Shown: in pieces, positions 1-51,079 of the stretch
How the letters are laid out: each line of letters opens with the position of its first letter
Numbering within the stretch: the stretch's first letter is position 1
NCBI GenBank assembly: GCA_001564065.1
Contig: LKNA01000014.1
Coordinates: 1-51,079 of the forward strand
Direction: 5' to 3'
Length of the DNA stretch: 51,079 bases
From: Chitinophagaceae bacterium T5-Br10_B2g13
GTDB lineage: Bacteria; Bacteroidota; Rhodothermia; Balneolales; Balneolaceae
Made by a program: the position numbers and the translations under genes
Notes under the pieces: generated by a model
Told to the model about the DNA's origin: nothing
Seen by the model: only the letters and a program-made list of their open reading frames with translations
Database searches by the model: none

Positions 1-606
1 ATGAATTTTTTATTTCCCTTGATTTTGTCTCTGTTAACAACCTCACTCACAGATTCTAAGGTTCCCTTTGAATGCAAACAAAACATGCTAAAGGAAGGCG
101 TAGAATTTGCTGTTGAAAATCCGAAAGAACTTGAAGGTACGTACAATTTGAGGATGATTCCCACCTGGGATTCTGATGCCGAAATAAGTACAGCAGAACT
201 AACTTTAAAGTGGGAAGAGAGATATGTTGAACTGGGAAAAAAACCTTTTTTTACTCCGTATGTAAAATATCCACTAATTGGTTTCATAGAGGGTGATGTT
301 CAAAAAACAACCATTTCTGGTTTAAGTGATAAATTATCAGCTTCTGATACGTTTAACCCCGCGTTTCGATTCATTACTGAAACCAATACTCTCAGATTTC
401 CCGGTGGAAAAGTAGACCCGGATTGTGAGGACTGCTTATTTATCAATGCAGACGGTATTGGGTTTGAACTCAAATTAAAACGTAAAGTTGGGACTGTATT
501 GGTCGGTGAGTGGATTGAAGATTTAGGCATTCTGAGTTTTAAAAACCCAGAAGGGGAGCGGATCAATCAGGCCAGTGGATATTTTTGTGCAGAATTAAAA
601 CAGTAA
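1..606 (+). CDS. Exported hypothetical protein
   Basis: I do not recognise a family. The frame opens with ATG at the first base of the window, so no ribosome site can be seen and a longer upstream start cannot be excluded. Residues 2-16 are hydrophobic and look like a short signal sequence, so the product is probably periplasmic or surface-exposed. The rest is polar and beta-prone. It has four cysteines (25, 142, 145, 196), including a DCEDC cluster, which could form two disulfides or bind a metal. It stops with TAA at 604-606, and the next gene starts about 125 bases later in the same direction. Confidence 0.7.
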   Translation: MNFLFPLILSLLTTSLTDSKVPFECKQNMLKEGVEFAVENPKELEGTYNLRMIPTWDSDAEISTAELTLKWEERYVELGKKPFFTPYVKYPLIGFIEGDVQKTTISGLSDKLSASDTFNPAFRFITETNTLRFPGGKVDPDCEDCLFINADGIGFELKLKRKVGTVLVGEWIEDLGILSFKNPEGERINQASGYFCAELKQ

Positions 607-731
607 CATATATAGATTCTAATCAGATCAGTTAATGCATATAAAACAATCAAAAGCTTTATAGCAGGAACAATTATCCTCATCCCGGATAAGTATTGAA
701 TCAAACAAAACAAGAACCTGATTCAATTCCT

Positions 732-1172
732 ATGAAACGTCTCTTTGTACTGACACTGCCCGTTCTGTTTATCTTTTCGCTGAGTAACGATACCAACGCA
801 CAAAACTCCGAGTTGGGTGTGATTATTGGTGAGCCGACCGGGGTGAGTGCTAAATTCTGGACCTCCGGCCGTTCAGCCATAGATCTGGGTGTGGCATGGT
901 CGCTGGGTGATTCGGGTAATATGCACCTGCATTCAGACTATCTGTGGCACTTCTGGATGGACTCCGGAGTGGCGTTTTATACAGGGCTCGGTGCCCGAAT
1001 TCTCTTTGATGATGACACTCAACTGGCGGCCCGCATTCCAATCGGTTTGCAGTTTAATTTAGCCAGAAGACTCAGCCTGTTCTTTGAACTTGCTCCGACA
1101 CTGCCCATCATACCGGAAACTCAATCCAATTTTGATATCAATGGGGGAGCGGGATTAAGAATCAGATTTTAA
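732..1172 (+). CDS. Small outer-membrane beta-barrel protein
   Basis: The product is 146 residues from the ATG at 732. An in-frame ATG at 696 would add 12 polar residues, but the 732 start puts a clean signal peptide (MKRLFVLTLPVLFIFSL, cleavage after about residue 23, before QNSELG) at the N-terminus. The mature chain is short alternating hydrophobic/polar strands ending in Phe after GGAGLRIRF, a typical BamA-recognised barrel C-terminus. A GEPTGVSAKFW motif near the mature N-terminus resembles the small eight-strand barrels of the BAPKO_0422/DUF3996 type; that family assignment is from memory and tentative. Function is unknown. It converges with nei across about 60 bases. Confidence 0.75.
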   Translation: MKRLFVLTLPVLFIFSLSNDTNAQNSELGVIIGEPTGVSAKFWTSGRSAIDLGVAWSLGDSGNMHLHSDYLWHFWMDSGVAFYTGLGARILFDDDTQLAARIPIGLQFNLARRLSLFFELAPTLPIIPETQSNFDINGGAGLRIRF

Positions 1173-1233
1173 GTTCTGTTTAATTCGTAAACCTCGGTTT
1201 ATGAAATTCCGGTAGTTTCAAAGTATTCTGTGG

Positions 1234-2058
1234 CTAATCGTACTGTTTTTGGCAAGAGTCACAAATGTATATCCTGCGGCCTGACATCCGTGTTTTTTGA
1301 ATGTTTTCACCGCAAATATGACACGGTTTTCCATCCCGTCCAAAAAGGAAGTGGCGATAATCGCGGCGCATCTTTCCTTCGGATTTTAATTTTATAGCCA
1401 GGTCATCGGGCGTGGTAAGCCCGCCTGTTTGATATGAACGTCCGGTAATGGTTAAAGCCGATTTTGAGAATTTATCAACGGCTTCATCAGAAAGATCCAT
1501 TGGACGCATTTTGGGATGAATGCGTGCATCATACAGTATTTCGGTTCGAAGATAGTTACCAACACCGCTCAGAAAGCCCTGATCGAGCAGGAGGGAGGCG
1601 AATGATTTTCTCCTGAATTGATCATCTAAGCTTCGTTCGGCAATGGTCTCCGGGTCAACACCTTTCAGAAGATCGGGCCCCAGTTTGCTCAGGTAGGGAT
1701 GTTCATGAAGAGAAACAGAATCCATCACGTCAATTTCGCTGGCGCTGTAGAGCAGAGCTGAGTTGCGATCCGTTCGGATTTCGAGCCGAAGCTCACGATT
1801 GGTTTTAGGGTATTCGCCCGCCGGCTTGATAAACCACTTTCCGTAAAGTTGATTGTGGGAATAAATGTGGAAGTCCTCTTCGAATGAAATGACCAGACCT
1901 TTTCCGTACGCCTCCACGTTTTGAACCTGCTTTCCCGTCAAATCCCTTTCAAACGGTTTCAGATGGTCGTGATAAAAGTAGAGATAGATGGGAGACTGTT
2001 CTCCGATTGCGTTTCGGATTTTGTCGGCTTCGCGATGAACTTCGGGTCCTTCGGGCAT
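1234..2058 (-). CDS. nei: Endonuclease VIII, DNA base-excision glycosylase/AP lyase
   Basis: This is a bifunctional glycosylase that removes oxidised pyrimidines and cleaves the abasic strand by beta,delta-elimination. The N-terminus MPEGPEVHREADKI carries the catalytic Pro2 and Glu3 (Pro1/Glu2 after Met removal); PEGPE is the Nei form, whereas Fpg has PELPE. YGKGL (Lys53) gives the conserved beta-clamp lysine, and SHNQLYGKW matches E. coli Nei closely. A central helix-two-turn-helix region (LLDQGFLSGVGNYLRTEIL) and a C-terminal zinc finger (CHIC...CDSC) complete the fold. At 274 residues the length is normal. It is a single gene on the minus strand with no operon partner. Confidence 0.95.
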   Translation of the reverse strand: MPEGPEVHREADKIRNAIGEQSPIYLYFYHDHLKPFERDLTGKQVQNVEAYGKGLVISFEEDFHIYSHNQLYGKWFIKPAGEYPKTNRELRLEIRTDRNSALLYSASEIDVMDSVSLHEHPYLSKLGPDLLKGVDPETIAERSLDDQFRRKSFASLLLDQGFLSGVGNYLRTEILYDARIHPKMRPMDLSDEAVDKFSKSALTITGRSYQTGGLTTPDDLAIKLKSEGKMRRDYRHFLFGRDGKPCHICGENIQKTRMSGRRIYICDSCQKQYD

Positions 2059-2232
2059 TTTATTGATTAAGTAAGGTTTTTTGGTAGAGGAATCTAAACG
2101 GAAATTGAGTTTGGATCATTCTCGAATAGCCACAGAAACACGGAAATCAATGTTTATTAAATGCATACGTGGTTTTTATCCGGAACTATTTAAACGACTA
2201 TCATCTAGTTCTATGTTTTCAACCACCCCTTG

Positions 2233-2253
2233 CCCCTCCTTGCGAAGGAGGGG
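2233..2253. repeat. Perfect 9-bp-stem hairpin, CCCCTCC family
   Basis: CCCCTCCTT, then GCG, then AAGGAGGGG, followed by a short T-rich stretch. This kind of palindrome is a common dispersed intergenic element in Bacteroidota. A relative, interrupted by a second hairpin, lies at 37801-37838. It could also stop transcription on the plus strand, but no plus-strand gene precedes it closely. Confidence 0.6.
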
Positions 2254-2393
2254 ATTTATTTGATTAAGCATGGTATTTCTATCTTTTACTCAGTTTAGAG
2301 GTGCATTTTTTACAGTGATCGGCTTAATATTCAAAAACCGGTGAATCACAGAAATACTATGTTTTTCGAAATTTAATCAAACCGGAACCTCTG

Positions 2394-2416
2394 CGGCAGG
2401 ATTTGATGTTCTGCCG
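2394..2416 (+). promoter_or_regulatory. Hairpin abutting the start codon of the CrtI-like gene
   Basis: CGGCAG (2394-2399) pairs with CTGCCG (2411-2416), leaving an 11-base loop. The stem ends two bases before the ATG at 2419 and spans where a ribosome site would lie. No Shine-Dalgarno sequence is evident outside it. It may limit initiation, but it could also be chance. Confidence 0.3.
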
Positions 2417-2418
2417 GT

Positions 2419-3918
2419 ATGAATCAAACAGACGAAATTTACGACTTTATTGTGATCGGCTCGGGGATGGGCGGATTAACGGCGGCATCTCTTTTGGCCA
2501 AGGACGGTCACTCGGTTCTGGTTTTGGAAGCCGCTCTTGCTATCGGTGGCTGCAGCTCATCTTATTATCGCAAAGGATATATCTTCGAATCAGGTGCAAC
2601 CACACTGATCGGTTTTGATGAACATCAGCCACTCAAAAAACTGGAAGAGACACTCGGTATTACCATTCCAAAGATGAAGCTGAATCCATCGATGAAGGTT
2701 CACCTGAATGGCCGGGAGATTACCCGCTATGAGGATCGGGAAGAGTGGATTGAAGAGGCTGTCCGTCATTTTGGAGAGGGTAAATCACAAGAGCTTTTCT
2801 GGAAGAAATCATTCCAGGTGGCTGATGTTGTCTGGAGAGTATCTGAAAAGAACGTTGCATTTCCGCCTCAATCTCCGAAAGATTGGCTCAGCCTTCTCAA
2901 AAACGATCCGCGGGACGTGTGGGTTCTTCCCTACGCCATTAAATCGGTGAAGGAGTTTGCGAGAGATTGTAACATTACCAACCCGGAGTTCTTTCAATTT
3001 CTGGATGAACAGCTTCTGATTTCCGCTCAGTCCAAATCGGATGATACACCGTTTTTGTTTGGTGCACCTGCCATCACCTATACAAACTGCTCCAACTACT
3101 CGGTTCCCGGCGGGCTGAAGAATATGGCGGAGACGATCAGGGATTTCATCACAGAAAAAGGTGGGAAAGTTCAAACCAAAGAGAAGGTATTGTCGCTTGA
3201 GAGAGAGAATGGAAGTTTTAAAGTGACGACCTCTAAAAACCGTTCGTATAAAGCCCGGCAGGTCATTTCCAATATTCCGATCTGGAATATGGAGGACATT
3301 ACCTCAGGTTATATGGCCGATTACTTCAAAAAAGAGTCTGAAAAATATAGCGAGGCGTGGGGCGCCTATACCATGGGAGTGGTTACGGATGATGTATATC
3401 CCTCCGATATGCCGCTTCACCATCAGGTTCACATCAGGAATCCGATTGAAGGAGTTCATTCCGATTCAATCTTTGTCTCATTTTCGCATCCCGATGATGA
3501 GGAGCGATCCAAAGATGGAGCTCGGGTTCTGAATATTTCCACTCACACGGAAACGGACTACTGGTTCTCCCTGAATGGAAATTATGATGCTGCGAAAGAG
3601 AGGGTACAGCAGGAGATTATTACCGTTCTCAGCGAACAGCTTCCCTATTTTAAAGAAGCTGAAATCAAGCTCGCATTTTCGGCAACACCGGTTAGCTGGG
3701 AAAACTGGGTCTACCGGAAAAAAGGGCGTGTGGGTGGCATTCCACAGAGTATGGACCGTTCACTGCTCGACTGGACACCCAACACACCGCCCTTTGATGG
3801 ACTCTATCTTTGCGGTGATACGGTGTTTCCGGGACAGGGAATTCCGGGCGTAACTTTAAGCGGATTTCACGTATATTACAGAGTTCAAGAACAACTCAAA
3901 AAACAGACGTTTCATTGA
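2419..3918 (+). CDS. FAD-dependent oxidoreductase of the phytoene desaturase/carotenoid isomerase (CrtI) superfamily
   Basis: A membrane-associated flavoprotein of 499 residues. The N-terminal dinucleotide-binding fold is clear (VIGSGMGGLTAASLLAKDG, then the Glu at the end of strand two in LVLEAALAIGGCSSSY), and the C-terminal FAD-closing motif is GLYLCGDTVFPGQGIPGVT. This pattern is shared by CrtI-type desaturases, CrtH/CrtISO isomerases and all-trans-retinol 13,14-reductase-like enzymes. No crtB or other carotenoid gene is adjacent, so the substrate cannot be named. The start is fixed by an upstream in-frame stop at 2404-2406. Its stop overlaps the TTG start of the first rhomboid gene (TTGA, 3915-3918), so the two are translationally coupled. 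Confidence 0.85.
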   Translation: MNQTDEIYDFIVIGSGMGGLTAASLLAKDGHSVLVLEAALAIGGCSSSYYRKGYIFESGATTLIGFDEHQPLKKLEETLGITIPKMKLNPSMKVHLNGREITRYEDREEWIEEAVRHFGEGKSQELFWKKSFQVADVVWRVSEKNVAFPPQSPKDWLSLLKNDPRDVWVLPYAIKSVKEFARDCNITNPEFFQFLDEQLLISAQSKSDDTPFLFGAPAITYTNCSNYSVPGGLKNMAETIRDFITEKGGKVQTKEKVLSLERENGSFKVTTSKNRSYKARQVISNIPIWNMEDITSGYMADYFKKESEKYSEAWGAYTMGVVTDDVYPSDMPLHHQVHIRNPIEGVHSDSIFVSFSHPDDEERSKDGARVLNISTHTETDYWFSLNGNYDAAKERVQQEIITVLSEQLPYFKEAEIKLAFSATPVSWENWVYRKKGRVGGIPQSMDRSLLDWTPNTPPFDGLYLCGDTVFPGQGIPGVTLSGFHVYYRVQEQLKKQTFH

Positions 3919-4541
3919 ATTACAATAGCGACAACTATTCACCCAATACGCAATTTTCGATTTTTCCACCAGCGGTAAAGCATCTTCTTATCATCAATCT
4001 ACTGGTCTTCGTGGCCCTGATGAATCCGATGCTACAGCAGTACCTGATGATGTTTGGAGCGTTATGGCCGGTTGATTCCGGAAACTTTGCTCCCTGGCAG
4101 TTGATCTCCTATATGTTTATCCATGCCAGTTTCGGACACATCTTTTTTAACCTGTTTGCTCTCTGGATTTTTGGGCAGGGTATTGAAAACTTCTGGGGAA
4201 CCAAACGGTTTGCAGTCTACTACTTTTTAACAGGAATCGGTGCCGCGCTCATTCATATGTGGATCGGCGGAACGGGTGCTCCCACGGTGGGAGCTTCAGG
4301 TGCGGTATATGGAATTCTTCTGGCTTTCGGTATGATGTTTCCCGATCGCTATATTATGTTATTGATACCTCCAATCCCCATCAAGGCAAAGTACTTTGTC
4401 GCTATTTTTGGTGTAATTGAATTGATGTCCGGTTTAATGCGGCCAGACAGCGGAATTGCCCACTTTGCCCACCTGGGTGGAATGGTAGTAGGGTATATTT
4501 TAATCCGTTACTGGGGTTTAAAAGGCGAACGGCGCGCTTAA
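3915..4541 (+). CDS. Rhomboid family intramembrane serine protease (compact six-TM form)
   Basis: It cleaves transmembrane substrates within the inner membrane. The 208 residues have about six membrane segments and little else. The catalytic dyad is visible: Ser128 in GASGAVYG and His186 in HFAHLGG. The oxyanion-side HxxxN is GHIFFN (His75, Asn79). The start is TTG at 3915, sharing four bases with the stop of the preceding oxidoreductase; no ATG fits before the first membrane segment. A second rhomboid gene follows after 13 bases, so the three genes appear to form one operon. The substrate is unknown. Confidence 0.92.
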   Translation: MNYNSDNYSPNTQFSIFPPAVKHLLIINLLVFVALMNPMLQQYLMMFGALWPVDSGNFAPWQLISYMFIHASFGHIFFNLFALWIFGQGIENFWGTKRFAVYYFLTGIGAALIHMWIGGTGAPTVGASGAVYGILLAFGMMFPDRYIMLLIPPIPIKAKYFVAIFGVIELMSGLMRPDSGIAHFAHLGGMVVGYILIRYWGLKGERRA

Positions 4542-4554
4542 TACAGATTTAAGA

Positions 4555-5454
4555 ATGAATATGTATCAGCAAGACTCATTTTGGAACTCATTTAAACGCG
4601 GCTTTTACCGAATGCCGGCCGTGATCCGTACGCTCATTGCCATCAATGTGATCGTTTTCATATTCCAGGCTTTTTTCGGTGGCATTCAGATCGGCGGACA
4701 AACACTTAACCGATTCATTGTGAACTGGTTTGGTTTTGATCCGCACTTGGGTACAGCCATTACACAACCGTGGCGATTTGTAACCTACATGTTTCTGCAT
4801 GGAAGTGGATTTCACCTTCTGTTTAATATGCTCTGGCTCTGGTGGATGGGGCGTGCTGTGGAAGAGGGACTCGGGCCACGCTCATTTGCTGTTATCTTTT
4901 TCGGTGCAGGTATAGGCGGGGCTGTTTTCCACATAGCTCTTTCATTTCTATACGGAACCAGTATGGTGATCGGTGCGTCCGGTGCGGTATTTGGCGTGAT
5001 GGTCGCTTTTGCCTATATGTACCCGACCATGCCGATAATGCTATTCCTGCTGCCGCCCATTCAGGCGCGCTATGTGGTAGCCGGGCTCATTGTATTTGAT
5101 GTGCTGTTTATCGGTGCCGGTGATAACGTTGCACGGCTGGTTCACCTTGGCGGTGCGGGAATCGGCTATCTGCTGGTAAAAGCACACTACAGCGGTGTTG
5201 ATCTGTCAAAATTTGTTCGCCCTATTGAAAGAATATGGAATCCGGAACTCTCCAAGTCGTTTTCATCATCCAAAAAGAAAGAGAAGCGAAAAAAGAAAAA
5301 TAAGAATATGTACTCCGTAAGTGATGTGGAGATTCTGGATGAGGAAGAGGTATCAGATCTTGACGAAATCCTTGAAAAAATCTCCAAACACGGTTACGAT
5401 GGCCTGACTTCGGAAGAGAAGAAGAGACTTTTTGATTTAAGTAAGAGGAACTAA
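4555..5454 (+). CDS. Rhomboid family intramembrane serine protease with C-terminal cytosolic tail
   Basis: The second rhomboid of the pair has 299 residues. The catalytic Ser142 lies in GASGAVFG and His197 in LVHLGGAGIGY; the HxxxN motif is HLLFN (His87, Asn91). After six membrane segments (to about residue 210) comes a highly basic lysine-rich linker near 255-268. A short acidic/helical module follows, with VEILDEEEVSDLDEILEK leading to HGYDGLTSEEKKRLFDLS. I recall this tail on many Bacteroidota rhomboids (DUF6576-like; name from memory). All active-site residues are present. It is 13 bases downstream of the first rhomboid, so the two are probably co-expressed but serve different targets. 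Confidence 0.92.
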   Translation: MNMYQQDSFWNSFKRGFYRMPAVIRTLIAINVIVFIFQAFFGGIQIGGQTLNRFIVNWFGFDPHLGTAITQPWRFVTYMFLHGSGFHLLFNMLWLWWMGRAVEEGLGPRSFAVIFFGAGIGGAVFHIALSFLYGTSMVIGASGAVFGVMVAFAYMYPTMPIMLFLLPPIQARYVVAGLIVFDVLFIGAGDNVARLVHLGGAGIGYLLVKAHYSGVDLSKFVRPIERIWNPELSKSFSSSKKKEKRKKKNKNMYSVSDVEILDEEEVSDLDEILEKISKHGYDGLTSEEKKRLFDLSKRN

Positions 5455-5457
5455 TTT

Positions 5458-5486
5458 CAGTTGACAGTTGACAGTTGACAGTTGCC
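5458..5486 (+). repeat. CAGTTGA short tandem repeat, left flank of four-helix-bundle gene
   Basis: CAGTTGA is present three times in succession and then CAGTTGCC. The motif recurs in inverted orientation after the gene (5983-6020), so the gene sits between two inverted repetitive flanks. Confidence 0.7.
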
Positions 5487-5576
5487 AATGTGCAATGTTC
5501 AAAAGTCAGTTGTATATATTCTGATTTTGGTGATATATGATATCTTGATTTAAAATTTTACCAAATCAACTTGATT

Positions 5577-5921
5577 ATGGGAGATTTCAAGGACCTGAAG
5601 GTGTATCAAAAATCATATCGTTTGGCAATGGAAATTTTTTTGTTGACCAAATCTTTTCCTGGTGAAGAGAAGTACGCTCTTATCAGTCAACTGCGAAGAT
5701 CATCCCGATCAGTTTCAAGGTCTATTGCAGAAGGGTATAGAAAAAGACAATATCCAAATCATTTTATAAGTAAAATGAGTGATGCTGATATGGAAAATTC
5801 TGAAACCCAGGTTTCCTTGGACTTTGCTTATAGTTGCGGGTACATTTCCGAAGAAGAAAACGATAAACTGCAGTCCATCTCCGAAGAAGTTGGAAAAATG
5901 CTTTATCACATGATGACTTAG
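5577..5921 (+). CDS. Four-helix bundle protein (23S rRNA intervening-sequence / Avd-like family)
   Basis: The ATG at 5577 gives 114 residues; a TTG six bases upstream is also open. The sequence is the familiar family pattern: FKDLKVYQKSYRLAMEIF at the start, an arginine-rich QLRRSSRSVSRSIAEGY segment on helix two, a DADMENSETQ helix, then a terminal helix ending MLYHMM. Known relatives are found inside 23S rRNA intervening sequences, as accessory proteins of diversity-generating retroelements, and free in intergenic regions. No rRNA or reverse transcriptase is present here, so this is the stand-alone type, whose function is not established. It is flanked by inverted repetitive sequence, unlike its operon neighbours. 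Confidence 0.88.
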   Translation: MGDFKDLKVYQKSYRLAMEIFLLTKSFPGEEKYALISQLRRSSRSVSRSIAEGYRKRQYPNHFISKMSDADMENSETQVSLDFAYSCGYISEEENDKLQSISEEVGKMLYHMMT

Positions 5922-5982
5922 CCTGAGAAGTATCAAGGCCGAGGAACGATTTGATTGGCATTCTTGGTACTGCTTTAGAATA

Positions 5983-6020
5983 CCAATTACCAACCGCCAA
6001 CTGTGTACTGCCAACTATTG
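5983..6020 (-). repeat. Inverted CAACTG-type repeat, right flank of four-helix-bundle gene
   Basis: On the minus strand this reads as AGTTGGCAG, ACAGTTGGCGGTTGG and AATTGG in series, a degenerate relative of the CAGTTGA repeats at 5458-5486 but in opposite orientation. Together the two flanks bracket the gene at a spacing of about 560 bases. Confidence 0.55.
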
Positions 6021-6077
6021 TGCTTGTTATTTGGAATTTTATATGAGTGTGTTATTCAAAAGTTTAAACAAAGTTAA

Positions 6078-7310
6078 ATGAACAATCCGATTAAACGAAG
6101 AAAATCAATCACTGTAAATGTAGGAGATGTTCCTGTTGGCGGGGGGCACCCTATTGTGGTGCAATCGATGACCAATACGGATACCGCGGATATTGATGAA
6201 ACGGTGGATCAGGTTGATCATCTGCATCAGGCCGGGTCGGAGATTGTGCGGATTACCGTAAATAATGATGCAGCAGCTAAGGCTGTGCCTCATATTAAAG
6301 AGAAGCTGCTGAATCGCGGTGTAATGGTCCCGATTGTGGGAGATTTTCACTATAACGGACACAAACTTTTGACGAAGTATCCGGATATGGCAGAGGCGCT
6401 GGCTAAGTTTCGGATTAACCCGGGAAATACCGGTACAAAAACACGTGATGAGAATTTCTGCACCATCGTGGAACAGGCGATTAAATATGACAAGCCTGTG
6501 AGGATCGGGGTAAACTGGGGGTCTTTGGATCAACAGCTGTTAGCTCAATACATGGATGAAAATAACAGCAGAGAAAATCCGAAATCTTCCAAGGAGGTAA
6601 TGCTCGACACAATGGTGGAGAGTGCCCGTCGATCAACGGCACTGGCTGAGGAGGTTGGTCTGCCATCAGACAAAATAATTGTGAGCTGCAAGATGAGCGG
6701 CGTGCAGGATCTGATCAACGTATACAGAAGAATTGCCAGAGACCTGAAGTATCCGCTGCACCTGGGACTCACCGAGGCCGGAATGGGCATGAAGGGAACC
6801 GTGGCGAGTTCTGTGGCGCTGGGCGTGTTACTGCAGGAGGGAATCGGAGATACTATCCGGGTTTCGCTAACCCCGATGCCCGGAGCAGACAGGGCCGAAG
6901 AGGTTCGGATCAGTCAACAGATTTTGCAGTCGCTGGGAATCAGAAGCTTTATTCCACAGGTAACGTCTTGTCCCGGTTGCGGACGAACCAAGAGCACCTA
7001 TTTTCAAGAGCTGGCCGATGAAATTCAGAATTACATCGTGGAGTCGATGCCCGTGTGGCGGGAAGTTTATCCAGGTGTGGAGGAGATGGATGTAGCCGTG
7101 ATGGGCTGTGTGGTGAACGGTCCCGGAGAGTCGCGTCATGCCAATATCGGAATTTCCCTTCCCGGTACCTTTGAAGAGCCTAAAGCTCCGGTTTATGTGG
7201 ATGGGGAGCATTTTACTACACTCAGAGGCGAGGGAATTGGTGCGGAGTTCCGTAAAATTCTGGACGACTATATTGTGAAAAATTACAGTAAAAACACTGA
7301 AAGCGTCTAA
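6078..7310 (+). CDS. ispG: 4-hydroxy-3-methylbut-2-en-1-yl diphosphate synthase (flavodoxin type)
   Basis: This is the penultimate enzyme of the MEP isoprenoid pathway. It reduces MEcPP to HMBPP with a [4Fe-4S] cluster. The TIM-barrel half has [22 protein letters not shown] and [10 protein letters not shown]. The cluster-binding C-terminal half shows CPGC (Cys298, Cys301) and [10 protein letters not shown] (Cys344, with the catalytic Glu351). The 410 residues fit the short two-domain bacterial form rather than the long three-domain form seen in many Bacteroidetes and plants. The gene stands alone; the upstream CrtI-like enzyme is another isoprenoid-related gene, but the two are separated by the four-helix-bundle insertion. 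Confidence 0.97.
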
Positions 7311-7652
7311 AACAACTTTTGTTTTTACTGCATTACAACTCTGTTATTATTCAGTGTAAATGTCTTATGACTCTAATGTTGTGGAGTTCTTATTCTTTGG
7401 TTTCAACGAAATGAGATAATGAGCATCAGATAACATTTCATTGCCACGATGAGAGCAAGACTCTTTGGCGCACCAAGAGTGGATTTCACGAAAAGGCTTA
7501 CATATTCGGACATCAAATATTCTGCTGTTTCCCTCTCAATTTTGTTGAATTTGACAGTTAAATTACAGATTTTAATGTAAGCGCTTACACTTAAGGTTGC
7601 GGTATGTGGAAGCTGATCACGTTGCTTACAAACAATAACTGTAGAGGAACCT
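7311..7652. other. 342-base intergenic region upstream of the LacI regulator
   Basis: It contains the LacI-type palindrome at 7576-7589 and an AGAGG ribosome site just before the TTG start at 7653. The stretch near 7440-7490 (GCCACGATGAGAGCAAGAC, GGCGCACCAAGAG) resembles a decayed copy of the gccacaaag-type repeats common in Bacteroidota intergenic DNA. A minus-strand open frame here overlaps lacI and does not look coding. Confidence 0.5.
7576..7589. promoter_or_regulatory. LacI-family operator (cre-like), perfect palindrome
   Basis: TGTAAGCGCTTACA is a perfect 14-base inverted repeat with the central CpG typical of LacI/CcpA-type operators, and it fits the cre consensus TGWAANCGNTNWCA at every position. 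It lies 63 bases before the start of the adjacent LacI-family gene, which suggests autoregulation of the lacI-amylase operon. Related sites precede susC. Confidence 0.8.
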
Positions 7653-8663
7653 TTGTCTAAAACGATATATGATATTGCGAAAGCTGCCGGAGTGAGTATA
7701 GCTACGGTATCCAGGGTGTTCAATCAGGCGGAAAATGTAAAACCGCAGACCAGAAAAAAGGTATTGAAAGTAGCGGAAGAGATGGGGTACCATCCGCATG
7801 TTTATGCTCAGGGACTTGCCAGCAAGAAAAAGAACAGAATTTTGATGCTTGCCCCGGTTATGTCGAACTATTTCTTTACAGAAGTTCTAAGAGGTATACA
7901 GGACAGCCTTGCTGAAGAGAACTTTGAACTGAATATTGTAAACATCGGCCGAAAAAAAGATGCCTTTAAACAAGTTTCAGAAACATTGAAAAAAAGATGG
8001 GCTGAGGGATACCTGCTGGTTTCACTTCACTTTTCTGATAAAGAGCTTAAAACGTTAAGTCGATACGATACACCACTCTGTTTGGTTGATGACTTTAGCA
8101 ACCTGTTCGATTCAGTTAGTTTTAACAACGAGGAGGGAGCGTTTATGGCTACAGACTACTTTTTAAAGAAGGGTTACAAACGGATTGCCGTACTATCAGC
8201 TGATGCTACTTCCATACCTATCCGGGATCGAATTGCCGGATACAAAAGGGCTCTTTCAGAACACGATATTCCATTTGATGAAAAGTTGATAGTAGTCGGT
8301 GATAATATGGAAAGAGATGGCTTTACTGAGTTGAGCGGTTACCAGGCAATGAATAAAATTATAGCAATGGATCCGCTTCCCGACGCGGTTTTCTGTACAT
8401 CCGATACGAAAGCCGTTGGCGCCAAAAAAGCCCTGGAAGAGCAAAAGGTTCATATTCCCATCATAAGTTTTGATAACCTTACAATTGCCGAGTATATCGG
8501 ACTTTCTACAGTAAATCAGCCGATGTATGACATGGGTTTTCGTGCTACAAATAAATTAATACAGAGGTTACACAATCCGGAGCTGCGAATCAGCAATGAG
8601 GTACACTATCCGGAACTTGTAATTCGCTCTTCATCAGAGAAATTAAACGAAGTAATAACATGA
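7653..8663 (+). CDS. LacI family transcriptional regulator of the starch/maltodextrin locus
   Basis: A DNA-binding regulator of 336 residues. The N-terminal helix-turn-helix (TIYDIAKAAGVSIATVSRVF) and the hinge-region helix (VYAQGLASKK) are followed by a periplasmic-binding-protein-like effector domain, as in CcpA, MalI and SusR-replacing LacI proteins. The start is TTG at 7653, chosen because it puts SKTIYDIAK at the usual position and follows an AGAGG ribosome site by five bases. A perfect LacI operator lies just upstream. Its stop overlaps the amylase ATG (ATGA), so regulator and enzyme are translationally coupled. The inducer is presumably a malto-oligosaccharide, an inference from the neighbours. 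Confidence 0.93.
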   Translation: MSKTIYDIAKAAGVSIATVSRVFNQAENVKPQTRKKVLKVAEEMGYHPHVYAQGLASKKKNRILMLAPVMSNYFFTEVLRGIQDSLAEENFELNIVNIGRKKDAFKQVSETLKKRWAEGYLLVSLHFSDKELKTLSRYDTPLCLVDDFSNLFDSVSFNNEEGAFMATDYFLKKGYKRIAVLSADATSIPIRDRIAGYKRALSEHDIPFDEKLIVVGDNMERDGFTELSGYQAMNKIIAMDPLPDAVFCTSDTKAVGAKKALEEQKVHIPIISFDNLTIAEYIGLSTVNQPMYDMGFRATNKLIQRLHNPELRISNEVHYPELVIRSSSEKLNEVIT

Positions 8664-11551
8664 CATCACGATTTTTAAAAACAATTTTACTACTCATTAT
8701 TCTGGTATTATCTGCCCAGACGGTTAGGGGACAGGTGATAACTACCGATCCCGCGTTTCCAACAGAAGATCAGCCACTCACAATTATATTTGATGCATCT
8801 GAAGATCCGGGTGGGGAGTTAGTTGGTTATACGGGTAATTTATATGCTCATACAGGGTTGATTGTCTCAGAGTCTGCACAGGGATCAGGGAATTGGGAGT
8901 ATGTGATCGGTACCTGGGGTAATAACAGTTTACAGCCTCAATTAACAAGTTTGGGGAACAATCGCTGGGAGCTGGAAATGAATGATATCCGGGAATTTTA
9001 TGACGTGCCCGAATCTGAGGATAAGATATATCAAATCGCTATTGTTTTTCGCAGTTCAGATGGCAACAGACAATCTCGTCCGGATATTTTTATCGATATT
9101 TTCGAAGAAGATCTTTTAGTCCGTTTCACAAATCCTTCTGTCACATCTCTCAATCCTTTTTTCGCAGAGATGGGGCAAAATGTTGAACTTCGAGTGGAAG
9201 CTTCATCATCCAACTCAATAAGTTCATTGACGTTATTTGAGGGTGAAACAGAAATTGCGTCCACAACTGAATCCACGCTTGAGTATACCTACAATGTTAC
9301 AACAAGAGGAAGAACGGATTTCTATACAGTTGTGGAAGATGATGAGGGTGGGGTGGAATCTGATTCACTCTATATAATTGTTAACCCTGAAGTAACAGTT
9401 CAGGCACGTCCACAGGGTGTGGAAGATGGAATTCACTACCACGAGGATCCCTCTACGGTTACGTTCTCTTTCTATGCGCCCGATAAGGAGTTTGCCTATC
9501 TGATTGGGGATATGACCGACTGGGAGGTCCGTGAAGAGTATTTTATGTATCTGGACAATACAGACCCAACGGGGGATCGGTTCTGGATTACACTGGATAA
9601 TCTGACTGCGGGCGATCAGTATCGATTTCAATACTTTATTGATGGCGAAATAAGGGTAGCGGATCTCTTCTCAGAACTGGTACTGAACGATGATTTTGAT
9701 CAATATATTGACGATTCAGTCTATCCCAACATGCCGCAGTACCCTCATGGGCTTACCGAACACGCAGTAACAGTAATTGAACCGGGTCGGGAAGAGTACG
9801 AGTGGCAGGTAACCGATTTTGAACGACCGGCAAAAGAGGAGCTGGTTATTTATGAACTTCTGCTCCGTGATTTTGTGCAAGAGAGTTCGTTTGATGTGTT
9901 AACAGATACACTGGATTATCTAGAAAACCTGGGTGTAAATGCTATAGAGCTGATGCCGGTCTCTGAATTTGACGGCAACATCAGCTGGGGGTATAATCCT
10001 GTTTTTCACGGTGCGCTGGACAAATCATACGGCAGCCGAGAGGCATTTAAGCGGTTTGTTGATGAAGCTCATTCCAGAAGTATGGCGGTTATATTGGATG
10101 TGGTTTATAATCACGCTCATGATAAGTCTCCGTTAATCCGCGCTTATGGATCAAACCGGAATGTTAACCCGCTGCTTGGTCCGGGACACGCTTATAACGT
10201 TTTTTACCACCTAAACCACGATCATCCCTATATCAAGTACTGGCTGGATAGAATGAACCGGTACTGGCTTGAAACATATAATGTTGATGGCTACCGATTT
10301 GATCTAACCAAAGGTTTTGCAAGCAATGTGAATACCGGAAATAATCTGGACGGTTACAACTCACAGCGTATTACCAACCTGAAGCGGATGGCAGACAGAA
10401 TGTGGGAAGTTGATGAAAGTGCTTATGTGATATTGGAGCACTTTGCGGCAAATTCTGAGGAGACGGAACTATCCAATTACGGAATGTTGCTGTGGGGGAA
10501 TCAGAATCATAGCTACAGTCAGGCCTCTATGGGCTTTACTGAAGATTCGAATTTTTCCGGAATTCATTTCAGAAATCGAGGTTGGAACAACCCATACCTG
10601 ATTGGATATATGGAGAGCCATGATGAGCAGTGGATAATGTTCAGAAATCTTAATTTCGGAAATGATATCAATGACAATCACGATATTACCGACTTGGATG
10701 TAGCTTTGAACCGACAGAAACTGACGGGAGCTTTCTTTTTCACGATTCCGGGACCAAAAATGGTGTGGCAGTTTGGTGAATTGGGTTATGGCGGCGGACC
10801 TGATGAGTGCCTGAAGCCCGGAGGTTTTGGAGATGACGGGGCATGTTTGGCGTCTGATCCGGGACGTACCGATGAAAAGCCTGTAAGATGGGACTACTAC
10901 GAAGATGAGAACAGATACCGTTTATACAGAACGTGGTCTGAACTCCTAAGACTTCGTCACTCAAGTCCGGTATTCAGCAGCGGTAATACAGAATTTGAAG
11001 CCTCTTTAGGAGATGGAATAAAGTGGATTCGACTTCAGCATGAAGATATGGATGCAGTAATTGTTGGAAACTTTAGTGTGCTTTTCCGGGATGCAACGGT
11101 TGACTTTACGCAGCAGGGCGAGTGGCATGAATTTGTAACCGGCAATTCATTGGATGTCGGAAATGTTAGACAGAGTTTCAATATGGCACCGGGCGAGGTT
11201 CGGATCTATACAAGTAATTTTGTTGAACCTGCTGAAGAGAATGTATTCTTCCAGGTTGGAGAGAGTGATTTTGGTCAGCTTATTCGTGAGCTGAGTATTG
11301 ACTCTAACTACCCGAATCCGTTCAATCCAACCACACGGATTACATACGAGGTACCCGAAGCAGGTGCTGTTGTGCTGGATGTGTATGATGTGCTGGGCAG
11401 GAGAGTGGCTACTCTGGTAAATGACAATGAACATCCAAGAGGATCATTCACCGTCGATTTTGATGCCGCCGAATTGAGCAGCGGAGTCTATATTGCAAGA
11501 TTGAAACAGGGCGGACAGGTTGTATCAGAGAAGATGACGTTAATCAAGTAG
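8660..11551 (+). CDS. Secreted GH13 alpha-amylase family hydrolase with type IX sorting domain
   Basis: This enzyme of 963 residues should hydrolyse alpha-glucans at the cell surface. Order: signal peptide (1-25); a beta-domain to about 150; an Ig-like domain to about 245; an E-set/CBM48-like domain (260-340, FAYLIGDMTDW); GH13 catalytic barrel (about 390-760); C-terminal beta domain; sorting domain (about 880-963, NYPNPFNPTT to KMTLIK). GH13 region I is DVVYNH (480-485); the nucleophile is Asp548 in YRFDLTK, the acid/base Glu593 in VILEHF, and the transition-state Asp655 in ESHDEQ, so it should be active. Start overlaps the lacI stop by four bases. Whether it is an endo-amylase, pullulanase-like or maltogenic cannot be told from motifs alone. 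Confidence 0.95.
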   Translation: MTSRFLKTILLLIILVLSAQTVRGQVITTDPAFPTEDQPLTIIFDASEDPGGELVGYTGNLYAHTGLIVSESAQGSGNWEYVIGTWGNNSLQPQLTSLGNNRWELEMNDIREFYDVPESEDKIYQIAIVFRSSDGNRQSRPDIFIDIFEEDLLVRFTNPSVTSLNPFFAEMGQNVELRVEASSSNSISSLTLFEGETEIASTTESTLEYTYNVTTRGRTDFYTVVEDDEGGVESDSLYIIVNPEVTVQARPQGVEDGIHYHEDPSTVTFSFYAPDKEFAYLIGDMTDWEVREEYFMYLDNTDPTGDRFWITLDNLTAGDQYRFQYFIDGEIRVADLFSELVLNDDFDQYIDDSVYPNMPQYPHGLTEHAVTVIEPGREEYEWQVTDFERPAKEELVIYELLLRDFVQESSFDVLTDTLDYLENLGVNAIELMPVSEFDGNISWGYNPVFHGALDKSYGSREAFKRFVDEAHSRSMAVILDVVYNHAHDKSPLIRAYGSNRNVNPLLGPGHAYNVFYHLNHDHPYIKYWLDRMNRYWLETYNVDGYRFDLTKGFASNVNTGNNLDGYNSQRITNLKRMADRMWEVDESAYVILEHFAANSEETELSNYGMLLWGNQNHSYSQASMGFTEDSNFSGIHFRNRGWNNPYLIGYMESHDEQWIMFRNLNFGNDINDNHDITDLDVALNRQKLTGAFFFTIPGPKMVWQFGELGYGGGPDECLKPGGFGDDGACLASDPGRTDEKPVRWDYYEDENRYRLYRTWSELLRLRHSSPVFSSGNTEFEASLGDGIKWIRLQHEDMDAVIVGNFSVLFRDATVDFTQQGEWHEFVTGNSLDVGNVRQSFNMAPGEVRIYTSNFVEPAEENVFFQVGESDFGQLIRELSIDSNYPNPFNPTTRITYEVPEAGAVVLDVYDVLGRRVATLVNDNEHPRGSFTVDFDAAELSSGVYIARLKQGGQVVSEKMTLIK

Positions 11552-11571
11552 AGAAGCGGATTTATCGGATT

Positions 11572-13112
11572 TAAGGATTACGCAGAATCCTCGTGGTACG
11601 CCTCAAAGGCGAGCCACGAGTGTTTTAGAACATAGATGTCTTAAATTTTGAGTATCAATGTAATGATTCGGTTTGTCTCATATTCCGTAGGAATATCCTG
11701 TCTGTAGAAAATGTACACCCTGTTAATTCTATCGCTCCATCGTTAGCGCCCTGTAATTCTGTATCTGTTTTAAAGATCAACATTCGGAAGGAAACACCTA
11801 ACGGTGCTTTGGTGTTGATGGCTCTCTGTTATTCTTCAAGCAGGAGGCTCCTACGGAGCCATCATTTACTTGGCTGGGTGTTAATACTACAAACAGAATA
11901 CTCCTCCGGAGTAGGTTTGATTGTCCAATGGATAAGCTCAAAAGTTAAATTGTAGAACTGCGCAGAAATTACTCGTGGCACATCTCCAAGGCGTGCCACG
12001 AGTGGTAATGATCCACTATCCCAGAAACAGTTGAGCCGGCTACTGTTTATTCTCATACTACCATAGAAAACATTCCGTAGGAAGGACCTGTTTTTAGCAC
12101 AATGTTTAGATATCAAGTAGCGCTCCGTTGGTGCGTCCTATTCTAAACGCTGTAAACGTTGTGATTAACGCGTAGAATAACAAGAGGCTCCTCTGGAGCC
12201 ATCATTTACTTGGCTGGGTGTTAATACTACAAACAGAATACTCCTCCGGAGTAGGTTTGATTGTCCAATGGATAAGCTCAAAAATTAAATTGTAGAAATG
12301 TGCAGAAATTACTCGTGGCACGTCTCTAAGGCGAGCCACGAGTGTTTTAGAACATAGTTGTCTTAAATTTTGAGCATCAATGTAATGATTCGGTTTGTCT
12401 CATATTCCGTAGGAATATCCTGTCTGTAGAAAATGTACACCCAATCAATTCAACCGCTCCATCGGAGCGCCCTGTAATTCTGTATTTGTACTAAATATCA
12501 ACATTCGGAAGGAAACACCTAACGGTGCTTTGGTGTTGATGGCTCTCTGTTATTCTTCAAGCAGGAGGCTCCTACGGAGCCATCATATATTCCTGGCTGG
12601 GTGTTAATACTACAAACAGAATACTCCTACGGAGTAGGTTTGATTGTCCAATGGATAAGCTCAAAAGTTAAATTATAGAACTGCGCAGAAAATACTCGTG
12701 GCACGTCTCCAAGGCGAGCCACGAGTGTTTTAGAACATAGATGTCTTAAATTTTGAGCATCAATGTAGTGATTCGGTTTGTCTCATATTCCGTAGGAATA
12801 CCCTGTCTGTAGAAAATGTACACCTAACCAATTCAACCGCTCCATCGGAGCGCCCTGTAATTCTGTATCTGTTTTAAAGATCAACATTCGGAAGGACACA
12901 CCTAACGGTGCTTTGGTGTTGATGGCTCTCTGTTAATCTTCAAGCAGGAGGCTCCTACGTAGCCGTTATAATCCCGGGGCTGTGTTAATACTATAAACAG
13001 GGTACTCCTTCAGAGTTAGAGCTTTAGTTTTGTTGAAAGGGTGTGGCCAAAACCTAAATTGTCGAATTGCGCCGATATTACTCATGGCACGCCTTAAATT
13101 CGTGCCATGAGG
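11572..13112. repeat. Tandem array of ~380-bp non-coding units, each with six hairpins
   Basis: There is no gene between the convergent amylase and susE genes. A CTCGTGGC...GCCACGAG hairpin recurs at 11590-11620, 11972-12002, 12312-12342, 12695-12725 and, weaker, 13081-13111 (steps 382, 340, 383, 386). Between copies the same ordered set of palindromes repeats: ATTCCGTAGGAAT, CGCTCCATCGGAGCG, CACCTAACGGTG, GGCTCCTACGGAGCC and ACTCCTCCGGAGT, joined by conserved A/T-rich linkers. Units one, three and four are close copies. Unit two has a divergent middle (12005-12180) that keeps analogous palindromes at similar places. No reading frame is conserved. There are no unique spacers, so this is not CRISPR. 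Confidence 0.9.
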
Positions 13113-13114
13113 GT

Positions 13115-13152
13115 ATAAAAAAAGCCCGTCCGGCTTTCACCGGACGGGCTTT
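13115..13152 (-). terminator. Rho-independent terminator of the susCDE operon
   Basis: A 13-bp perfect stem, AAAGCCCGTCCGG (13121-13133) with CCGGACGGGCTTT (13140-13152), has a six-base loop. On the minus strand it is followed by a run of T (from 13120 downward), 26 bases after the susE stop. Confidence 0.9.
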
Positions 13153-13177
13153 CAGGTATGATTACTTAACGAACTAC

Positions 13178-14230
13178 TCAGTTAAGTTCCACAGAATAGC
13201 GGTAGATAGGACCTGAAAGATCAAGTTCTACCGTATAGTTTCCTGCTTCTTGAATCGGGATGTTATCCGCTCCTTCTTGTAGTGTTCCATCCGCGTTCTC
13301 AGAACCGTAATTAAGATCCCAGGCATCGTTTGCACGGAATTTAATTTCACCGGCAGTCAGATCAACGGTTAATCTCCAAACCTTATCATCAACATCATAG
13401 GTCAAGTCGGTGTCTGCATCCCATCCACCGGGAGTAGCATCTCCAATCAAGCCCCACTCTGTGCGGAGTGTTTGGTAGGTAAGATTATTCAGGTCTACAT
13501 TGATTTTGTAGTAACCTGCATCTTCCATTAAGAGATTACCTCCACCCGGTTCAAGTTCACCGGCTCCACCGCCCCAGTCACCGTCATCCCAGTTCCTTTC
13601 AGCAGTGAATTTGTACTCTTGTCCACCATCAGCAAAGTAAACATAACCTTCATATCGGTTGTCATCACTCCGGGATGCTAATGCAGGTGCATCAGCCGGT
13701 GACCAGTCATTTGTGTAACCACTGGCAGACTGATATCCGCCGGGTACATAGATTTCCGGAAATTCAATGATGATTTCGTAAGGAGTGAAGGCGAAGATGA
13801 AGACTTCTGATATCCGATCTTCAACATCTGCGTTTACGTGTGCACGTATTCGCATCGGTATCTCCGTTTCAATTCCAAAAGGTACACCGGCTACGTTGAG
13901 TCGGTTATTTACCTGTGCAACCGTTAATGAAATGGAGGTTTGATTTGTCTCTACAAATGTTACTGGATTTTCGAAATCCGATCCGTCAACATCCATTTCG
14001 ATGGTATAGGTTACAGCTGCGCTGAATCCGAAATCCGGAGCGTTCCACGAAAGTGTAAAAAGCTCTTCGTCGGCATCTTCTTCATTCAGCACAAAGCTTT
14101 CCCCGCCGGAATGTGAAGTAAGGGCAGGGGTGCCCGGATCTGAATTCACAACGGGTCCCACTGAGTCTTCACACGAGGTGAAGAGCAGCAGTCCAAAAAT
14201 CGCGATTAACGATATAATTAAATTTTTCAT
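13178..14230 (-). CDS. SusE-like surface lipoprotein, starch-binding
   Basis: An outer-membrane lipoprotein of 350 residues that should bind glucan at the cell surface. The signal peptide ends at a lipobox (LLFTSC, Cys20). An N-terminal SusE Ig-like domain spans about 30-150 (FTLSWNAPDFGF is typical). Two SusE/SusF-type carbohydrate-binding modules follow: about 159-256 (IYVPGGYQ, NDWSPAD, EYKFTAERNW, LEPGGGNL) and 257-350 (WGLIGDATPGGWDAD, IKFRANDAWDLNYG). The last is the canonical SusE/F C-terminal form. The first module is closely matched inside the neighbouring SusD. It is the last gene of susC-susD-susE, 28 bases after susD, and is followed by a strong terminator. Confidence 0.9.
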   Translation of the reverse strand: MKNLIISLIAIFGLLLFTSCEDSVGPVVNSDPGTPALTSHSGGESFVLNEEDADEELFTLSWNAPDFGFSAAVTYTIEMDVDGSDFENPVTFVETNQTSISLTVAQVNNRLNVAGVPFGIETEIPMRIRAHVNADVEDRISEVFIFAFTPYEIIIEFPEIYVPGGYQSASGYTNDWSPADAPALASRSDDNRYEGYVYFADGGQEYKFTAERNWDDGDWGGGAGELEPGGGNLLMEDAGYYKINVDLNNLTYQTLRTEWGLIGDATPGGWDADTDLTYDVDDKVWRLTVDLTAGEIKFRANDAWDLNYGSENADGTLQEGADNIPIQEAGNYTVELDLSGPIYRYSVELN

Positions 14231-14258
14231 GGCGTTTATACTTTAAGTTTAAAATCGT

Positions 14259-16172
14259 TTAGTATCCCGGGTTCTGAGACAGATTCAGATTCGAATTGAT
14301 ATCTGAAGATGGAATCGGGAAAATTTCGTAATGGCTGCTCGTGCCTGTTCCTGCCTGGCTGCCACCTTTCCATGACCATAGGTAGTTGTCGCCGGTATAG
14401 CGATCAAATCTGCGCAAGTCAGTTCGTCGGTGAGCTTCCCAGTAGAGTTCACGGCCACGTTCATCCAGAATGAAATTCAGATTAAGGTCGCCTGCGTTGA
14501 TGTTTGCTTCTGGCCCGCCGAATGCACGTTCGCGCAATTCATTCACATAGGCAACAGCCTGTGGAACAGATCCACCGGATGCTCCGCGCAAGGTTGCTTC
14601 AGCATAGATCAAGTGGAAGTCGGCAAGACGGAATACAGGGAAGTCTGTGTATACAAAGTCTGTACGCGGTGCGGGTGAACCGTCACGCTGTACATTTTTC
14701 CATTTGCTTACCGAGTAGCCTTGGTTGAAGTCTCTGTAGTCATCGATTTCAAGTGATTGTCCGTCGGTAAAAAACATCGCTCTATTTTCAGATGCACCGG
14801 CTTCCAGAGAGTAGGTTCCTTCATTCAGGTCTACGGTAAATGTGTAAACACCGGCTTGATTAACAACAAGGTTGCCTCCACCGGGTTCCAATCCACCTTC
14901 ACCATCGTCGCCCCAGTCGCCGCCGCCCCAGTCACGCTCGTTGGTAAACTTATACTCGGCACCTGCACTGGCGAAGTAAACAACACCTGTGTAGACATCA
15001 TCACTGTTTTCAGAAATCAGTTGAACACCATCTGCCGGCGACCAGTCGTTTTCGTAACCACTGGCAGCCTGGAATCCGCCTACGACATATATTTCAGGAT
15101 AACCACCTGTATTTTCAGTTTGCGCACCTGCAAAAAAGTCGCTGCTATCAAACAGATTTACAAACTCGGGTGTGGTTCGGTGACCGGCCCAACCGCCGTT
15201 AATTCCAAACGAACTGGCGCTCATATTACCGCCCACAGCAGCGTGTACGATAAATGTGGTACCACCGAATGTTCTCATGTTTTCGCCATCCTGAGGGATA
15301 CCAAAAATGATCTCTTGAGACTGGTTGTTGTCAGCCAGGAATAGATGCTCATAATTTCCATCCAGTTCGTAAACTCCGCTATTGATTACATTCTCAGCAT
15401 AGGTGAGGGCATCATCATAGCGATCCTGTCCAACATAAACCTCTGCATTGAGATATAGCTTGGAAAGAAGTGCCCAGGCTGCACCGCGATCTATTCGACC
15501 GTATTCGGATTGTCCTGCACTTAACAGTTCATCTTCGATATCAAGCAGTTCACTTTCTATGAAGGCAAACAGATCGTTTGCATTGGTCTGCTCGGGCTCA
15601 AAAGCACCGATTGGATCATTTTCAGTTACAAACGGAACATTACCGCCAAAAAGGTCGAGTGCATGCCAGTAACTGAAAGCCCGAAGAAATCGAGCTTCTG
15701 CAAGATAACTTTGAATGATCGATTCGTCACGGTTTTGTGCTTCACGAATGAACTCATTGGCCGTTGTTATTTGGTAAAATACGCGGCTGTACATTCCCAT
15801 TACGAAGTCGTTAGACGGACCCCATGCCTGGAAATTATATTCCGGCAGGCCCGGGTCGTTCCACGCCACAACGGCTTCATCGGTTGGTAGAGTTTGATGT
15901 ACCCAAAGCTGACGAATATAGCTGGAAAAACCTTCGTCAATACCCTGGATATCACCCTGTCCGGCAGGACCTTCCTGACCGGTTACGGCATAACCCGCAT
16001 ATAGTTTTGCTAAAACCTGACGGAAATCATCAGGAGTATCATACACTTGGGCAGCAGTAACCTCACTGTCATCGATAGGAGAGGTATTCAGGTCGTTTAC
16101 ACACGACGTGGCAAAGGCTACTGTCAGGCCGACAAGCGCGAATGCTAATATTTTAAATTTGTTATTAAACAT
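14259..16172 (-). CDS. SusD/RagB family outer-membrane lipoprotein with inserted SusE-type binding domain
   Basis: This is the nutrient-capture lid of the SusC transporter. I use the ATG at 16172 (637 residues); a TTG nine bases upstream is also open. The lipobox is AFATSC (Cys24). The helical SusD core is recognisable: FRQVLAKLYAGY, SYLAEARFLRAFSYWHALDLFG, RGAAWALLSKLYLNAEVY, then FPVFRLADFHLIYAEA and INAGDLNLNFILDERGRELYWE. Between VNLFDSSDFF and NRAMFFTDGQ lies a roughly 100-residue insertion that is a SusE-type module (see separate entry). This makes the protein about 100 residues longer than usual. It is located between susC (25-base gap) and susE. Confidence 0.93.
   Translation of the reverse strand: MFNNKFKILAFALVGLTVAFATSCVNDLNTSPIDDSEVTAAQVYDTPDDFRQVLAKLYAGYAVTGQEGPAGQGDIQGIDEGFSSYIRQLWVHQTLPTDEAVVAWNDPGLPEYNFQAWGPSNDFVMGMYSRVFYQITTANEFIREAQNRDESIIQSYLAEARFLRAFSYWHALDLFGGNVPFVTENDPIGAFEPEQTNANDLFAFIESELLDIEDELLSAGQSEYGRIDRGAAWALLSKLYLNAEVYVGQDRYDDALTYAENVINSGVYELDGNYEHLFLADNNQSQEIIFGIPQDGENMRTFGGTTFIVHAAVGGNMSASSFGINGGWAGHRTTPEFVNLFDSSDFFAGAQTENTGGYPEIYVVGGFQAASGYENDWSPADGVQLISENSDDVYTGVVYFASAGAEYKFTNERDWGGGDWGDDGEGGLEPGGGNLVVNQAGVYTFTVDLNEGTYSLEAGASENRAMFFTDGQSLEIDDYRDFNQGYSVSKWKNVQRDGSPAPRTDFVYTDFPVFRLADFHLIYAEATLRGASGGSVPQAVAYVNELRERAFGGPEANINAGDLNLNFILDERGRELYWEAHRRTDLRRFDRYTGDNYLWSWKGGSQAGTGTSSHYEIFPIPSSDINSNLNLSQNPGY
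14796..15101 (-). other. SusE-type carbohydrate-binding module inserted within SusD
   Basis: Residues about 358-459 of SusD (IYVVGGFQ, ENDWSPAD, EYKFTNERDW, LEPGGGNL, VYTFTVDL) match SusE residues 159-253 at about 60% identity by eye. The DNA of the two segments (13463-13756 and here) is also similar, for example GTAACCACTGGCAG in both. The insertion falls in a loop just before the conserved RAMFFTDGQ strand of the SusD core and leaves flanking SusD sequence intact. Confidence 0.85.
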
Positions 16173-16197
16173 AATCTTCAAGATTAAGGTGTTTCAA

Positions 16198-19182
16198 TTA
16201 AAAATTGAGGTTCAATCCCAGTACGAAGGTACGTGGCCGGGGATAGAGGTTATAGTCAATTCCTCCGAAAACCTCAGGATCCTGCCCGCTATACTCGGTG
16301 ATTGTAAATACATTCTGTACGGTTGCAGAAACTCTCATCGATGAGACAACATCAAGCAGTTGATTAAACGTATACCCAACGGAGATGTTATCAAGTCTGA
16401 GGAAAGATGCATTTTCAACAAAATGGTCAGAATGATACTGAGCATTTACAAATCTGCTGCTGTTTACAAACTGAGTTGGATTTGTTAAGAACCCGGTATT
16501 GTTGAATGTCTGGCTGATGATGGCATTATCTGACGCAACGTTGTTGTAAACGTAGTTGCCGATACTTGCACGGGCAGCAAAGGACGCATCCCAGTTTTTA
16601 TACTCATATCGAGTTGAGAAACCGAATGTCCAGTCAGGATTTGGGCTTTTATGGCGATACATATCAGCCTCGGTAATCTGTCCGTCACCGTTTCGATCTA
16701 CATAAAGACCTTCAATCGGCATGCCATTATCATCATACACCTGCTCATACACGTAGAATGAATTTCGCGGATGACCTACGCTATGAATCTGTATGGTATT
16801 ACCGGTACCTCCGGCAATGCCACCGGTTTCAACACCGATATAGCTTGGATCGTCAATTGTTGTGAGCTTGGTAATCTCATCTGTGGTATAGGTAGCGTTG
16901 AACGATACCTGTAAGAATGAATTCTCGGTTGAGATTAGTCGGCCTGTGATATCAAACTCAATACCTTGTACTTCCAGAGTTCCAACATTTGATAGCACCC
17001 TGTTGGTGAAGTTGGTTCCCGCAGGTACGGGTATCACATTCAGAAGGTCCTGGGTTTCTCTGTGAAATACTTCAACTGAACCAAAAATCTGCTCTTCGTT
17101 AAAGCTGTAATCCAGACCTATGTTATAGGTAGTTGTCTCTTCCCACTTCAGGTTTGCATTGTATCCTTCCGGACGCAGAGTAGTTACAAACTCATTACCG
17201 AACGGATAGCGTGCGGTCTCTTGAGAGAATGTATAACGTGCCAGGTACGGGTAGTTACCCTGGCCAATTCGCTGTTGCCCAGTAACACCATAACCAAGGC
17301 GAAGCTTCAATTCACTGAGTCGGTCAAAATCTGACATGAAGTTTTCGCGATGCATGTTCCATGCAAAAGCAAAAGAAGGGAAGAGGCCCCATCGGTTGTC
17401 TTCTGAGAACCTGGACGTTCCATCCTGACGCAAGGTAGCCGTGAACAGGTAGCGATCCATCAGAGAGTAGTTTGCACGTCCAAAGAACGAAACAATATAG
17501 TACTCTGTGGCATACTCGTTATCCGTATTCACCACAACAACTTGCGAACGGTCGAAGTTGGTTGAGAAAGTTGAACCCTCTTCATAGTGGTGTTCCCAAG
17601 AGTAACCGCCGGTTAAATCCAGTCGGCTGTTCTCAAATTCTGTGTTGTAGTTCAGATAGAAGTCGAGAAGCTGGTTCTCTTTTCTCTGATCGTAGTTGGT
17701 GCGCACACCGGGTGCAGCTCCTCCAATCTCCCAGGCCGCCTGATCAGATACAGTAACCAGTCCGTCTCCTACGTCTGAGTAGTCAAAGCCAAGATTTAAC
17801 GTTGCGGTTAAGTCAGGCAGTTGAACAGGTTTGTAGTCGATCTGAAAATTACCGATTGCACGATATACAGTTGATTCATCATTTCTCTGATCAATCAGCG
17901 CCATTGGGTTAATAGGAGCAATTGGAATTGGATTTCCGTCGCCATCTGTCCATGTGTAGAATCCACCGAATGGTGCGCCTTCACCGAGCATTACAGGTTG
18001 TGTGGGATCGTAAGAAATCGCTGACCCGATAGCACCTGTGTCTGCAAATCGGTTGTCTACGCGTACACCCCTGAAGTTAACATCAGCACTCAGCTGATCA
18101 TCAAAAAATGTTGGGTTTACGGCAATAGAACCGGAAAGACGGTCATTGTTAGATGTTTTTAGTACACCTTGGTTTCCAGAAAAACCGAGAGAAACACGGT
18201 ATGGAATATCGTATGCCGAACCGGCTACACTCAGATTATGATCTTGAGTAAACGCATTCCGGAATAGCTGATCTTGCCAGTCAGTGTTTTCATTACCCAG
18301 AAAGTTAAGAGCAGATGCGCTGATGTTTCCGGCAGCAACCTCATCTTCAACAAATGTGCGGAACTCATCGCCATCGAGTACGCCAATGCGATCATCGTTT
18401 GTTTGATAAGAGAATCGTCCATTGTAGTTAACCTGTAAATCCTGTCCGGACTGGCCGCGTTTGGTAGTAATGATGATAACACCGTTTGAAGCACGAGAAC
18501 CGTAAATAGCAGTTGCGGAAGCATCCTTCAGTACGGTAATGGACTCAATGTCGTTCGGGTTGATTGTGTTGAGCGGATTTCTCATCCCTGCAATACCACC
18601 GTCATCCAGAGGAACACCATCCACTACATAAAGCGGATCGTTACTGGCTGCGAGGGAAGACCCACCACGGATACGGATGGTTGCCCCGGCTCCGGGTGCA
18701 CCACTGTTTGATGTAACCTGAACTCCGGCTGCACGTCCCTGGAATAACTCTTCAGGTGATGTAATCGCACCCTGGTTGAAGTCTCTGGAACTAACAACAC
18801 GGATTGATCCTGTGTTATCGCCCCGTTCCTGAACACCGTAACCGATAACGACCAGTTCGGAGAGCGCTTGAACGTCTGTGCTCATTTGCACGTCGATCGT
18901 TTCACGCCCGTCTACCGGTACTTCCATGGTTACGAATCCGATGTAAGAAAAGATTAAGACATCGTCTGCATTAACTCTTAATGAGTATTGGCCTTCGAGG
19001 TTTGTTGTTGTACCTCGGTCGGGAGTTCCTTGCACGGTGATGTTAACACCGGGCAGACTTTCACCCGTTTCTAGTTCTGTAACCGTACCACTGACTGTGA
19101 TTTCAGACTGCGCATGCGCCGGTAATGCATACGAGCAGAAAAACATAATCAATAGCAGGCTGAGTAGCTGTTTTACCTTCAT
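16198..19182 (-). CDS. SusC/RagA family TonB-linked outer-membrane transporter
   Basis: An outer-membrane beta-barrel of 994 residues that imports the oligosaccharide with SusD as lid, powered by TonB. Order: signal peptide (1-25, ending AHAQ); CarboxypepD-regulatory-like beta domain (about 28-110, VSGTVTELETGESLPGVNI, YSLRVNADDVLIFSYIGF); the family signature LSELVVIGYG; TonB plug (about 125-235, RGRAAGVQVTSNSGAPGAG, RIRGGSS, PLYVVDGVPLDD, ATAIYGSRASNGVIIITTK); barrel to the C-terminal aromatic LNF. It is the first gene of susCDE. Two LacI-type operators lie 52 and 152 bases before the start, so it is probably controlled by the LacI regulator at 7653. Confidence 0.96.
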   Translation of the reverse strand: MKVKQLLSLLLIMFFCSYALPAHAQSEITVSGTVTELETGESLPGVNITVQGTPDRGTTTNLEGQYSLRVNADDVLIFSYIGFVTMEVPVDGRETIDVQMSTDVQALSELVVIGYGVQERGDNTGSIRVVSSRDFNQGAITSPEELFQGRAAGVQVTSNSGAPGAGATIRIRGGSSLAASNDPLYVVDGVPLDDGGIAGMRNPLNTINPNDIESITVLKDASATAIYGSRASNGVIIITTKRGQSGQDLQVNYNGRFSYQTNDDRIGVLDGDEFRTFVEDEVAAGNISASALNFLGNENTDWQDQLFRNAFTQDHNLSVAGSAYDIPYRVSLGFSGNQGVLKTSNNDRLSGSIAVNPTFFDDQLSADVNFRGVRVDNRFADTGAIGSAISYDPTQPVMLGEGAPFGGFYTWTDGDGNPIPIAPINPMALIDQRNDESTVYRAIGNFQIDYKPVQLPDLTATLNLGFDYSDVGDGLVTVSDQAAWEIGGAAPGVRTNYDQRKENQLLDFYLNYNTEFENSRLDLTGGYSWEHHYEEGSTFSTNFDRSQVVVVNTDNEYATEYYIVSFFGRANYSLMDRYLFTATLRQDGTSRFSEDNRWGLFPSFAFAWNMHRENFMSDFDRLSELKLRLGYGVTGQQRIGQGNYPYLARYTFSQETARYPFGNEFVTTLRPEGYNANLKWEETTTYNIGLDYSFNEEQIFGSVEVFHRETQDLLNVIPVPAGTNFTNRVLSNVGTLEVQGIEFDITGRLISTENSFLQVSFNATYTTDEITKLTTIDDPSYIGVETGGIAGGTGNTIQIHSVGHPRNSFYVYEQVYDDNGMPIEGLYVDRNGDGQITEADMYRHKSPNPDWTFGFSTRYEYKNWDASFAARASIGNYVYNNVASDNAIISQTFNNTGFLTNPTQFVNSSRFVNAQYHSDHFVENASFLRLDNISVGYTFNQLLDVVSSMRVSATVQNVFTITEYSGQDPEVFGGIDYNLYPRPRTFVLGLNLNF

Positions 19183-19233
19183 AAAATCTACCTGTTTTTT
19201 TGATTAATGGAATAGATTAAAATTGTTATGGTT

Positions 19234-19247
19234 TGAAAGCGCTTCAA
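19234..19247. promoter_or_regulatory. LacI-type operator proximal to susC
   Basis: TGAAAGCGCTTCAA (AAGCGCTT core, 12 of 14 positions fit the cre consensus), 52 bases upstream of the susC start. It shares the GCGC centre and flanking symmetry with the perfect site before lacI. Confidence 0.65.
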
Positions 19248-19333
19248 TTGTTGGTTTTATCGTTTAGAACGTGATAATGTCTTTAAAAAGGCACTATAAA
19301 TTCTTTCTTTCACTTGTATTTAAGATGAACTTA

Positions 19334-19347
19334 TGAAAACGCTTACA
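19334..19347. promoter_or_regulatory. LacI-type operator distal to susC
   Basis: TGAAAACGCTTACA fits the cre consensus TGWAANCGNTNWCA at all 14 positions. It is exactly 100 bases from the proximal site, so the two could be bridged by one tetramer or two dimers. Confidence 0.75.
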
Positions 19348-19684
19348 TCTTGTCTTATTAATCTAATAATTTTTTGTGAAGATTCCTTAAAGAGAGTGTA
19401 TAATTCTTTCTAAATATCAGTTTTAAAAAGAGTTTGCTTTACTTCATATCCTTGATTTAAAATAATAGAAGCTAAAATACTCTCTTATCAGATACTTACG
19501 GGAATAAAAAAAGATTGGCAGTCAAGTAAATCGTTTGATTTGGTATGGAGGTTAACTGATTTTGTGTAAATATAATCACTATCATGGCATCGGTTTTTGC
19601 GTCATGATTTGCCGGATGAACAGCTGGTACATTTTCCTACATCAATTTATTTATATACGATAGAAAACGATAAAATTCTGTTTT

Positions 19685-20676
19685 ATGATATCATTTCTTA
19701 GAAAAAAGGGGATTGAACTTTCACTGAAAACCTATGTAATTACGGCTCTTTCGTATATGGCACTCGGCCTGTTTGCATCCCTGATTATCGGGTTGATTAT
19801 CAGAACAGCAGGAGAGCAGCTTGATATCGAGATGTTTATTACTATAGGTCAAACGGCCATGGATCTAATGGGGCCGGCCATAGGTGTGGCTATTGCTTAC
19901 GGACTTAAGGCCCCTTCACTGGTTCTTTTTGCATCTGCTGTGGCCGGGGGCTTTGGTGCCTCAGCAGGCGGACCGGCCGGTGCATACATTGCTTCCGTTC
20001 TTGCAACCGAATTTGGGAAATTGATTTCCGGCTCTACTAAGGTGGATATCATAGCAACACCGCTTGTGACTATTTTTGTGGGGTATTTATCAATGAAGGG
20101 ATGCTCGCTTTCGGAGAGTTGATTAACTGGTCTGTAAATCAACACCCGCTTATTATGGGAATTTTGGTGGCATCTTTAATGGGTGTTGCTCTTACGGCTC
20201 CAATTTCAAGTGCCGCTATTGCAATAATGCTTGGTCTTGATGGTCTTGCCGCCGGAGCCGCGACGGTAGGGTGTTCAGCCCAGATGATCGGTTTTGCAGT
20301 GAGCAGCTATCGTGAAAATGGAGTTGGCGGGCTGATCGCGCAGGGGATAGGGACATCCATGCTTCAAATTGCAAATGTGATCAAAAATCCGTTCATCTTA
20401 ATACCTCCCGTTTTGGCCGGGGCACTGCTGGCGCCTTTTGCCACACTTGTTTTTATGATGGAGAACACACCTGAAGGGGCGGGCATGGGTACAAGTGGTT
20501 TCGTTGGACAGATCTTCACATTTACGTCAATGGGTTTTAGCTGGGAGGTGGTGGCTTACATCCTGGTATTGCACATTATCGGCCCGGCAATTCTGGCGTA
20601 TATCATTTCAGAGTTTCTCAGAAAAAAGAACTTTATCAAGGAGGGAGATATGCTTTTGAGGAGTGAATCCCAGTAA
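19685..20676 (+). pseudogene. PTS_EIIC_2-family membrane transporter, frameshifted
   Basis: Two overlapping frames cover one membrane protein of the PTS_EIIC_2 (PF13303) type. The first (19685-20122) has KRKGIEL-like start, MGPAIGVAIAYGLKAP, GGPAGAYIAS and KVDIIATPLVTIFVGYL, then runs out of frame (KGCSLSES). The second (20101-20676) resumes with AFGELINW, LMGVALTAPISSAAIAIMLG and ATVGCSAQMIGFAVSSYREN, and ends KKNFIKEGDMLL. By recollection of the family, about ten residues (around VGPxISA) are missing at the junction, so a deletion of about 30 bases not divisible by three is likely. Substrate of the family is poorly defined. A sequencing error or two-part expression cannot be excluded. It is divergent from susC. 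Confidence 0.75.
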
Positions 20677-20797
20677 GAAAATTCGGTTATGACCAAATCA
20701 TCTCCATAGAAAATTTTTCTTAATAAAAAGTTTACATAGATTTGTCTTATATATTGCAAGGCAATGAAATAGATTCATCTATAAATAAAAATTATAC

Positions 20798-20819
20798 ACC
20801 TAAATAATTTAGGTTTTTA
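20798..20819 (+). terminator. Candidate Rho-independent terminator after the pseudogene
   Basis: ACCTAAAT, one base, ATTTAGGT, then a T run. It is A/T-rich and could also act on the opposite strand, where the RsmI-like gene ends at 20880. Confidence 0.55.
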
Positions 20820-20879
20820 TCGTTTTTGCGCCAATCAGGTATATGTGTAAGTAAATGACAGTGATATTTTAATCTTCTA

Positions 20880-21593
20880 TCAGTTACCGGAGTAGATCAA
20901 GAAAAGACAAGGCTTTTTCTGAAGATCAGGCTCACTTGATTGCTTCCAGAGGTGGACGGTTTTGGTCTGAATAAATTCATCTTTTTGTGTGATGTTGGAT
21001 GCAATACAGAGCCGGGTAGAAGGTCTTAGTTTATCCAGCAGTAACTGATAGAGTTGCTCATTACGATGGGGAGTTTCCATAAAAATTTGAGTCCGGTTCT
21101 TTTGCGCCGACTCTTGTTCAAGGTCGGAAATCTCCCGCACACGCTTGCCTTCATTCAGAGAAAGGTAGCCGTGAAAAGTGAATGACTGGCCGTTCATTCC
21201 CGATGCCATCAACGCCATAAGAATAGATGAAGGACCAACCAGGGGTATAACTTCAATATCGTTGTCGTGAGCCAGTTTCACCAGTTTTGCACCGGGATCA
21301 GCTACACCGGGAGCGCCGGCCTCCGACATCAATCCCACATCCTGCTCTTTAAGAAGCTTCAGAAAACTGTAAACTTCCTGATCGGGTGTTTTTTTGTTTA
21401 ACACACGCATCGTCATTTCGTAGGGAGGAGTAGGATGCTTAATCCACTGCAGGAAGCTTTGTGTTGTCTGTGGCTTTTCCACTATAAAACAGTTAAGGGA
21501 TTTGATAATCTCCAGGGTATACTCAGGAAGAGCTACATTCTTTTTGCGTTTGCTGATCGGTGTAGGTATAAGATATAATTTATGCTTTTTCAT
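20880..21593 (-). CDS. RsmI-like SAM-dependent (tetrapyrrole-methylase fold) methyltransferase
   Basis: Probably methylates rRNA as in RsmI (2'-O of C1402), but this shorter, divergent branch is common in Bacteroidota and its target is unproven. From the ATG at 21593 it has 237 residues: MKKHKLYLIPTPISK, the SAM-pocket motif GLMSEAGAPGVADPGAKLV, then PLVGPSSILMALMASGMNGQSF and FMETPHRNEQL. Longer in-frame starts would run further into the preceding gene. The chosen start overlaps that gene's last 14 bases and follows a GAGGAG sequence, though the spacing is very short. It is the last gene of a seven-gene minus-strand operon. Confidence 0.85.
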   Translation of the reverse strand: MKKHKLYLIPTPISKRKKNVALPEYTLEIIKSLNCFIVEKPQTTQSFLQWIKHPTPPYEMTMRVLNKKTPDQEVYSFLKLLKEQDVGLMSEAGAPGVADPGAKLVKLAHDNDIEVIPLVGPSSILMALMASGMNGQSFTFHGYLSLNEGKRVREISDLEQESAQKNRTQIFMETPHRNEQLYQLLLDKLRPSTRLCIASNITQKDEFIQTKTVHLWKQSSEPDLQKKPCLFLIYSGN

Positions 21594-22086
21594 ACTCCTC
21601 ATCCCGGTCAATTCGTTCAAATTGAAGCTGTTCTTCACCGTGTTTAATTCGACGGTATGCGTATCTGGAGCCATATAGTGCAATTATGATTGTAACAACC
21701 AATCCAATGGCCGTAACTCCCAAATTTACTTTAATCACACTTTGCTGCAGTTCGTAAGTGGGCATTAACACTATGGGCTTGAATGATTCCGTGTTATATC
21801 GTACTGGAATCAGTTCAGACTCCATGATTACCTGTGCCATTTGAACTGGTAATCCAAGCTGCTCTTCTATAACTTCATTATCATTTGTGGTAAACTGGAT
21901 GACAACGTATCCGTTTGTTTGCGCTGCGATCTGTTTAACGTCAAAGTCAGTAACTGTGGCAATATAGCTCTCACCATTCTCATAGGTATTCTGAATACCA
22001 AAATAAGTTGTTGCCTGGTATCCAAACTGGTAGACAAAATAGATCGGCAAGAGCCACACTAAATAGACGAAATAGTATTTATTCAT
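21580..22086 (-). CDS. Two-TM membrane protein, DUF3592-like
   Basis: No firm family. It has 168 residues with one membrane helix at each end (about 4-22 and 120-140) and a beta-rich, non-cytoplasmic middle (YIATVTDFDVKQIAAQ, VVIQFTTNDNEVIEEQLG, LIPVRYNTESF). This topology and the VxYxxxxP-like pattern resemble DUF3592 proteins. The cytoplasmic tail is highly charged (RRIKHGEEQLQFERIDRDEE). It is three bases from the preceding gene and overlaps the RsmI-like gene, so it belongs to the same operon. Function unknown. Confidence 0.65.
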   Translation of the reverse strand: MNKYYFVYLVWLLPIYFVYQFGYQATTYFGIQNTYENGESYIATVTDFDVKQIAAQTNGYVVIQFTTNDNEVIEEQLGLPVQMAQVIMESELIPVRYNTESFKPIVLMPTYELQQSVIKVNLGVTAIGLVVTIIIALYGSRYAYRRIKHGEEQLQFERIDRDEEYEKA

Positions 22087-22089
22087 TGT

Positions 22090-23319
22090 TTAATCGGGGT
22101 GTTCTTCGTTAATGTCATGCTGATTTGTCCGGAGTGAAACCTGCTCCATCAAGTCGATTAAAGCCGGATCATATATCAGCCGCTGTTGAAAATCCTGATG
22201 CATGTGTGTACCTGACATGTGGAACCAAAATCCCACGGGTAACTGGTCGAAAAAGATAGCCTGAATTTTTGTATCTCCGGTATAGACCAGCGTTCCGAAA
22301 TCTATACCGTTGAGTAGTCCCATACGGTTATCAAAAAGGGCACCATAGTCTGTAAAATCACGTGTTATTTCTGATCGATCCTGATATGGAGCTCTCATCA
22401 GATCTAAAACCATTTCGGATGAACTTTCTGAAATCTTACTTCCGTCATGCACACTCTTCAGAAATGAAACTGCTTCTGTTGCAGTGGTTTTTGGAAAAAG
22501 ATCCAGAGCATCACGCTCCTCCATAAAGGAACGGCCGAGTCGATTTCTGTTAAAATCATCGATCCATTCTTCTCTGGCAGATTCGTCATTCACAAAACGT
22601 TCTGACAGATCGATGACATGCGTTCGATATTCACTGCGTCGATTATTCCAGTGGCTGATCAGTTCATCAATGCTATTATCAGCTAAAGTTTCTGAAATGG
22701 ACAGGTAGAGGCCGGAGTAAGGAAGCGGCATTTCAGTCACTTCAAGATTAAATATCTGTTTGAAAGCGTCCCAATCGTAGGGTTGTATGTTCCACCATAA
22801 GTAGTCGGAGAGTGCGGGGTCATTAAAATAGGAGAGTAACCTAAGTGAGTGGTTTATCGAAATAGTGCCACTATCGATCCAGTCTTGCTGTTCCGCATAA
22901 GTCAGCGCGTCGTTGTGAACAGAGTTGTCGACTTTTGGCAGCACAAAGCTTTTTATCTCTTCCAGGGCTATTTGCTGCTCTCCGTCAATGTTACCGTTAT
23001 CAATTTCAATGGAGTAGGCGGTTATCAGAAACAGATTTGAGAGTGTACCCATAGGCCGGGGAACATCGGCTTGAAAGTAAAGGGTAGAGTCGGGGTGCTC
23101 AAGTACAATACTTGCAATTGATACGTGGTGAGGGTTCTCCTCTATATACTCCGATAGTCCGCGAAGAGATTGTGTTTTGGGTACCCATTCTGACCCCTCC
23201 ATAAACGCTTCTCTGTTGTCCAGAAACGTTTGAAAAGCGCCCCAGTTCAGCCCTATAACCACAACTCCCAAAACTAGTGCCGTAGCCAAAAATGCAGATA
23301 TGAATTTTAATAGTCTCAT
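22090..23319 (-). CDS. Membrane-anchored, serine-hydrolase-like protein lacking the SxxK motif
   Basis: The 409-residue protein has an N-terminal anchor (about 5-26) and an extracytoplasmic domain. The run PRPMGTLSNLFLITAYSIEIDNGNID occurs where class A beta-lactamase-like hydrolases have PxxSTxKL...AYxxI..G.L, and the late segment GIDFGTLVYTGDTKIQAIFF resembles their KTGT strand region. Here the expected Lys is Phe97 and no SDN or KTG triad is clear. I read it as a catalytically dead relative, a weak assignment made from fold-like spacing only. It could equally be an unrelated family. It is co-oriented and closely spaced with the DUF5103 gene and the two-TM gene. Confidence 0.55.
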   Translation of the reverse strand: MRLLKFISAFLATALVLGVVVIGLNWGAFQTFLDNREAFMEGSEWVPKTQSLRGLSEYIEENPHHVSIASIVLEHPDSTLYFQADVPRPMGTLSNLFLITAYSIEIDNGNIDGEQQIALEEIKSFVLPKVDNSVHNDALTYAEQQDWIDSGTISINHSLRLLSYFNDPALSDYLWWNIQPYDWDAFKQIFNLEVTEMPLPYSGLYLSISETLADNSIDELISHWNNRRSEYRTHVIDLSERFVNDESAREEWIDDFNRNRLGRSFMEERDALDLFPKTTATEAVSFLKSVHDGSKISESSSEMVLDLMRAPYQDRSEITRDFTDYGALFDNRMGLLNGIDFGTLVYTGDTKIQAIFFDQLPVGFWFHMSGTHMHQDFQQRLIYDPALIDLMEQVSLRTNQHDINEEHPD

Positions 23320-23364
23320 GGATATGAATAAAAGGAAGTTTTGTGACCCGAATATGAAGCAGAA

Positions 23365-24699
23365 TTATCTGCTCTCTTTATAGAATGTATTTACCTGAAG
23401 CAGTCTGTGATAAAATTGATTGTTATCGCGAAAATAGACGAAGGCGTGATACTGCTGCCGTGTTTCAGGGAACAGTGTATCGAACGCCATATCATCCACT
23501 CTGTTGTTTTCTGCCAACACATATTTATATCGATACGTGCCCTCTTTCATAACAACAGATTGAGTCCACCTGCCGGTTTGTTCATCAAAGTTCATTTTAA
23601 ATTCCTGATTAAGTTTCCACGAATTAAAATCCCCAACCAGATAAATTTCTTGGTCATCATTTATGTGTGAACCCGCATCAAACCTGAATTCAACATCTAA
23701 ATAGTTTGTGCTGCCAGACTGATCAGGCCCAAACCGGTGGGGAGCCCCAATCGCTACAGGCTGGGTAAACCCATCGGCATCATCCCGCAAAATAACGTTC
23801 CACGGTTCACTGCTTCTGTCAACATCCAGAATGGTTCTGCTCAGTTGTTCAACATCGGTCAGATTCAGGATCCGGAATTCATAATCTCCCAAAAATGGCC
23901 GGTTATGAGAGAGTTCAAACTGTACTTCATTAGGATTGGAAAAATCAAGTTCTCTTGCTTCGGGAGCACGTCCCCAGAATTGGTTTTGGCTGTAATAGAA
24001 AGAGAGATCGAACTGAGGTTGATCCAGCCAGTCCGGCAACAGATATCTGCTTACAGGGCGATGCATTACCCTGTGCCGGTATCTTGCCGATCGAAGGGTT
24101 TCAGCAGTGGATACGATAGTCCCCTCGTTTTCAAAAACGAAAAAGGGCAGAGAGAATTCGAGCTCTCCGGTATCTCTGTTGTGAACGTGAAGCATATAGT
24201 TACCACTGACTCTGAACCCCACATTGTGGTTTGGAAATTGATAAGGATACGACCGATAGTAAGGTTGTGTTGTGCGGCTTAAAATTCCACCGGGAATATC
24301 ATGCCGGCCAAAACCGGTGAAAAACTGGTCGGGGGAAAGGCCTGACTCAGACCAATCGGGGTTATGGTGGGTAAATGAGATTTCATAAGAGTGTGAGTCG
24401 AAGCCAAGAGTTTCAAACCGGAGTGTAAGCTGAACATTGCTGTTTAAATTCAAAAAAGGAGCTTCATTTGGGCGATCAGAAGGGTAGAGCTGTACGGAGT
24501 AAATCGGATGTGCGGGGGCAGCGGATTGCGGAAGTGTAAAATAGTGTTCAATTGAACCAGCTTGAGTTGCTCTTCGGTCGTTTGCAGTCCGCTCGGTTCC
24601 TGAACATCCATGAATTGTAAAGATGAGGAGTGGAATGATGAAAGTAGAGAACAGGAGGTGACGGTATGACTGAATGTTATAAATAATACTGTCCCTCAA
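23365..24699 (-). CDS. DUF5103 protein (type IX secretion plug-like), lipoprotein
   Basis: A cell-envelope protein of about 444 residues. The family signature is clear: IYSVQLYPSDRPNEAPFLNLNSN, LRFETLGFDSHSYEISFTHHNPDW, SYPYQFPNHNVGFRVSGNYMLHV. Relatives are annotated as T9SS plug or DUF5103 proteins, fitting the two T9SS cargo proteins in this window. The C-terminal part has an E-set/AMPK-like fold (EIYLVGDFNSWKLN...YRYKYVL). The start is uncertain: I chose TTG at 24699, giving an n-region, hydrophobic core and TIHGC lipobox. TTG at 24705 or 24759 is also open; every option overlaps the dapF end. It lies within the ccmB-holB-dapF operon. Confidence 0.8.
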   Translation of the reverse strand: MRDSIIYNIQSYRHLLFSTFIIPLLIFTIHGCSGTERTANDRRATQAGSIEHYFTLPQSAAPAHPIYSVQLYPSDRPNEAPFLNLNSNVQLTLRFETLGFDSHSYEISFTHHNPDWSESGLSPDQFFTGFGRHDIPGGILSRTTQPYYRSYPYQFPNHNVGFRVSGNYMLHVHNRDTGELEFSLPFFVFENEGTIVSTAETLRSARYRHRVMHRPVSRYLLPDWLDQPQFDLSFYYSQNQFWGRAPEARELDFSNPNEVQFELSHNRPFLGDYEFRILNLTDVEQLSRTILDVDRSSEPWNVILRDDADGFTQPVAIGAPHRFGPDQSGSTNYLDVEFRFDAGSHINDDQEIYLVGDFNSWKLNQEFKMNFDEQTGRWTQSVVMKEGTYRYKYVLAENNRVDDMAFDTLFPETRQQYHAFVYFRDNNQFYHRLLQVNTFYKESR

Positions 24700-25504
24700 A
24701 TACAAATGTTGCCGGCCCTTCCAGTTTAATATTTTTATAGCTGCCGGTCGTATCGTCAAAATCGAAATGCACCTTTAACATACCGCCTCTTACCTTAACA
24801 TTATAACTAAATGAACCATCGCCAATCTGCTGAAGATGATGCCATGCCAGTGCAGAAGCGATGGCACCGGTTCCGCAAGCAAGGGTAAGATTTTCTACTC
24901 CGCGCTCGTAGGTTTGCAGGCAGAGCTCATCGGAGTTAATTCCGGCAATAAAGTTTACGTTGGTACCAACAGGCTGGTAGTAGTTATGGTATCGCAGATA
25001 TCGCCCGTCTGTAATTAGTTGTTTCTCATCTTCAAGCTGATCTTGCTGTACGGGGCAGACAACGTGTTCGGTATTCGTATAGACGTTTAAAACGGCTTCT
25101 GACCCTACTTTTTCCTCTGCTACCTTCGTCTCGAGTGGAAATGAGATTATAACATTGTTTTCATCAACAGAAGCTTTATAAATCTTGTCATGAACCCGGA
25201 AACTAAATTCAGTCGGTGAACCGAGCGTTACGGCGTAAGCGGCAAAACAGCGGGCTCCGTTTCCGCACATTCCGGCATCACTGCCGTCCGGGTTTTTATA
25301 GACCATCACCAGATCCGCCTTTTTTGATGAATCGTAACAGAGGGCTATCAAACCGTCACTGCCCACACCAAATTTCCGGTCGCAAAGAACCGGGGCGATT
25401 TTGGAGAGTTCATCATCATCGATTTTAAGTGTGCGGTTATCGAAAAGGACAAAATCATTGCCCGCACCCTGCATTTTTAAAAAAGGTAAAGTGTTGTTAT
25501 CCAT
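24677..25504 (-). CDS. dapF: Diaminopimelate epimerase
   Basis: It converts LL- to meso-diaminopimelate for lysine and peptidoglycan synthesis, in the cytoplasm. The 275 residues have FLKMQGAGNDFVLFDN at the start and the two catalytic cysteines: Cys80 in GMCGNGARCFA and Cys210 in NLTLACGTGAIASAL. RYHNYYQPVGTNVNFI is also typical. It is seven bases from holB and overlaps the start of the DUF5103 gene, so it is part of the same transcript. The length is normal and all key residues are present. Confidence 0.97.
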   Translation of the reverse strand: MDNNTLPFLKMQGAGNDFVLFDNRTLKIDDDELSKIAPVLCDRKFGVGSDGLIALCYDSSKKADLVMVYKNPDGSDAGMCGNGARCFAAYAVTLGSPTEFSFRVHDKIYKASVDENNVIISFPLETKVAEEKVGSEAVLNVYTNTEHVVCPVQQDQLEDEKQLITDGRYLRYHNYYQPVGTNVNFIAGINSDELCLQTYERGVENLTLACGTGAIASALAWHHLQQIGDGSFSYNVKVRGGMLKVHFDFDDTTGSYKNIKLEGPATFVFEGQYYL

Positions 25505-25511
25505 ACGTCAG

Positions 25512-26711
25512 TTACATTTCTGTGAGCGCGGGGAGGTGTTTCCAACCCTCTTTTTCATCAATCAGGGGATCCATCCCCCGCATCAGGCTGCTGTAGCGCA
25601 TCGAAAGTGTGGTAAAAATGTACTTAAGCTGCACATTCTGATAGAGCAGCTGCTTCAGATCCTGCAGGTGTTCAATCATCTCAACAATACGTGCATCTTT
25701 CATGGATGCCGTAAACTTTTTAATCACCTCCAGCTGATCTACATTGGTGATCAGTGTGCTTTCTCTCTGTTCACGATAAACCAAAATATCGCGCAAAAAT
25801 TGCTCAAGAGAATTACAGACGGCTATCTGATTCTCGGTATTAAGCTTACTGTTCCAGTCGTTGATGATTTGAAGAAGCGCGGGAACATCCTGTGTATAGG
25901 AATATCTCAAAAATTCGATGATCTCGGTTCGTGTCTGTTTTAATGTTTCTACATCGAAGTAACGCGCAAGTGCATAATTACCGTCAGCCATTCTGGCTAA
26001 AAATGAGGCCTCCTCTTCTGACTTATTATCATATTGGATCAGCCCATTTCGAATCTCCTCGTCAGGAAGGGGATTTAACCGGATTTGCTGGCACCTTGAT
26101 ATAATTGTTGGAAGCAGCTGGTCGGTTTTTGTTGCGGTAAGTATAAATACAAGCTTAGAAGAGGGCTCTTCCAGAAATTTCAGAAAGGCGTTTGCAGCCT
26201 CTTTTCGCATAGTATCGATCTCAGTGATGATCACCACCGTTCGTCGCCCTTCGTTTGGGTTGTATTTCATCAGCGGCTGAATGTCTGACCGATAGTAATC
26301 GATGGGATAGAATGCCCGCCTGTTTTTTGAGATGTTTTCGCTGTTCAGAGCCGGACGAACTGCAAAATCAACAATTTCGTATGGATCTTGTGCAACCATC
26401 TCAATTCTGGGCTGTATCTCACTTTCACCCTTCGATGGAAACGGAATAAAAAGGTGGATGTCGGGGTGAGCAAACCAGCTCGATTTTTTCGACTCTGCGG
26501 TACCTTTTAAATCAGTTAGGTTATCCACCCCATTGATCGCCTCAGCCATGGTTAATGCAAACGCAGTTTTCCCAACCCCGGATGGCCCTGTCAGCAGATA
26601 TGCATGACTCAGCCTGTCACTTTTCAGAATTCGTTCAACTTTCTCGCGGGCGTCGAACTGCCCTACAAGTCTGCGGTCTCCAAACGATATATTTTCTTTC
26701 AGTAGGCTCAT
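25512..26711 (-). CDS. holB: DNA polymerase III delta' subunit (clamp-loader AAA+ ATPase)
   Basis: A component of the clamp loader that opens the sliding clamp at primer ends. Walker A is GPSGVGKT (42-49), followed by a DnaX/HolB-like core with VVIITEIDTMRKEAANAFLKFLEEP (sensor and Walker B-like; the acidic DEAD-type box is reduced to TEID) and the SRC motif in TIISRCQQIRL. At 399 residues it is a typical bacteroidal HolB. The helical collar forms the C-terminal third. It lies between ccmB and dapF with short gaps. Confidence 0.92.
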   Translation of the reverse strand: MSLLKENISFGDRRLVGQFDAREKVERILKSDRLSHAYLLTGPSGVGKTAFALTMAEAINGVDNLTDLKGTAESKKSSWFAHPDIHLFIPFPSKGESEIQPRIEMVAQDPYEIVDFAVRPALNSENISKNRRAFYPIDYYRSDIQPLMKYNPNEGRRTVVIITEIDTMRKEAANAFLKFLEEPSSKLVFILTATKTDQLLPTIISRCQQIRLNPLPDEEIRNGLIQYDNKSEEEASFLARMADGNYALARYFDVETLKQTRTEIIEFLRYSYTQDVPALLQIINDWNSKLNTENQIAVCNSLEQFLRDILVYREQRESTLITNVDQLEVIKKFTASMKDARIVEMIEHLQDLKQLLYQNVQLKYIFTTLSMRYSSLMRGMDPLIDEKEGWKHLPALTEM

Positions 26712-26732
26712 CAGGTTAATTCATTTAAAGAT

Positions 26733-27395
26733 CTATTCATCCCAGATATAATCAAAAAGTAGTACACCGGCAGCAATGGTTGTTCCGCAATAACCAACCA
26801 GCGCGGCCAGATCATTCAACTCTGATCCGTCGGGACCGCTAACCAGGGCAATTGTGGTTGTACGGGTTAAGATAAGCAGCAGTGGAACCAATAGCGGGAT
26901 ACATAAAACAGAAAATACTGCTCCTTTTCGATCTGCTTTCGAGATCATAGCAGAAACCAGGGTGGTTACAGATGATAGTCCCGCGGCTCCAAACAGTATA
27001 GAAAGCAGAAAGTATGGCAGATGGATGATTGTCATGTTCATCATCACAATGTAGAAAAAAAAGGTGAAGACATGGAGGATTAAAAGAAACAGAAAATTGT
27101 AGACCAGCTTTCCGGTGTATACCTCAGTAGCCCTGGAGTTGAGCCGGAGCAGTTCCCATGTTTTCTTCTCCGTTTCCTGCACAAAAGATCTAATCATCCC
27201 CGTCATGGCAGCAAATAGAATGACAATCCATACCAGTCCGCTTTTGGGAGTAGGGTCGAGCTGTTGTGCGCTTAATGTGAATAGAATAAGCAGCAGGGCA
27301 GCACCCGTAAACGCAAGGAGTGTATTAATCGCATATTTTGTGCGAAGCTCCTGCGTGATCTCTTTTTTAAGAATTGTAAGTGAAGATTTAAGCAT
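26733..27395 (-). CDS. ccmB: Heme exporter protein CcmB (ABC transporter membrane subunit)
   Basis: The membrane subunit of the CcmABCD heme/cytochrome c maturation system. Its 220 residues have about six membrane helices, with LTILKKEITQELRTKYAIN at the N-terminus and the conserved FVQETEKKTWELLRL segment after helix two, both typical of CcmB. No ccmA, ccmC or ccmE gene is in this window, so partners must lie elsewhere. It is the first gene of the minus-strand operon, divergent from the PTS IIA gene across a 200-base promoter region. Confidence 0.9.
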   Translation of the reverse strand: MLKSSLTILKKEITQELRTKYAINTLLAFTGAALLLILFTLSAQQLDPTPKSGLVWIVILFAAMTGMIRSFVQETEKKTWELLRLNSRATEVYTGKLVYNFLFLLILHVFTFFFYIVMMNMTIIHLPYFLLSILFGAAGLSSVTTLVSAMISKADRKGAVFSVLCIPLLVPLLLILTRTTTIALVSGPDGSELNDLAALVGYCGTTIAAGVLLFDYIWDE

Positions 27396-27596
27396 AAAAT
27401 GACAGGTACAATGTGTGGCACTAAAGGTACAAAATTTTAACAGAGAGATGAGGGGAATTTACCTGCGCATATGATCGTTTTTATGATATAAAACAGGCTT
27501 GGAAAATAATCCGGGTCACTTCAGAATAATATTGAAGAGTATGCTGTATGCTCACTATATTCAGACGTACAAAAAACCGGATCTTGAATCATTTTT

Positions 27597-28067
27597 ATGA
27601 ATATCCATTCACTACTCGAAAAATCGACTATTCTAGCCAATCTTGATGTAAACTCTAAAGAAGAACTGCTCGAAAAGATGATTCAGGCACTATCCGGCCA
27701 GGTTGATTCTGAGCAGCTGGAAGAGATACGTAAATCTGTTTTCGAAAGAGAGGAGATCATGTCTACAGGTGTAGGCAAAAGCTTGGCCATCCCACATGGG
27801 AAAGTAAAATCGATAGATGAAAATTATGCCAGTTTCGCTAAGTTGAAAAATCCGATCGATTACGAATCTATTGACGGTGAACCGGTTCAAATGGTATTTT
27901 TACTGGTTGGCCCGGAGTCTAAACACACCATTCACATTAAACTTTTGAGCAGAATTTCCAGATTGATGAACAGTGTCTCCTTTCGCGAAATTTTAAGCGA
28001 CTGTGATACGCCGGAAGAGATTTATGACGCATTTCATCAAGAAGAGCAACGCTATTTTGCCACCTGA
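27597..28067 (+). CDS. PTS EIIA domain protein (EIIA-Ntr/fructose type)
   Basis: A cytoplasmic phosphocarrier or regulatory protein of 156 residues. The phosphorylatable His67 lies in STGVGKSLAIPHGKV, and the fold markers KEELLEKMIQAL and DGEPVQMVFLLVGPESKHTIHIKLLSRISRL are present. It is a lone EIIA (ptsN-like), as in many Bacteroidota that lack a full sugar PTS, so the role is probably regulatory. The upstream donors are not in the window. It starts a plus-strand series ahead of dacB and a sigma-54-type regulator; a link to nitrogen or sigma-54 control would be conjecture. Confidence 0.9.
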   Translation: MNIHSLLEKSTILANLDVNSKEELLEKMIQALSGQVDSEQLEEIRKSVFEREEIMSTGVGKSLAIPHGKVKSIDENYASFAKLKNPIDYESIDGEPVQMVFLLVGPESKHTIHIKLLSRISRLMNSVSFREILSDCDTPEEIYDAFHQEEQRYFAT

Positions 28068-28078
28068 TATTAGCGCCT

Positions 28079-29548
28079 ATGAAGAGTGCTCAACTTTCAT
28101 ATACATTTAAATTTCTGCTGCTTTTTCTGAGTTTCTTTTTTATTCAGAGCCAGCAATCAGTATTCAGTCAGATCTCTTCTGAAATCGATTTTATGATCGA
28201 TCGAAGCAGGGCAAATGATGCATTCTGGGCTATCCAGGTGTCCGACAGTTCTGGAAAAATACTTGAGGATTTGAACGGAAATAATTTAATCCGGCCTGCC
28301 TCAAACCTGAAACTAATCACATCTGGCGCTGTAATGGATGTGCTGGGCAAAGATTATCGATTTACCACAACACTTTATGGGAGGGGAGATATAGTCGGAA
28401 ATCGCTGGGTGGGCGATCTGATTGTAGAAGGAAGTGGAGACCCATCAATAAATGGTGAATTTTACGACGATCCTCTTTTTTTGTTTGAAGAGTGGTACCA
28501 GGTGCTGGACTCTTTGGGCATCGAGCAAATTGACGGAAGCATTATTGCCTACGACGGACTTTTTGATGACGTTCCTTATCCCCGCGGATGGGAGTGGGAC
28601 GACCTTTCGTACTACTACGCTCCGGAAATCAGTGCTCTCTCATTCAATTTTAATGTGGTGGATCTGGAAGTTGTAGCTGAGGGATCTGTTGGCTCCCAAC
28701 CTACCATTCGCTGGTTTCCTTTTAACACACCATACGTCGAGTTTTTAAACCAGCAGACGATTACACCGGCCGGTACGAAGTTTAATGAATCGTACCGCAG
28801 AGTGCTCGGTACAAACACGATAATCCTTCGAAGTACACTGCCCCAGGGATATTACGAAACGGAGCCTCTTTCGGTGCTTTCGCCATCAACCTACTTTATC
28901 GATACGTTTTCCCGCTATTTGGAGGATAGCGGTATACGGGTTAGAGGACAGCTTATTGTAGAAAGTGATTACTATTCCTGGAAACGTGATGGATTTAAAG
29001 TACTCTCAACGCATACCTCTGAGCCGCTTCATAAGATGATAACCTGGATGAACCGTGAAAGCGACAATTTGTTTGCTGAAATGCTGACGAAAAAAATAGG
29101 CAGTCATGTCTACAATACACAGGGGAGTACCGAAATTGGGCTTCAGGTTATTAAGGAGTTTATGAACTCGGCAGGTATGGATACTTCTGTCGTCAGGCTG
29201 AGAGATGCTTCCGGAATGGCTCCGGCCAATTTGATTCGGGCTTCGGATTTAAATCTGTATCTTAATTCCATCAAGGATAAACCATGGTTCGACGCCATGT
29301 ACGAATCACTCTCCGTTGGCGGATTGAACGGAACACTCGGGCACCGATTCAGGAACAGTTCATTTAGTGAAAAATTTTATGGAAAATCCGGTTTTATGTC
29401 CGGTGTGCGAACATTAAGCGGTTATCTGACAACAAACTCAAATCAACAGCTAACGGTTACGATTGCTACAAATAACTACACGGCGTCGACGGCCCACGTG
29501 GACTGGGTGCACGAAAGAATCCTGGAATATCTACATAATACCTATTAG
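28079..29548 (+). CDS. dacB: D-alanyl-D-alanine carboxypeptidase/endopeptidase (PBP4, S13 family)
   Basis: A periplasmic enzyme that trims or opens peptidoglycan crosslinks. The 489 residues start with a signal peptide (about 1-30). All three penicillin-binding motifs are visible: SxxK as SNLK (Ser75-Lys78), SxN as SDN in MNRESDNLFAEML, and KTG as KSG in FYGKSGFMSG. The characteristic S13 segment LIVEGSGDPSING is also present. The gene starts 11 bases after the EIIA stop and is followed after three bases by the NtrC-type regulator. Confidence 0.95.
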   Translation: MKSAQLSYTFKFLLLFLSFFFIQSQQSVFSQISSEIDFMIDRSRANDAFWAIQVSDSSGKILEDLNGNNLIRPASNLKLITSGAVMDVLGKDYRFTTTLYGRGDIVGNRWVGDLIVEGSGDPSINGEFYDDPLFLFEEWYQVLDSLGIEQIDGSIIAYDGLFDDVPYPRGWEWDDLSYYYAPEISALSFNFNVVDLEVVAEGSVGSQPTIRWFPFNTPYVEFLNQQTITPAGTKFNESYRRVLGTNTIILRSTLPQGYYETEPLSVLSPSTYFIDTFSRYLEDSGIRVRGQLIVESDYYSWKRDGFKVLSTHTSEPLHKMITWMNRESDNLFAEMLTKKIGSHVYNTQGSTEIGLQVIKEFMNSAGMDTSVVRLRDASGMAPANLIRASDLNLYLNSIKDKPWFDAMYESLSVGGLNGTLGHRFRNSSFSEKFYGKSGFMSGVRTLSGYLTTNSNQQLTVTIATNNYTASTAHVDWVHERILEYLHNTY

Positions 29549-29551
29549 ACG

Positions 29552-30922
29552 ATGAGTAAACAGCCGCAGATTTTAATAACGGATGATGAAAAGAGCATCA
29601 GAAATATTCTGCGGGATATACTTGAATACGAGTCATATAAAGTTGAAGAAGCTGAGAACGGGAGTGAAGCACTTGAAATCATTTCCGGTAAAGATGTAGA
29701 CCTCGTAATTCTCGATATTAAAATGAAGGGGATGGACGGCATTGAGACTCTCGAAAAGATAAAGGAGAAGAAGCCGGGATTGCCGGTGATCATGATCTCA
29801 GGCCATGGAACCATCAAAATAGCCGTGGACGCCACAAAGAAAGGGGCTTACGATTTTCTGGAAAAACCGCCTGACCTTAACCGCCTGCTCGTAACGGTTC
29901 GAAATGCCCTGAAGAGCAGTGAGCTGGAGCGCGAAAATCGTCAGATACGATCGGAGTTGCATGGTGCATCAGAAATTATTGGTGAGAGTGCGCCCATCAA
30001 AAAGATTAAAGATACTATTTCCAAGATCGCTGCAACCAACAGCCGCGTTCTCGTTACAGGAGAAAACGGAACAGGAAAAGAGCTTGTTGCAAGATCCATT
30101 CACAGCCAGAGCAGAAGGGCTTCTAAACCTTTTGTTGACGTGAACTGCGCCGCTATTCCCTCCGAACTACTCGAAAGTGAACTGTTTGGTCATGAGAAAG
30201 GATCGTTTACAGGTGCTGTAAAGCAGCGTATCGGAAAATTTGAACAGGCAGATGGCGGAACTCTCTTTCTGGATGAGATCGGTGATATGAGCCCCGATGC
30301 GCAGGCAAAAGTTCTTCGCGCACTACAGGAAAATAAGATTACCCGTGTGGGAGGTTCAGAAAATATCGAAGTTGATGTGAGGGTGATATCAGCAACGAAT
30401 AAAGATTTACAAAAGGCGATCAGTAATGGAGAGTTCAGGGAAGATCTCTACCACCGATTGAGTGTAATACCAATTCATATTCCGCCTTTGAGAGAACGAA
30501 AGGAAGACATTCCCCTTCTGGCCAGGAAGTTTTTATCTAAACTGGGAGAGGAGGATATCGTTTTTTCGAACAAAACATTTTCTGAAGATGCCATATCTGC
30601 TTTGAAGGCGCACACTTGGTCAGGTAATATCAGGGAATTACAGAATGTAGTTGAGCGACTCGCAATCCTTTCGCCCGATGATGAAATTACGGCCGATGAC
30701 GTGAGAAGGCTCGTGGTTGGTAAACAGAGCTCAGGGAGGGTTGTGGGAGAACTGATCGATGACCTGGAGAGTTTCCAGGCGTTTAAAGAGGAAGCTGAAA
30801 AACTCTTTTTGGTTAAAAAACTGGAGAAGTATAACTGGAATGTATCAGCAACAGCAGAGGCTATTGAAATTCGAAGAAGCCACATCTACAACAAGATGAA
30901 GAAATACGATATTGAGCGATAA
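29552..30922 (+). CDS. Sigma-54-dependent response regulator, NtrC family
   Basis: A 456-residue activator. The receiver domain (about 5-120) has the acidic pair Asp11/Asp12 and phosphoacceptor Asp55 (LVILDIKM). The AAA+ domain has Walker A GENGTGKE (170-177), Walker B LFLDEIGDM and the sigma-54 contact loop as GSFTGA (217-222), one residue off the usual GAFTGA. A Fis-type helix-turn-helix ends the protein (NVSATAEAIEIRRSHIYNKMKKY). The Ser variant occurs in working regulators, so activity is likely. No sensor kinase is adjacent. It starts three bases after dacB, which hints at an envelope-linked role. Confidence 0.95.
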   Translation: MSKQPQILITDDEKSIRNILRDILEYESYKVEEAENGSEALEIISGKDVDLVILDIKMKGMDGIETLEKIKEKKPGLPVIMISGHGTIKIAVDATKKGAYDFLEKPPDLNRLLVTVRNALKSSELERENRQIRSELHGASEIIGESAPIKKIKDTISKIAATNSRVLVTGENGTGKELVARSIHSQSRRASKPFVDVNCAAIPSELLESELFGHEKGSFTGAVKQRIGKFEQADGGTLFLDEIGDMSPDAQAKVLRALQENKITRVGGSENIEVDVRVISATNKDLQKAISNGEFREDLYHRLSVIPIHIPPLRERKEDIPLLARKFLSKLGEEDIVFSNKTFSEDAISALKAHTWSGNIRELQNVVERLAILSPDDEITADDVRRLVVGKQSSGRVVGELIDDLESFQAFKEEAEKLFLVKKLEKYNWNVSATAEAIEIRRSHIYNKMKKYDIER

Positions 30923-30964
30923 TTAAAGGCAAACTAAGAACTGAATCATCAGAATAATTAATCT

Positions 30965-31855
30965 ATGTCAGCAAAATTAATTGATGGAAAAAAGGTAGCA
31001 TCAGAACTGAAAGAACAGATCAGGGATGATGTAGAGAATTGGGTGAAAGCGGGTAACAGGCGTCCTTTTCTACAGGTGCTGCAAGTGGGAAATGATCCGG
31101 CGTCTTCAACCTACATCCGTGCTAAAACCCGATCCTGCGAAGAAGTTGGAATTGATACCGATACTACACACCTACCGGATACCGTTTCAGCAAAGGAGCT
31201 TAAATCAGTGATTCAGGGATTCAATGAAGATGATTCGATTGACGGCATTCTGGTTCAGCTTCCATTACCGTCACACCTTTCGTCACACGCCGTTATTGAG
31301 AGCATCGATCACCGGAAAGATGTGGATGGATTCCATCCTATGAATATTGGCCGATTGACGCTCGATCAGCCGACGTTTAAATCGTGTACACCGGCCGGTA
31401 TTTTTGAACTTTTTAAATATTACAGCATCCCTACAAAAGGGAAACACGCCGTGGTGGTTGGAGCCAGTAATATTGTGGGAACACCAATGTCTATCATGCT
31501 TTCCCGGGAAAATTCATCCGGAAAGGCAACCACAACCACCTGCCATAAATTCACGAAAGATATTACTCAGCACACGATTTCTGCAGATATACTGGTTGTT
31601 GCTGCCGGACAGCCAAACCTGATTAAGGCGGAAATGGTGAAAGAAGGGGCTGTGGTGATTGACGTTGGAATTAACCGGGTTGCCGATGAAACCAACGAAA
31701 GAGGCTATAAGTTAACCGGAGACTGTGATTTTGAAAGTTTGAAAGATAAAGTGAGCTGGATCACGCCGGTACCCGGCGGCGTGGGACCTATGACGGTAGC
31801 CATGCTGATGAAAAACACACTTCTTGCAGCTAAGAAGTCAATCTACCCGGATTGA
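30965..31855 (+). CDS. folD: Bifunctional methylenetetrahydrofolate dehydrogenase/cyclohydrolase
   Basis: It interconverts 5,10-methylene-THF, 5,10-methenyl-THF and 10-formyl-THF in the cytoplasm. The 296 residues contain the catalytic Tyr50 and Lys54 (STYIRAKTRSCEEVGI), the DGILVQLPLP loop, DVDGFHPMN and the nucleotide-binding VVVGASNIVGTPM. The terminal WITPVPGGVGPMTVAMLM is diagnostic. The length is normal. It is 42 bases after the NtrC-type gene and 16 bases before the DUF5683-like gene. Confidence 0.97.
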   Translation: MSAKLIDGKKVASELKEQIRDDVENWVKAGNRRPFLQVLQVGNDPASSTYIRAKTRSCEEVGIDTDTTHLPDTVSAKELKSVIQGFNEDDSIDGILVQLPLPSHLSSHAVIESIDHRKDVDGFHPMNIGRLTLDQPTFKSCTPAGIFELFKYYSIPTKGKHAVVVGASNIVGTPMSIMLSRENSSGKATTTTCHKFTKDITQHTISADILVVAAGQPNLIKAEMVKEGAVVIDVGINRVADETNERGYKLTGDCDFESLKDKVSWITPVPGGVGPMTVAMLMKNTLLAAKKSIYPD

Positions 31856-31871
31856 TGATCTTTAAATCCCT

Positions 31872-32624
31872 ATGATCGAATTACCACGTCTGAAACCTTT
31901 TCTACTGTTCCTGATACTGATCACATCAGTAACCGGAATATCTGCAGTTTCAGCTCAGTACAGTTATACTCAATCTAATCAGGACAATTCTTCTTTAAAG
32001 GTTGATATTACGGAGCAAAAATCACCAACGGCAGCATTTGTACGCTCGTTGGTTTTTCCCGGCTGGGGGCATTTTTATGCGGGTGATCAGCACAACAGCC
32101 GTGGGGCTGTGCATCTGGGATCTGATGCCGCTTTAATCGGATCGATATTTGGATTTAATGTTCGTGCAAATCGAATAGAAAACGATTTTATCACTTTTGC
32201 TAACCTCAAAGCCGGAATAGATCTGGCATCAAGAGACCGTTCTTTTCGGCTTGCCGTGGCTGATTTTAATTCACTTGATGATTATAACGACTATCAGTTG
32301 CGCGCCCGTAACTGGAATCGGCTGATTGAGGACACACCTGAAAACAGGTGGAACTGGCAGGGTACCGAAGATCGTAACAGATTCAGGGAAATGCGATCCG
32401 ATTCAGATCGAATACGAAGTCAAATTCCGGCACTGGCCGGCATCATGGTTGTGAATCGAATCATCAGTGCGATTAGTGCATATAATCGTGTACAAAATGA
32501 TTTGGAATCAGCAGGTACAAACAGGGCTGAATTGACGATACTGCCTGTGTTCAGTCAATCGGATTCCGCCATTCAAAGAGTTGAAACTTCGGGAGCAGCA
32601 GCGCATCTTAAAATCCGTTTTTAA
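31872..32624 (+). CDS. Exported DUF5683-like protein
   Basis: A 250-residue exported protein of unknown function. The signal peptide occupies about residues 1-36 (FLLFLILITSVTGISAVSAQ). The segment SPTAAFVRSLVFPGWGHFYAGDQHNSRGA is the characteristic P.A..RS...PGWGQ.Y motif of DUF5683 and related small envelope proteins in Bacteroidota. The rest contains a helical, Arg/Asn-rich portion (YQLRARNWNRLIED, RWNWQGTEDRNRFREM) and ends with a beta-like LKIRF. It sits between folD and truA in a tight plus-strand series. Confidence 0.75.
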   Translation: MIELPRLKPFLLFLILITSVTGISAVSAQYSYTQSNQDNSSLKVDITEQKSPTAAFVRSLVFPGWGHFYAGDQHNSRGAVHLGSDAALIGSIFGFNVRANRIENDFITFANLKAGIDLASRDRSFRLAVADFNSLDDYNDYQLRARNWNRLIEDTPENRWNWQGTEDRNRFREMRSDSDRIRSQIPALAGIMVVNRIISAISAYNRVQNDLESAGTNRAELTILPVFSQSDSAIQRVETSGAAAHLKIRF

Positions 32625-32642
32625 ATACGCCGGGATCTCATC

Positions 32643-33377
32643 ATGAACCGATTTAAACTTACATTCGAATATGAGGGGACTGATTTTAAGGGATGGCAGC
32701 GGCAACCTGATGTACGAACGGTTGAGGGGGTTATTGAGGAAGCACTCAGTAAACTTTATCAGAAAGAGATCAATATTATTGGTCAGGGGAGAACTGACTC
32801 TGGTGTTCACGCTCTGTCGCAAACAGCACATGCTGATCTGCCGGACCGCTACTCTCTCAACCGGATTGAACACGCTTTGAGGGGATTACTGCCCGGGGAT
32901 GTGGTGCTAAAGAAGATTGAACCGGCTGATCCAAATTTTCATGCACGATTTGGAGCCATCAAAAGAGCATATCGCTATCAGGTATCGCCTTTACCTGCTG
33001 CTATTCACAGAAACTATGTCTGGTGCTATTTTCAGGATATGAATGTCGAACTTTTGAAAACATGTGCAGAATTGGTTTTGGGAGAGCACGATTTTATCAA
33101 TTTTTGTATACCCAACGAAGAGGAGTTCGGAACAACAATCTGTTCAATCACAGAAAGCAATTGGACAGAAGATTCCGGACTTTTGGTATACGAGATAGAG
33201 GGAAATCGGTTTTTACGCCACATGGTACGCCGGCTGGTAGGAAGTATGATTCAGGTATCGGTCGGGAAGATCAGCTTAAACAAATTTGAAGGTCTTCTAA
33301 GTGGTGATGAAGTTCGCCAAAAAGCATTTTCTGCACCTGCCTGCGGACTATTCCTGACAAATGTTATCTATCCGTGA
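32643..33377 (+). CDS. truA: tRNA pseudouridine(38-40) synthase
   Basis: It makes pseudouridine at positions 38-40 of the tRNA anticodon arm. The 244 residues have YEGTDFKGWQRQP near the start, the catalytic Asp52 in GQGRTDSGVHAL, the RAYRY strand and NRFLRHMVRRLVGSM near the end, all diagnostic for TruA. The ATG at 32643 is 18 bases after the upstream stop, with a GGGATCTC stretch but no clear ribosome site. The length is typical. Confidence 0.97.
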   Translation: MNRFKLTFEYEGTDFKGWQRQPDVRTVEGVIEEALSKLYQKEINIIGQGRTDSGVHALSQTAHADLPDRYSLNRIEHALRGLLPGDVVLKKIEPADPNFHARFGAIKRAYRYQVSPLPAAIHRNYVWCYFQDMNVELLKTCAELVLGEHDFINFCIPNEEEFGTTICSITESNWTEDSGLLVYEIEGNRFLRHMVRRLVGSMIQVSVGKISLNKFEGLLSGDEVRQKAFSAPACGLFLTNVIYP

Positions 33378-33470
33378 TCGGTTCATGTTTACAAATTGAT
33401 AATGCTGGCGTAACGATTATTTAAGATCATATCTTCATTATTGAGCCATACGTTTAACCAAACTCAGTTT

Positions 33471-33755
33471 ATGTTAATTGGCTCAAGTTTTAATTCGAAA
33501 CTGGATGATATCCTGTTAACGGCATTACGGATCTCAAGAGAGACAAACAGTGAACGAATAGAAGTAGAACAACTCAATAAAGCCATAAAGCTGGATCGAC
33601 TGGAGATGAAAAACTACCTCGAGTATCTCAGTGACAAAAACATGGTTGCACTATCTACGATTGGCGGGCCATTTTTATACGGGCATATTGAGCTAATGCC
33701 TGATGGCGTGAAGAGAGCTGAGAAGATCATAAGCAACAAAAGGAAAGCAGATTAG
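33471..33755 (+). CDS. Small winged-helix-like protein of unknown function
   Basis: I do not recognise a family. From the ATG at 33471 there are 94 residues; a TTG at 33441 would add ten. The sequence is predominantly helical with a regular pattern (LDDILLTALRISRETN, VEQLNKAIKLDRLEMKNYLEYLSDKNMVALS, GHIELMPDGVKRAEKII). That is the layout of a small winged helix in which the last strand ends a DNA- or protein-binding wing. Coding character is good and it is followed by about 170 bases of promoter for ald. Confidence 0.65.
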   Translation: MLIGSSFNSKLDDILLTALRISRETNSERIEVEQLNKAIKLDRLEMKNYLEYLSDKNMVALSTIGGPFLYGHIELMPDGVKRAEKIISNKRKAD

Positions 33756-33928
33756 TGGTGTAAAAAGTATAATTCCTGATATCTTCATCTTACTGCCGGG
33801 CAATTGATTCCGATGAAAACTGAACGCAGTTCTCTTTTGCTCTCTTTTACACGATTTTCCCTCGCCTTTTGCAGAAAGTTTCCTACCTTTATAGCGACTT
33901 TTAAAAGATAAATAAAACGAGCTATATA

Positions 33929-35041
33929 ATGATTATTGGAGTACCTAAAGAGATAAAGACTCTTGAAAATCGTGTATCTCTGCAGCCGGGCGGCGCTCTT
34001 CAATTGAAAAATAAAGGACATAAAGTTCTTATTGAAAAAGGAGCCGGACTTGGAAGCGGTTTTACAGACGAAATGTATGAGCAGAGCGGCGCAACTATTG
34101 TTGATGATGTAGAAGAGGTTTGGGAAAAAGCCGAAATGATTATGAAGGTGAAGGAGCCGATAAAAGAGGAGTATCCTCGCATGCGGGAAGGTCAGATTAT
34201 CTTCACATACTTTCACTTTGCTGCAAGCCGTGAATTGACAGAAGCTGTTCAGAAATCGAAGTGTATTGCTATTGCTTACGAAACCGTAGAAAAAGCCGAC
34301 GGTTCACTTCCACTGCTTGTTCCAATGAGTGAAGTTGCCGGACGTATGGCTGCTCAGGAAGGAGCAAAATATCTGGAAAAAACATTCGGAGGCCGTGGTG
34401 TGTTGATGGGGGGAATTCCCGGAGTACCGCCAGCTAATGTTTTAGTTCTGGGTGGAGGAATAGTTGGTGTTAACGCTGCAAAAATTGCAGCCGGAATGGG
34501 TGCAAACACAACAATTCTGGATATCAATATTCCGAAACTGCGGTATCTCGACGACGTGATGCCTAAGAATGTGAACACACTCTTTTCAACTGAAGGAACC
34601 ATCAGGAATCTTCTTCCTACGACGGATCTGATCATTGGTGCGGTACTCATTCCGGGTGCCAAAGCGCCAAGTTTGGTTACCAAAGATATGCTTAGTTTGA
34701 TGCGTCCAGGTACGGTAATGGTTGACGTTGCCATTGATCAGGGTGGATGCTTTGAAACTTCAAAAGCCACAACCCATGATGAACCGATTTATGAGGTTGA
34801 TGATGTTGTGCACTACTGTGTAGCCAACATGCCGGGGGCTGTTCCGTACACGTCTACTCTGGGTCTGACCAACGTTACACTTCCATACGCTGCACAAATT
34901 GCGAATAAAGGATGGGAGAAAGCACTGAATGATGATCCTGTTCTGATAAAGGGATTAAATATTGCTGACGGTAAGATCGTCTACAAATATGTTGCAGATG
35001 CATTTGATATGGAGTACAATCCCATCGAAGATGTAGTGTAA
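33929..35041 (+). CDS. ald: Alanine dehydrogenase
   Basis: It catalyses NAD-dependent reversible oxidative deamination of L-alanine to pyruvate. The 370 residues show MIIGVPKEIKTLENRVSLQP (Arg15), KVKEP (Lys73-Pro77), the catalytic His96 in FTYFHFAAS, the Rossmann motif VLVLGGGIVGVNAAKIAAGMGA and MVDVAIDQGGCFETS. The length matches the family. It is monocistronic: its own upstream region (33756-33928) and a strong terminator directly after it. Confidence 0.97.
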   Translation: MIIGVPKEIKTLENRVSLQPGGALQLKNKGHKVLIEKGAGLGSGFTDEMYEQSGATIVDDVEEVWEKAEMIMKVKEPIKEEYPRMREGQIIFTYFHFAASRELTEAVQKSKCIAIAYETVEKADGSLPLLVPMSEVAGRMAAQEGAKYLEKTFGGRGVLMGGIPGVPPANVLVLGGGIVGVNAAKIAAGMGANTTILDINIPKLRYLDDVMPKNVNTLFSTEGTIRNLLPTTDLIIGAVLIPGAKAPSLVTKDMLSLMRPGTVMVDVAIDQGGCFETSKATTHDEPIYEVDDVVHYCVANMPGAVPYTSTLGLTNVTLPYAAQIANKGWEKALNDDPVLIKGLNIADGKIVYKYVADAFDMEYNPIEDVV

Positions 35042-35071
35042 CCATTATTATCAACTCTTGAAGATCGCTTT

Positions 35072-35106
35072 AATCCCGGCTGATTCAATTCAGTCGGGAT
35101 TTTTTT
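35072..35106 (+). terminator. Rho-independent terminator of ald
   Basis: AATCCCGGCTGA pairs with TCAGTCGGGATT across a six-base loop, with one mismatch, followed by a run of seven T. It is 30 bases after the ald stop. Confidence 0.9.
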
Positions 35107-35245
35107 ATCCGGCTACCACAGTTCAGAATTTTAGTATTATTGACTAAATGATATGCGGATATCGATGGCCAGAGTAGCGCTGAAAGGATAGGTAAGATAC
35201 TTGTTTAATTGTGATATCTCGGTTTTTACCAAAAGCTTAAAAAAC

Positions 35246-35278
35246 AAAACCCCACCGGTTTACACCGACAGGGTTTTA
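35246..35278. terminator. Bidirectional terminator between ald and gltA
   Basis: AAAACCC...CGGT, a TTAC loop, ACCG...GGGTTTT, with an internal CAC/ACA bulge, and A/T tracts on both sides. It is located 25 bases after the gltA stop on the minus strand. Confidence 0.8.
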
Positions 35279-35302
35279 ATTTGATAGAATCTTAGAAGAG
35301 CT

Positions 35303-36472
35303 CTATCGCTTTTCAACCGGTGTCCATTCCAGGTTCTTTTCACCAATGTAGAGAGCTCTTGGACGAACCAGCCGGTTGTTTTCTGACTGTTCGATGTAGT
35401 GAGCAGACCAGCCGCTAAAACGACTCATGGTGAAAATACAGGTATAAAGATCGGGCTGTATACCGATAGAGTAGTAAACTGTAGCTGAAAAGAAGTCAAC
35501 ATTTGGATCGATGTCTTTTTCTTCCTTCATGGTTTTCAGCATGTCTTCAGACCACTGATAAAGATTTTCATGTCCGGTCTCTTCAGAAAGTTTTTTCGAC
35601 ATTTTTCTAAGGTGAACAGCACGGGGGTCAAAGGTTTTGTACACCCTGTGGCCAAAACCCATGATCTTCTCTTTATTTTTCAGTTTCATCTTTGTGAACT
35701 CTACCGCATCTGCGCTGTCGCCCTCTTTTTCAAGTTCGAGCAGAGTGTTCATAACAGCGGTGTTGGCACCACCGTGGAGCGGACCTTTCAGGGCACCGAT
35801 CGCACCGGTTACGGCAGAAAACATATCCGACTCAGTTGCACAGATGGTTCTGGCCGTAAACGTTGAAGCATTCATTCCGTGCTCTGCATGCAGAATAAGG
35901 CAGAGGTCCATGGTTTTTTCAGCAGCATCACCCGGTTTCTCACCGTTAAGCATATAGAGAAAATTAAATGCTGTACTGCCTTCTTTAAGGGGAGATACAA
36001 TCTCTTTGCCTTCTCGGGATCTGTCGAAAGCTGCGATAATGGTAGGTATCTGAGCCGTCATTGAGATCGCGTGATTGCGGCTGTCTTTAGCCTTATCACC
36101 GGTACTGTCTGTTTCAAAGTCAGCCAGCATAGAGACAGCTGTTCTTACAACAGCCATTGGCTCTGCTTCTTTATTGGTAGTTTTAATGTATTCAAGAACC
36201 GGTTTTGGCAGTTCGCGCTGATTTATCAACTGCTTTTTAAGATCGTCAAGTTCAGACTTATTGGGAAGCCTGTCGTTCCATAGCAAAAAGCAAACTTCCT
36301 CGAAAGTTGCACTATCTGCCAGAACATCAATATTGTACCCTGAATAGATTAATTCACCCTTTTGGCCGTCAATAGAACTCTTAGTGGTAGAAAAAGCAAC
36401 AATACCGTCTAAACCCCTGTTGATATGCGGATATTCGCTTGTATCGATATTATCCAAATTATGGTGCGCCAT
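35303..36472 (-). CDS. gltA: Citrate synthase
   Basis: It condenses oxaloacetate and acetyl-CoA at entry to the TCA cycle. The 389 residues contain the three catalytic residues: His233 in PLHGGAN, His275 in MGFGHRVYK and Asp326 in VDFFSA. LILHAEHGMNASTF and GLDGIVAFSTTKSSIDGQKGEL are also characteristic. The short length fits the Gram-positive/archaeal-like dimeric type, which overlaps in sequence with 2-methylcitrate synthase; no prp genes are adjacent, so citrate synthase is favoured. A weaker LacI-type operator lies 178 bases upstream. Confidence 0.93.
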   Translation of the reverse strand: MAHHNLDNIDTSEYPHINRGLDGIVAFSTTKSSIDGQKGELIYSGYNIDVLADSATFEEVCFLLWNDRLPNKSELDDLKKQLINQRELPKPVLEYIKTTNKEAEPMAVVRTAVSMLADFETDSTGDKAKDSRNHAISMTAQIPTIIAAFDRSREGKEIVSPLKEGSTAFNFLYMLNGEKPGDAAEKTMDLCLILHAEHGMNASTFTARTICATESDMFSAVTGAIGALKGPLHGGANTAVMNTLLELEKEGDSADAVEFTKMKLKNKEKIMGFGHRVYKTFDPRAVHLRKMSKKLSEETGHENLYQWSEDMLKTMKEEKDIDPNVDFFSATVYYSIGIQPDLYTCIFTMSRFSGWSAHYIEQSENNRLVRPRALYIGEKNLEWTPVEKR

Positions 36473-36649
36473 TATTTTAGTCCTGTTTTAATTAACATTA
36501 TTATCTCTGCAAATGCGTGATATTACATCTTAAAAAAACTGAACGTGTCTCCTAAGAATGGATAACCTTAATGAATATAAATCGTTCAGTGAGCGTCAAC
36601 TTCTTTGGCACGCAGAAATTTTCTTTTTTATGCTAATAAAATACAAAAA

Positions 36650-36663
36650 AGTAAGCGCTTTTA
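36650..36663. promoter_or_regulatory. Possible LacI-type (cre-like) site upstream of gltA
   Basis: AGTAAGCGCTTTTA shares the GTAAGCGCTT core with the perfect site upstream of lacI and fits 12 of 14 positions of the cre consensus. It lies between mazG and gltA, 178 bases before the gltA start. The distance is large and it may be chance. Confidence 0.4.
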
Positions 36664-36689
36664 GAAGTAGTTTTAGAGGTAAAAGTCTG

Positions 36690-37472
36690 TTAAGAGTTGT
36701 CCTGCTTTCCTGATTGACTCTTTGCTTCGTTCCACAGCTCATCCATCTCTTCCAGGGAAGCTTCCACTATGGATCGTTTATTCTCTTTTAGTCTCTTTTC
36801 AATATGCTGAAATCTGTGAATGAATTTTTTATTTGCCCCGCGTATGGCATCTTCTGCATTTAGCCCAATCAGTCTTCCTACATTCACAAGGCTGAAAAGG
36901 AGATCGCCAAACTCTTCCTGCTGTTCCTTAGCCGTCTGATTTTCAACCGCGTTGCGCCACTCATCAATCTCTTCATTCAGTTTATTCCATGCGAGCTGCC
37001 ACTCAGCCCAGTCAAATCCAACATTCGCCGCTTTTTCCTGCATTCGCTGTGCCCGAATCAAACCGGGCAGATGTTTGGGTACTCCATCCAAAATGGATTC
37101 ACGACCCTCTTTCAGTTTGATCGCTTCCCAGTTTTCGGCTACCCGATTCTCCTCATCGGCCACGGTTTCGCCGAATACGTGAGGGTGCCGGCGGATCAGT
37201 TTTTCAGATATACCCTGGATCACATCACCGATATCAAAACTGTCGGTTTCGGTTGCCATCTTGGTTTGAAAAACCACGTGAAGAAGAAGATCGCCCAGTT
37301 CCTTGCAAAGCTCATCCATGTCGTTATTGTCGATCGCTTCCACGGCTTCATATGCCTCTTCAATCAGGTTATCCTTAATGCTGTGGTGCGTCTGTTTTCG
37401 ATCCCATGGGCACTCTTTACGTAGAATAGCAATGAGTTCAACAAGGTCTTCAAATTTTCGGGATGGCTTCAT
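36690..37472 (-). CDS. mazG: Nucleoside triphosphate pyrophosphohydrolase
   Basis: It hydrolyses NTPs and dNTPs to the monophosphate, a housecleaning role. The 260 residues show two MazG repeats. The first has LRKECPWDRKQTHHSIKDNLIEEAYEAVEAID followed by ELCKELGDLLLHVVFQ (EExxE/ExxD metal ligands). The second has WNKLNEEIDEWRNAV, then EEFGDLLFSLVNVGRLI. The order, spacing and length match E. coli-type MazG. It stands alone on the minus strand, with a non-coding region upstream. Confidence 0.95.
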   Translation of the reverse strand: MKPSRKFEDLVELIAILRKECPWDRKQTHHSIKDNLIEEAYEAVEAIDNNDMDELCKELGDLLLHVVFQTKMATETDSFDIGDVIQGISEKLIRRHPHVFGETVADEENRVAENWEAIKLKEGRESILDGVPKHLPGLIRAQRMQEKAANVGFDWAEWQLAWNKLNEEIDEWRNAVENQTAKEQQEEFGDLLFSLVNVGRLIGLNAEDAIRGANKKFIHRFQHIEKRLKENKRSIVEASLEEMDELWNEAKSQSGKQDNS

Positions 37473-37947
37473 GGGCAGATTACAGTGTGTGAGTTGAGCA
37501 TTATCAGTATGCAGAGAAGATAGAAAGATTGTTTAGATATATGTAGAGTGGTTTGGGGAATAAATGAAAAGTAAAAAGGTAAAAGTGTGAATTGTCCTTC
37601 GCTTTATGATTGGTACTTTTAACTACTACGAACAAGAAGGTATTCACAAAGATCACTGTGAACTCTCAATGAAATACACGTCGGAATTCGGGAGATGAGA
37701 GTACCCTTGTTCTCGACAGTCTATCGGTGACAGATTGGTAGAATATGTGTTTATTGTCTTGAATCAATGTTTTTTAGCCTGTTCGAACACACCCCTAAAT
37801 TCCCTCTCCCCGAAGCGCTCGGGACAGGCAAGAGGGGACTTTCCTGTCACCTCCTCAACAGTGTTACCCGCTTTTTGGGCAAAATTAGGAGTTCGAAGTG
37901 ACGGCAATAATACCTTGTCCGTTGAAGCCTGAAGCCTGAGACCTTTA
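37473..37947. other. 475-base intergenic region with degenerate repeats
   Basis: I find no credible gene. The open frame at 37735-37932 lacks coding character. It holds simple repeat remnants (AAAAGTAAAAAGGTAAAAG, GAAGCCTGAAGCCTGA) of the kind dispersed in Bacteroidota intergenic DNA, and the composite hairpin at 37801-37838. Confidence 0.6.
37801..37838. repeat. Composite hairpin of the CCCCTCC family
   Basis: An outer stem, TCCCTCT with AGAGGGGA, encloses an inner hairpin CCCGA-AGCGC-TCGGG (37809-37823). The outer part is related to the element at 2233-2253, so the inner hairpin looks like a secondary insertion. Confidence 0.45.
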
Positions 37948-39225
37948 CTACGTCTGTTTTTTCTTTTTCTCTGCAGCAGGGAAGAGGATATTGTTTAAAA
38001 TCAGCCGATAACCGGGGCTGTTCGTATGCAAACTCAAGTCCGTTGGCGGATCACCAACCCGGTGCGTATAATCTTCAGGATCGTGCCCCCCATAAAACGT
38101 AAATGTGCCCGAGCCGTAATTCCCGTGTAAATATTTTACCTGATCTCGTCCGGGTGACTCTGCAAGCACTACAGCACTGCTCTTAATCTTATCTCTCTGA
38201 AAAGCGGTAGCCTGTCCATAAAATCCGCGAATACTGCTCACGTGGTTTTGAGTGAGCATGGTTGGAACCGGGTCCCATTTGGCAGAAAAATCGAAAAGTG
38301 TAAAGTAGTCGAGACTCTCACTGATTCGATTCAGATCTACTTCAATATCAATTGTGGCGTGTTCATATTCATAGGGATCCGTTACCACCTCAAAATTTTC
38401 AAATGCGAATGTGTTCTCGAAATTAAGCCGGTTGTTAACATCCGGAGCGATCGGGTCACCGTCAATTTCCGTAGGGATGATATCGAGGCCGTCGGCAGCC
38501 AGTGCAATATCGAATGTATCGGTAGCAGAGCACATGGCAAACATAAACCCTCCGTTGCCCACAAAATCACGTATACCGTGAACAATATCGAGCTTAAGAT
38601 GACTCACTTTCTCATAGCCGAGCTCTTCAGCCAGAGCCCGTTTCTCCTGCACCTGATTGATATACCAGGGAGCGTTTCGATACATGCTCCAGAATTTACC
38701 AAACTGGCCGGTAAAATCTTCGTGGTGCAGGTGGAGCCAGTCGTAATTACTCAATTCACCGGATAAAACTTCGCGGTCGTAGACGGTGTCGTACGGAATT
38801 TCTGCATAGTCGAGAGCCAGGGTAACGGCGTCATCCCACGGCAGAGAACCGGGGGGTGTGTAGACGGCAATGTTCGGGGCTGCTTCCAGATTTACAGCCG
38901 CCATATTTACACCGGGATTTTCTACTTCACGGATGATTTGAGACGCCTGAGACTCAGAAATTATTTCAATACTCACATTTCTAATCCGGCTCTTCCTCAC
39001 AATATCGTGACTCTCTGTAGTGAGAAAACTTCCGCCTCTGTAATTCAGAAGCCACTGGCCTGTTTCACCTTCATTCAGGTGATTAAAAATAATCCCATAA
39101 GCTTTCAGATGGTTACTTTGAGACCCATCCATGGGGATTAAAACCCTATTTTGTGCTGTGGTATTTAAAAATACTGAACAGATAAAAAGAGCGGTCAATA
39201 CCACCGTATTAAATAACTTCATCAC
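37948..39225 (-). CDS. Exported protein of the family mislabelled asparagine synthetase B
   Basis: A 425-residue secreted or periplasmic protein. The signal peptide ends near residue 24 (NTTAQ). It matches a Bacteroidota family that is often auto-named asparagine synthetase B (RVLIPMDGSQSNHLKAYGI, WLLNYRGGSF). It has neither the N-terminal Cys glutaminase nor the PP-loop ATPase of true AsnB. Instead, a class I glutamine-amidotransferase-like elbow is visible (GGFMFAMCSATD), with DWLHLHHEDFTGQ upstream and GGHDPED downstream. The true function is not established. Its start overlaps the TPR gene's stop (ATGA), so the two are coupled. Confidence 0.75.
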   Translation of the reverse strand: MMKLFNTVVLTALFICSVFLNTTAQNRVLIPMDGSQSNHLKAYGIIFNHLNEGETGQWLLNYRGGSFLTTESHDIVRKSRIRNVSIEIISESQASQIIREVENPGVNMAAVNLEAAPNIAVYTPPGSLPWDDAVTLALDYAEIPYDTVYDREVLSGELSNYDWLHLHHEDFTGQFGKFWSMYRNAPWYINQVQEKRALAEELGYEKVSHLKLDIVHGIRDFVGNGGFMFAMCSATDTFDIALAADGLDIIPTEIDGDPIAPDVNNRLNFENTFAFENFEVVTDPYEYEHATIDIEVDLNRISESLDYFTLFDFSAKWDPVPTMLTQNHVSSIRGFYGQATAFQRDKIKSSAVVLAESPGRDQVKYLHGNYGSGTFTFYGGHDPEDYTHRVGDPPTDLSLHTNSPGYRLILNNILFPAAEKKKKQT

Positions 39226-41120
39226 AAATACTCTGTTTGAAATTGTTGCAATTTTTCCCTCGCAAATGATGCATAAAATCCACCGGGAAATGAAAGTATG
39301 ATATCTTCATAAAACTGTTCGGCATCCGCTTTTGTAAATTCAGTCTGCACATCGGGATAGAAAAACCTTTCTTCGGCAGTGCGATCCCCGTCGATGATAA
39401 TTCTTCCCTCTACAATCTGTTCAACCAGGAGAGCACGATCCCACATCAGGCGTTCAAGCAGGGGAGACCCGGAATTGGATTCAAGCTGCTGATTGATAAG
39501 CTTCAATTTAAGCGGACTGTATTTTTCCGGCAGGGCGGTAGATAGTTCAACGGTCAAATTATCAACAAGGGGTGCTCGTGGGTTTTCTAAAAGAGGGGAT
39601 AACTGTTCAACGGCCTGATCGTAACGGCCCGTGTGCAGTGCATACATTCCTTCGCCAAGGGTTTTTAAAACTGAGCCGGTAGTGTCGGCACGCGTGCCGT
39701 TTTGAATCCACATTCGGAGCTTGATGGCATCATTTGCGTAGTATGAATCATTTCGTCTCTCAAGAGATCTGAGCTGAATTTCAGCAAACTCTGAATCACC
39801 GGCAAAAAAATCGGACAGAGCAGAGAAGTATCTGACTTTTTCAGATAGGTTTGACTGATCTGTTGCCCGGTCGGCTCTCGCCAAATGTTGACGAGCCGAA
39901 CTAAAATTTTGATCAAAGATAGCTATCCGGCCTTCAGTATAGAGAGTGTATGGATCACCGGTACCTGATCTATCTCTAAGCGTTTGAAACCATCGGCCGG
40001 CACTCTCCCTGTTCTTGAAAACATCAAGGGAAAGCTCAACCAGCCTGGAGAGTACTCTGTCTGCCTGTTGATAGTCGGGCTGTTCATTAATTAGCTCTAC
40101 GGCAGTTTCGTATGACTTTTGGTAGAGAGTGTGTATGGAATCTGCCGGAGTTAAGTTATTCTGTTCGGCAAAGTTTGCCCATTGCAGATAGGTATTGCTC
40201 AATTCGTCGTAGGCGCGATACCGGGTTGTCAGGTTTGTGCTGTTTTGATAATATTTGAATGCATTCTCAGCATGCTGAAACTGTTTGGCCGATAGAAACC
40301 GGTTCCCTAAAGAGAAAAGTGAGTATACCGAGTAGGGAGTCTCTTCTTCGTAGTGACGCGCAAAGTTATATGCTCTTTGATACTCTTCGGTCTCTAACAG
40401 TAGCCAGGAGAGGAGCTGGTAGAGGGCAGAGTATGCTTCGTGAGATACAGAGAGGTCGAGTAATAGATCTTCCAACTCAAACGAAGCGATGTCATACAGC
40501 TGCTGATCTCTCATCTGAAAAAATCGTTGCTGAACGATTGACATCTGCCGCGGAGACTCCAGGATCAGCTGATAGTACTCATTGACCGATTCATCAAACC
40601 TTCCGGCCTGTAAATAGGTGTTGGCAAGTTCGTTCAGAAACAGTGTCTGATTGTTGAGCAGATCACGTGCCTGTTTGTATGTGTGTATCGCTTCATCATA
40701 TTCTCGCCGGTTGTTCATAGACGATGCAATAATATAGTAAGCCTGAATATTCCCTGATGCGTTTTCGAGTGCAGCATGCCAGGCTTCGAGGGCTTTTTCG
40801 CGTTCACTTTTTAAATGTAATATCTCCCCCAGAAGTCCCTGTGCCTGAAGTGTTACATAACCGCGTCGGATTTGATTTCGGGTCACCTCTTCAGCCCGGT
40901 CCAGATTACTGGTTTTGATCAGTACATCAACGAATTGATCAAAAAACACATACGAGGCCGGGTTCTGCTCGTGAAGATCGCTGAGTATAGGAACGGCCTC
41001 TTCATAATTTTGCTGCTGAATCAGCTGTGTTGCCGTCTGGAAATCTCTGTTCTGAGAAACAGAAATTTCTGACATCAGCAAAAAGGCAAACAGTAAAAGC
41101 GGAAGACCTTTTTTGAACAT
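39222..41120 (-). CDS. Exported tetratricopeptide-repeat protein
   Basis: A 632-residue scaffold protein of the cell envelope. The signal peptide (about 1-22, LLLFAFLLMSEISVS) is followed by many TPR-like helical pairs: YEEAVPILSDLHEQNP, REYDEAIHTYKQARDL, GRFDESVNEYYQLILES, AKQFQHAENAFKYY, GRYDQAVEQLSPLLEN. TPRs bind other proteins; the partner is unknown. It overlaps maf at its start (TGATG) and the secreted downstream gene at its stop (ATGA), so the three are tightly coupled. Confidence 0.88.
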   Translation of the reverse strand: MFKKGLPLLLFAFLLMSEISVSQNRDFQTATQLIQQQNYEEAVPILSDLHEQNPASYVFFDQFVDVLIKTSNLDRAEEVTRNQIRRGYVTLQAQGLLGEILHLKSEREKALEAWHAALENASGNIQAYYIIASSMNNRREYDEAIHTYKQARDLLNNQTLFLNELANTYLQAGRFDESVNEYYQLILESPRQMSIVQQRFFQMRDQQLYDIASFELEDLLLDLSVSHEAYSALYQLLSWLLLETEEYQRAYNFARHYEEETPYSVYSLFSLGNRFLSAKQFQHAENAFKYYQNSTNLTTRYRAYDELSNTYLQWANFAEQNNLTPADSIHTLYQKSYETAVELINEQPDYQQADRVLSRLVELSLDVFKNRESAGRWFQTLRDRSGTGDPYTLYTEGRIAIFDQNFSSARQHLARADRATDQSNLSEKVRYFSALSDFFAGDSEFAEIQLRSLERRNDSYYANDAIKLRMWIQNGTRADTTGSVLKTLGEGMYALHTGRYDQAVEQLSPLLENPRAPLVDNLTVELSTALPEKYSPLKLKLINQQLESNSGSPLLERLMWDRALLVEQIVEGRIIIDGDRTAEERFFYPDVQTEFTKADAEQFYEDIILSFPGGFYASFAREKLQQFQTEYL

Positions 41121-41728
41121 CAGGAACGGTTAAAAAGTTGATTGAAAATTGTTGGAAATCGACGTTTTACCTGTTGGTAGAAAGCGTGCAGGGGAAAACC
41201 GACTACATTATTATAGTCACCGTGAATCTGTTTGACAAACACGGCACCGAAATCATCCTGTATGCCATAGGAGCCGGCTTTATCCATCGGACTGCCGGTT
41301 GCAACATAATCTTTGATTTCTGATTCATCTAACGCACCGAATGTTACTTTCGTCTTCTCCGAAAAAGTGTGGCTGCTGATCGTCTTTCCATTTTTATGAG
41401 TCGATGCAAGATACACGCCGCTGTAGACCTCATGGGTTTCTGAACTCAGATTTTGAAGCATGGCTTCAGCATCATGTTCATCAACCGGTTTGCCCAGATA
41501 ATTACCGTGCAGCGTAACAATGGTATCTGCCGCAATTATAAATGAATCCGGATGTTCATGCCGAACAGATTCTCCTTTCTGTTTTGCAAGCGACTCCACC
41601 AAAAGGTCGGGTGAGAGGCTTTCATCCATCACTTCTTCAATATCTGACGGGTAGATTTGGAATGTAAGATTGATCTGTTTTAGCAGTTGAGCGCGTCTGG
41701 GGCTGGCCGACGCCAATATGATTTTCAT
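41120..41728 (-). CDS. maf: Maf-like nucleoside triphosphate pyrophosphatase
   Basis: It hydrolyses non-canonical or modified nucleoside triphosphates. The 202 residues begin with IILASASPRRAQLLKQI, the Maf signature, with DTIVTLHGNYLGKP (active-site Asp) and GSPMDKAGSYGIQDDFGAVFV downstream. The length is normal. It is the first gene of a three-gene minus-strand operon; its stop shares one base with the next start. Confidence 0.95.
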   Translation of the reverse strand: MKIILASASPRRAQLLKQINLTFQIYPSDIEEVMDESLSPDLLVESLAKQKGESVRHEHPDSFIIAADTIVTLHGNYLGKPVDEHDAEAMLQNLSSETHEVYSGVYLASTHKNGKTISSHTFSEKTKVTFGALDESEIKDYVATGSPMDKAGSYGIQDDFGAVFVKQIHGDYNNVVGFPLHAFYQQVKRRFPTIFNQLFNRS

Positions 41729-41921
41729 TTTTTATAAATCTCTGTGAAAGAACATTTTTCAGGTTTCCGATATTTGAATAACTTAAACATCGATTTGGCT
41801 TATTGAAAATATAGCTTTGCCGAGCTCATAATTTTTTTTGCTCAGATAAAATAAAGAATGTCTGTTTACTTTCATTAAGTTCCGAATTATCAGAAGAAAC
41901 GATCATTAAACTAATTTCAGA

Positions 41922-42176
41922 ATGTCTGCAAGACGGCGTAATAAAAAAGACACTAAACCGATGCTATTCACTCCCCTGAACTACAAATTGATTGGGTTGG
42001 GAGTGTTGTTGATTGTTGTAGGTTTTACGGCGATGAGATTGGAAAACGAGGTTTACGGAATCATATCCCTCTACTTTTCGCCTGTTGTAATTTTGGCCGG
42101 TTATATTTTGGTGATCTATGCTATTTTAAAGCGAGATCACAAGCTGGATGAATCATCACCCAATACAACCTCGTAA
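41922..42176 (+). CDS. DUF3098 membrane protein
   Basis: A small inner-membrane protein of 84 residues with two membrane helices (about 22-42 and 52-74) and a charged N-terminus (SARRRNKKDTK). FTPLNYKLIGLGVLLIVVGF and LYFSPVVILAGYILVIYAIL are the typical halves of DUF3098, a family near universal in Bacteroidota and often located by cell-envelope genes. Function unknown. It is followed by the DUF92 gene after five bases. Confidence 0.85.
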   Translation: MSARRRNKKDTKPMLFTPLNYKLIGLGVLLIVVGFTAMRLENEVYGIISLYFSPVVILAGYILVIYAILKRDHKLDESSPNTTS

Positions 42177-42181
42177 ACATT

Positions 42182-43033
42182 TTGGACAGGCTCATTAACT
42201 ATCTTTTCTGGATCATTCTCATTTTCCTTTTTGTATTGGAGGGGAAACTGAGTGATCACTTAATGATTCTTTCCGGCCTGGGCCTCTCATTAATTGTTGT
42301 TTATCTTGCATTTTTCCTGAACTGGATTACCCTCGATGCTACCAAGTCGGCCATCGTGCTGGGTACAATAACATTTGGTTTTGGTGGTGTATGGCCTGCA
42401 TTGGCACTCATATTTTTCTTTCTCAGCAGCAGTCTGGTTACGCGTAATAAACGTCCGGATGGTATTGCTAACGGCTCTGTTCCTCTCAGGCCTGATGATC
42501 CCTATCATATCAGCAGAAGAGACAGTTATCAAGTTTGGGCAAACGGATTTTGGGTGGCTCTTTTCTGCCTGGCATGGTTTCTATTCGAGTTTGAGTACAT
42601 CCTTCTTGGCGTATATGGTGCAATTGCGGCCGCAACAGCTGATACCTGGGCTACAGAGCTGGGATCCAGAAAAGCCGGACGCACACGACTCATTACCACG
42701 TTTAAAAAAGTTGAACCCGGAACAGACGGCGGCATAAGTTTTACCGGCACTTTAGCGTCCGCAATTGGAAGTATCGCGATTGCTTCTTTACTTCTTATTC
42801 AACCCGATCCATACGATCTGAATATAGCAATAGTGGTAGCTGCAGCAGGTTTTGCCGGATCCGTGGCTGATTCCTTCCTGGGAGCGATATTTCAAACCCG
42901 AAACGTTCAACTTTTTAAATCAGACAGCATGGTAGAACGGGATGCCATGTTGAAAAACTGTTTTGTAAATTGGCTGGCCACCGGAACAGGTGGTTTTATT
43001 ACTCTACTAACGATTAAAATAATGACTCTATGA
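42182..43033 (+). CDS. DUF92 family integral membrane protein
   Basis: An integral membrane protein of 283 residues with about seven helices. It has the DUF92/TIGR00297 features TADTWATELGSRKAGRTRLITTFKKVEPGTDGGIS and GSVADSFLGAIFQTRNV. Related plant and cyanobacterial members are phytyl-phosphate kinases, and the acidic motif resembles CDP-alcohol or polyprenol enzymes, so a lipid-phosphate function is possible but not shown. The start is TTG at 42182 (no ATG nearby), five bases after DUF3098. Its stop overlaps the symporter start (ATGA). Confidence 0.85.
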   Translation: MDRLINYLFWIILIFLFVLEGKLSDHLMILSGLGLSLIVVYLAFFLNWITLDATKSAIVLGTITFGFGGVWPALALIFFFLSSSLVTRNKRPDGIANGSVPLRPDDPYHISRRDSYQVWANGFWVALFCLAWFLFEFEYILLGVYGAIAAATADTWATELGSRKAGRTRLITTFKKVEPGTDGGISFTGTLASAIGSIAIASLLLIQPDPYDLNIAIVVAAAGFAGSVADSFLGAIFQTRNVQLFKSDSMVERDAMLKNCFVNWLATGTGGFITLLTIKIMTL

Positions 43034-44346
43034 AGTGGTACAGAAAGCTGCACTGGCAAATTATCATTGGGATGATCCTGGGACTTATCTGGGGACTTTT
43101 TTCCAGTGTTGTCGGTTTAAATGAATTTACCAGCAATTATATTCGTCCGTTTGGCGACATATTTATCACGTTGCTTAAACTGATTGCAGTTCCGCTTGTG
43201 CTGGCCTCACTTGTGGTAGGAGTATCAAACCTGAACGACATGACTCAGCTCTCCAGGATGGGAGGGAAAACCATCGCTATCTATATGGTTACAACGACTC
43301 TGGCTATAACAATTGGCTTAGGTGTTGTTAATGTTATGCAACCCGGCAAAGCGCTTCCTGAGGAGACCAGAACAAGTTTGATGGAGAGCTATGGCGGCTC
43401 CGTTGAAGGTCGCGATCAGGCAGCTCAGGAGCTTTTGGATCGTAGCCCGCTGGATTTCTTCGTAGACATTGTACCCGAAAACTTTTTTGAAGCGGCTTCA
43501 GATAATTCGAATATGCTTCAGGTGGTTTTTATTGCCATTCTGATAGGAATCGGTATCGTGAAAATACCCATTCAAAAAGGACAGGTGTTGATAAACGTCT
43601 TCGAGTCGCTCAATGATGTGATCATAAAGATCGTGGATTTGATTATGAAGACCGCCCCATACGGAGTATTTTCATTGATGGCCGTGGTAATCGTGGATCT
43701 TGCAGGTGATGATCTGGGGCAGGCACTTACACTTTTGAGCGCTCTGGGCTGGTATACAATTGCTGTGGTTATCGGTCTCTTTCTGCATGTAATGATCGTC
43801 TACTCCAGCCTCTTTAAAATATTCAGCAAGATGAGGTTAAGAGACTTCTTCAAAGCAATTCAACCTGCAGTACTCTTGGGTTTCAGTACCAGTTCGAGTG
43901 CAGCAACGCTTCCGGTTACGATGGAGAGGGTTGAGAAAAATCTGGGTGTGGACGAAGAGGTATCCAGTTTTGTACTGCCGGTCGGTGCAACCATCAACAT
44001 GGATGGAACAAGTCTTTACCAGGCCGTTGCCGCTGTTTTTATTGCGCAGGCACTGGGCATGGACCTGACGATTGCGCAACAGCTCACCATTGTTTTGACG
44101 GCAACCTTGGCTTCGATCGGTGCGGCGGGTGTTCCCGGTGCAGGTATTATTATGCTGGTGATTGTGCTGCAGACAATACAGGTTCCTATAGAGGGAATCG
44201 CATTAATTCTGGGAGTTGATCGTATTCTTGATATGGTGCGAACCGCTGTAAACGTTACGGGAGATGCGGCCGTATCTGTTGCTGTGGCTCACACGGAAGG
44301 AAAACTTGGAGCACTACATTTTGATGAAGATGATATTGAGGCGTAG
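43030..44346 (+). CDS. Dicarboxylate/amino acid:cation symporter (DAACS family)
   Basis: An inner-membrane secondary transporter for acidic amino acids or C4-dicarboxylates, driven by sodium or protons. The 438 residues hold the family's signature elements in order: STSSSAATLPVTM (hairpin 1), VLPVGATINMDGTSLY, TLASIGAAGVPGAG (hairpin 2) and DRILDMVRTAVNVTGDAAVS, which contains the substrate-binding Asp and Asn. The length is right and all motifs are intact. It is translationally coupled to DUF92. The exact substrate is not predictable from motifs. Confidence 0.95.
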   Translation: MKWYRKLHWQIIIGMILGLIWGLFSSVVGLNEFTSNYIRPFGDIFITLLKLIAVPLVLASLVVGVSNLNDMTQLSRMGGKTIAIYMVTTTLAITIGLGVVNVMQPGKALPEETRTSLMESYGGSVEGRDQAAQELLDRSPLDFFVDIVPENFFEAASDNSNMLQVVFIAILIGIGIVKIPIQKGQVLINVFESLNDVIIKIVDLIMKTAPYGVFSLMAVVIVDLAGDDLGQALTLLSALGWYTIAVVIGLFLHVMIVYSSLFKIFSKMRLRDFFKAIQPAVLLGFSTSSSAATLPVTMERVEKNLGVDEEVSSFVLPVGATINMDGTSLYQAVAAVFIAQALGMDLTIAQQLTIVLTATLASIGAAGVPGAGIIMLVIVLQTIQVPIEGIALILGVDRILDMVRTAVNVTGDAAVSVAVAHTEGKLGALHFDEDDIEA

Positions 44347-44359
44347 ATTTATAACTGTA

Positions 44360-44377
44360 TTGTAAAACATTTTACAA
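44360..44377. promoter_or_regulatory. Perfect inverted repeat between symporter and TPR genes
   Basis: TTGTAAAA, CA, TTTTACAA: an 8-bp perfect inverted repeat with a two-base spacer, 13 bases after the symporter stop. It has the form of a dimeric operator. No T run follows, so a terminator is less likely. Confidence 0.4.
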
Positions 44378-44420
44378 GTAAGCAGACAATATTACATGAC
44401 CGAAAGCATTTAAGAAGCGA

Positions 44421-44473
44421 ACTCCTGAAGGGAGTATGGGGTTATGCTACATATTCATCAAGCTTCTGAAGCT
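44421..44473. repeat. Two REP-like hairpins before the TPR gene
   Basis: ACTCCTGAAGGGAGT (44421-44435) and AGCTTCTGAAGCT (44461-44473). Both have a TGAA-type loop, like the GACTC-TGAA-GGAGTC hairpins in the array at the window's right end, and look like a small relative of that element. Confidence 0.5.
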
Positions 44474-44509
44474 CGAATAAATTAACGACTACTAGTATGG
44501 AACAAAGAG

Positions 44510-45442
44510 TTGGGATTTGCACTCAAAAGAGCAACTAACCGAAACTATCCCATGACTTTGCTTATAACATTATTAGCTTCATTAGCTCTGTTCGCCTCAG
44601 AGACAGACACAGCATCAGCCTATGATGAAAAACTTCAGGAGGGGATAGAGGCTTTTTATAATACAGAGTGGGAAAAAGCTGACGATCTGTTTAAAGAGTT
44701 GATGGATAAGGATCCGACAGATCCACAGCCTCATTTCTTCTCTTCCATGATGCCGTTTTGGGAGTATTTCTTTATTGATCAGAATAAAGAACTGGCAAAT
44801 GAATTTCTGTCCCGGTCTGAGAAAGCAGTAAATCTTGGTGAAAAGAAACTGGATGCATCGCCTAACGATACAACTATGGTTCTGCTGCTCAGTGGTCTGC
44901 ATGGCTACAGAAGTCTGGTTGCTGCAGGAGAGAGTAACTATCGCGTTGCCATTCGCAGCGGTATGACGGGTTTCGGCTATACCCGACAACTCCTCTCATT
45001 GGATACAGATCGTCCCGACGCCAGAATAGGCAGAGGAATGTTCTACTACATGATGGGAACAGTTCCATCCGAATTGAGGTGGGCCACCAATATTGCAGGG
45101 CTAAGGGGAGATATGGAGAAGGGTTTTGAAGAGCTTAAAATCGCAGCTGAAAGTGACAGCTATGTGAGCAATGACGCGGCCATGTTGTTAATGTACCTCT
45201 ACAATTTGGAGGAGCGGTACGATGAGGCACTGCACTATGCGGAAGAATTGACAGAACGGCTCCCAAAAAATGTAATTTTTAAATTTAAAAAAGCAGAAAT
45301 TTTAGAAAACTCCGGCAATAAAGATCAAGCGAGAGAGTTATTTGCAGAGATTGCGAAGATCGATAATCAACGTCTGCCCGCATTAACGGAAAAAAGCAAA
45401 CGCAAGGCAGAACAACTCACAGATTTAACACAAATTTATTAG
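44510..45442 (+). CDS. Exported TPR protein
   Basis: A 310-residue helical-repeat protein. From the TTG at 44510, preceded by AAAGAG, it has a positively charged n-region and a hydrophobic segment (MTLLITLLASLALFA) ending near TASA. An ATG at 44552 would start at the hydrophobic part and lack the positive n-region. The body shows TPR-like units: YDEKLQEGIEAFYNTEWEKADDLFKELM, AMLLMYLYNLEERYDEALHYAEEL, KAEILENSGNKDQARELFAEI. The FFxxMMPFWEYFFID segment is conserved-looking but not recognised. Function unknown; a T9SS cargo gene follows. Confidence 0.8.
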   Translation: MGFALKRATNRNYPMTLLITLLASLALFASETDTASAYDEKLQEGIEAFYNTEWEKADDLFKELMDKDPTDPQPHFFSSMMPFWEYFFIDQNKELANEFLSRSEKAVNLGEKKLDASPNDTTMVLLLSGLHGYRSLVAAGESNYRVAIRSGMTGFGYTRQLLSLDTDRPDARIGRGMFYYMMGTVPSELRWATNIAGLRGDMEKGFEELKIAAESDSYVSNDAAMLLMYLYNLEERYDEALHYAEELTERLPKNVIFKFKKAEILENSGNKDQARELFAEIAKIDNQRLPALTEKSKRKAEQLTDLTQIY

Positions 45443-45480
45443 AATAGGGTATATAATGTTCCGTTTTAATCCCTATTTTT
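45443..45480 (+). terminator. Candidate terminator after the TPR gene
   Basis: AATAGGG (45443-45449) pairs with CCCTATT (45471-45477) across a 21-base loop, followed by further T. The long loop makes it a moderate candidate. Confidence 0.4.
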
Positions 45481-45524
45481 GTTTTATAATTTAAGTAGAG
45501 ATAACAGAAACCACTAAACCGCCT

Positions 45525-48005
45525 ATGGGGAAACCGTTACAGAAGGTAACTTTTTCAGTTCTGTCTTTTTTTCTGGCCTTTTTTACGCTTTATGCGCCGG
45601 CTGCCCATACGCAGGTGGCGATACAAGATGAAAGAGGACTCGAAATTGTATTCAGTGCTTCAGGTTCCCTTACCCAAACCCAGTTAATACAGCTAACACC
45701 GGATGATCTCTCCAGGTTTTTCAACACTGACAGAGCCAAATCTGTATCCGAGTGGGATAATCGTTCAGATCAGGCGGGTATTTTCTATGTTCAGGATGGG
45801 AATGAAGAGTTTGGTATTGGTGGTATCGTACCTGAAAACTCACCTGCCGAACGACTCTTCTATCTGAATCTGCAAAACAGAACATCTTCTCAATTTGCAG
45901 GCCTGCAGATTGCATTCGATTTTATTTATCAGTCATCTCCTGAAAACAGTAACTACTCACTGCAGCTTCGGTATAGAATCGGCAATCAGTCTTGGACTGA
46001 CGTTCCCGGAGCCACAGTAAGCAGTTCTATGCTTAAAGATAACATTCGAAACTGGAATACTTTTTCTATCCAAACCTCTCTGGACGGCATCTTATTGAAT
46101 CGAGATGAAACTATTGAATTTGAATGGGTGGAGACGACCAACTCGATGGATGTTCAGGATATTCCTGTAGCTTTCCAACAGATAGGATTTTTCCCGGATA
46201 CATTTTCACCTGAAATGATACAGCGCGGTGATTTGATTGTTAGTGAAATACTTCCATCGACGGATATTCGAGGACGGTCAATTGAGTTTATTGAAATTTA
46301 TAACCCTACCGAGAGTGTCAAAAATCTGAAGGGGCTGGAACTTCGTACGCAAACCGGTTCATTTTTTGTCCGTTCCGACTTTGAAATCGCTCCACACAGT
46401 TTTGGTGTGATGCTTTCAGAAGAATCATCTCAGGTTTTAGAGACAGAATTTGCTCATCGTTACAGTGGCACACTTTTACCTGATAACAACGGATATGTGG
46501 AACTCTATATGGATGGAAGGGAGCTGGCTAAAGCAATGTTTGAACGTACAGATTCAGATCGATCATTGGAGTTGAATCGTATTGCAAATGCTTTCGACGG
46601 GTATTCGAGTCTTCAGCATTTCCGCCCTTCAAATACCGTTTTAACCGGCTCTGTATCTGCCACACCCGGAAGAGATGGGAATACTCAAAAATTATACAGC
46701 AAGGATCTGAATGAATCCGGATGGCACTTTTTAACCCCTCCCGGATTGCTTGACGAACGGCTCAGCCGACTGAATCCCCAGCAAATTCGTACGTTAAAAG
46801 CCGGCGAAAATATTTCGACTGATATTGATCCAAATGAGCCCGTTCTGATCTACTTTGACAGTGAAAGAGAGCGCAGGATCTACTCTAATCAAACCGTACA
46901 AACCGCACCGGAAGAAGGATATAGTATCCGCGGAACTACAGCGAAAGCGATATCTGCACCGGGTGATAAACCCTTTAAGTTAAGAAACCTGACTAATGAA
47001 GCCGGTCAAAGAGTTTCACCGGTATACCTGTCTTGGAACAACTCTGAGCAGCGTTTTCAGCTTCTGTATGATGGCGAAACTGAAGTTAGCAGATGGAATC
47101 CTCTTATCGTCCATGAATCTGCTGAAATTCCATCAACCGGAACAGCGGATAGAAGAAGAGGGCAGCAGGGAGTACAGCTTGACCGGATGATCTCATTCAC
47201 TCTATCTGAGTTAACCCGTGATGGTTCCAGAAATCAATTGGATCAAAGTGTGGTTGGATTCTTAAGAGAGATTCGCGGACAATCTGGCAAGCGATATGAT
47301 TTACCTAAACTGCTGCCAATATCTGCAGATGAAACAGTTGTCAGTGATCTGAATAAGCTGCACATCGCTTCATCAGCCGCTTCAAACAGGGCCAATAGTT
47401 TTGTCCATCTCCCATACGAGCTGGATCAGGAGTATCAGTTTAATCTCGGTGTAACTTCAACAGACCGCACCTATCAGGCGGTTTTGGATTGGTCTGAAGC
47501 AGAAGATATTCCGGATGAATGGATGCTTACCCTGGTTGATCATCTGACAGGACGTGAAATTGATATGAAGGAGCAGACAAGTTATGAGTTCAGGTTAAAT
47601 ATGGCTGATAACGGCTTCAAAGAGAAGGTTATGGAACCTGGTACCATCGTTCCTTTCAACCCTACAGAGGAAGAGCGATTTACGGTAACTATGAAGCCGT
47701 TTGAATCTGCTATAGGAATGAGCGAAGAAGCGGAGAGGCCCGGAAGTGTTGAATTGCGCCAGAACTATCCAAATCCATTCAATCCATCTACCAATATTGT
47801 TTTTTATCTGCCCGAGCAGCAGCCGGTTAAAATCGGCGTTTATAATATTGTTGGCCAACAAGTAGCCCTTCTTGCTGATGAAAGCCTGGGAGCCGGTGAG
47901 CATGTTATCTCATGGAACGCTTCAGAAATGCCAAGCGGTGTATATATTGTGCAACTTGAGGTTGGCAGCCGAATTTTTACAAGAAAAATTACATTGATTA
48001 AGTAG
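45525..48005 (+). CDS. Secreted lamin-tail-domain protein with type IX sorting domain
   Basis: An 826-residue T9SS cargo protein. The signal peptide covers about 1-30 (FLAFFTLYAPAAHTQ). An N-terminal beta domain runs to about 225 (FAGLQIAFDFIYQ, LQLRYRIGNQSWTDV). A lamin-tail domain follows at about 234-340 (GDLIVSEILPSTDIRGRSIE, FIEIYNPTESVKNLKGLELR, PHSFGVML). Next comes a long beta region, then the sorting domain at about 740-826 (NYPNPFNPSTN to TRKITLIK). No hydrolase domain is visible, so it is probably a surface or extracellular adhesion or structural protein. It is preceded by the TPR gene and about 80 bases. Confidence 0.88.
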   Translation: MGKPLQKVTFSVLSFFLAFFTLYAPAAHTQVAIQDERGLEIVFSASGSLTQTQLIQLTPDDLSRFFNTDRAKSVSEWDNRSDQAGIFYVQDGNEEFGIGGIVPENSPAERLFYLNLQNRTSSQFAGLQIAFDFIYQSSPENSNYSLQLRYRIGNQSWTDVPGATVSSSMLKDNIRNWNTFSIQTSLDGILLNRDETIEFEWVETTNSMDVQDIPVAFQQIGFFPDTFSPEMIQRGDLIVSEILPSTDIRGRSIEFIEIYNPTESVKNLKGLELRTQTGSFFVRSDFEIAPHSFGVMLSEESSQVLETEFAHRYSGTLLPDNNGYVELYMDGRELAKAMFERTDSDRSLELNRIANAFDGYSSLQHFRPSNTVLTGSVSATPGRDGNTQKLYSKDLNESGWHFLTPPGLLDERLSRLNPQQIRTLKAGENISTDIDPNEPVLIYFDSERERRIYSNQTVQTAPEEGYSIRGTTAKAISAPGDKPFKLRNLTNEAGQRVSPVYLSWNNSEQRFQLLYDGETEVSRWNPLIVHESAEIPSTGTADRRRGQQGVQLDRMISFTLSELTRDGSRNQLDQSVVGFLREIRGQSGKRYDLPKLLPISADETVVSDLNKLHIASSAASNRANSFVHLPYELDQEYQFNLGVTSTDRTYQAVLDWSEAEDIPDEWMLTLVDHLTGREIDMKEQTSYEFRLNMADNGFKEKVMEPGTIVPFNPTEEERFTVTMKPFESAIGMSEEAERPGSVELRQNYPNPFNPSTNIVFYLPEQQPVKIGVYNIVGQQVALLADESLGAGEHVISWNASEMPSGVYIVQLEVGSRIFTRKITLIK

Positions 48006-48145
48006 ACGGCTCGGTAAGAGATATAAGATCAAAAAATGTCCGACAAAACCTTTTGAGGCAATATTGGCATTTTCATTTGAACAAGAATATCTTACTGATA
48101 GTCATTTAATAAATTTCAATTAAATTAATTACAGCAAAACTATTC

Positions 48146-48967
48146 ATGCAGTTTAAAACAGCTCAGGGCGTGGATGTGCCCGAAATTGGCTTGGGTACCT
48201 ACAAACTATTTGGTAAAGAGTGCAAGAAAGTGGTCGCAGACGCATTAAGTATCGGCTACCGACATATTGATACCGCTCAGATGTACAAAAATGAGAAGGA
48301 GATAGGGGACGCAATACAGTATGCAAACGTACTCAGAGAGGATATTTTTCTAACCACAAAAGTGTGGCACACAAATCTCGCTCACGATGACGTACTCCAA
48401 ACAGTAGAGGAGAGTCTGACCAACCTGCAATCCCACTACGTGGATCTCCTCTTAATTCATTGGCCGAATGATCAATACTCCCTGGAAAAGACGTTAGAAG
48501 CGATGCTCGTTCTGAGAGATCAGGGAAAGGCGATGAATATCGGTGTTTGTAATTTCCCATTGGGATTAACAAAAGAGGTTCTTGAGGAGTTGAGAGTTCC
48601 GATTTTTACTAATCAGGTTGAGTTCCACCCATTTCTGGAGCAGTTTGATCTGTTGGATTACTCTTACGATAACGATTTTCTGATTACCGCATACAGTCCG
48701 CTTGCGCAGGGTAAAGTGATGGAAAACGAAACACTGCAAGAGATTGGAAATGCCTATGGAAAATCTCCCGCACAGGTGGCCCTTAGATGGCTGATTGAGC
48801 AGGAGAACGTAATAGCCATTCCAAAAGCTTCCTCCCGGGAACACCTTGAGAGCAATATAGATATTTTTGATTTTGAACTGGAGGACGATCACTTTCAGGC
48901 TATTGATGATCTGGAGAAAAACCATCGGTTAGTAAACCCCTCTTTTGCCCCCGACTGGAGCAAGTAA
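48146..48967 (+). CDS. Aldo/keto reductase
   Basis: A cytoplasmic NADPH-dependent reductase of aldehydes and ketones, 273 residues. The catalytic tetrad is Asp42 (HIDTAQMY), Tyr47, Lys72 (LTTKVWHTNL) and His105 (LLLIHWPND). IGVCNF, TNQVEFHPFLEQ and the C-terminal nucleotide motif IPKASSREHLESNIDIF are also typical, as in 2,5-diketo-gluconate reductase-like enzymes. The substrate is not predictable. The gene is monocistronic with about 140 bases of A/T-rich upstream DNA. Confidence 0.95.
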   Translation: MQFKTAQGVDVPEIGLGTYKLFGKECKKVVADALSIGYRHIDTAQMYKNEKEIGDAIQYANVLREDIFLTTKVWHTNLAHDDVLQTVEESLTNLQSHYVDLLLIHWPNDQYSLEKTLEAMLVLRDQGKAMNIGVCNFPLGLTKEVLEELRVPIFTNQVEFHPFLEQFDLLDYSYDNDFLITAYSPLAQGKVMENETLQEIGNAYGKSPAQVALRWLIEQENVIAIPKASSREHLESNIDIFDFELEDDHFQAIDDLEKNHRLVNPSFAPDWSK

Positions 48968-49047
48968 CCTTATAAACTGAAGGAACGATAAAGCAGATAA
49001 ACTCTTTTTTGATGTTGTAATTAATCAACAAATACGAAAGAGTTTAT

Positions 49048-49224
49048 ATGCTAAAGCGATCTGACTACTTCATATTGTCTGCCGCGATCCTGTCGATGAT
49101 TTTCTCCATATTTTTATGGTTTGGGGGAAATCAGGACGCCGGCTTATTCGTAGGAATTTGGGTTCCGTCTATACTCGGTTTTGGTGCCTATTTTAAAATT
49201 CTAAAATATCGAGGTCGGTCATGA
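49048..49224 (+). CDS. Small two-TM membrane protein
   Basis: A 58-residue protein from an ATG at 49048, too short for many gene finders. The sequence begins MLKRSDYFILSAAILSMIFS, then FLWFGG, a short loop, IWVPSILGFGAYFKI and a basic end KYRGRS. That is two membrane helices with positive ends. Its stop overlaps the next gene's start (ATGA, 49221-49224), which supports translation. GAAAGAG lies about nine bases upstream of the ATG. I do not recognise a family; similar pairs may exist as conserved hypothetical genes. Confidence 0.7.
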   Translation: MLKRSDYFILSAAILSMIFSIFLWFGGNQDAGLFVGIWVPSILGFGAYFKILKYRGRS

Positions 49225-49376
49225 ATATTCCCTTCCTATTTTCTTCAGGTATAATTGTTGTAATACTATTCTTGATCGGTTTGGTCTACACGTTTAAAGA
49301 GTTTAAAGAGATGGAAAGCCATCCTCAGGATTTTCGGCGTGACCGGTCAGATGATCCCGAAATTGTTGATAAATAG
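49221..49376 (+). CDS. Small single-TM membrane protein
   Basis: A 51-residue protein whose ATG overlaps the preceding stop. It has one membrane helix (residues about 4-22, FLFSSGIIVVILFLIGLVY) followed by a charged cytoplasmic tail (FKEFKEMESHPQDFRR, then DRSDDPEIVDK). The composition and coupling suggest a real gene and a stable partner of the upstream two-TM protein. The family is unknown to me. It is followed by the convergent thioesterase gene. Confidence 0.65.
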   Translation: MNIPFLFSSGIIVVILFLIGLVYTFKEFKEMESHPQDFRRDRSDDPEIVDK

Positions 49377-49418
49377 ACAATTTGTATCATATATATACGA
49401 CAGTCCGGATTTCAGACC

Positions 49419-50150
49419 TTATTCCCAGTAGGTAACAGAGGAGGCAATCGGTTTTTTCTCATTGTTCTTAAACAGACTGACTCGAACAGCATGATCTTCT
49501 TTACTGTGGGATAAGTAGATTTTATCTCCGGCTACACTTTCCGACAGATACTGAATGTCCAGCTCACTGCAAGATTTATCTCTTGTAAACTCCGCCGGAA
49601 GATGACCCGTTATCCAGTCGATATATCTCACATTATTTACATGATTGTTCATGTCCAGATCGTTGTAACTCACTTCGGTGATAAATCTCGACTTGTCTCT
49701 ATCCAGTAACTTGATCGGTTTTTTATTCGGCTCGATTGTGTGAGTGCTGTTCTTTATCCCCAGTTCTGATATTTCTGAGGGTGTGCGAACCGGCCGTTTT
49801 GTTTTCATATCAAGAACCATCCACTGGCTGATTGACTTCGCCAACAAATCACCCTTCTCGTTTTTTAGTTCATAATCCCTGAATGCTCTCAATCCGTCAC
49901 CCGCGGTTGGCCAGGTAGTCACCTCAATATCTTCCCATCTTTTGGGGCGATGCATGACCTTAACGTGCATTTTATAGAGTACCCAAGTCAAGCCATTTTG
50001 ATGGAGCTGAGATATATCAAAGTTTAAATGATGAGCATGAATTCCTGCTGCTTCCTGAAAGTAGTTGCAGATTGATGAGAGTGTAGCTTCTTCATTTTGA
50101 TCCACTTCATATGAACGGACTTTGAAGGGGATGGTGTAGATTTTTTCCAT
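49419..50150 (-). CDS. Acyl-ACP thioesterase
   Basis: It releases fatty acids from acyl-ACP in the cytoplasm, as in the plant-like FatA/FatB and bacterial family (PF01643). The 243 residues form two hotdog folds. The first includes FKVRSYEVDQNEEATLSSICNYFQEAAG and GLTWVLYKMHVKVMHRPKRW. The second includes the catalytic region EVSYNDLDMNNHVNNVRYIDWI (Asn and His of the NxHVNN motif). The short two-domain length fits bacterial members. It is monocistronic; a repeat array lies upstream of its start. Confidence 0.92.
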   Translation of the reverse strand: MEKIYTIPFKVRSYEVDQNEEATLSSICNYFQEAAGIHAHHLNFDISQLHQNGLTWVLYKMHVKVMHRPKRWEDIEVTTWPTAGDGLRAFRDYELKNEKGDLLAKSISQWMVLDMKTKRPVRTPSEISELGIKNSTHTIEPNKKPIKLLDRDKSRFITEVSYNDLDMNNHVNNVRYIDWITGHLPAEFTRDKSCSELDIQYLSESVAGDKIYLSHSKEDHAVRVSLFKNNEKKPIASSVTYWE

Positions 50151-50257
50151 GATGACTGTTTTTATAGCAGGTTAAACCGTCGAAATGTTAACATAAGAAT
50201 TTTACCATTGGGATTTTGCACGGTTGGTGGATCGGGACTCAAATTCAAAGAGGGATT

Positions 50258-50898
50258 AAACCCCGTTCGGGGTTTTTCCATGACATGTACCTTTTAACCC
50301 TGCATTTCATGCAGGGCTAATTACATTCATCCGCCTCAGGCGGATTTGTTGTTTTTACTGAATGATTATTACCAAAACGTTTAGATCCGTGAACAGCGGA
50401 TCAATACAATTAGCCACAAATTGCAATTCGGGGATTGGAGGAACAGGAATAATTAAACGACTCCTAAGGAGTCCAATAACCTAACTTTGAGTTTGTGCAT
50501 TATCCTGCATTCCAAGCGGAGTTAATTACATTCATCCGCCTCAGGCGGATTTGTTGTTTTTACTGAATGATTATCACCAAAACGATTAGATCCGTGAACA
50601 GCGGATCAATACAATTAGCCCCGAATCGCAATTCGGGGTTTGGAGGAACAGGAAAAATCAAACGACTCTGAAGGAGTCCAATAACCTAAATTTGAGTTTG
50701 TGCATTATCCTGCATTCCAAGCGGAGTTAATTACATTCATCCGCCTCAGGCGGATTTGTTGTTTTTACTGAATTATGATCACCAAAACGTTTAGATCCGT
50801 GAACAGCGGATTAATACAATTAGCCCCGAATCGCAATTCGGGGATTGGAGAAACAGGAATAATTAAACGACTCTGAAGGAGTCGAATGCCCGAACTTT
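50258..50898. repeat. Tandem array of 205-bp hairpin-rich units
   Basis: No gene is present. Two lead-in hairpins, AAACCCCGTTCGGGGTTT (50258-50275) and CCCTGCA-TTTCA-TGCAGGG (50298-50316), precede a unit that starts at TCCGCCTCAGGCGGA and recurs at 50330, 50535 and 50740, exactly 205 bases apart. Each unit also carries GATCCG...CGGATC (first at 50384-50402), CCCCGAAT...ATTCGGGG (degenerate in copy one) and a GACTCC...GGAGTC palindrome (50459-50473 in copy one; TGAA-loop form in later copies), joined by the near-identical linkers TTTGTTGTTTTTACTGAAT and GTGCATTATCCTGCATTCC. The last copy ends near 50.89 kb. Confidence 0.9.
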
Positions 50899-51079
50899 AA
50901 ATTAAATATTATTGAATTTATAGCTCAAAGAGGATTCTATGGCTCATAAAATACGGATTCAGGATGTTATCAACAGTTTGTGGAAAAGTAATTTTTGATT
51001 GTACCCCTGATGCCCTTAGCTTTATTTCAGTTCTTTGGAATAGTTAAAACGTGGTGTCCCGATATCGAACCTTATGATA
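50899..51079. other. Right-end non-coding segment
   Basis: Nothing recognised. A short frame from ATG at 50939 stops after 19 codons. The segment may be upstream DNA of a gene outside the window. Confidence 0.4.

Follow-up and report, generated by a model that had tools for sequence, protein, structure and literature searches.

In the standard Sus model, glycan capture by SusE and SusF and gating by SusD are assigned to separate lipoproteins, whose cooperation is debated. The closest described lids, SusD of B. thetaiotaomicron (3CK7, 3CK9) and the BVU SusD 3JYS, are likewise lipoproteins that cover SusC, and they lack an inserted module. SusE and SusF of B. thetaiotaomicron (4FEM, 4FCH, 4FE9) carry their modules on lipoproteins of their own, behind an Ig-like PF14292 domain, and the X25-type domains of Ruminococcus bromii Sca5 (7RPY) and Bacillus pullulanase (2WAN) are parts of enzymes or of amylosome scaffolds. 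We take the module inserted in the amylase SusG to belong to another module family than the SusD insert described here. In excerpts of PMC11267923, this SusG module is a CBM58 placed in domain B, which is likewise a module within a Sus protein, but SusG is an enzyme and the protein studied here is a lid. F5_SusD-like (7NEK) also has a large extra region in its C-terminal half; as excerpts of PMC9599597 describe it, this region consists of coils and some strands, contains no SusE module and does not bind. In levan and dextran utilisomes, SusCD cooperates with a surface glycan-binding protein that is mobile and docks close to SusD (excerpts of PMC7618045); those systems keep the binding domain on a protein of its own, whereas the SusD described below has it built into the lid. 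We found no description of a SusD with a SusE module in the open-access literature, preprints and most subscription papers excluded.

The window analyzed here, a stretch of 51,079 nt that makes up the entire contig C35 of genome G000, encodes a SusD with a SusE-type module. Such SusDs are a new variant and turn up in several families. The gene adjoins susC, with identical gene order in all 12 insert-bearing loci of the Balneolaceae, and an amylase-family gene lies near the sus genes on the opposite strand. The features of the locus are as follows:

7653..8663, + strand: LacI-family regulator (PF00356, E 7.7e-20; PF13377)
8660..11551, + strand: alpha-amylase family protein (GH13-type) with a type IX secretion tail (PF00128, E 2.2e-20; PF18962, E 6.4e-9)
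13178..14230, − strand: susE, a lipoprotein of 350 aa with a PF14292 N-terminal domain (residues 27-128) and two SusF_SusE modules
13181..13462, − strand: SusE module 2, of the C-terminal type (best PF16411 stretch at residues 261-336 of SusE; bounds from alignment)
13472..13762, − strand: SusE module 1, the homologue of the SusD module
14259..16181, − strand: susD, 640 aa as listed from TTG (PF07980, E 1.6e-32; PF14322, E 2.8e-7; structure match 3jys, E 6.3e-101)
14793..15140, − strand: the whole insert in SusD, residues 348-463, without counterpart in insert-less SusDs
14805..15101, − strand: the SusF_SusE-type module in SusD, residues 361-459
16198..19182, − strand: susC, a TonB-dependent transporter (TIGR04056, E 1.1e-230; TIGR04057)

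Judged by eye, SusD probably starts at an ATG four codons inside the listed TTG and has a lipobox-like ...AFATSC with Cys27. Its Pfam bit scores exceed the cut-offs (113.8 against 23.1 for PF07980, 31.4 against 27 for PF14322). Elsewhere in the window, an open frame at 20101-20676 matches the second half only (145-326 of 327) of the PTS_EIIC_2 profile, and a T9SS_plug_1st protein at 23365-24759 has a C-terminal AMPK1_CBM-like match below threshold.

A single frame of 640 aa holds the Pfam domains SusD_RagB, SusD-like_3 and SusF_SusE, and the isolated module scores 40.3 bits against PF16411 (curated cut-off 27.5). The solved SusDs align to both flanking blocks and skip the middle, 3jys matching residues 46-347 and 464-640 and 3ck7 residues 28-332 and 460-640; identity in the fold match is 31%, and 3JYS has about ten residues where the insert lies. 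The bounds of the whole insert come from the 3jys alignment, the family alignment and the 116 residues that this SusD has in excess of the insert-less SusD G054a. Residues 361-457 match residues 157-252 of SusE with 55 of 97 positions identical (57%, E 5e-30), and a six-frame search of the genome with the SusD segment finds only two places, SusD itself and SusE, the latter with 62% identity over segment residues 1-98. The module is a beta-sandwich of the SusF_SusE/X25 type, whose closest folds are starch-binding domains; the model of full-length SusD is poor (mean pLDDT 54.9, pTM 0.56). PF14292, present in the SusE of the window as in SusE and SusF of B. thetaiotaomicron, is absent from this SusD in Pfam at E up to 1, and the protein is therefore not filed as SusE. 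The sequence-only reading had placed a SusE-type module in the C-terminal half of SusD, and the identity, the Pfam matches and the gap in 3jys and 3ck7 bear this out; the interval that it gave, 14796-15101, fits the module, with the whole insert being larger (about 14793-15140). Pfam and fold also exclude that the segment is a normal part of a SusD subfamily with no relation to SusE.

The insert, once thought to be unique, occurs as part of a full-length SusD in 12 of the 92 Balneolaceae genomes searched (G000, G042, G043, G075, G009, G010, G015, G018, G019, G021, G026 and G029), among which are records under the names Rhodohalobacter halophilus and Gracilimonas amylolytica; other SusE modules occupy the same site in two more families. 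An assembly chimera might be suspected from the contamination estimate of 8.87% and the 258 contigs of this assembly, but with the insert at the identical residue in 11 other family genomes we exclude it as vanishingly improbable. Insert-less SusDs of about 520-555 aa are found in eight family genomes (G054, with two copies, G077, G071, G020, G016, G058, G062 and G014), so that 8 of the 20 module-checked family genomes having this SusD lack the insert; G028, with its susD cut by a contig end, was left out. Among the 244 genomes of the class that were searched, the close SusDs elsewhere in the order (G109, G122, G123, G125) and the distant ones are insert-less. At L090:6479-9958 (G180), the susD frame extends upstream without a stop for about 640 codons and overlaps a same-strand susC in another frame.

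All 12 inserts break one loop, between D-x-D and G/x-R of D-x-D-N-D-G-R, and the insert-less SusDs of the family have the short loop D-x-D-N-D-G/S-R found in the outgroup family f5. In a backbone tree of 33 sequences (nine distant ones omitted), a single clade of insert-bearing SusDs is rejected for the whole backbone (AU 0.0005) and for its N-terminal half (0.004), and their modules group together though the backbones do not. Recombination between susD genes, repeated loss or several gains may have led to this distribution; we tentatively prefer recombination. An alternative to spread by recombination or renewed gain, namely an insert present in the ancestor of the Balneolaceae and lost on several occasions, would agree with the single group that the family SusD modules form against the SusE modules, with the pre-module linker residues around G-x-x-T-x-N-P/T-x-G that the insert-bearing family SusDs share and SusE lacks, and with the C-terminal half, for which monophyly is not rejected (p 0.10). 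However, each loss would have had to restore the f5-like loop exactly, and the single insert-bearing clade is rejected, a result with which losses are still compatible; we regard ancestry followed by loss as a somewhat doubtful account and continue to favor recombination.

The module had been read as almost copied from the neighboring SusE, or as kept similar to it by gene conversion. The two modules of G000 are indeed alike in DNA, with 64% nucleotide identity over 97 codons, but their synonymous sites are near saturation (pS 0.70, against 0.70-0.95 between SusD and SusE modules in seven other genomes), which makes the likeness weaker than claimed. In the module tree, SusE modules group together and SusD modules group apart with the SusD modules of other genomes (92.7/95), and a tree constrained to make the SusD and the SusE module of each genome sisters, in every one of the eight genomes with both, is rejected (AU p 8e-5). 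Because of this grouping, the rejection of all pairs and the near-saturated synonymous sites, the module sequences indicate an old copy, not one recently taken from the neighboring susE. In 4 of the 12 insert-bearing loci (G042, G075, G015, G018) the SusE modules are of another type, and therefore nothing there is able to convert; the first-type module survives at these loci in SusD only. The differing module type of SusE at these loci (L057, L058, L064 and L065, in G042, G075, G018 and G015, respectively) gives the impression that one SusE was exchanged for another.

Recent copying and general gene conversion are thus ruled out by the trees, the AU test and the synonymous sites, except in G000 alone. 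For this genome, the AU test does not reject same-genome pairing (p 0.106); of 20 SusE modules, its own comes closest (61.5%, the rest reaching 57.1% at most); and pS is lower (0.45 and 0.40) in the first two sliding windows, of about 24 codons. LEPGGGNL is common to the SusD module (tract at about 14869-14928) and the SusE module (about 13562-13612; both coordinates approximate) of G000 and was not seen in the other aligned family SusD modules; this sharing is possibly the trace of an old local conversion in the G000 lineage. That continuing conversion or a recent duplication between the adjacent genes keeps the G000 modules alike is a far stronger proposition, to which these four observations also lend themselves. 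It is very unlikely in view of the split between SusD and SusE modules, the rejected pairing, the rank of the own SusE module in six of the eight genomes (4 to 15) and the SusE modules of another type. By pN, the SusD module, which we continue to regard as an old copy, has changed faster than the remainder of SusD in six of seven pairs. When the C-terminal SusE modules serve as outgroup, the SusD modules fall into more than one clade, at low support values (31-41). SusE modules from five family loci of another type and from L044 and L045 were omitted from the module trees, and six SusE and six C-terminal modules were left out of one module analysis.

A search of 395 genomes of the phylum with the module profile led to SusDs in further families. 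A starch-type SusD (E 1e-50 or better) is present in 101 of these genomes and is split by an insert in 16, namely nine Balneolaceae, five others with modules (G292, G363, G466, G284, G324) and two with unrecognized inserts. The latter, counted apart, have 81-82 residues in the same SusD loop (L154:5817-7655 in G458 and L155:6286-8124 in G481), with no match to a Pfam domain or to the module profile. In family f34, a two-module SusD was matched at full length in 40 of 150 genomes, with one more cut by a contig end, and insert-less matches only were found in 37. In family f31, a one-module SusD was matched along its length in 30 of 299 genomes (G853 is cut at a contig end), and an insert-less SusD is present in 28. 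At the DNA level, two profile matches are seen in 25 of 27 f34 loci and one in the other two, with an insert of equal length, and one match is seen in 18 of 18 f31 loci. In an alignment of 102 SusDs, all 57 module-bearing sequences and the two unrecognized inserts open after residue 379 of G054a, a position that is exact to a few residues, as aligners gather gaps. SusE modules are thus found within SusD proteins of Balneolaceae, f34 and f31, and the repeatedly used loop marks a spot where SusD tolerates an added binding domain with the lid intact.

The insert begins 16 residues past W331 of SusD, which aligns with the Trp at chain index 296 of 3ck7; we take this Trp to be Trp320 of the SusD starch site, to which Trp98 presumably belongs as well. 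In excerpts of PMC3969230, Cys94-Trp96 is placed against Ile323-Ala325. Two tryptophans of the module, W21 and W59, are kept in 12 of 12 SusD and 20 of 20 SusE modules of the Balneolaceae and would contact glucan; both are also present in the 18 f31 SusD modules, and most loci in Balneolaceae and f31 carry amylase-like genes. This conservation leads us to propose that alpha-glucan is bound beside the SusD site. On this reading, the lid of a starch-type SusCD importer acquired a single SusE/SusF-type glucan-binding module, placed in the surface loop just past the starch site of the lid itself. Such a lid would catch a chain through its own module and hand it to the SusD site, and closure would bring the chain into SusC, with capture and closure acting on one chain and one polypeptide doing what SusD and the SusE lipoprotein do jointly.

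Alternatively, the module could bind no glycan and act as a spacer in the structure or as a platform on which SusC, the amylase or SusE docks. In excerpts of PMC9599597, SusE restores uptake without dependence on its starch-binding sites once SusD binding is abolished, and another SusD-like protein with a large extra region (382-444) does not bind. The tryptophans are often gone from the first f34 modules, being kept in 8/23 and 5/23 of these and in 15/23 and 14/23 of the second modules; their loss from module 1 implies that binding or specificity has changed there. Set against the complete retention of both tryptophans in the two amylase-associated families and the starch-binding domains as closest folds, a spacer or docking role is unlikely. 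Combined capture and gating in one chain is the best reading of these sequences, and we think it likely that the protein is a lid with an anciently copied SusE/SusF-type module, putatively alpha-glucan-binding, that unites the two functions.

In the cross-family module tree, from which f34 SusDs without two profile hits were omitted, the first f34 SusD modules group with SusE first modules, the second with f34 SusE second modules, and the f31 SusD modules fall near f31 SusE modules, all with modest supports. One capture for all families is rejected (AU p ~1e-127 for all SusD modules together; 49/148 modules), as is a single module origin for f31 and Balneolaceae (AU p 2e-7; 49/148 modules), but the test does not reject a common origin for the module of Balneolaceae and the first one of f34 (p 0.33). 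Taken together, these three results imply, at the level of module sequences, that SusD captured SusE modules at least two times. Three separate captures had been our prior expectation; the test bears two. One clade of all insert-bearing backbones is likewise rejected (p 3.5e-39; 42/102 sequences), and f34 and f31 backbones alone as one clade gave p 0.012 (AU) but 0.156 (SH).

SusE is kept in all 12 insert-bearing Balneolaceae loci, and the insert is therefore no replacement for SusE there. A gene with SusE similarity adjoins in 16 of 18 f31 loci. In f34, a SusE-similar neighbor is present in 9 of 27 loci and none in 18, as judged within the locus only, from the module profile and from blastp searches with four SusE N-domains, a test that a SusE-like protein of another fold could escape; in part of this family the module-bearing SusD seems to have replaced SusE. 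SusE-module lids, together with lids that have no recognizable SusE nearby, are natural experiments on whether a lid-borne module suffices. We consider the chances about even that SusE-type modules were captured at least twice, perhaps at least three times, in one SusD loop near the sugar site across Bacteroidota, and that in one family a captured pair replaced SusE, giving a self-sufficient capture-and-gate lid that later spread to other glycans. At the place of SusE, G292 has a GH53 enzyme (Pfam) and G363 a homologue of that enzyme; other GH labels are blastp hits, possibly from shared secretion tails. At these two loci (L156:7575-11158 in G292, L157:5009-9222 in G363), the two-module SusD is directly followed by the GH53-type enzyme with no SusE; beside them lies a divergent secreted protein that bears four to five modules of the SusE type and has a type IX tail.
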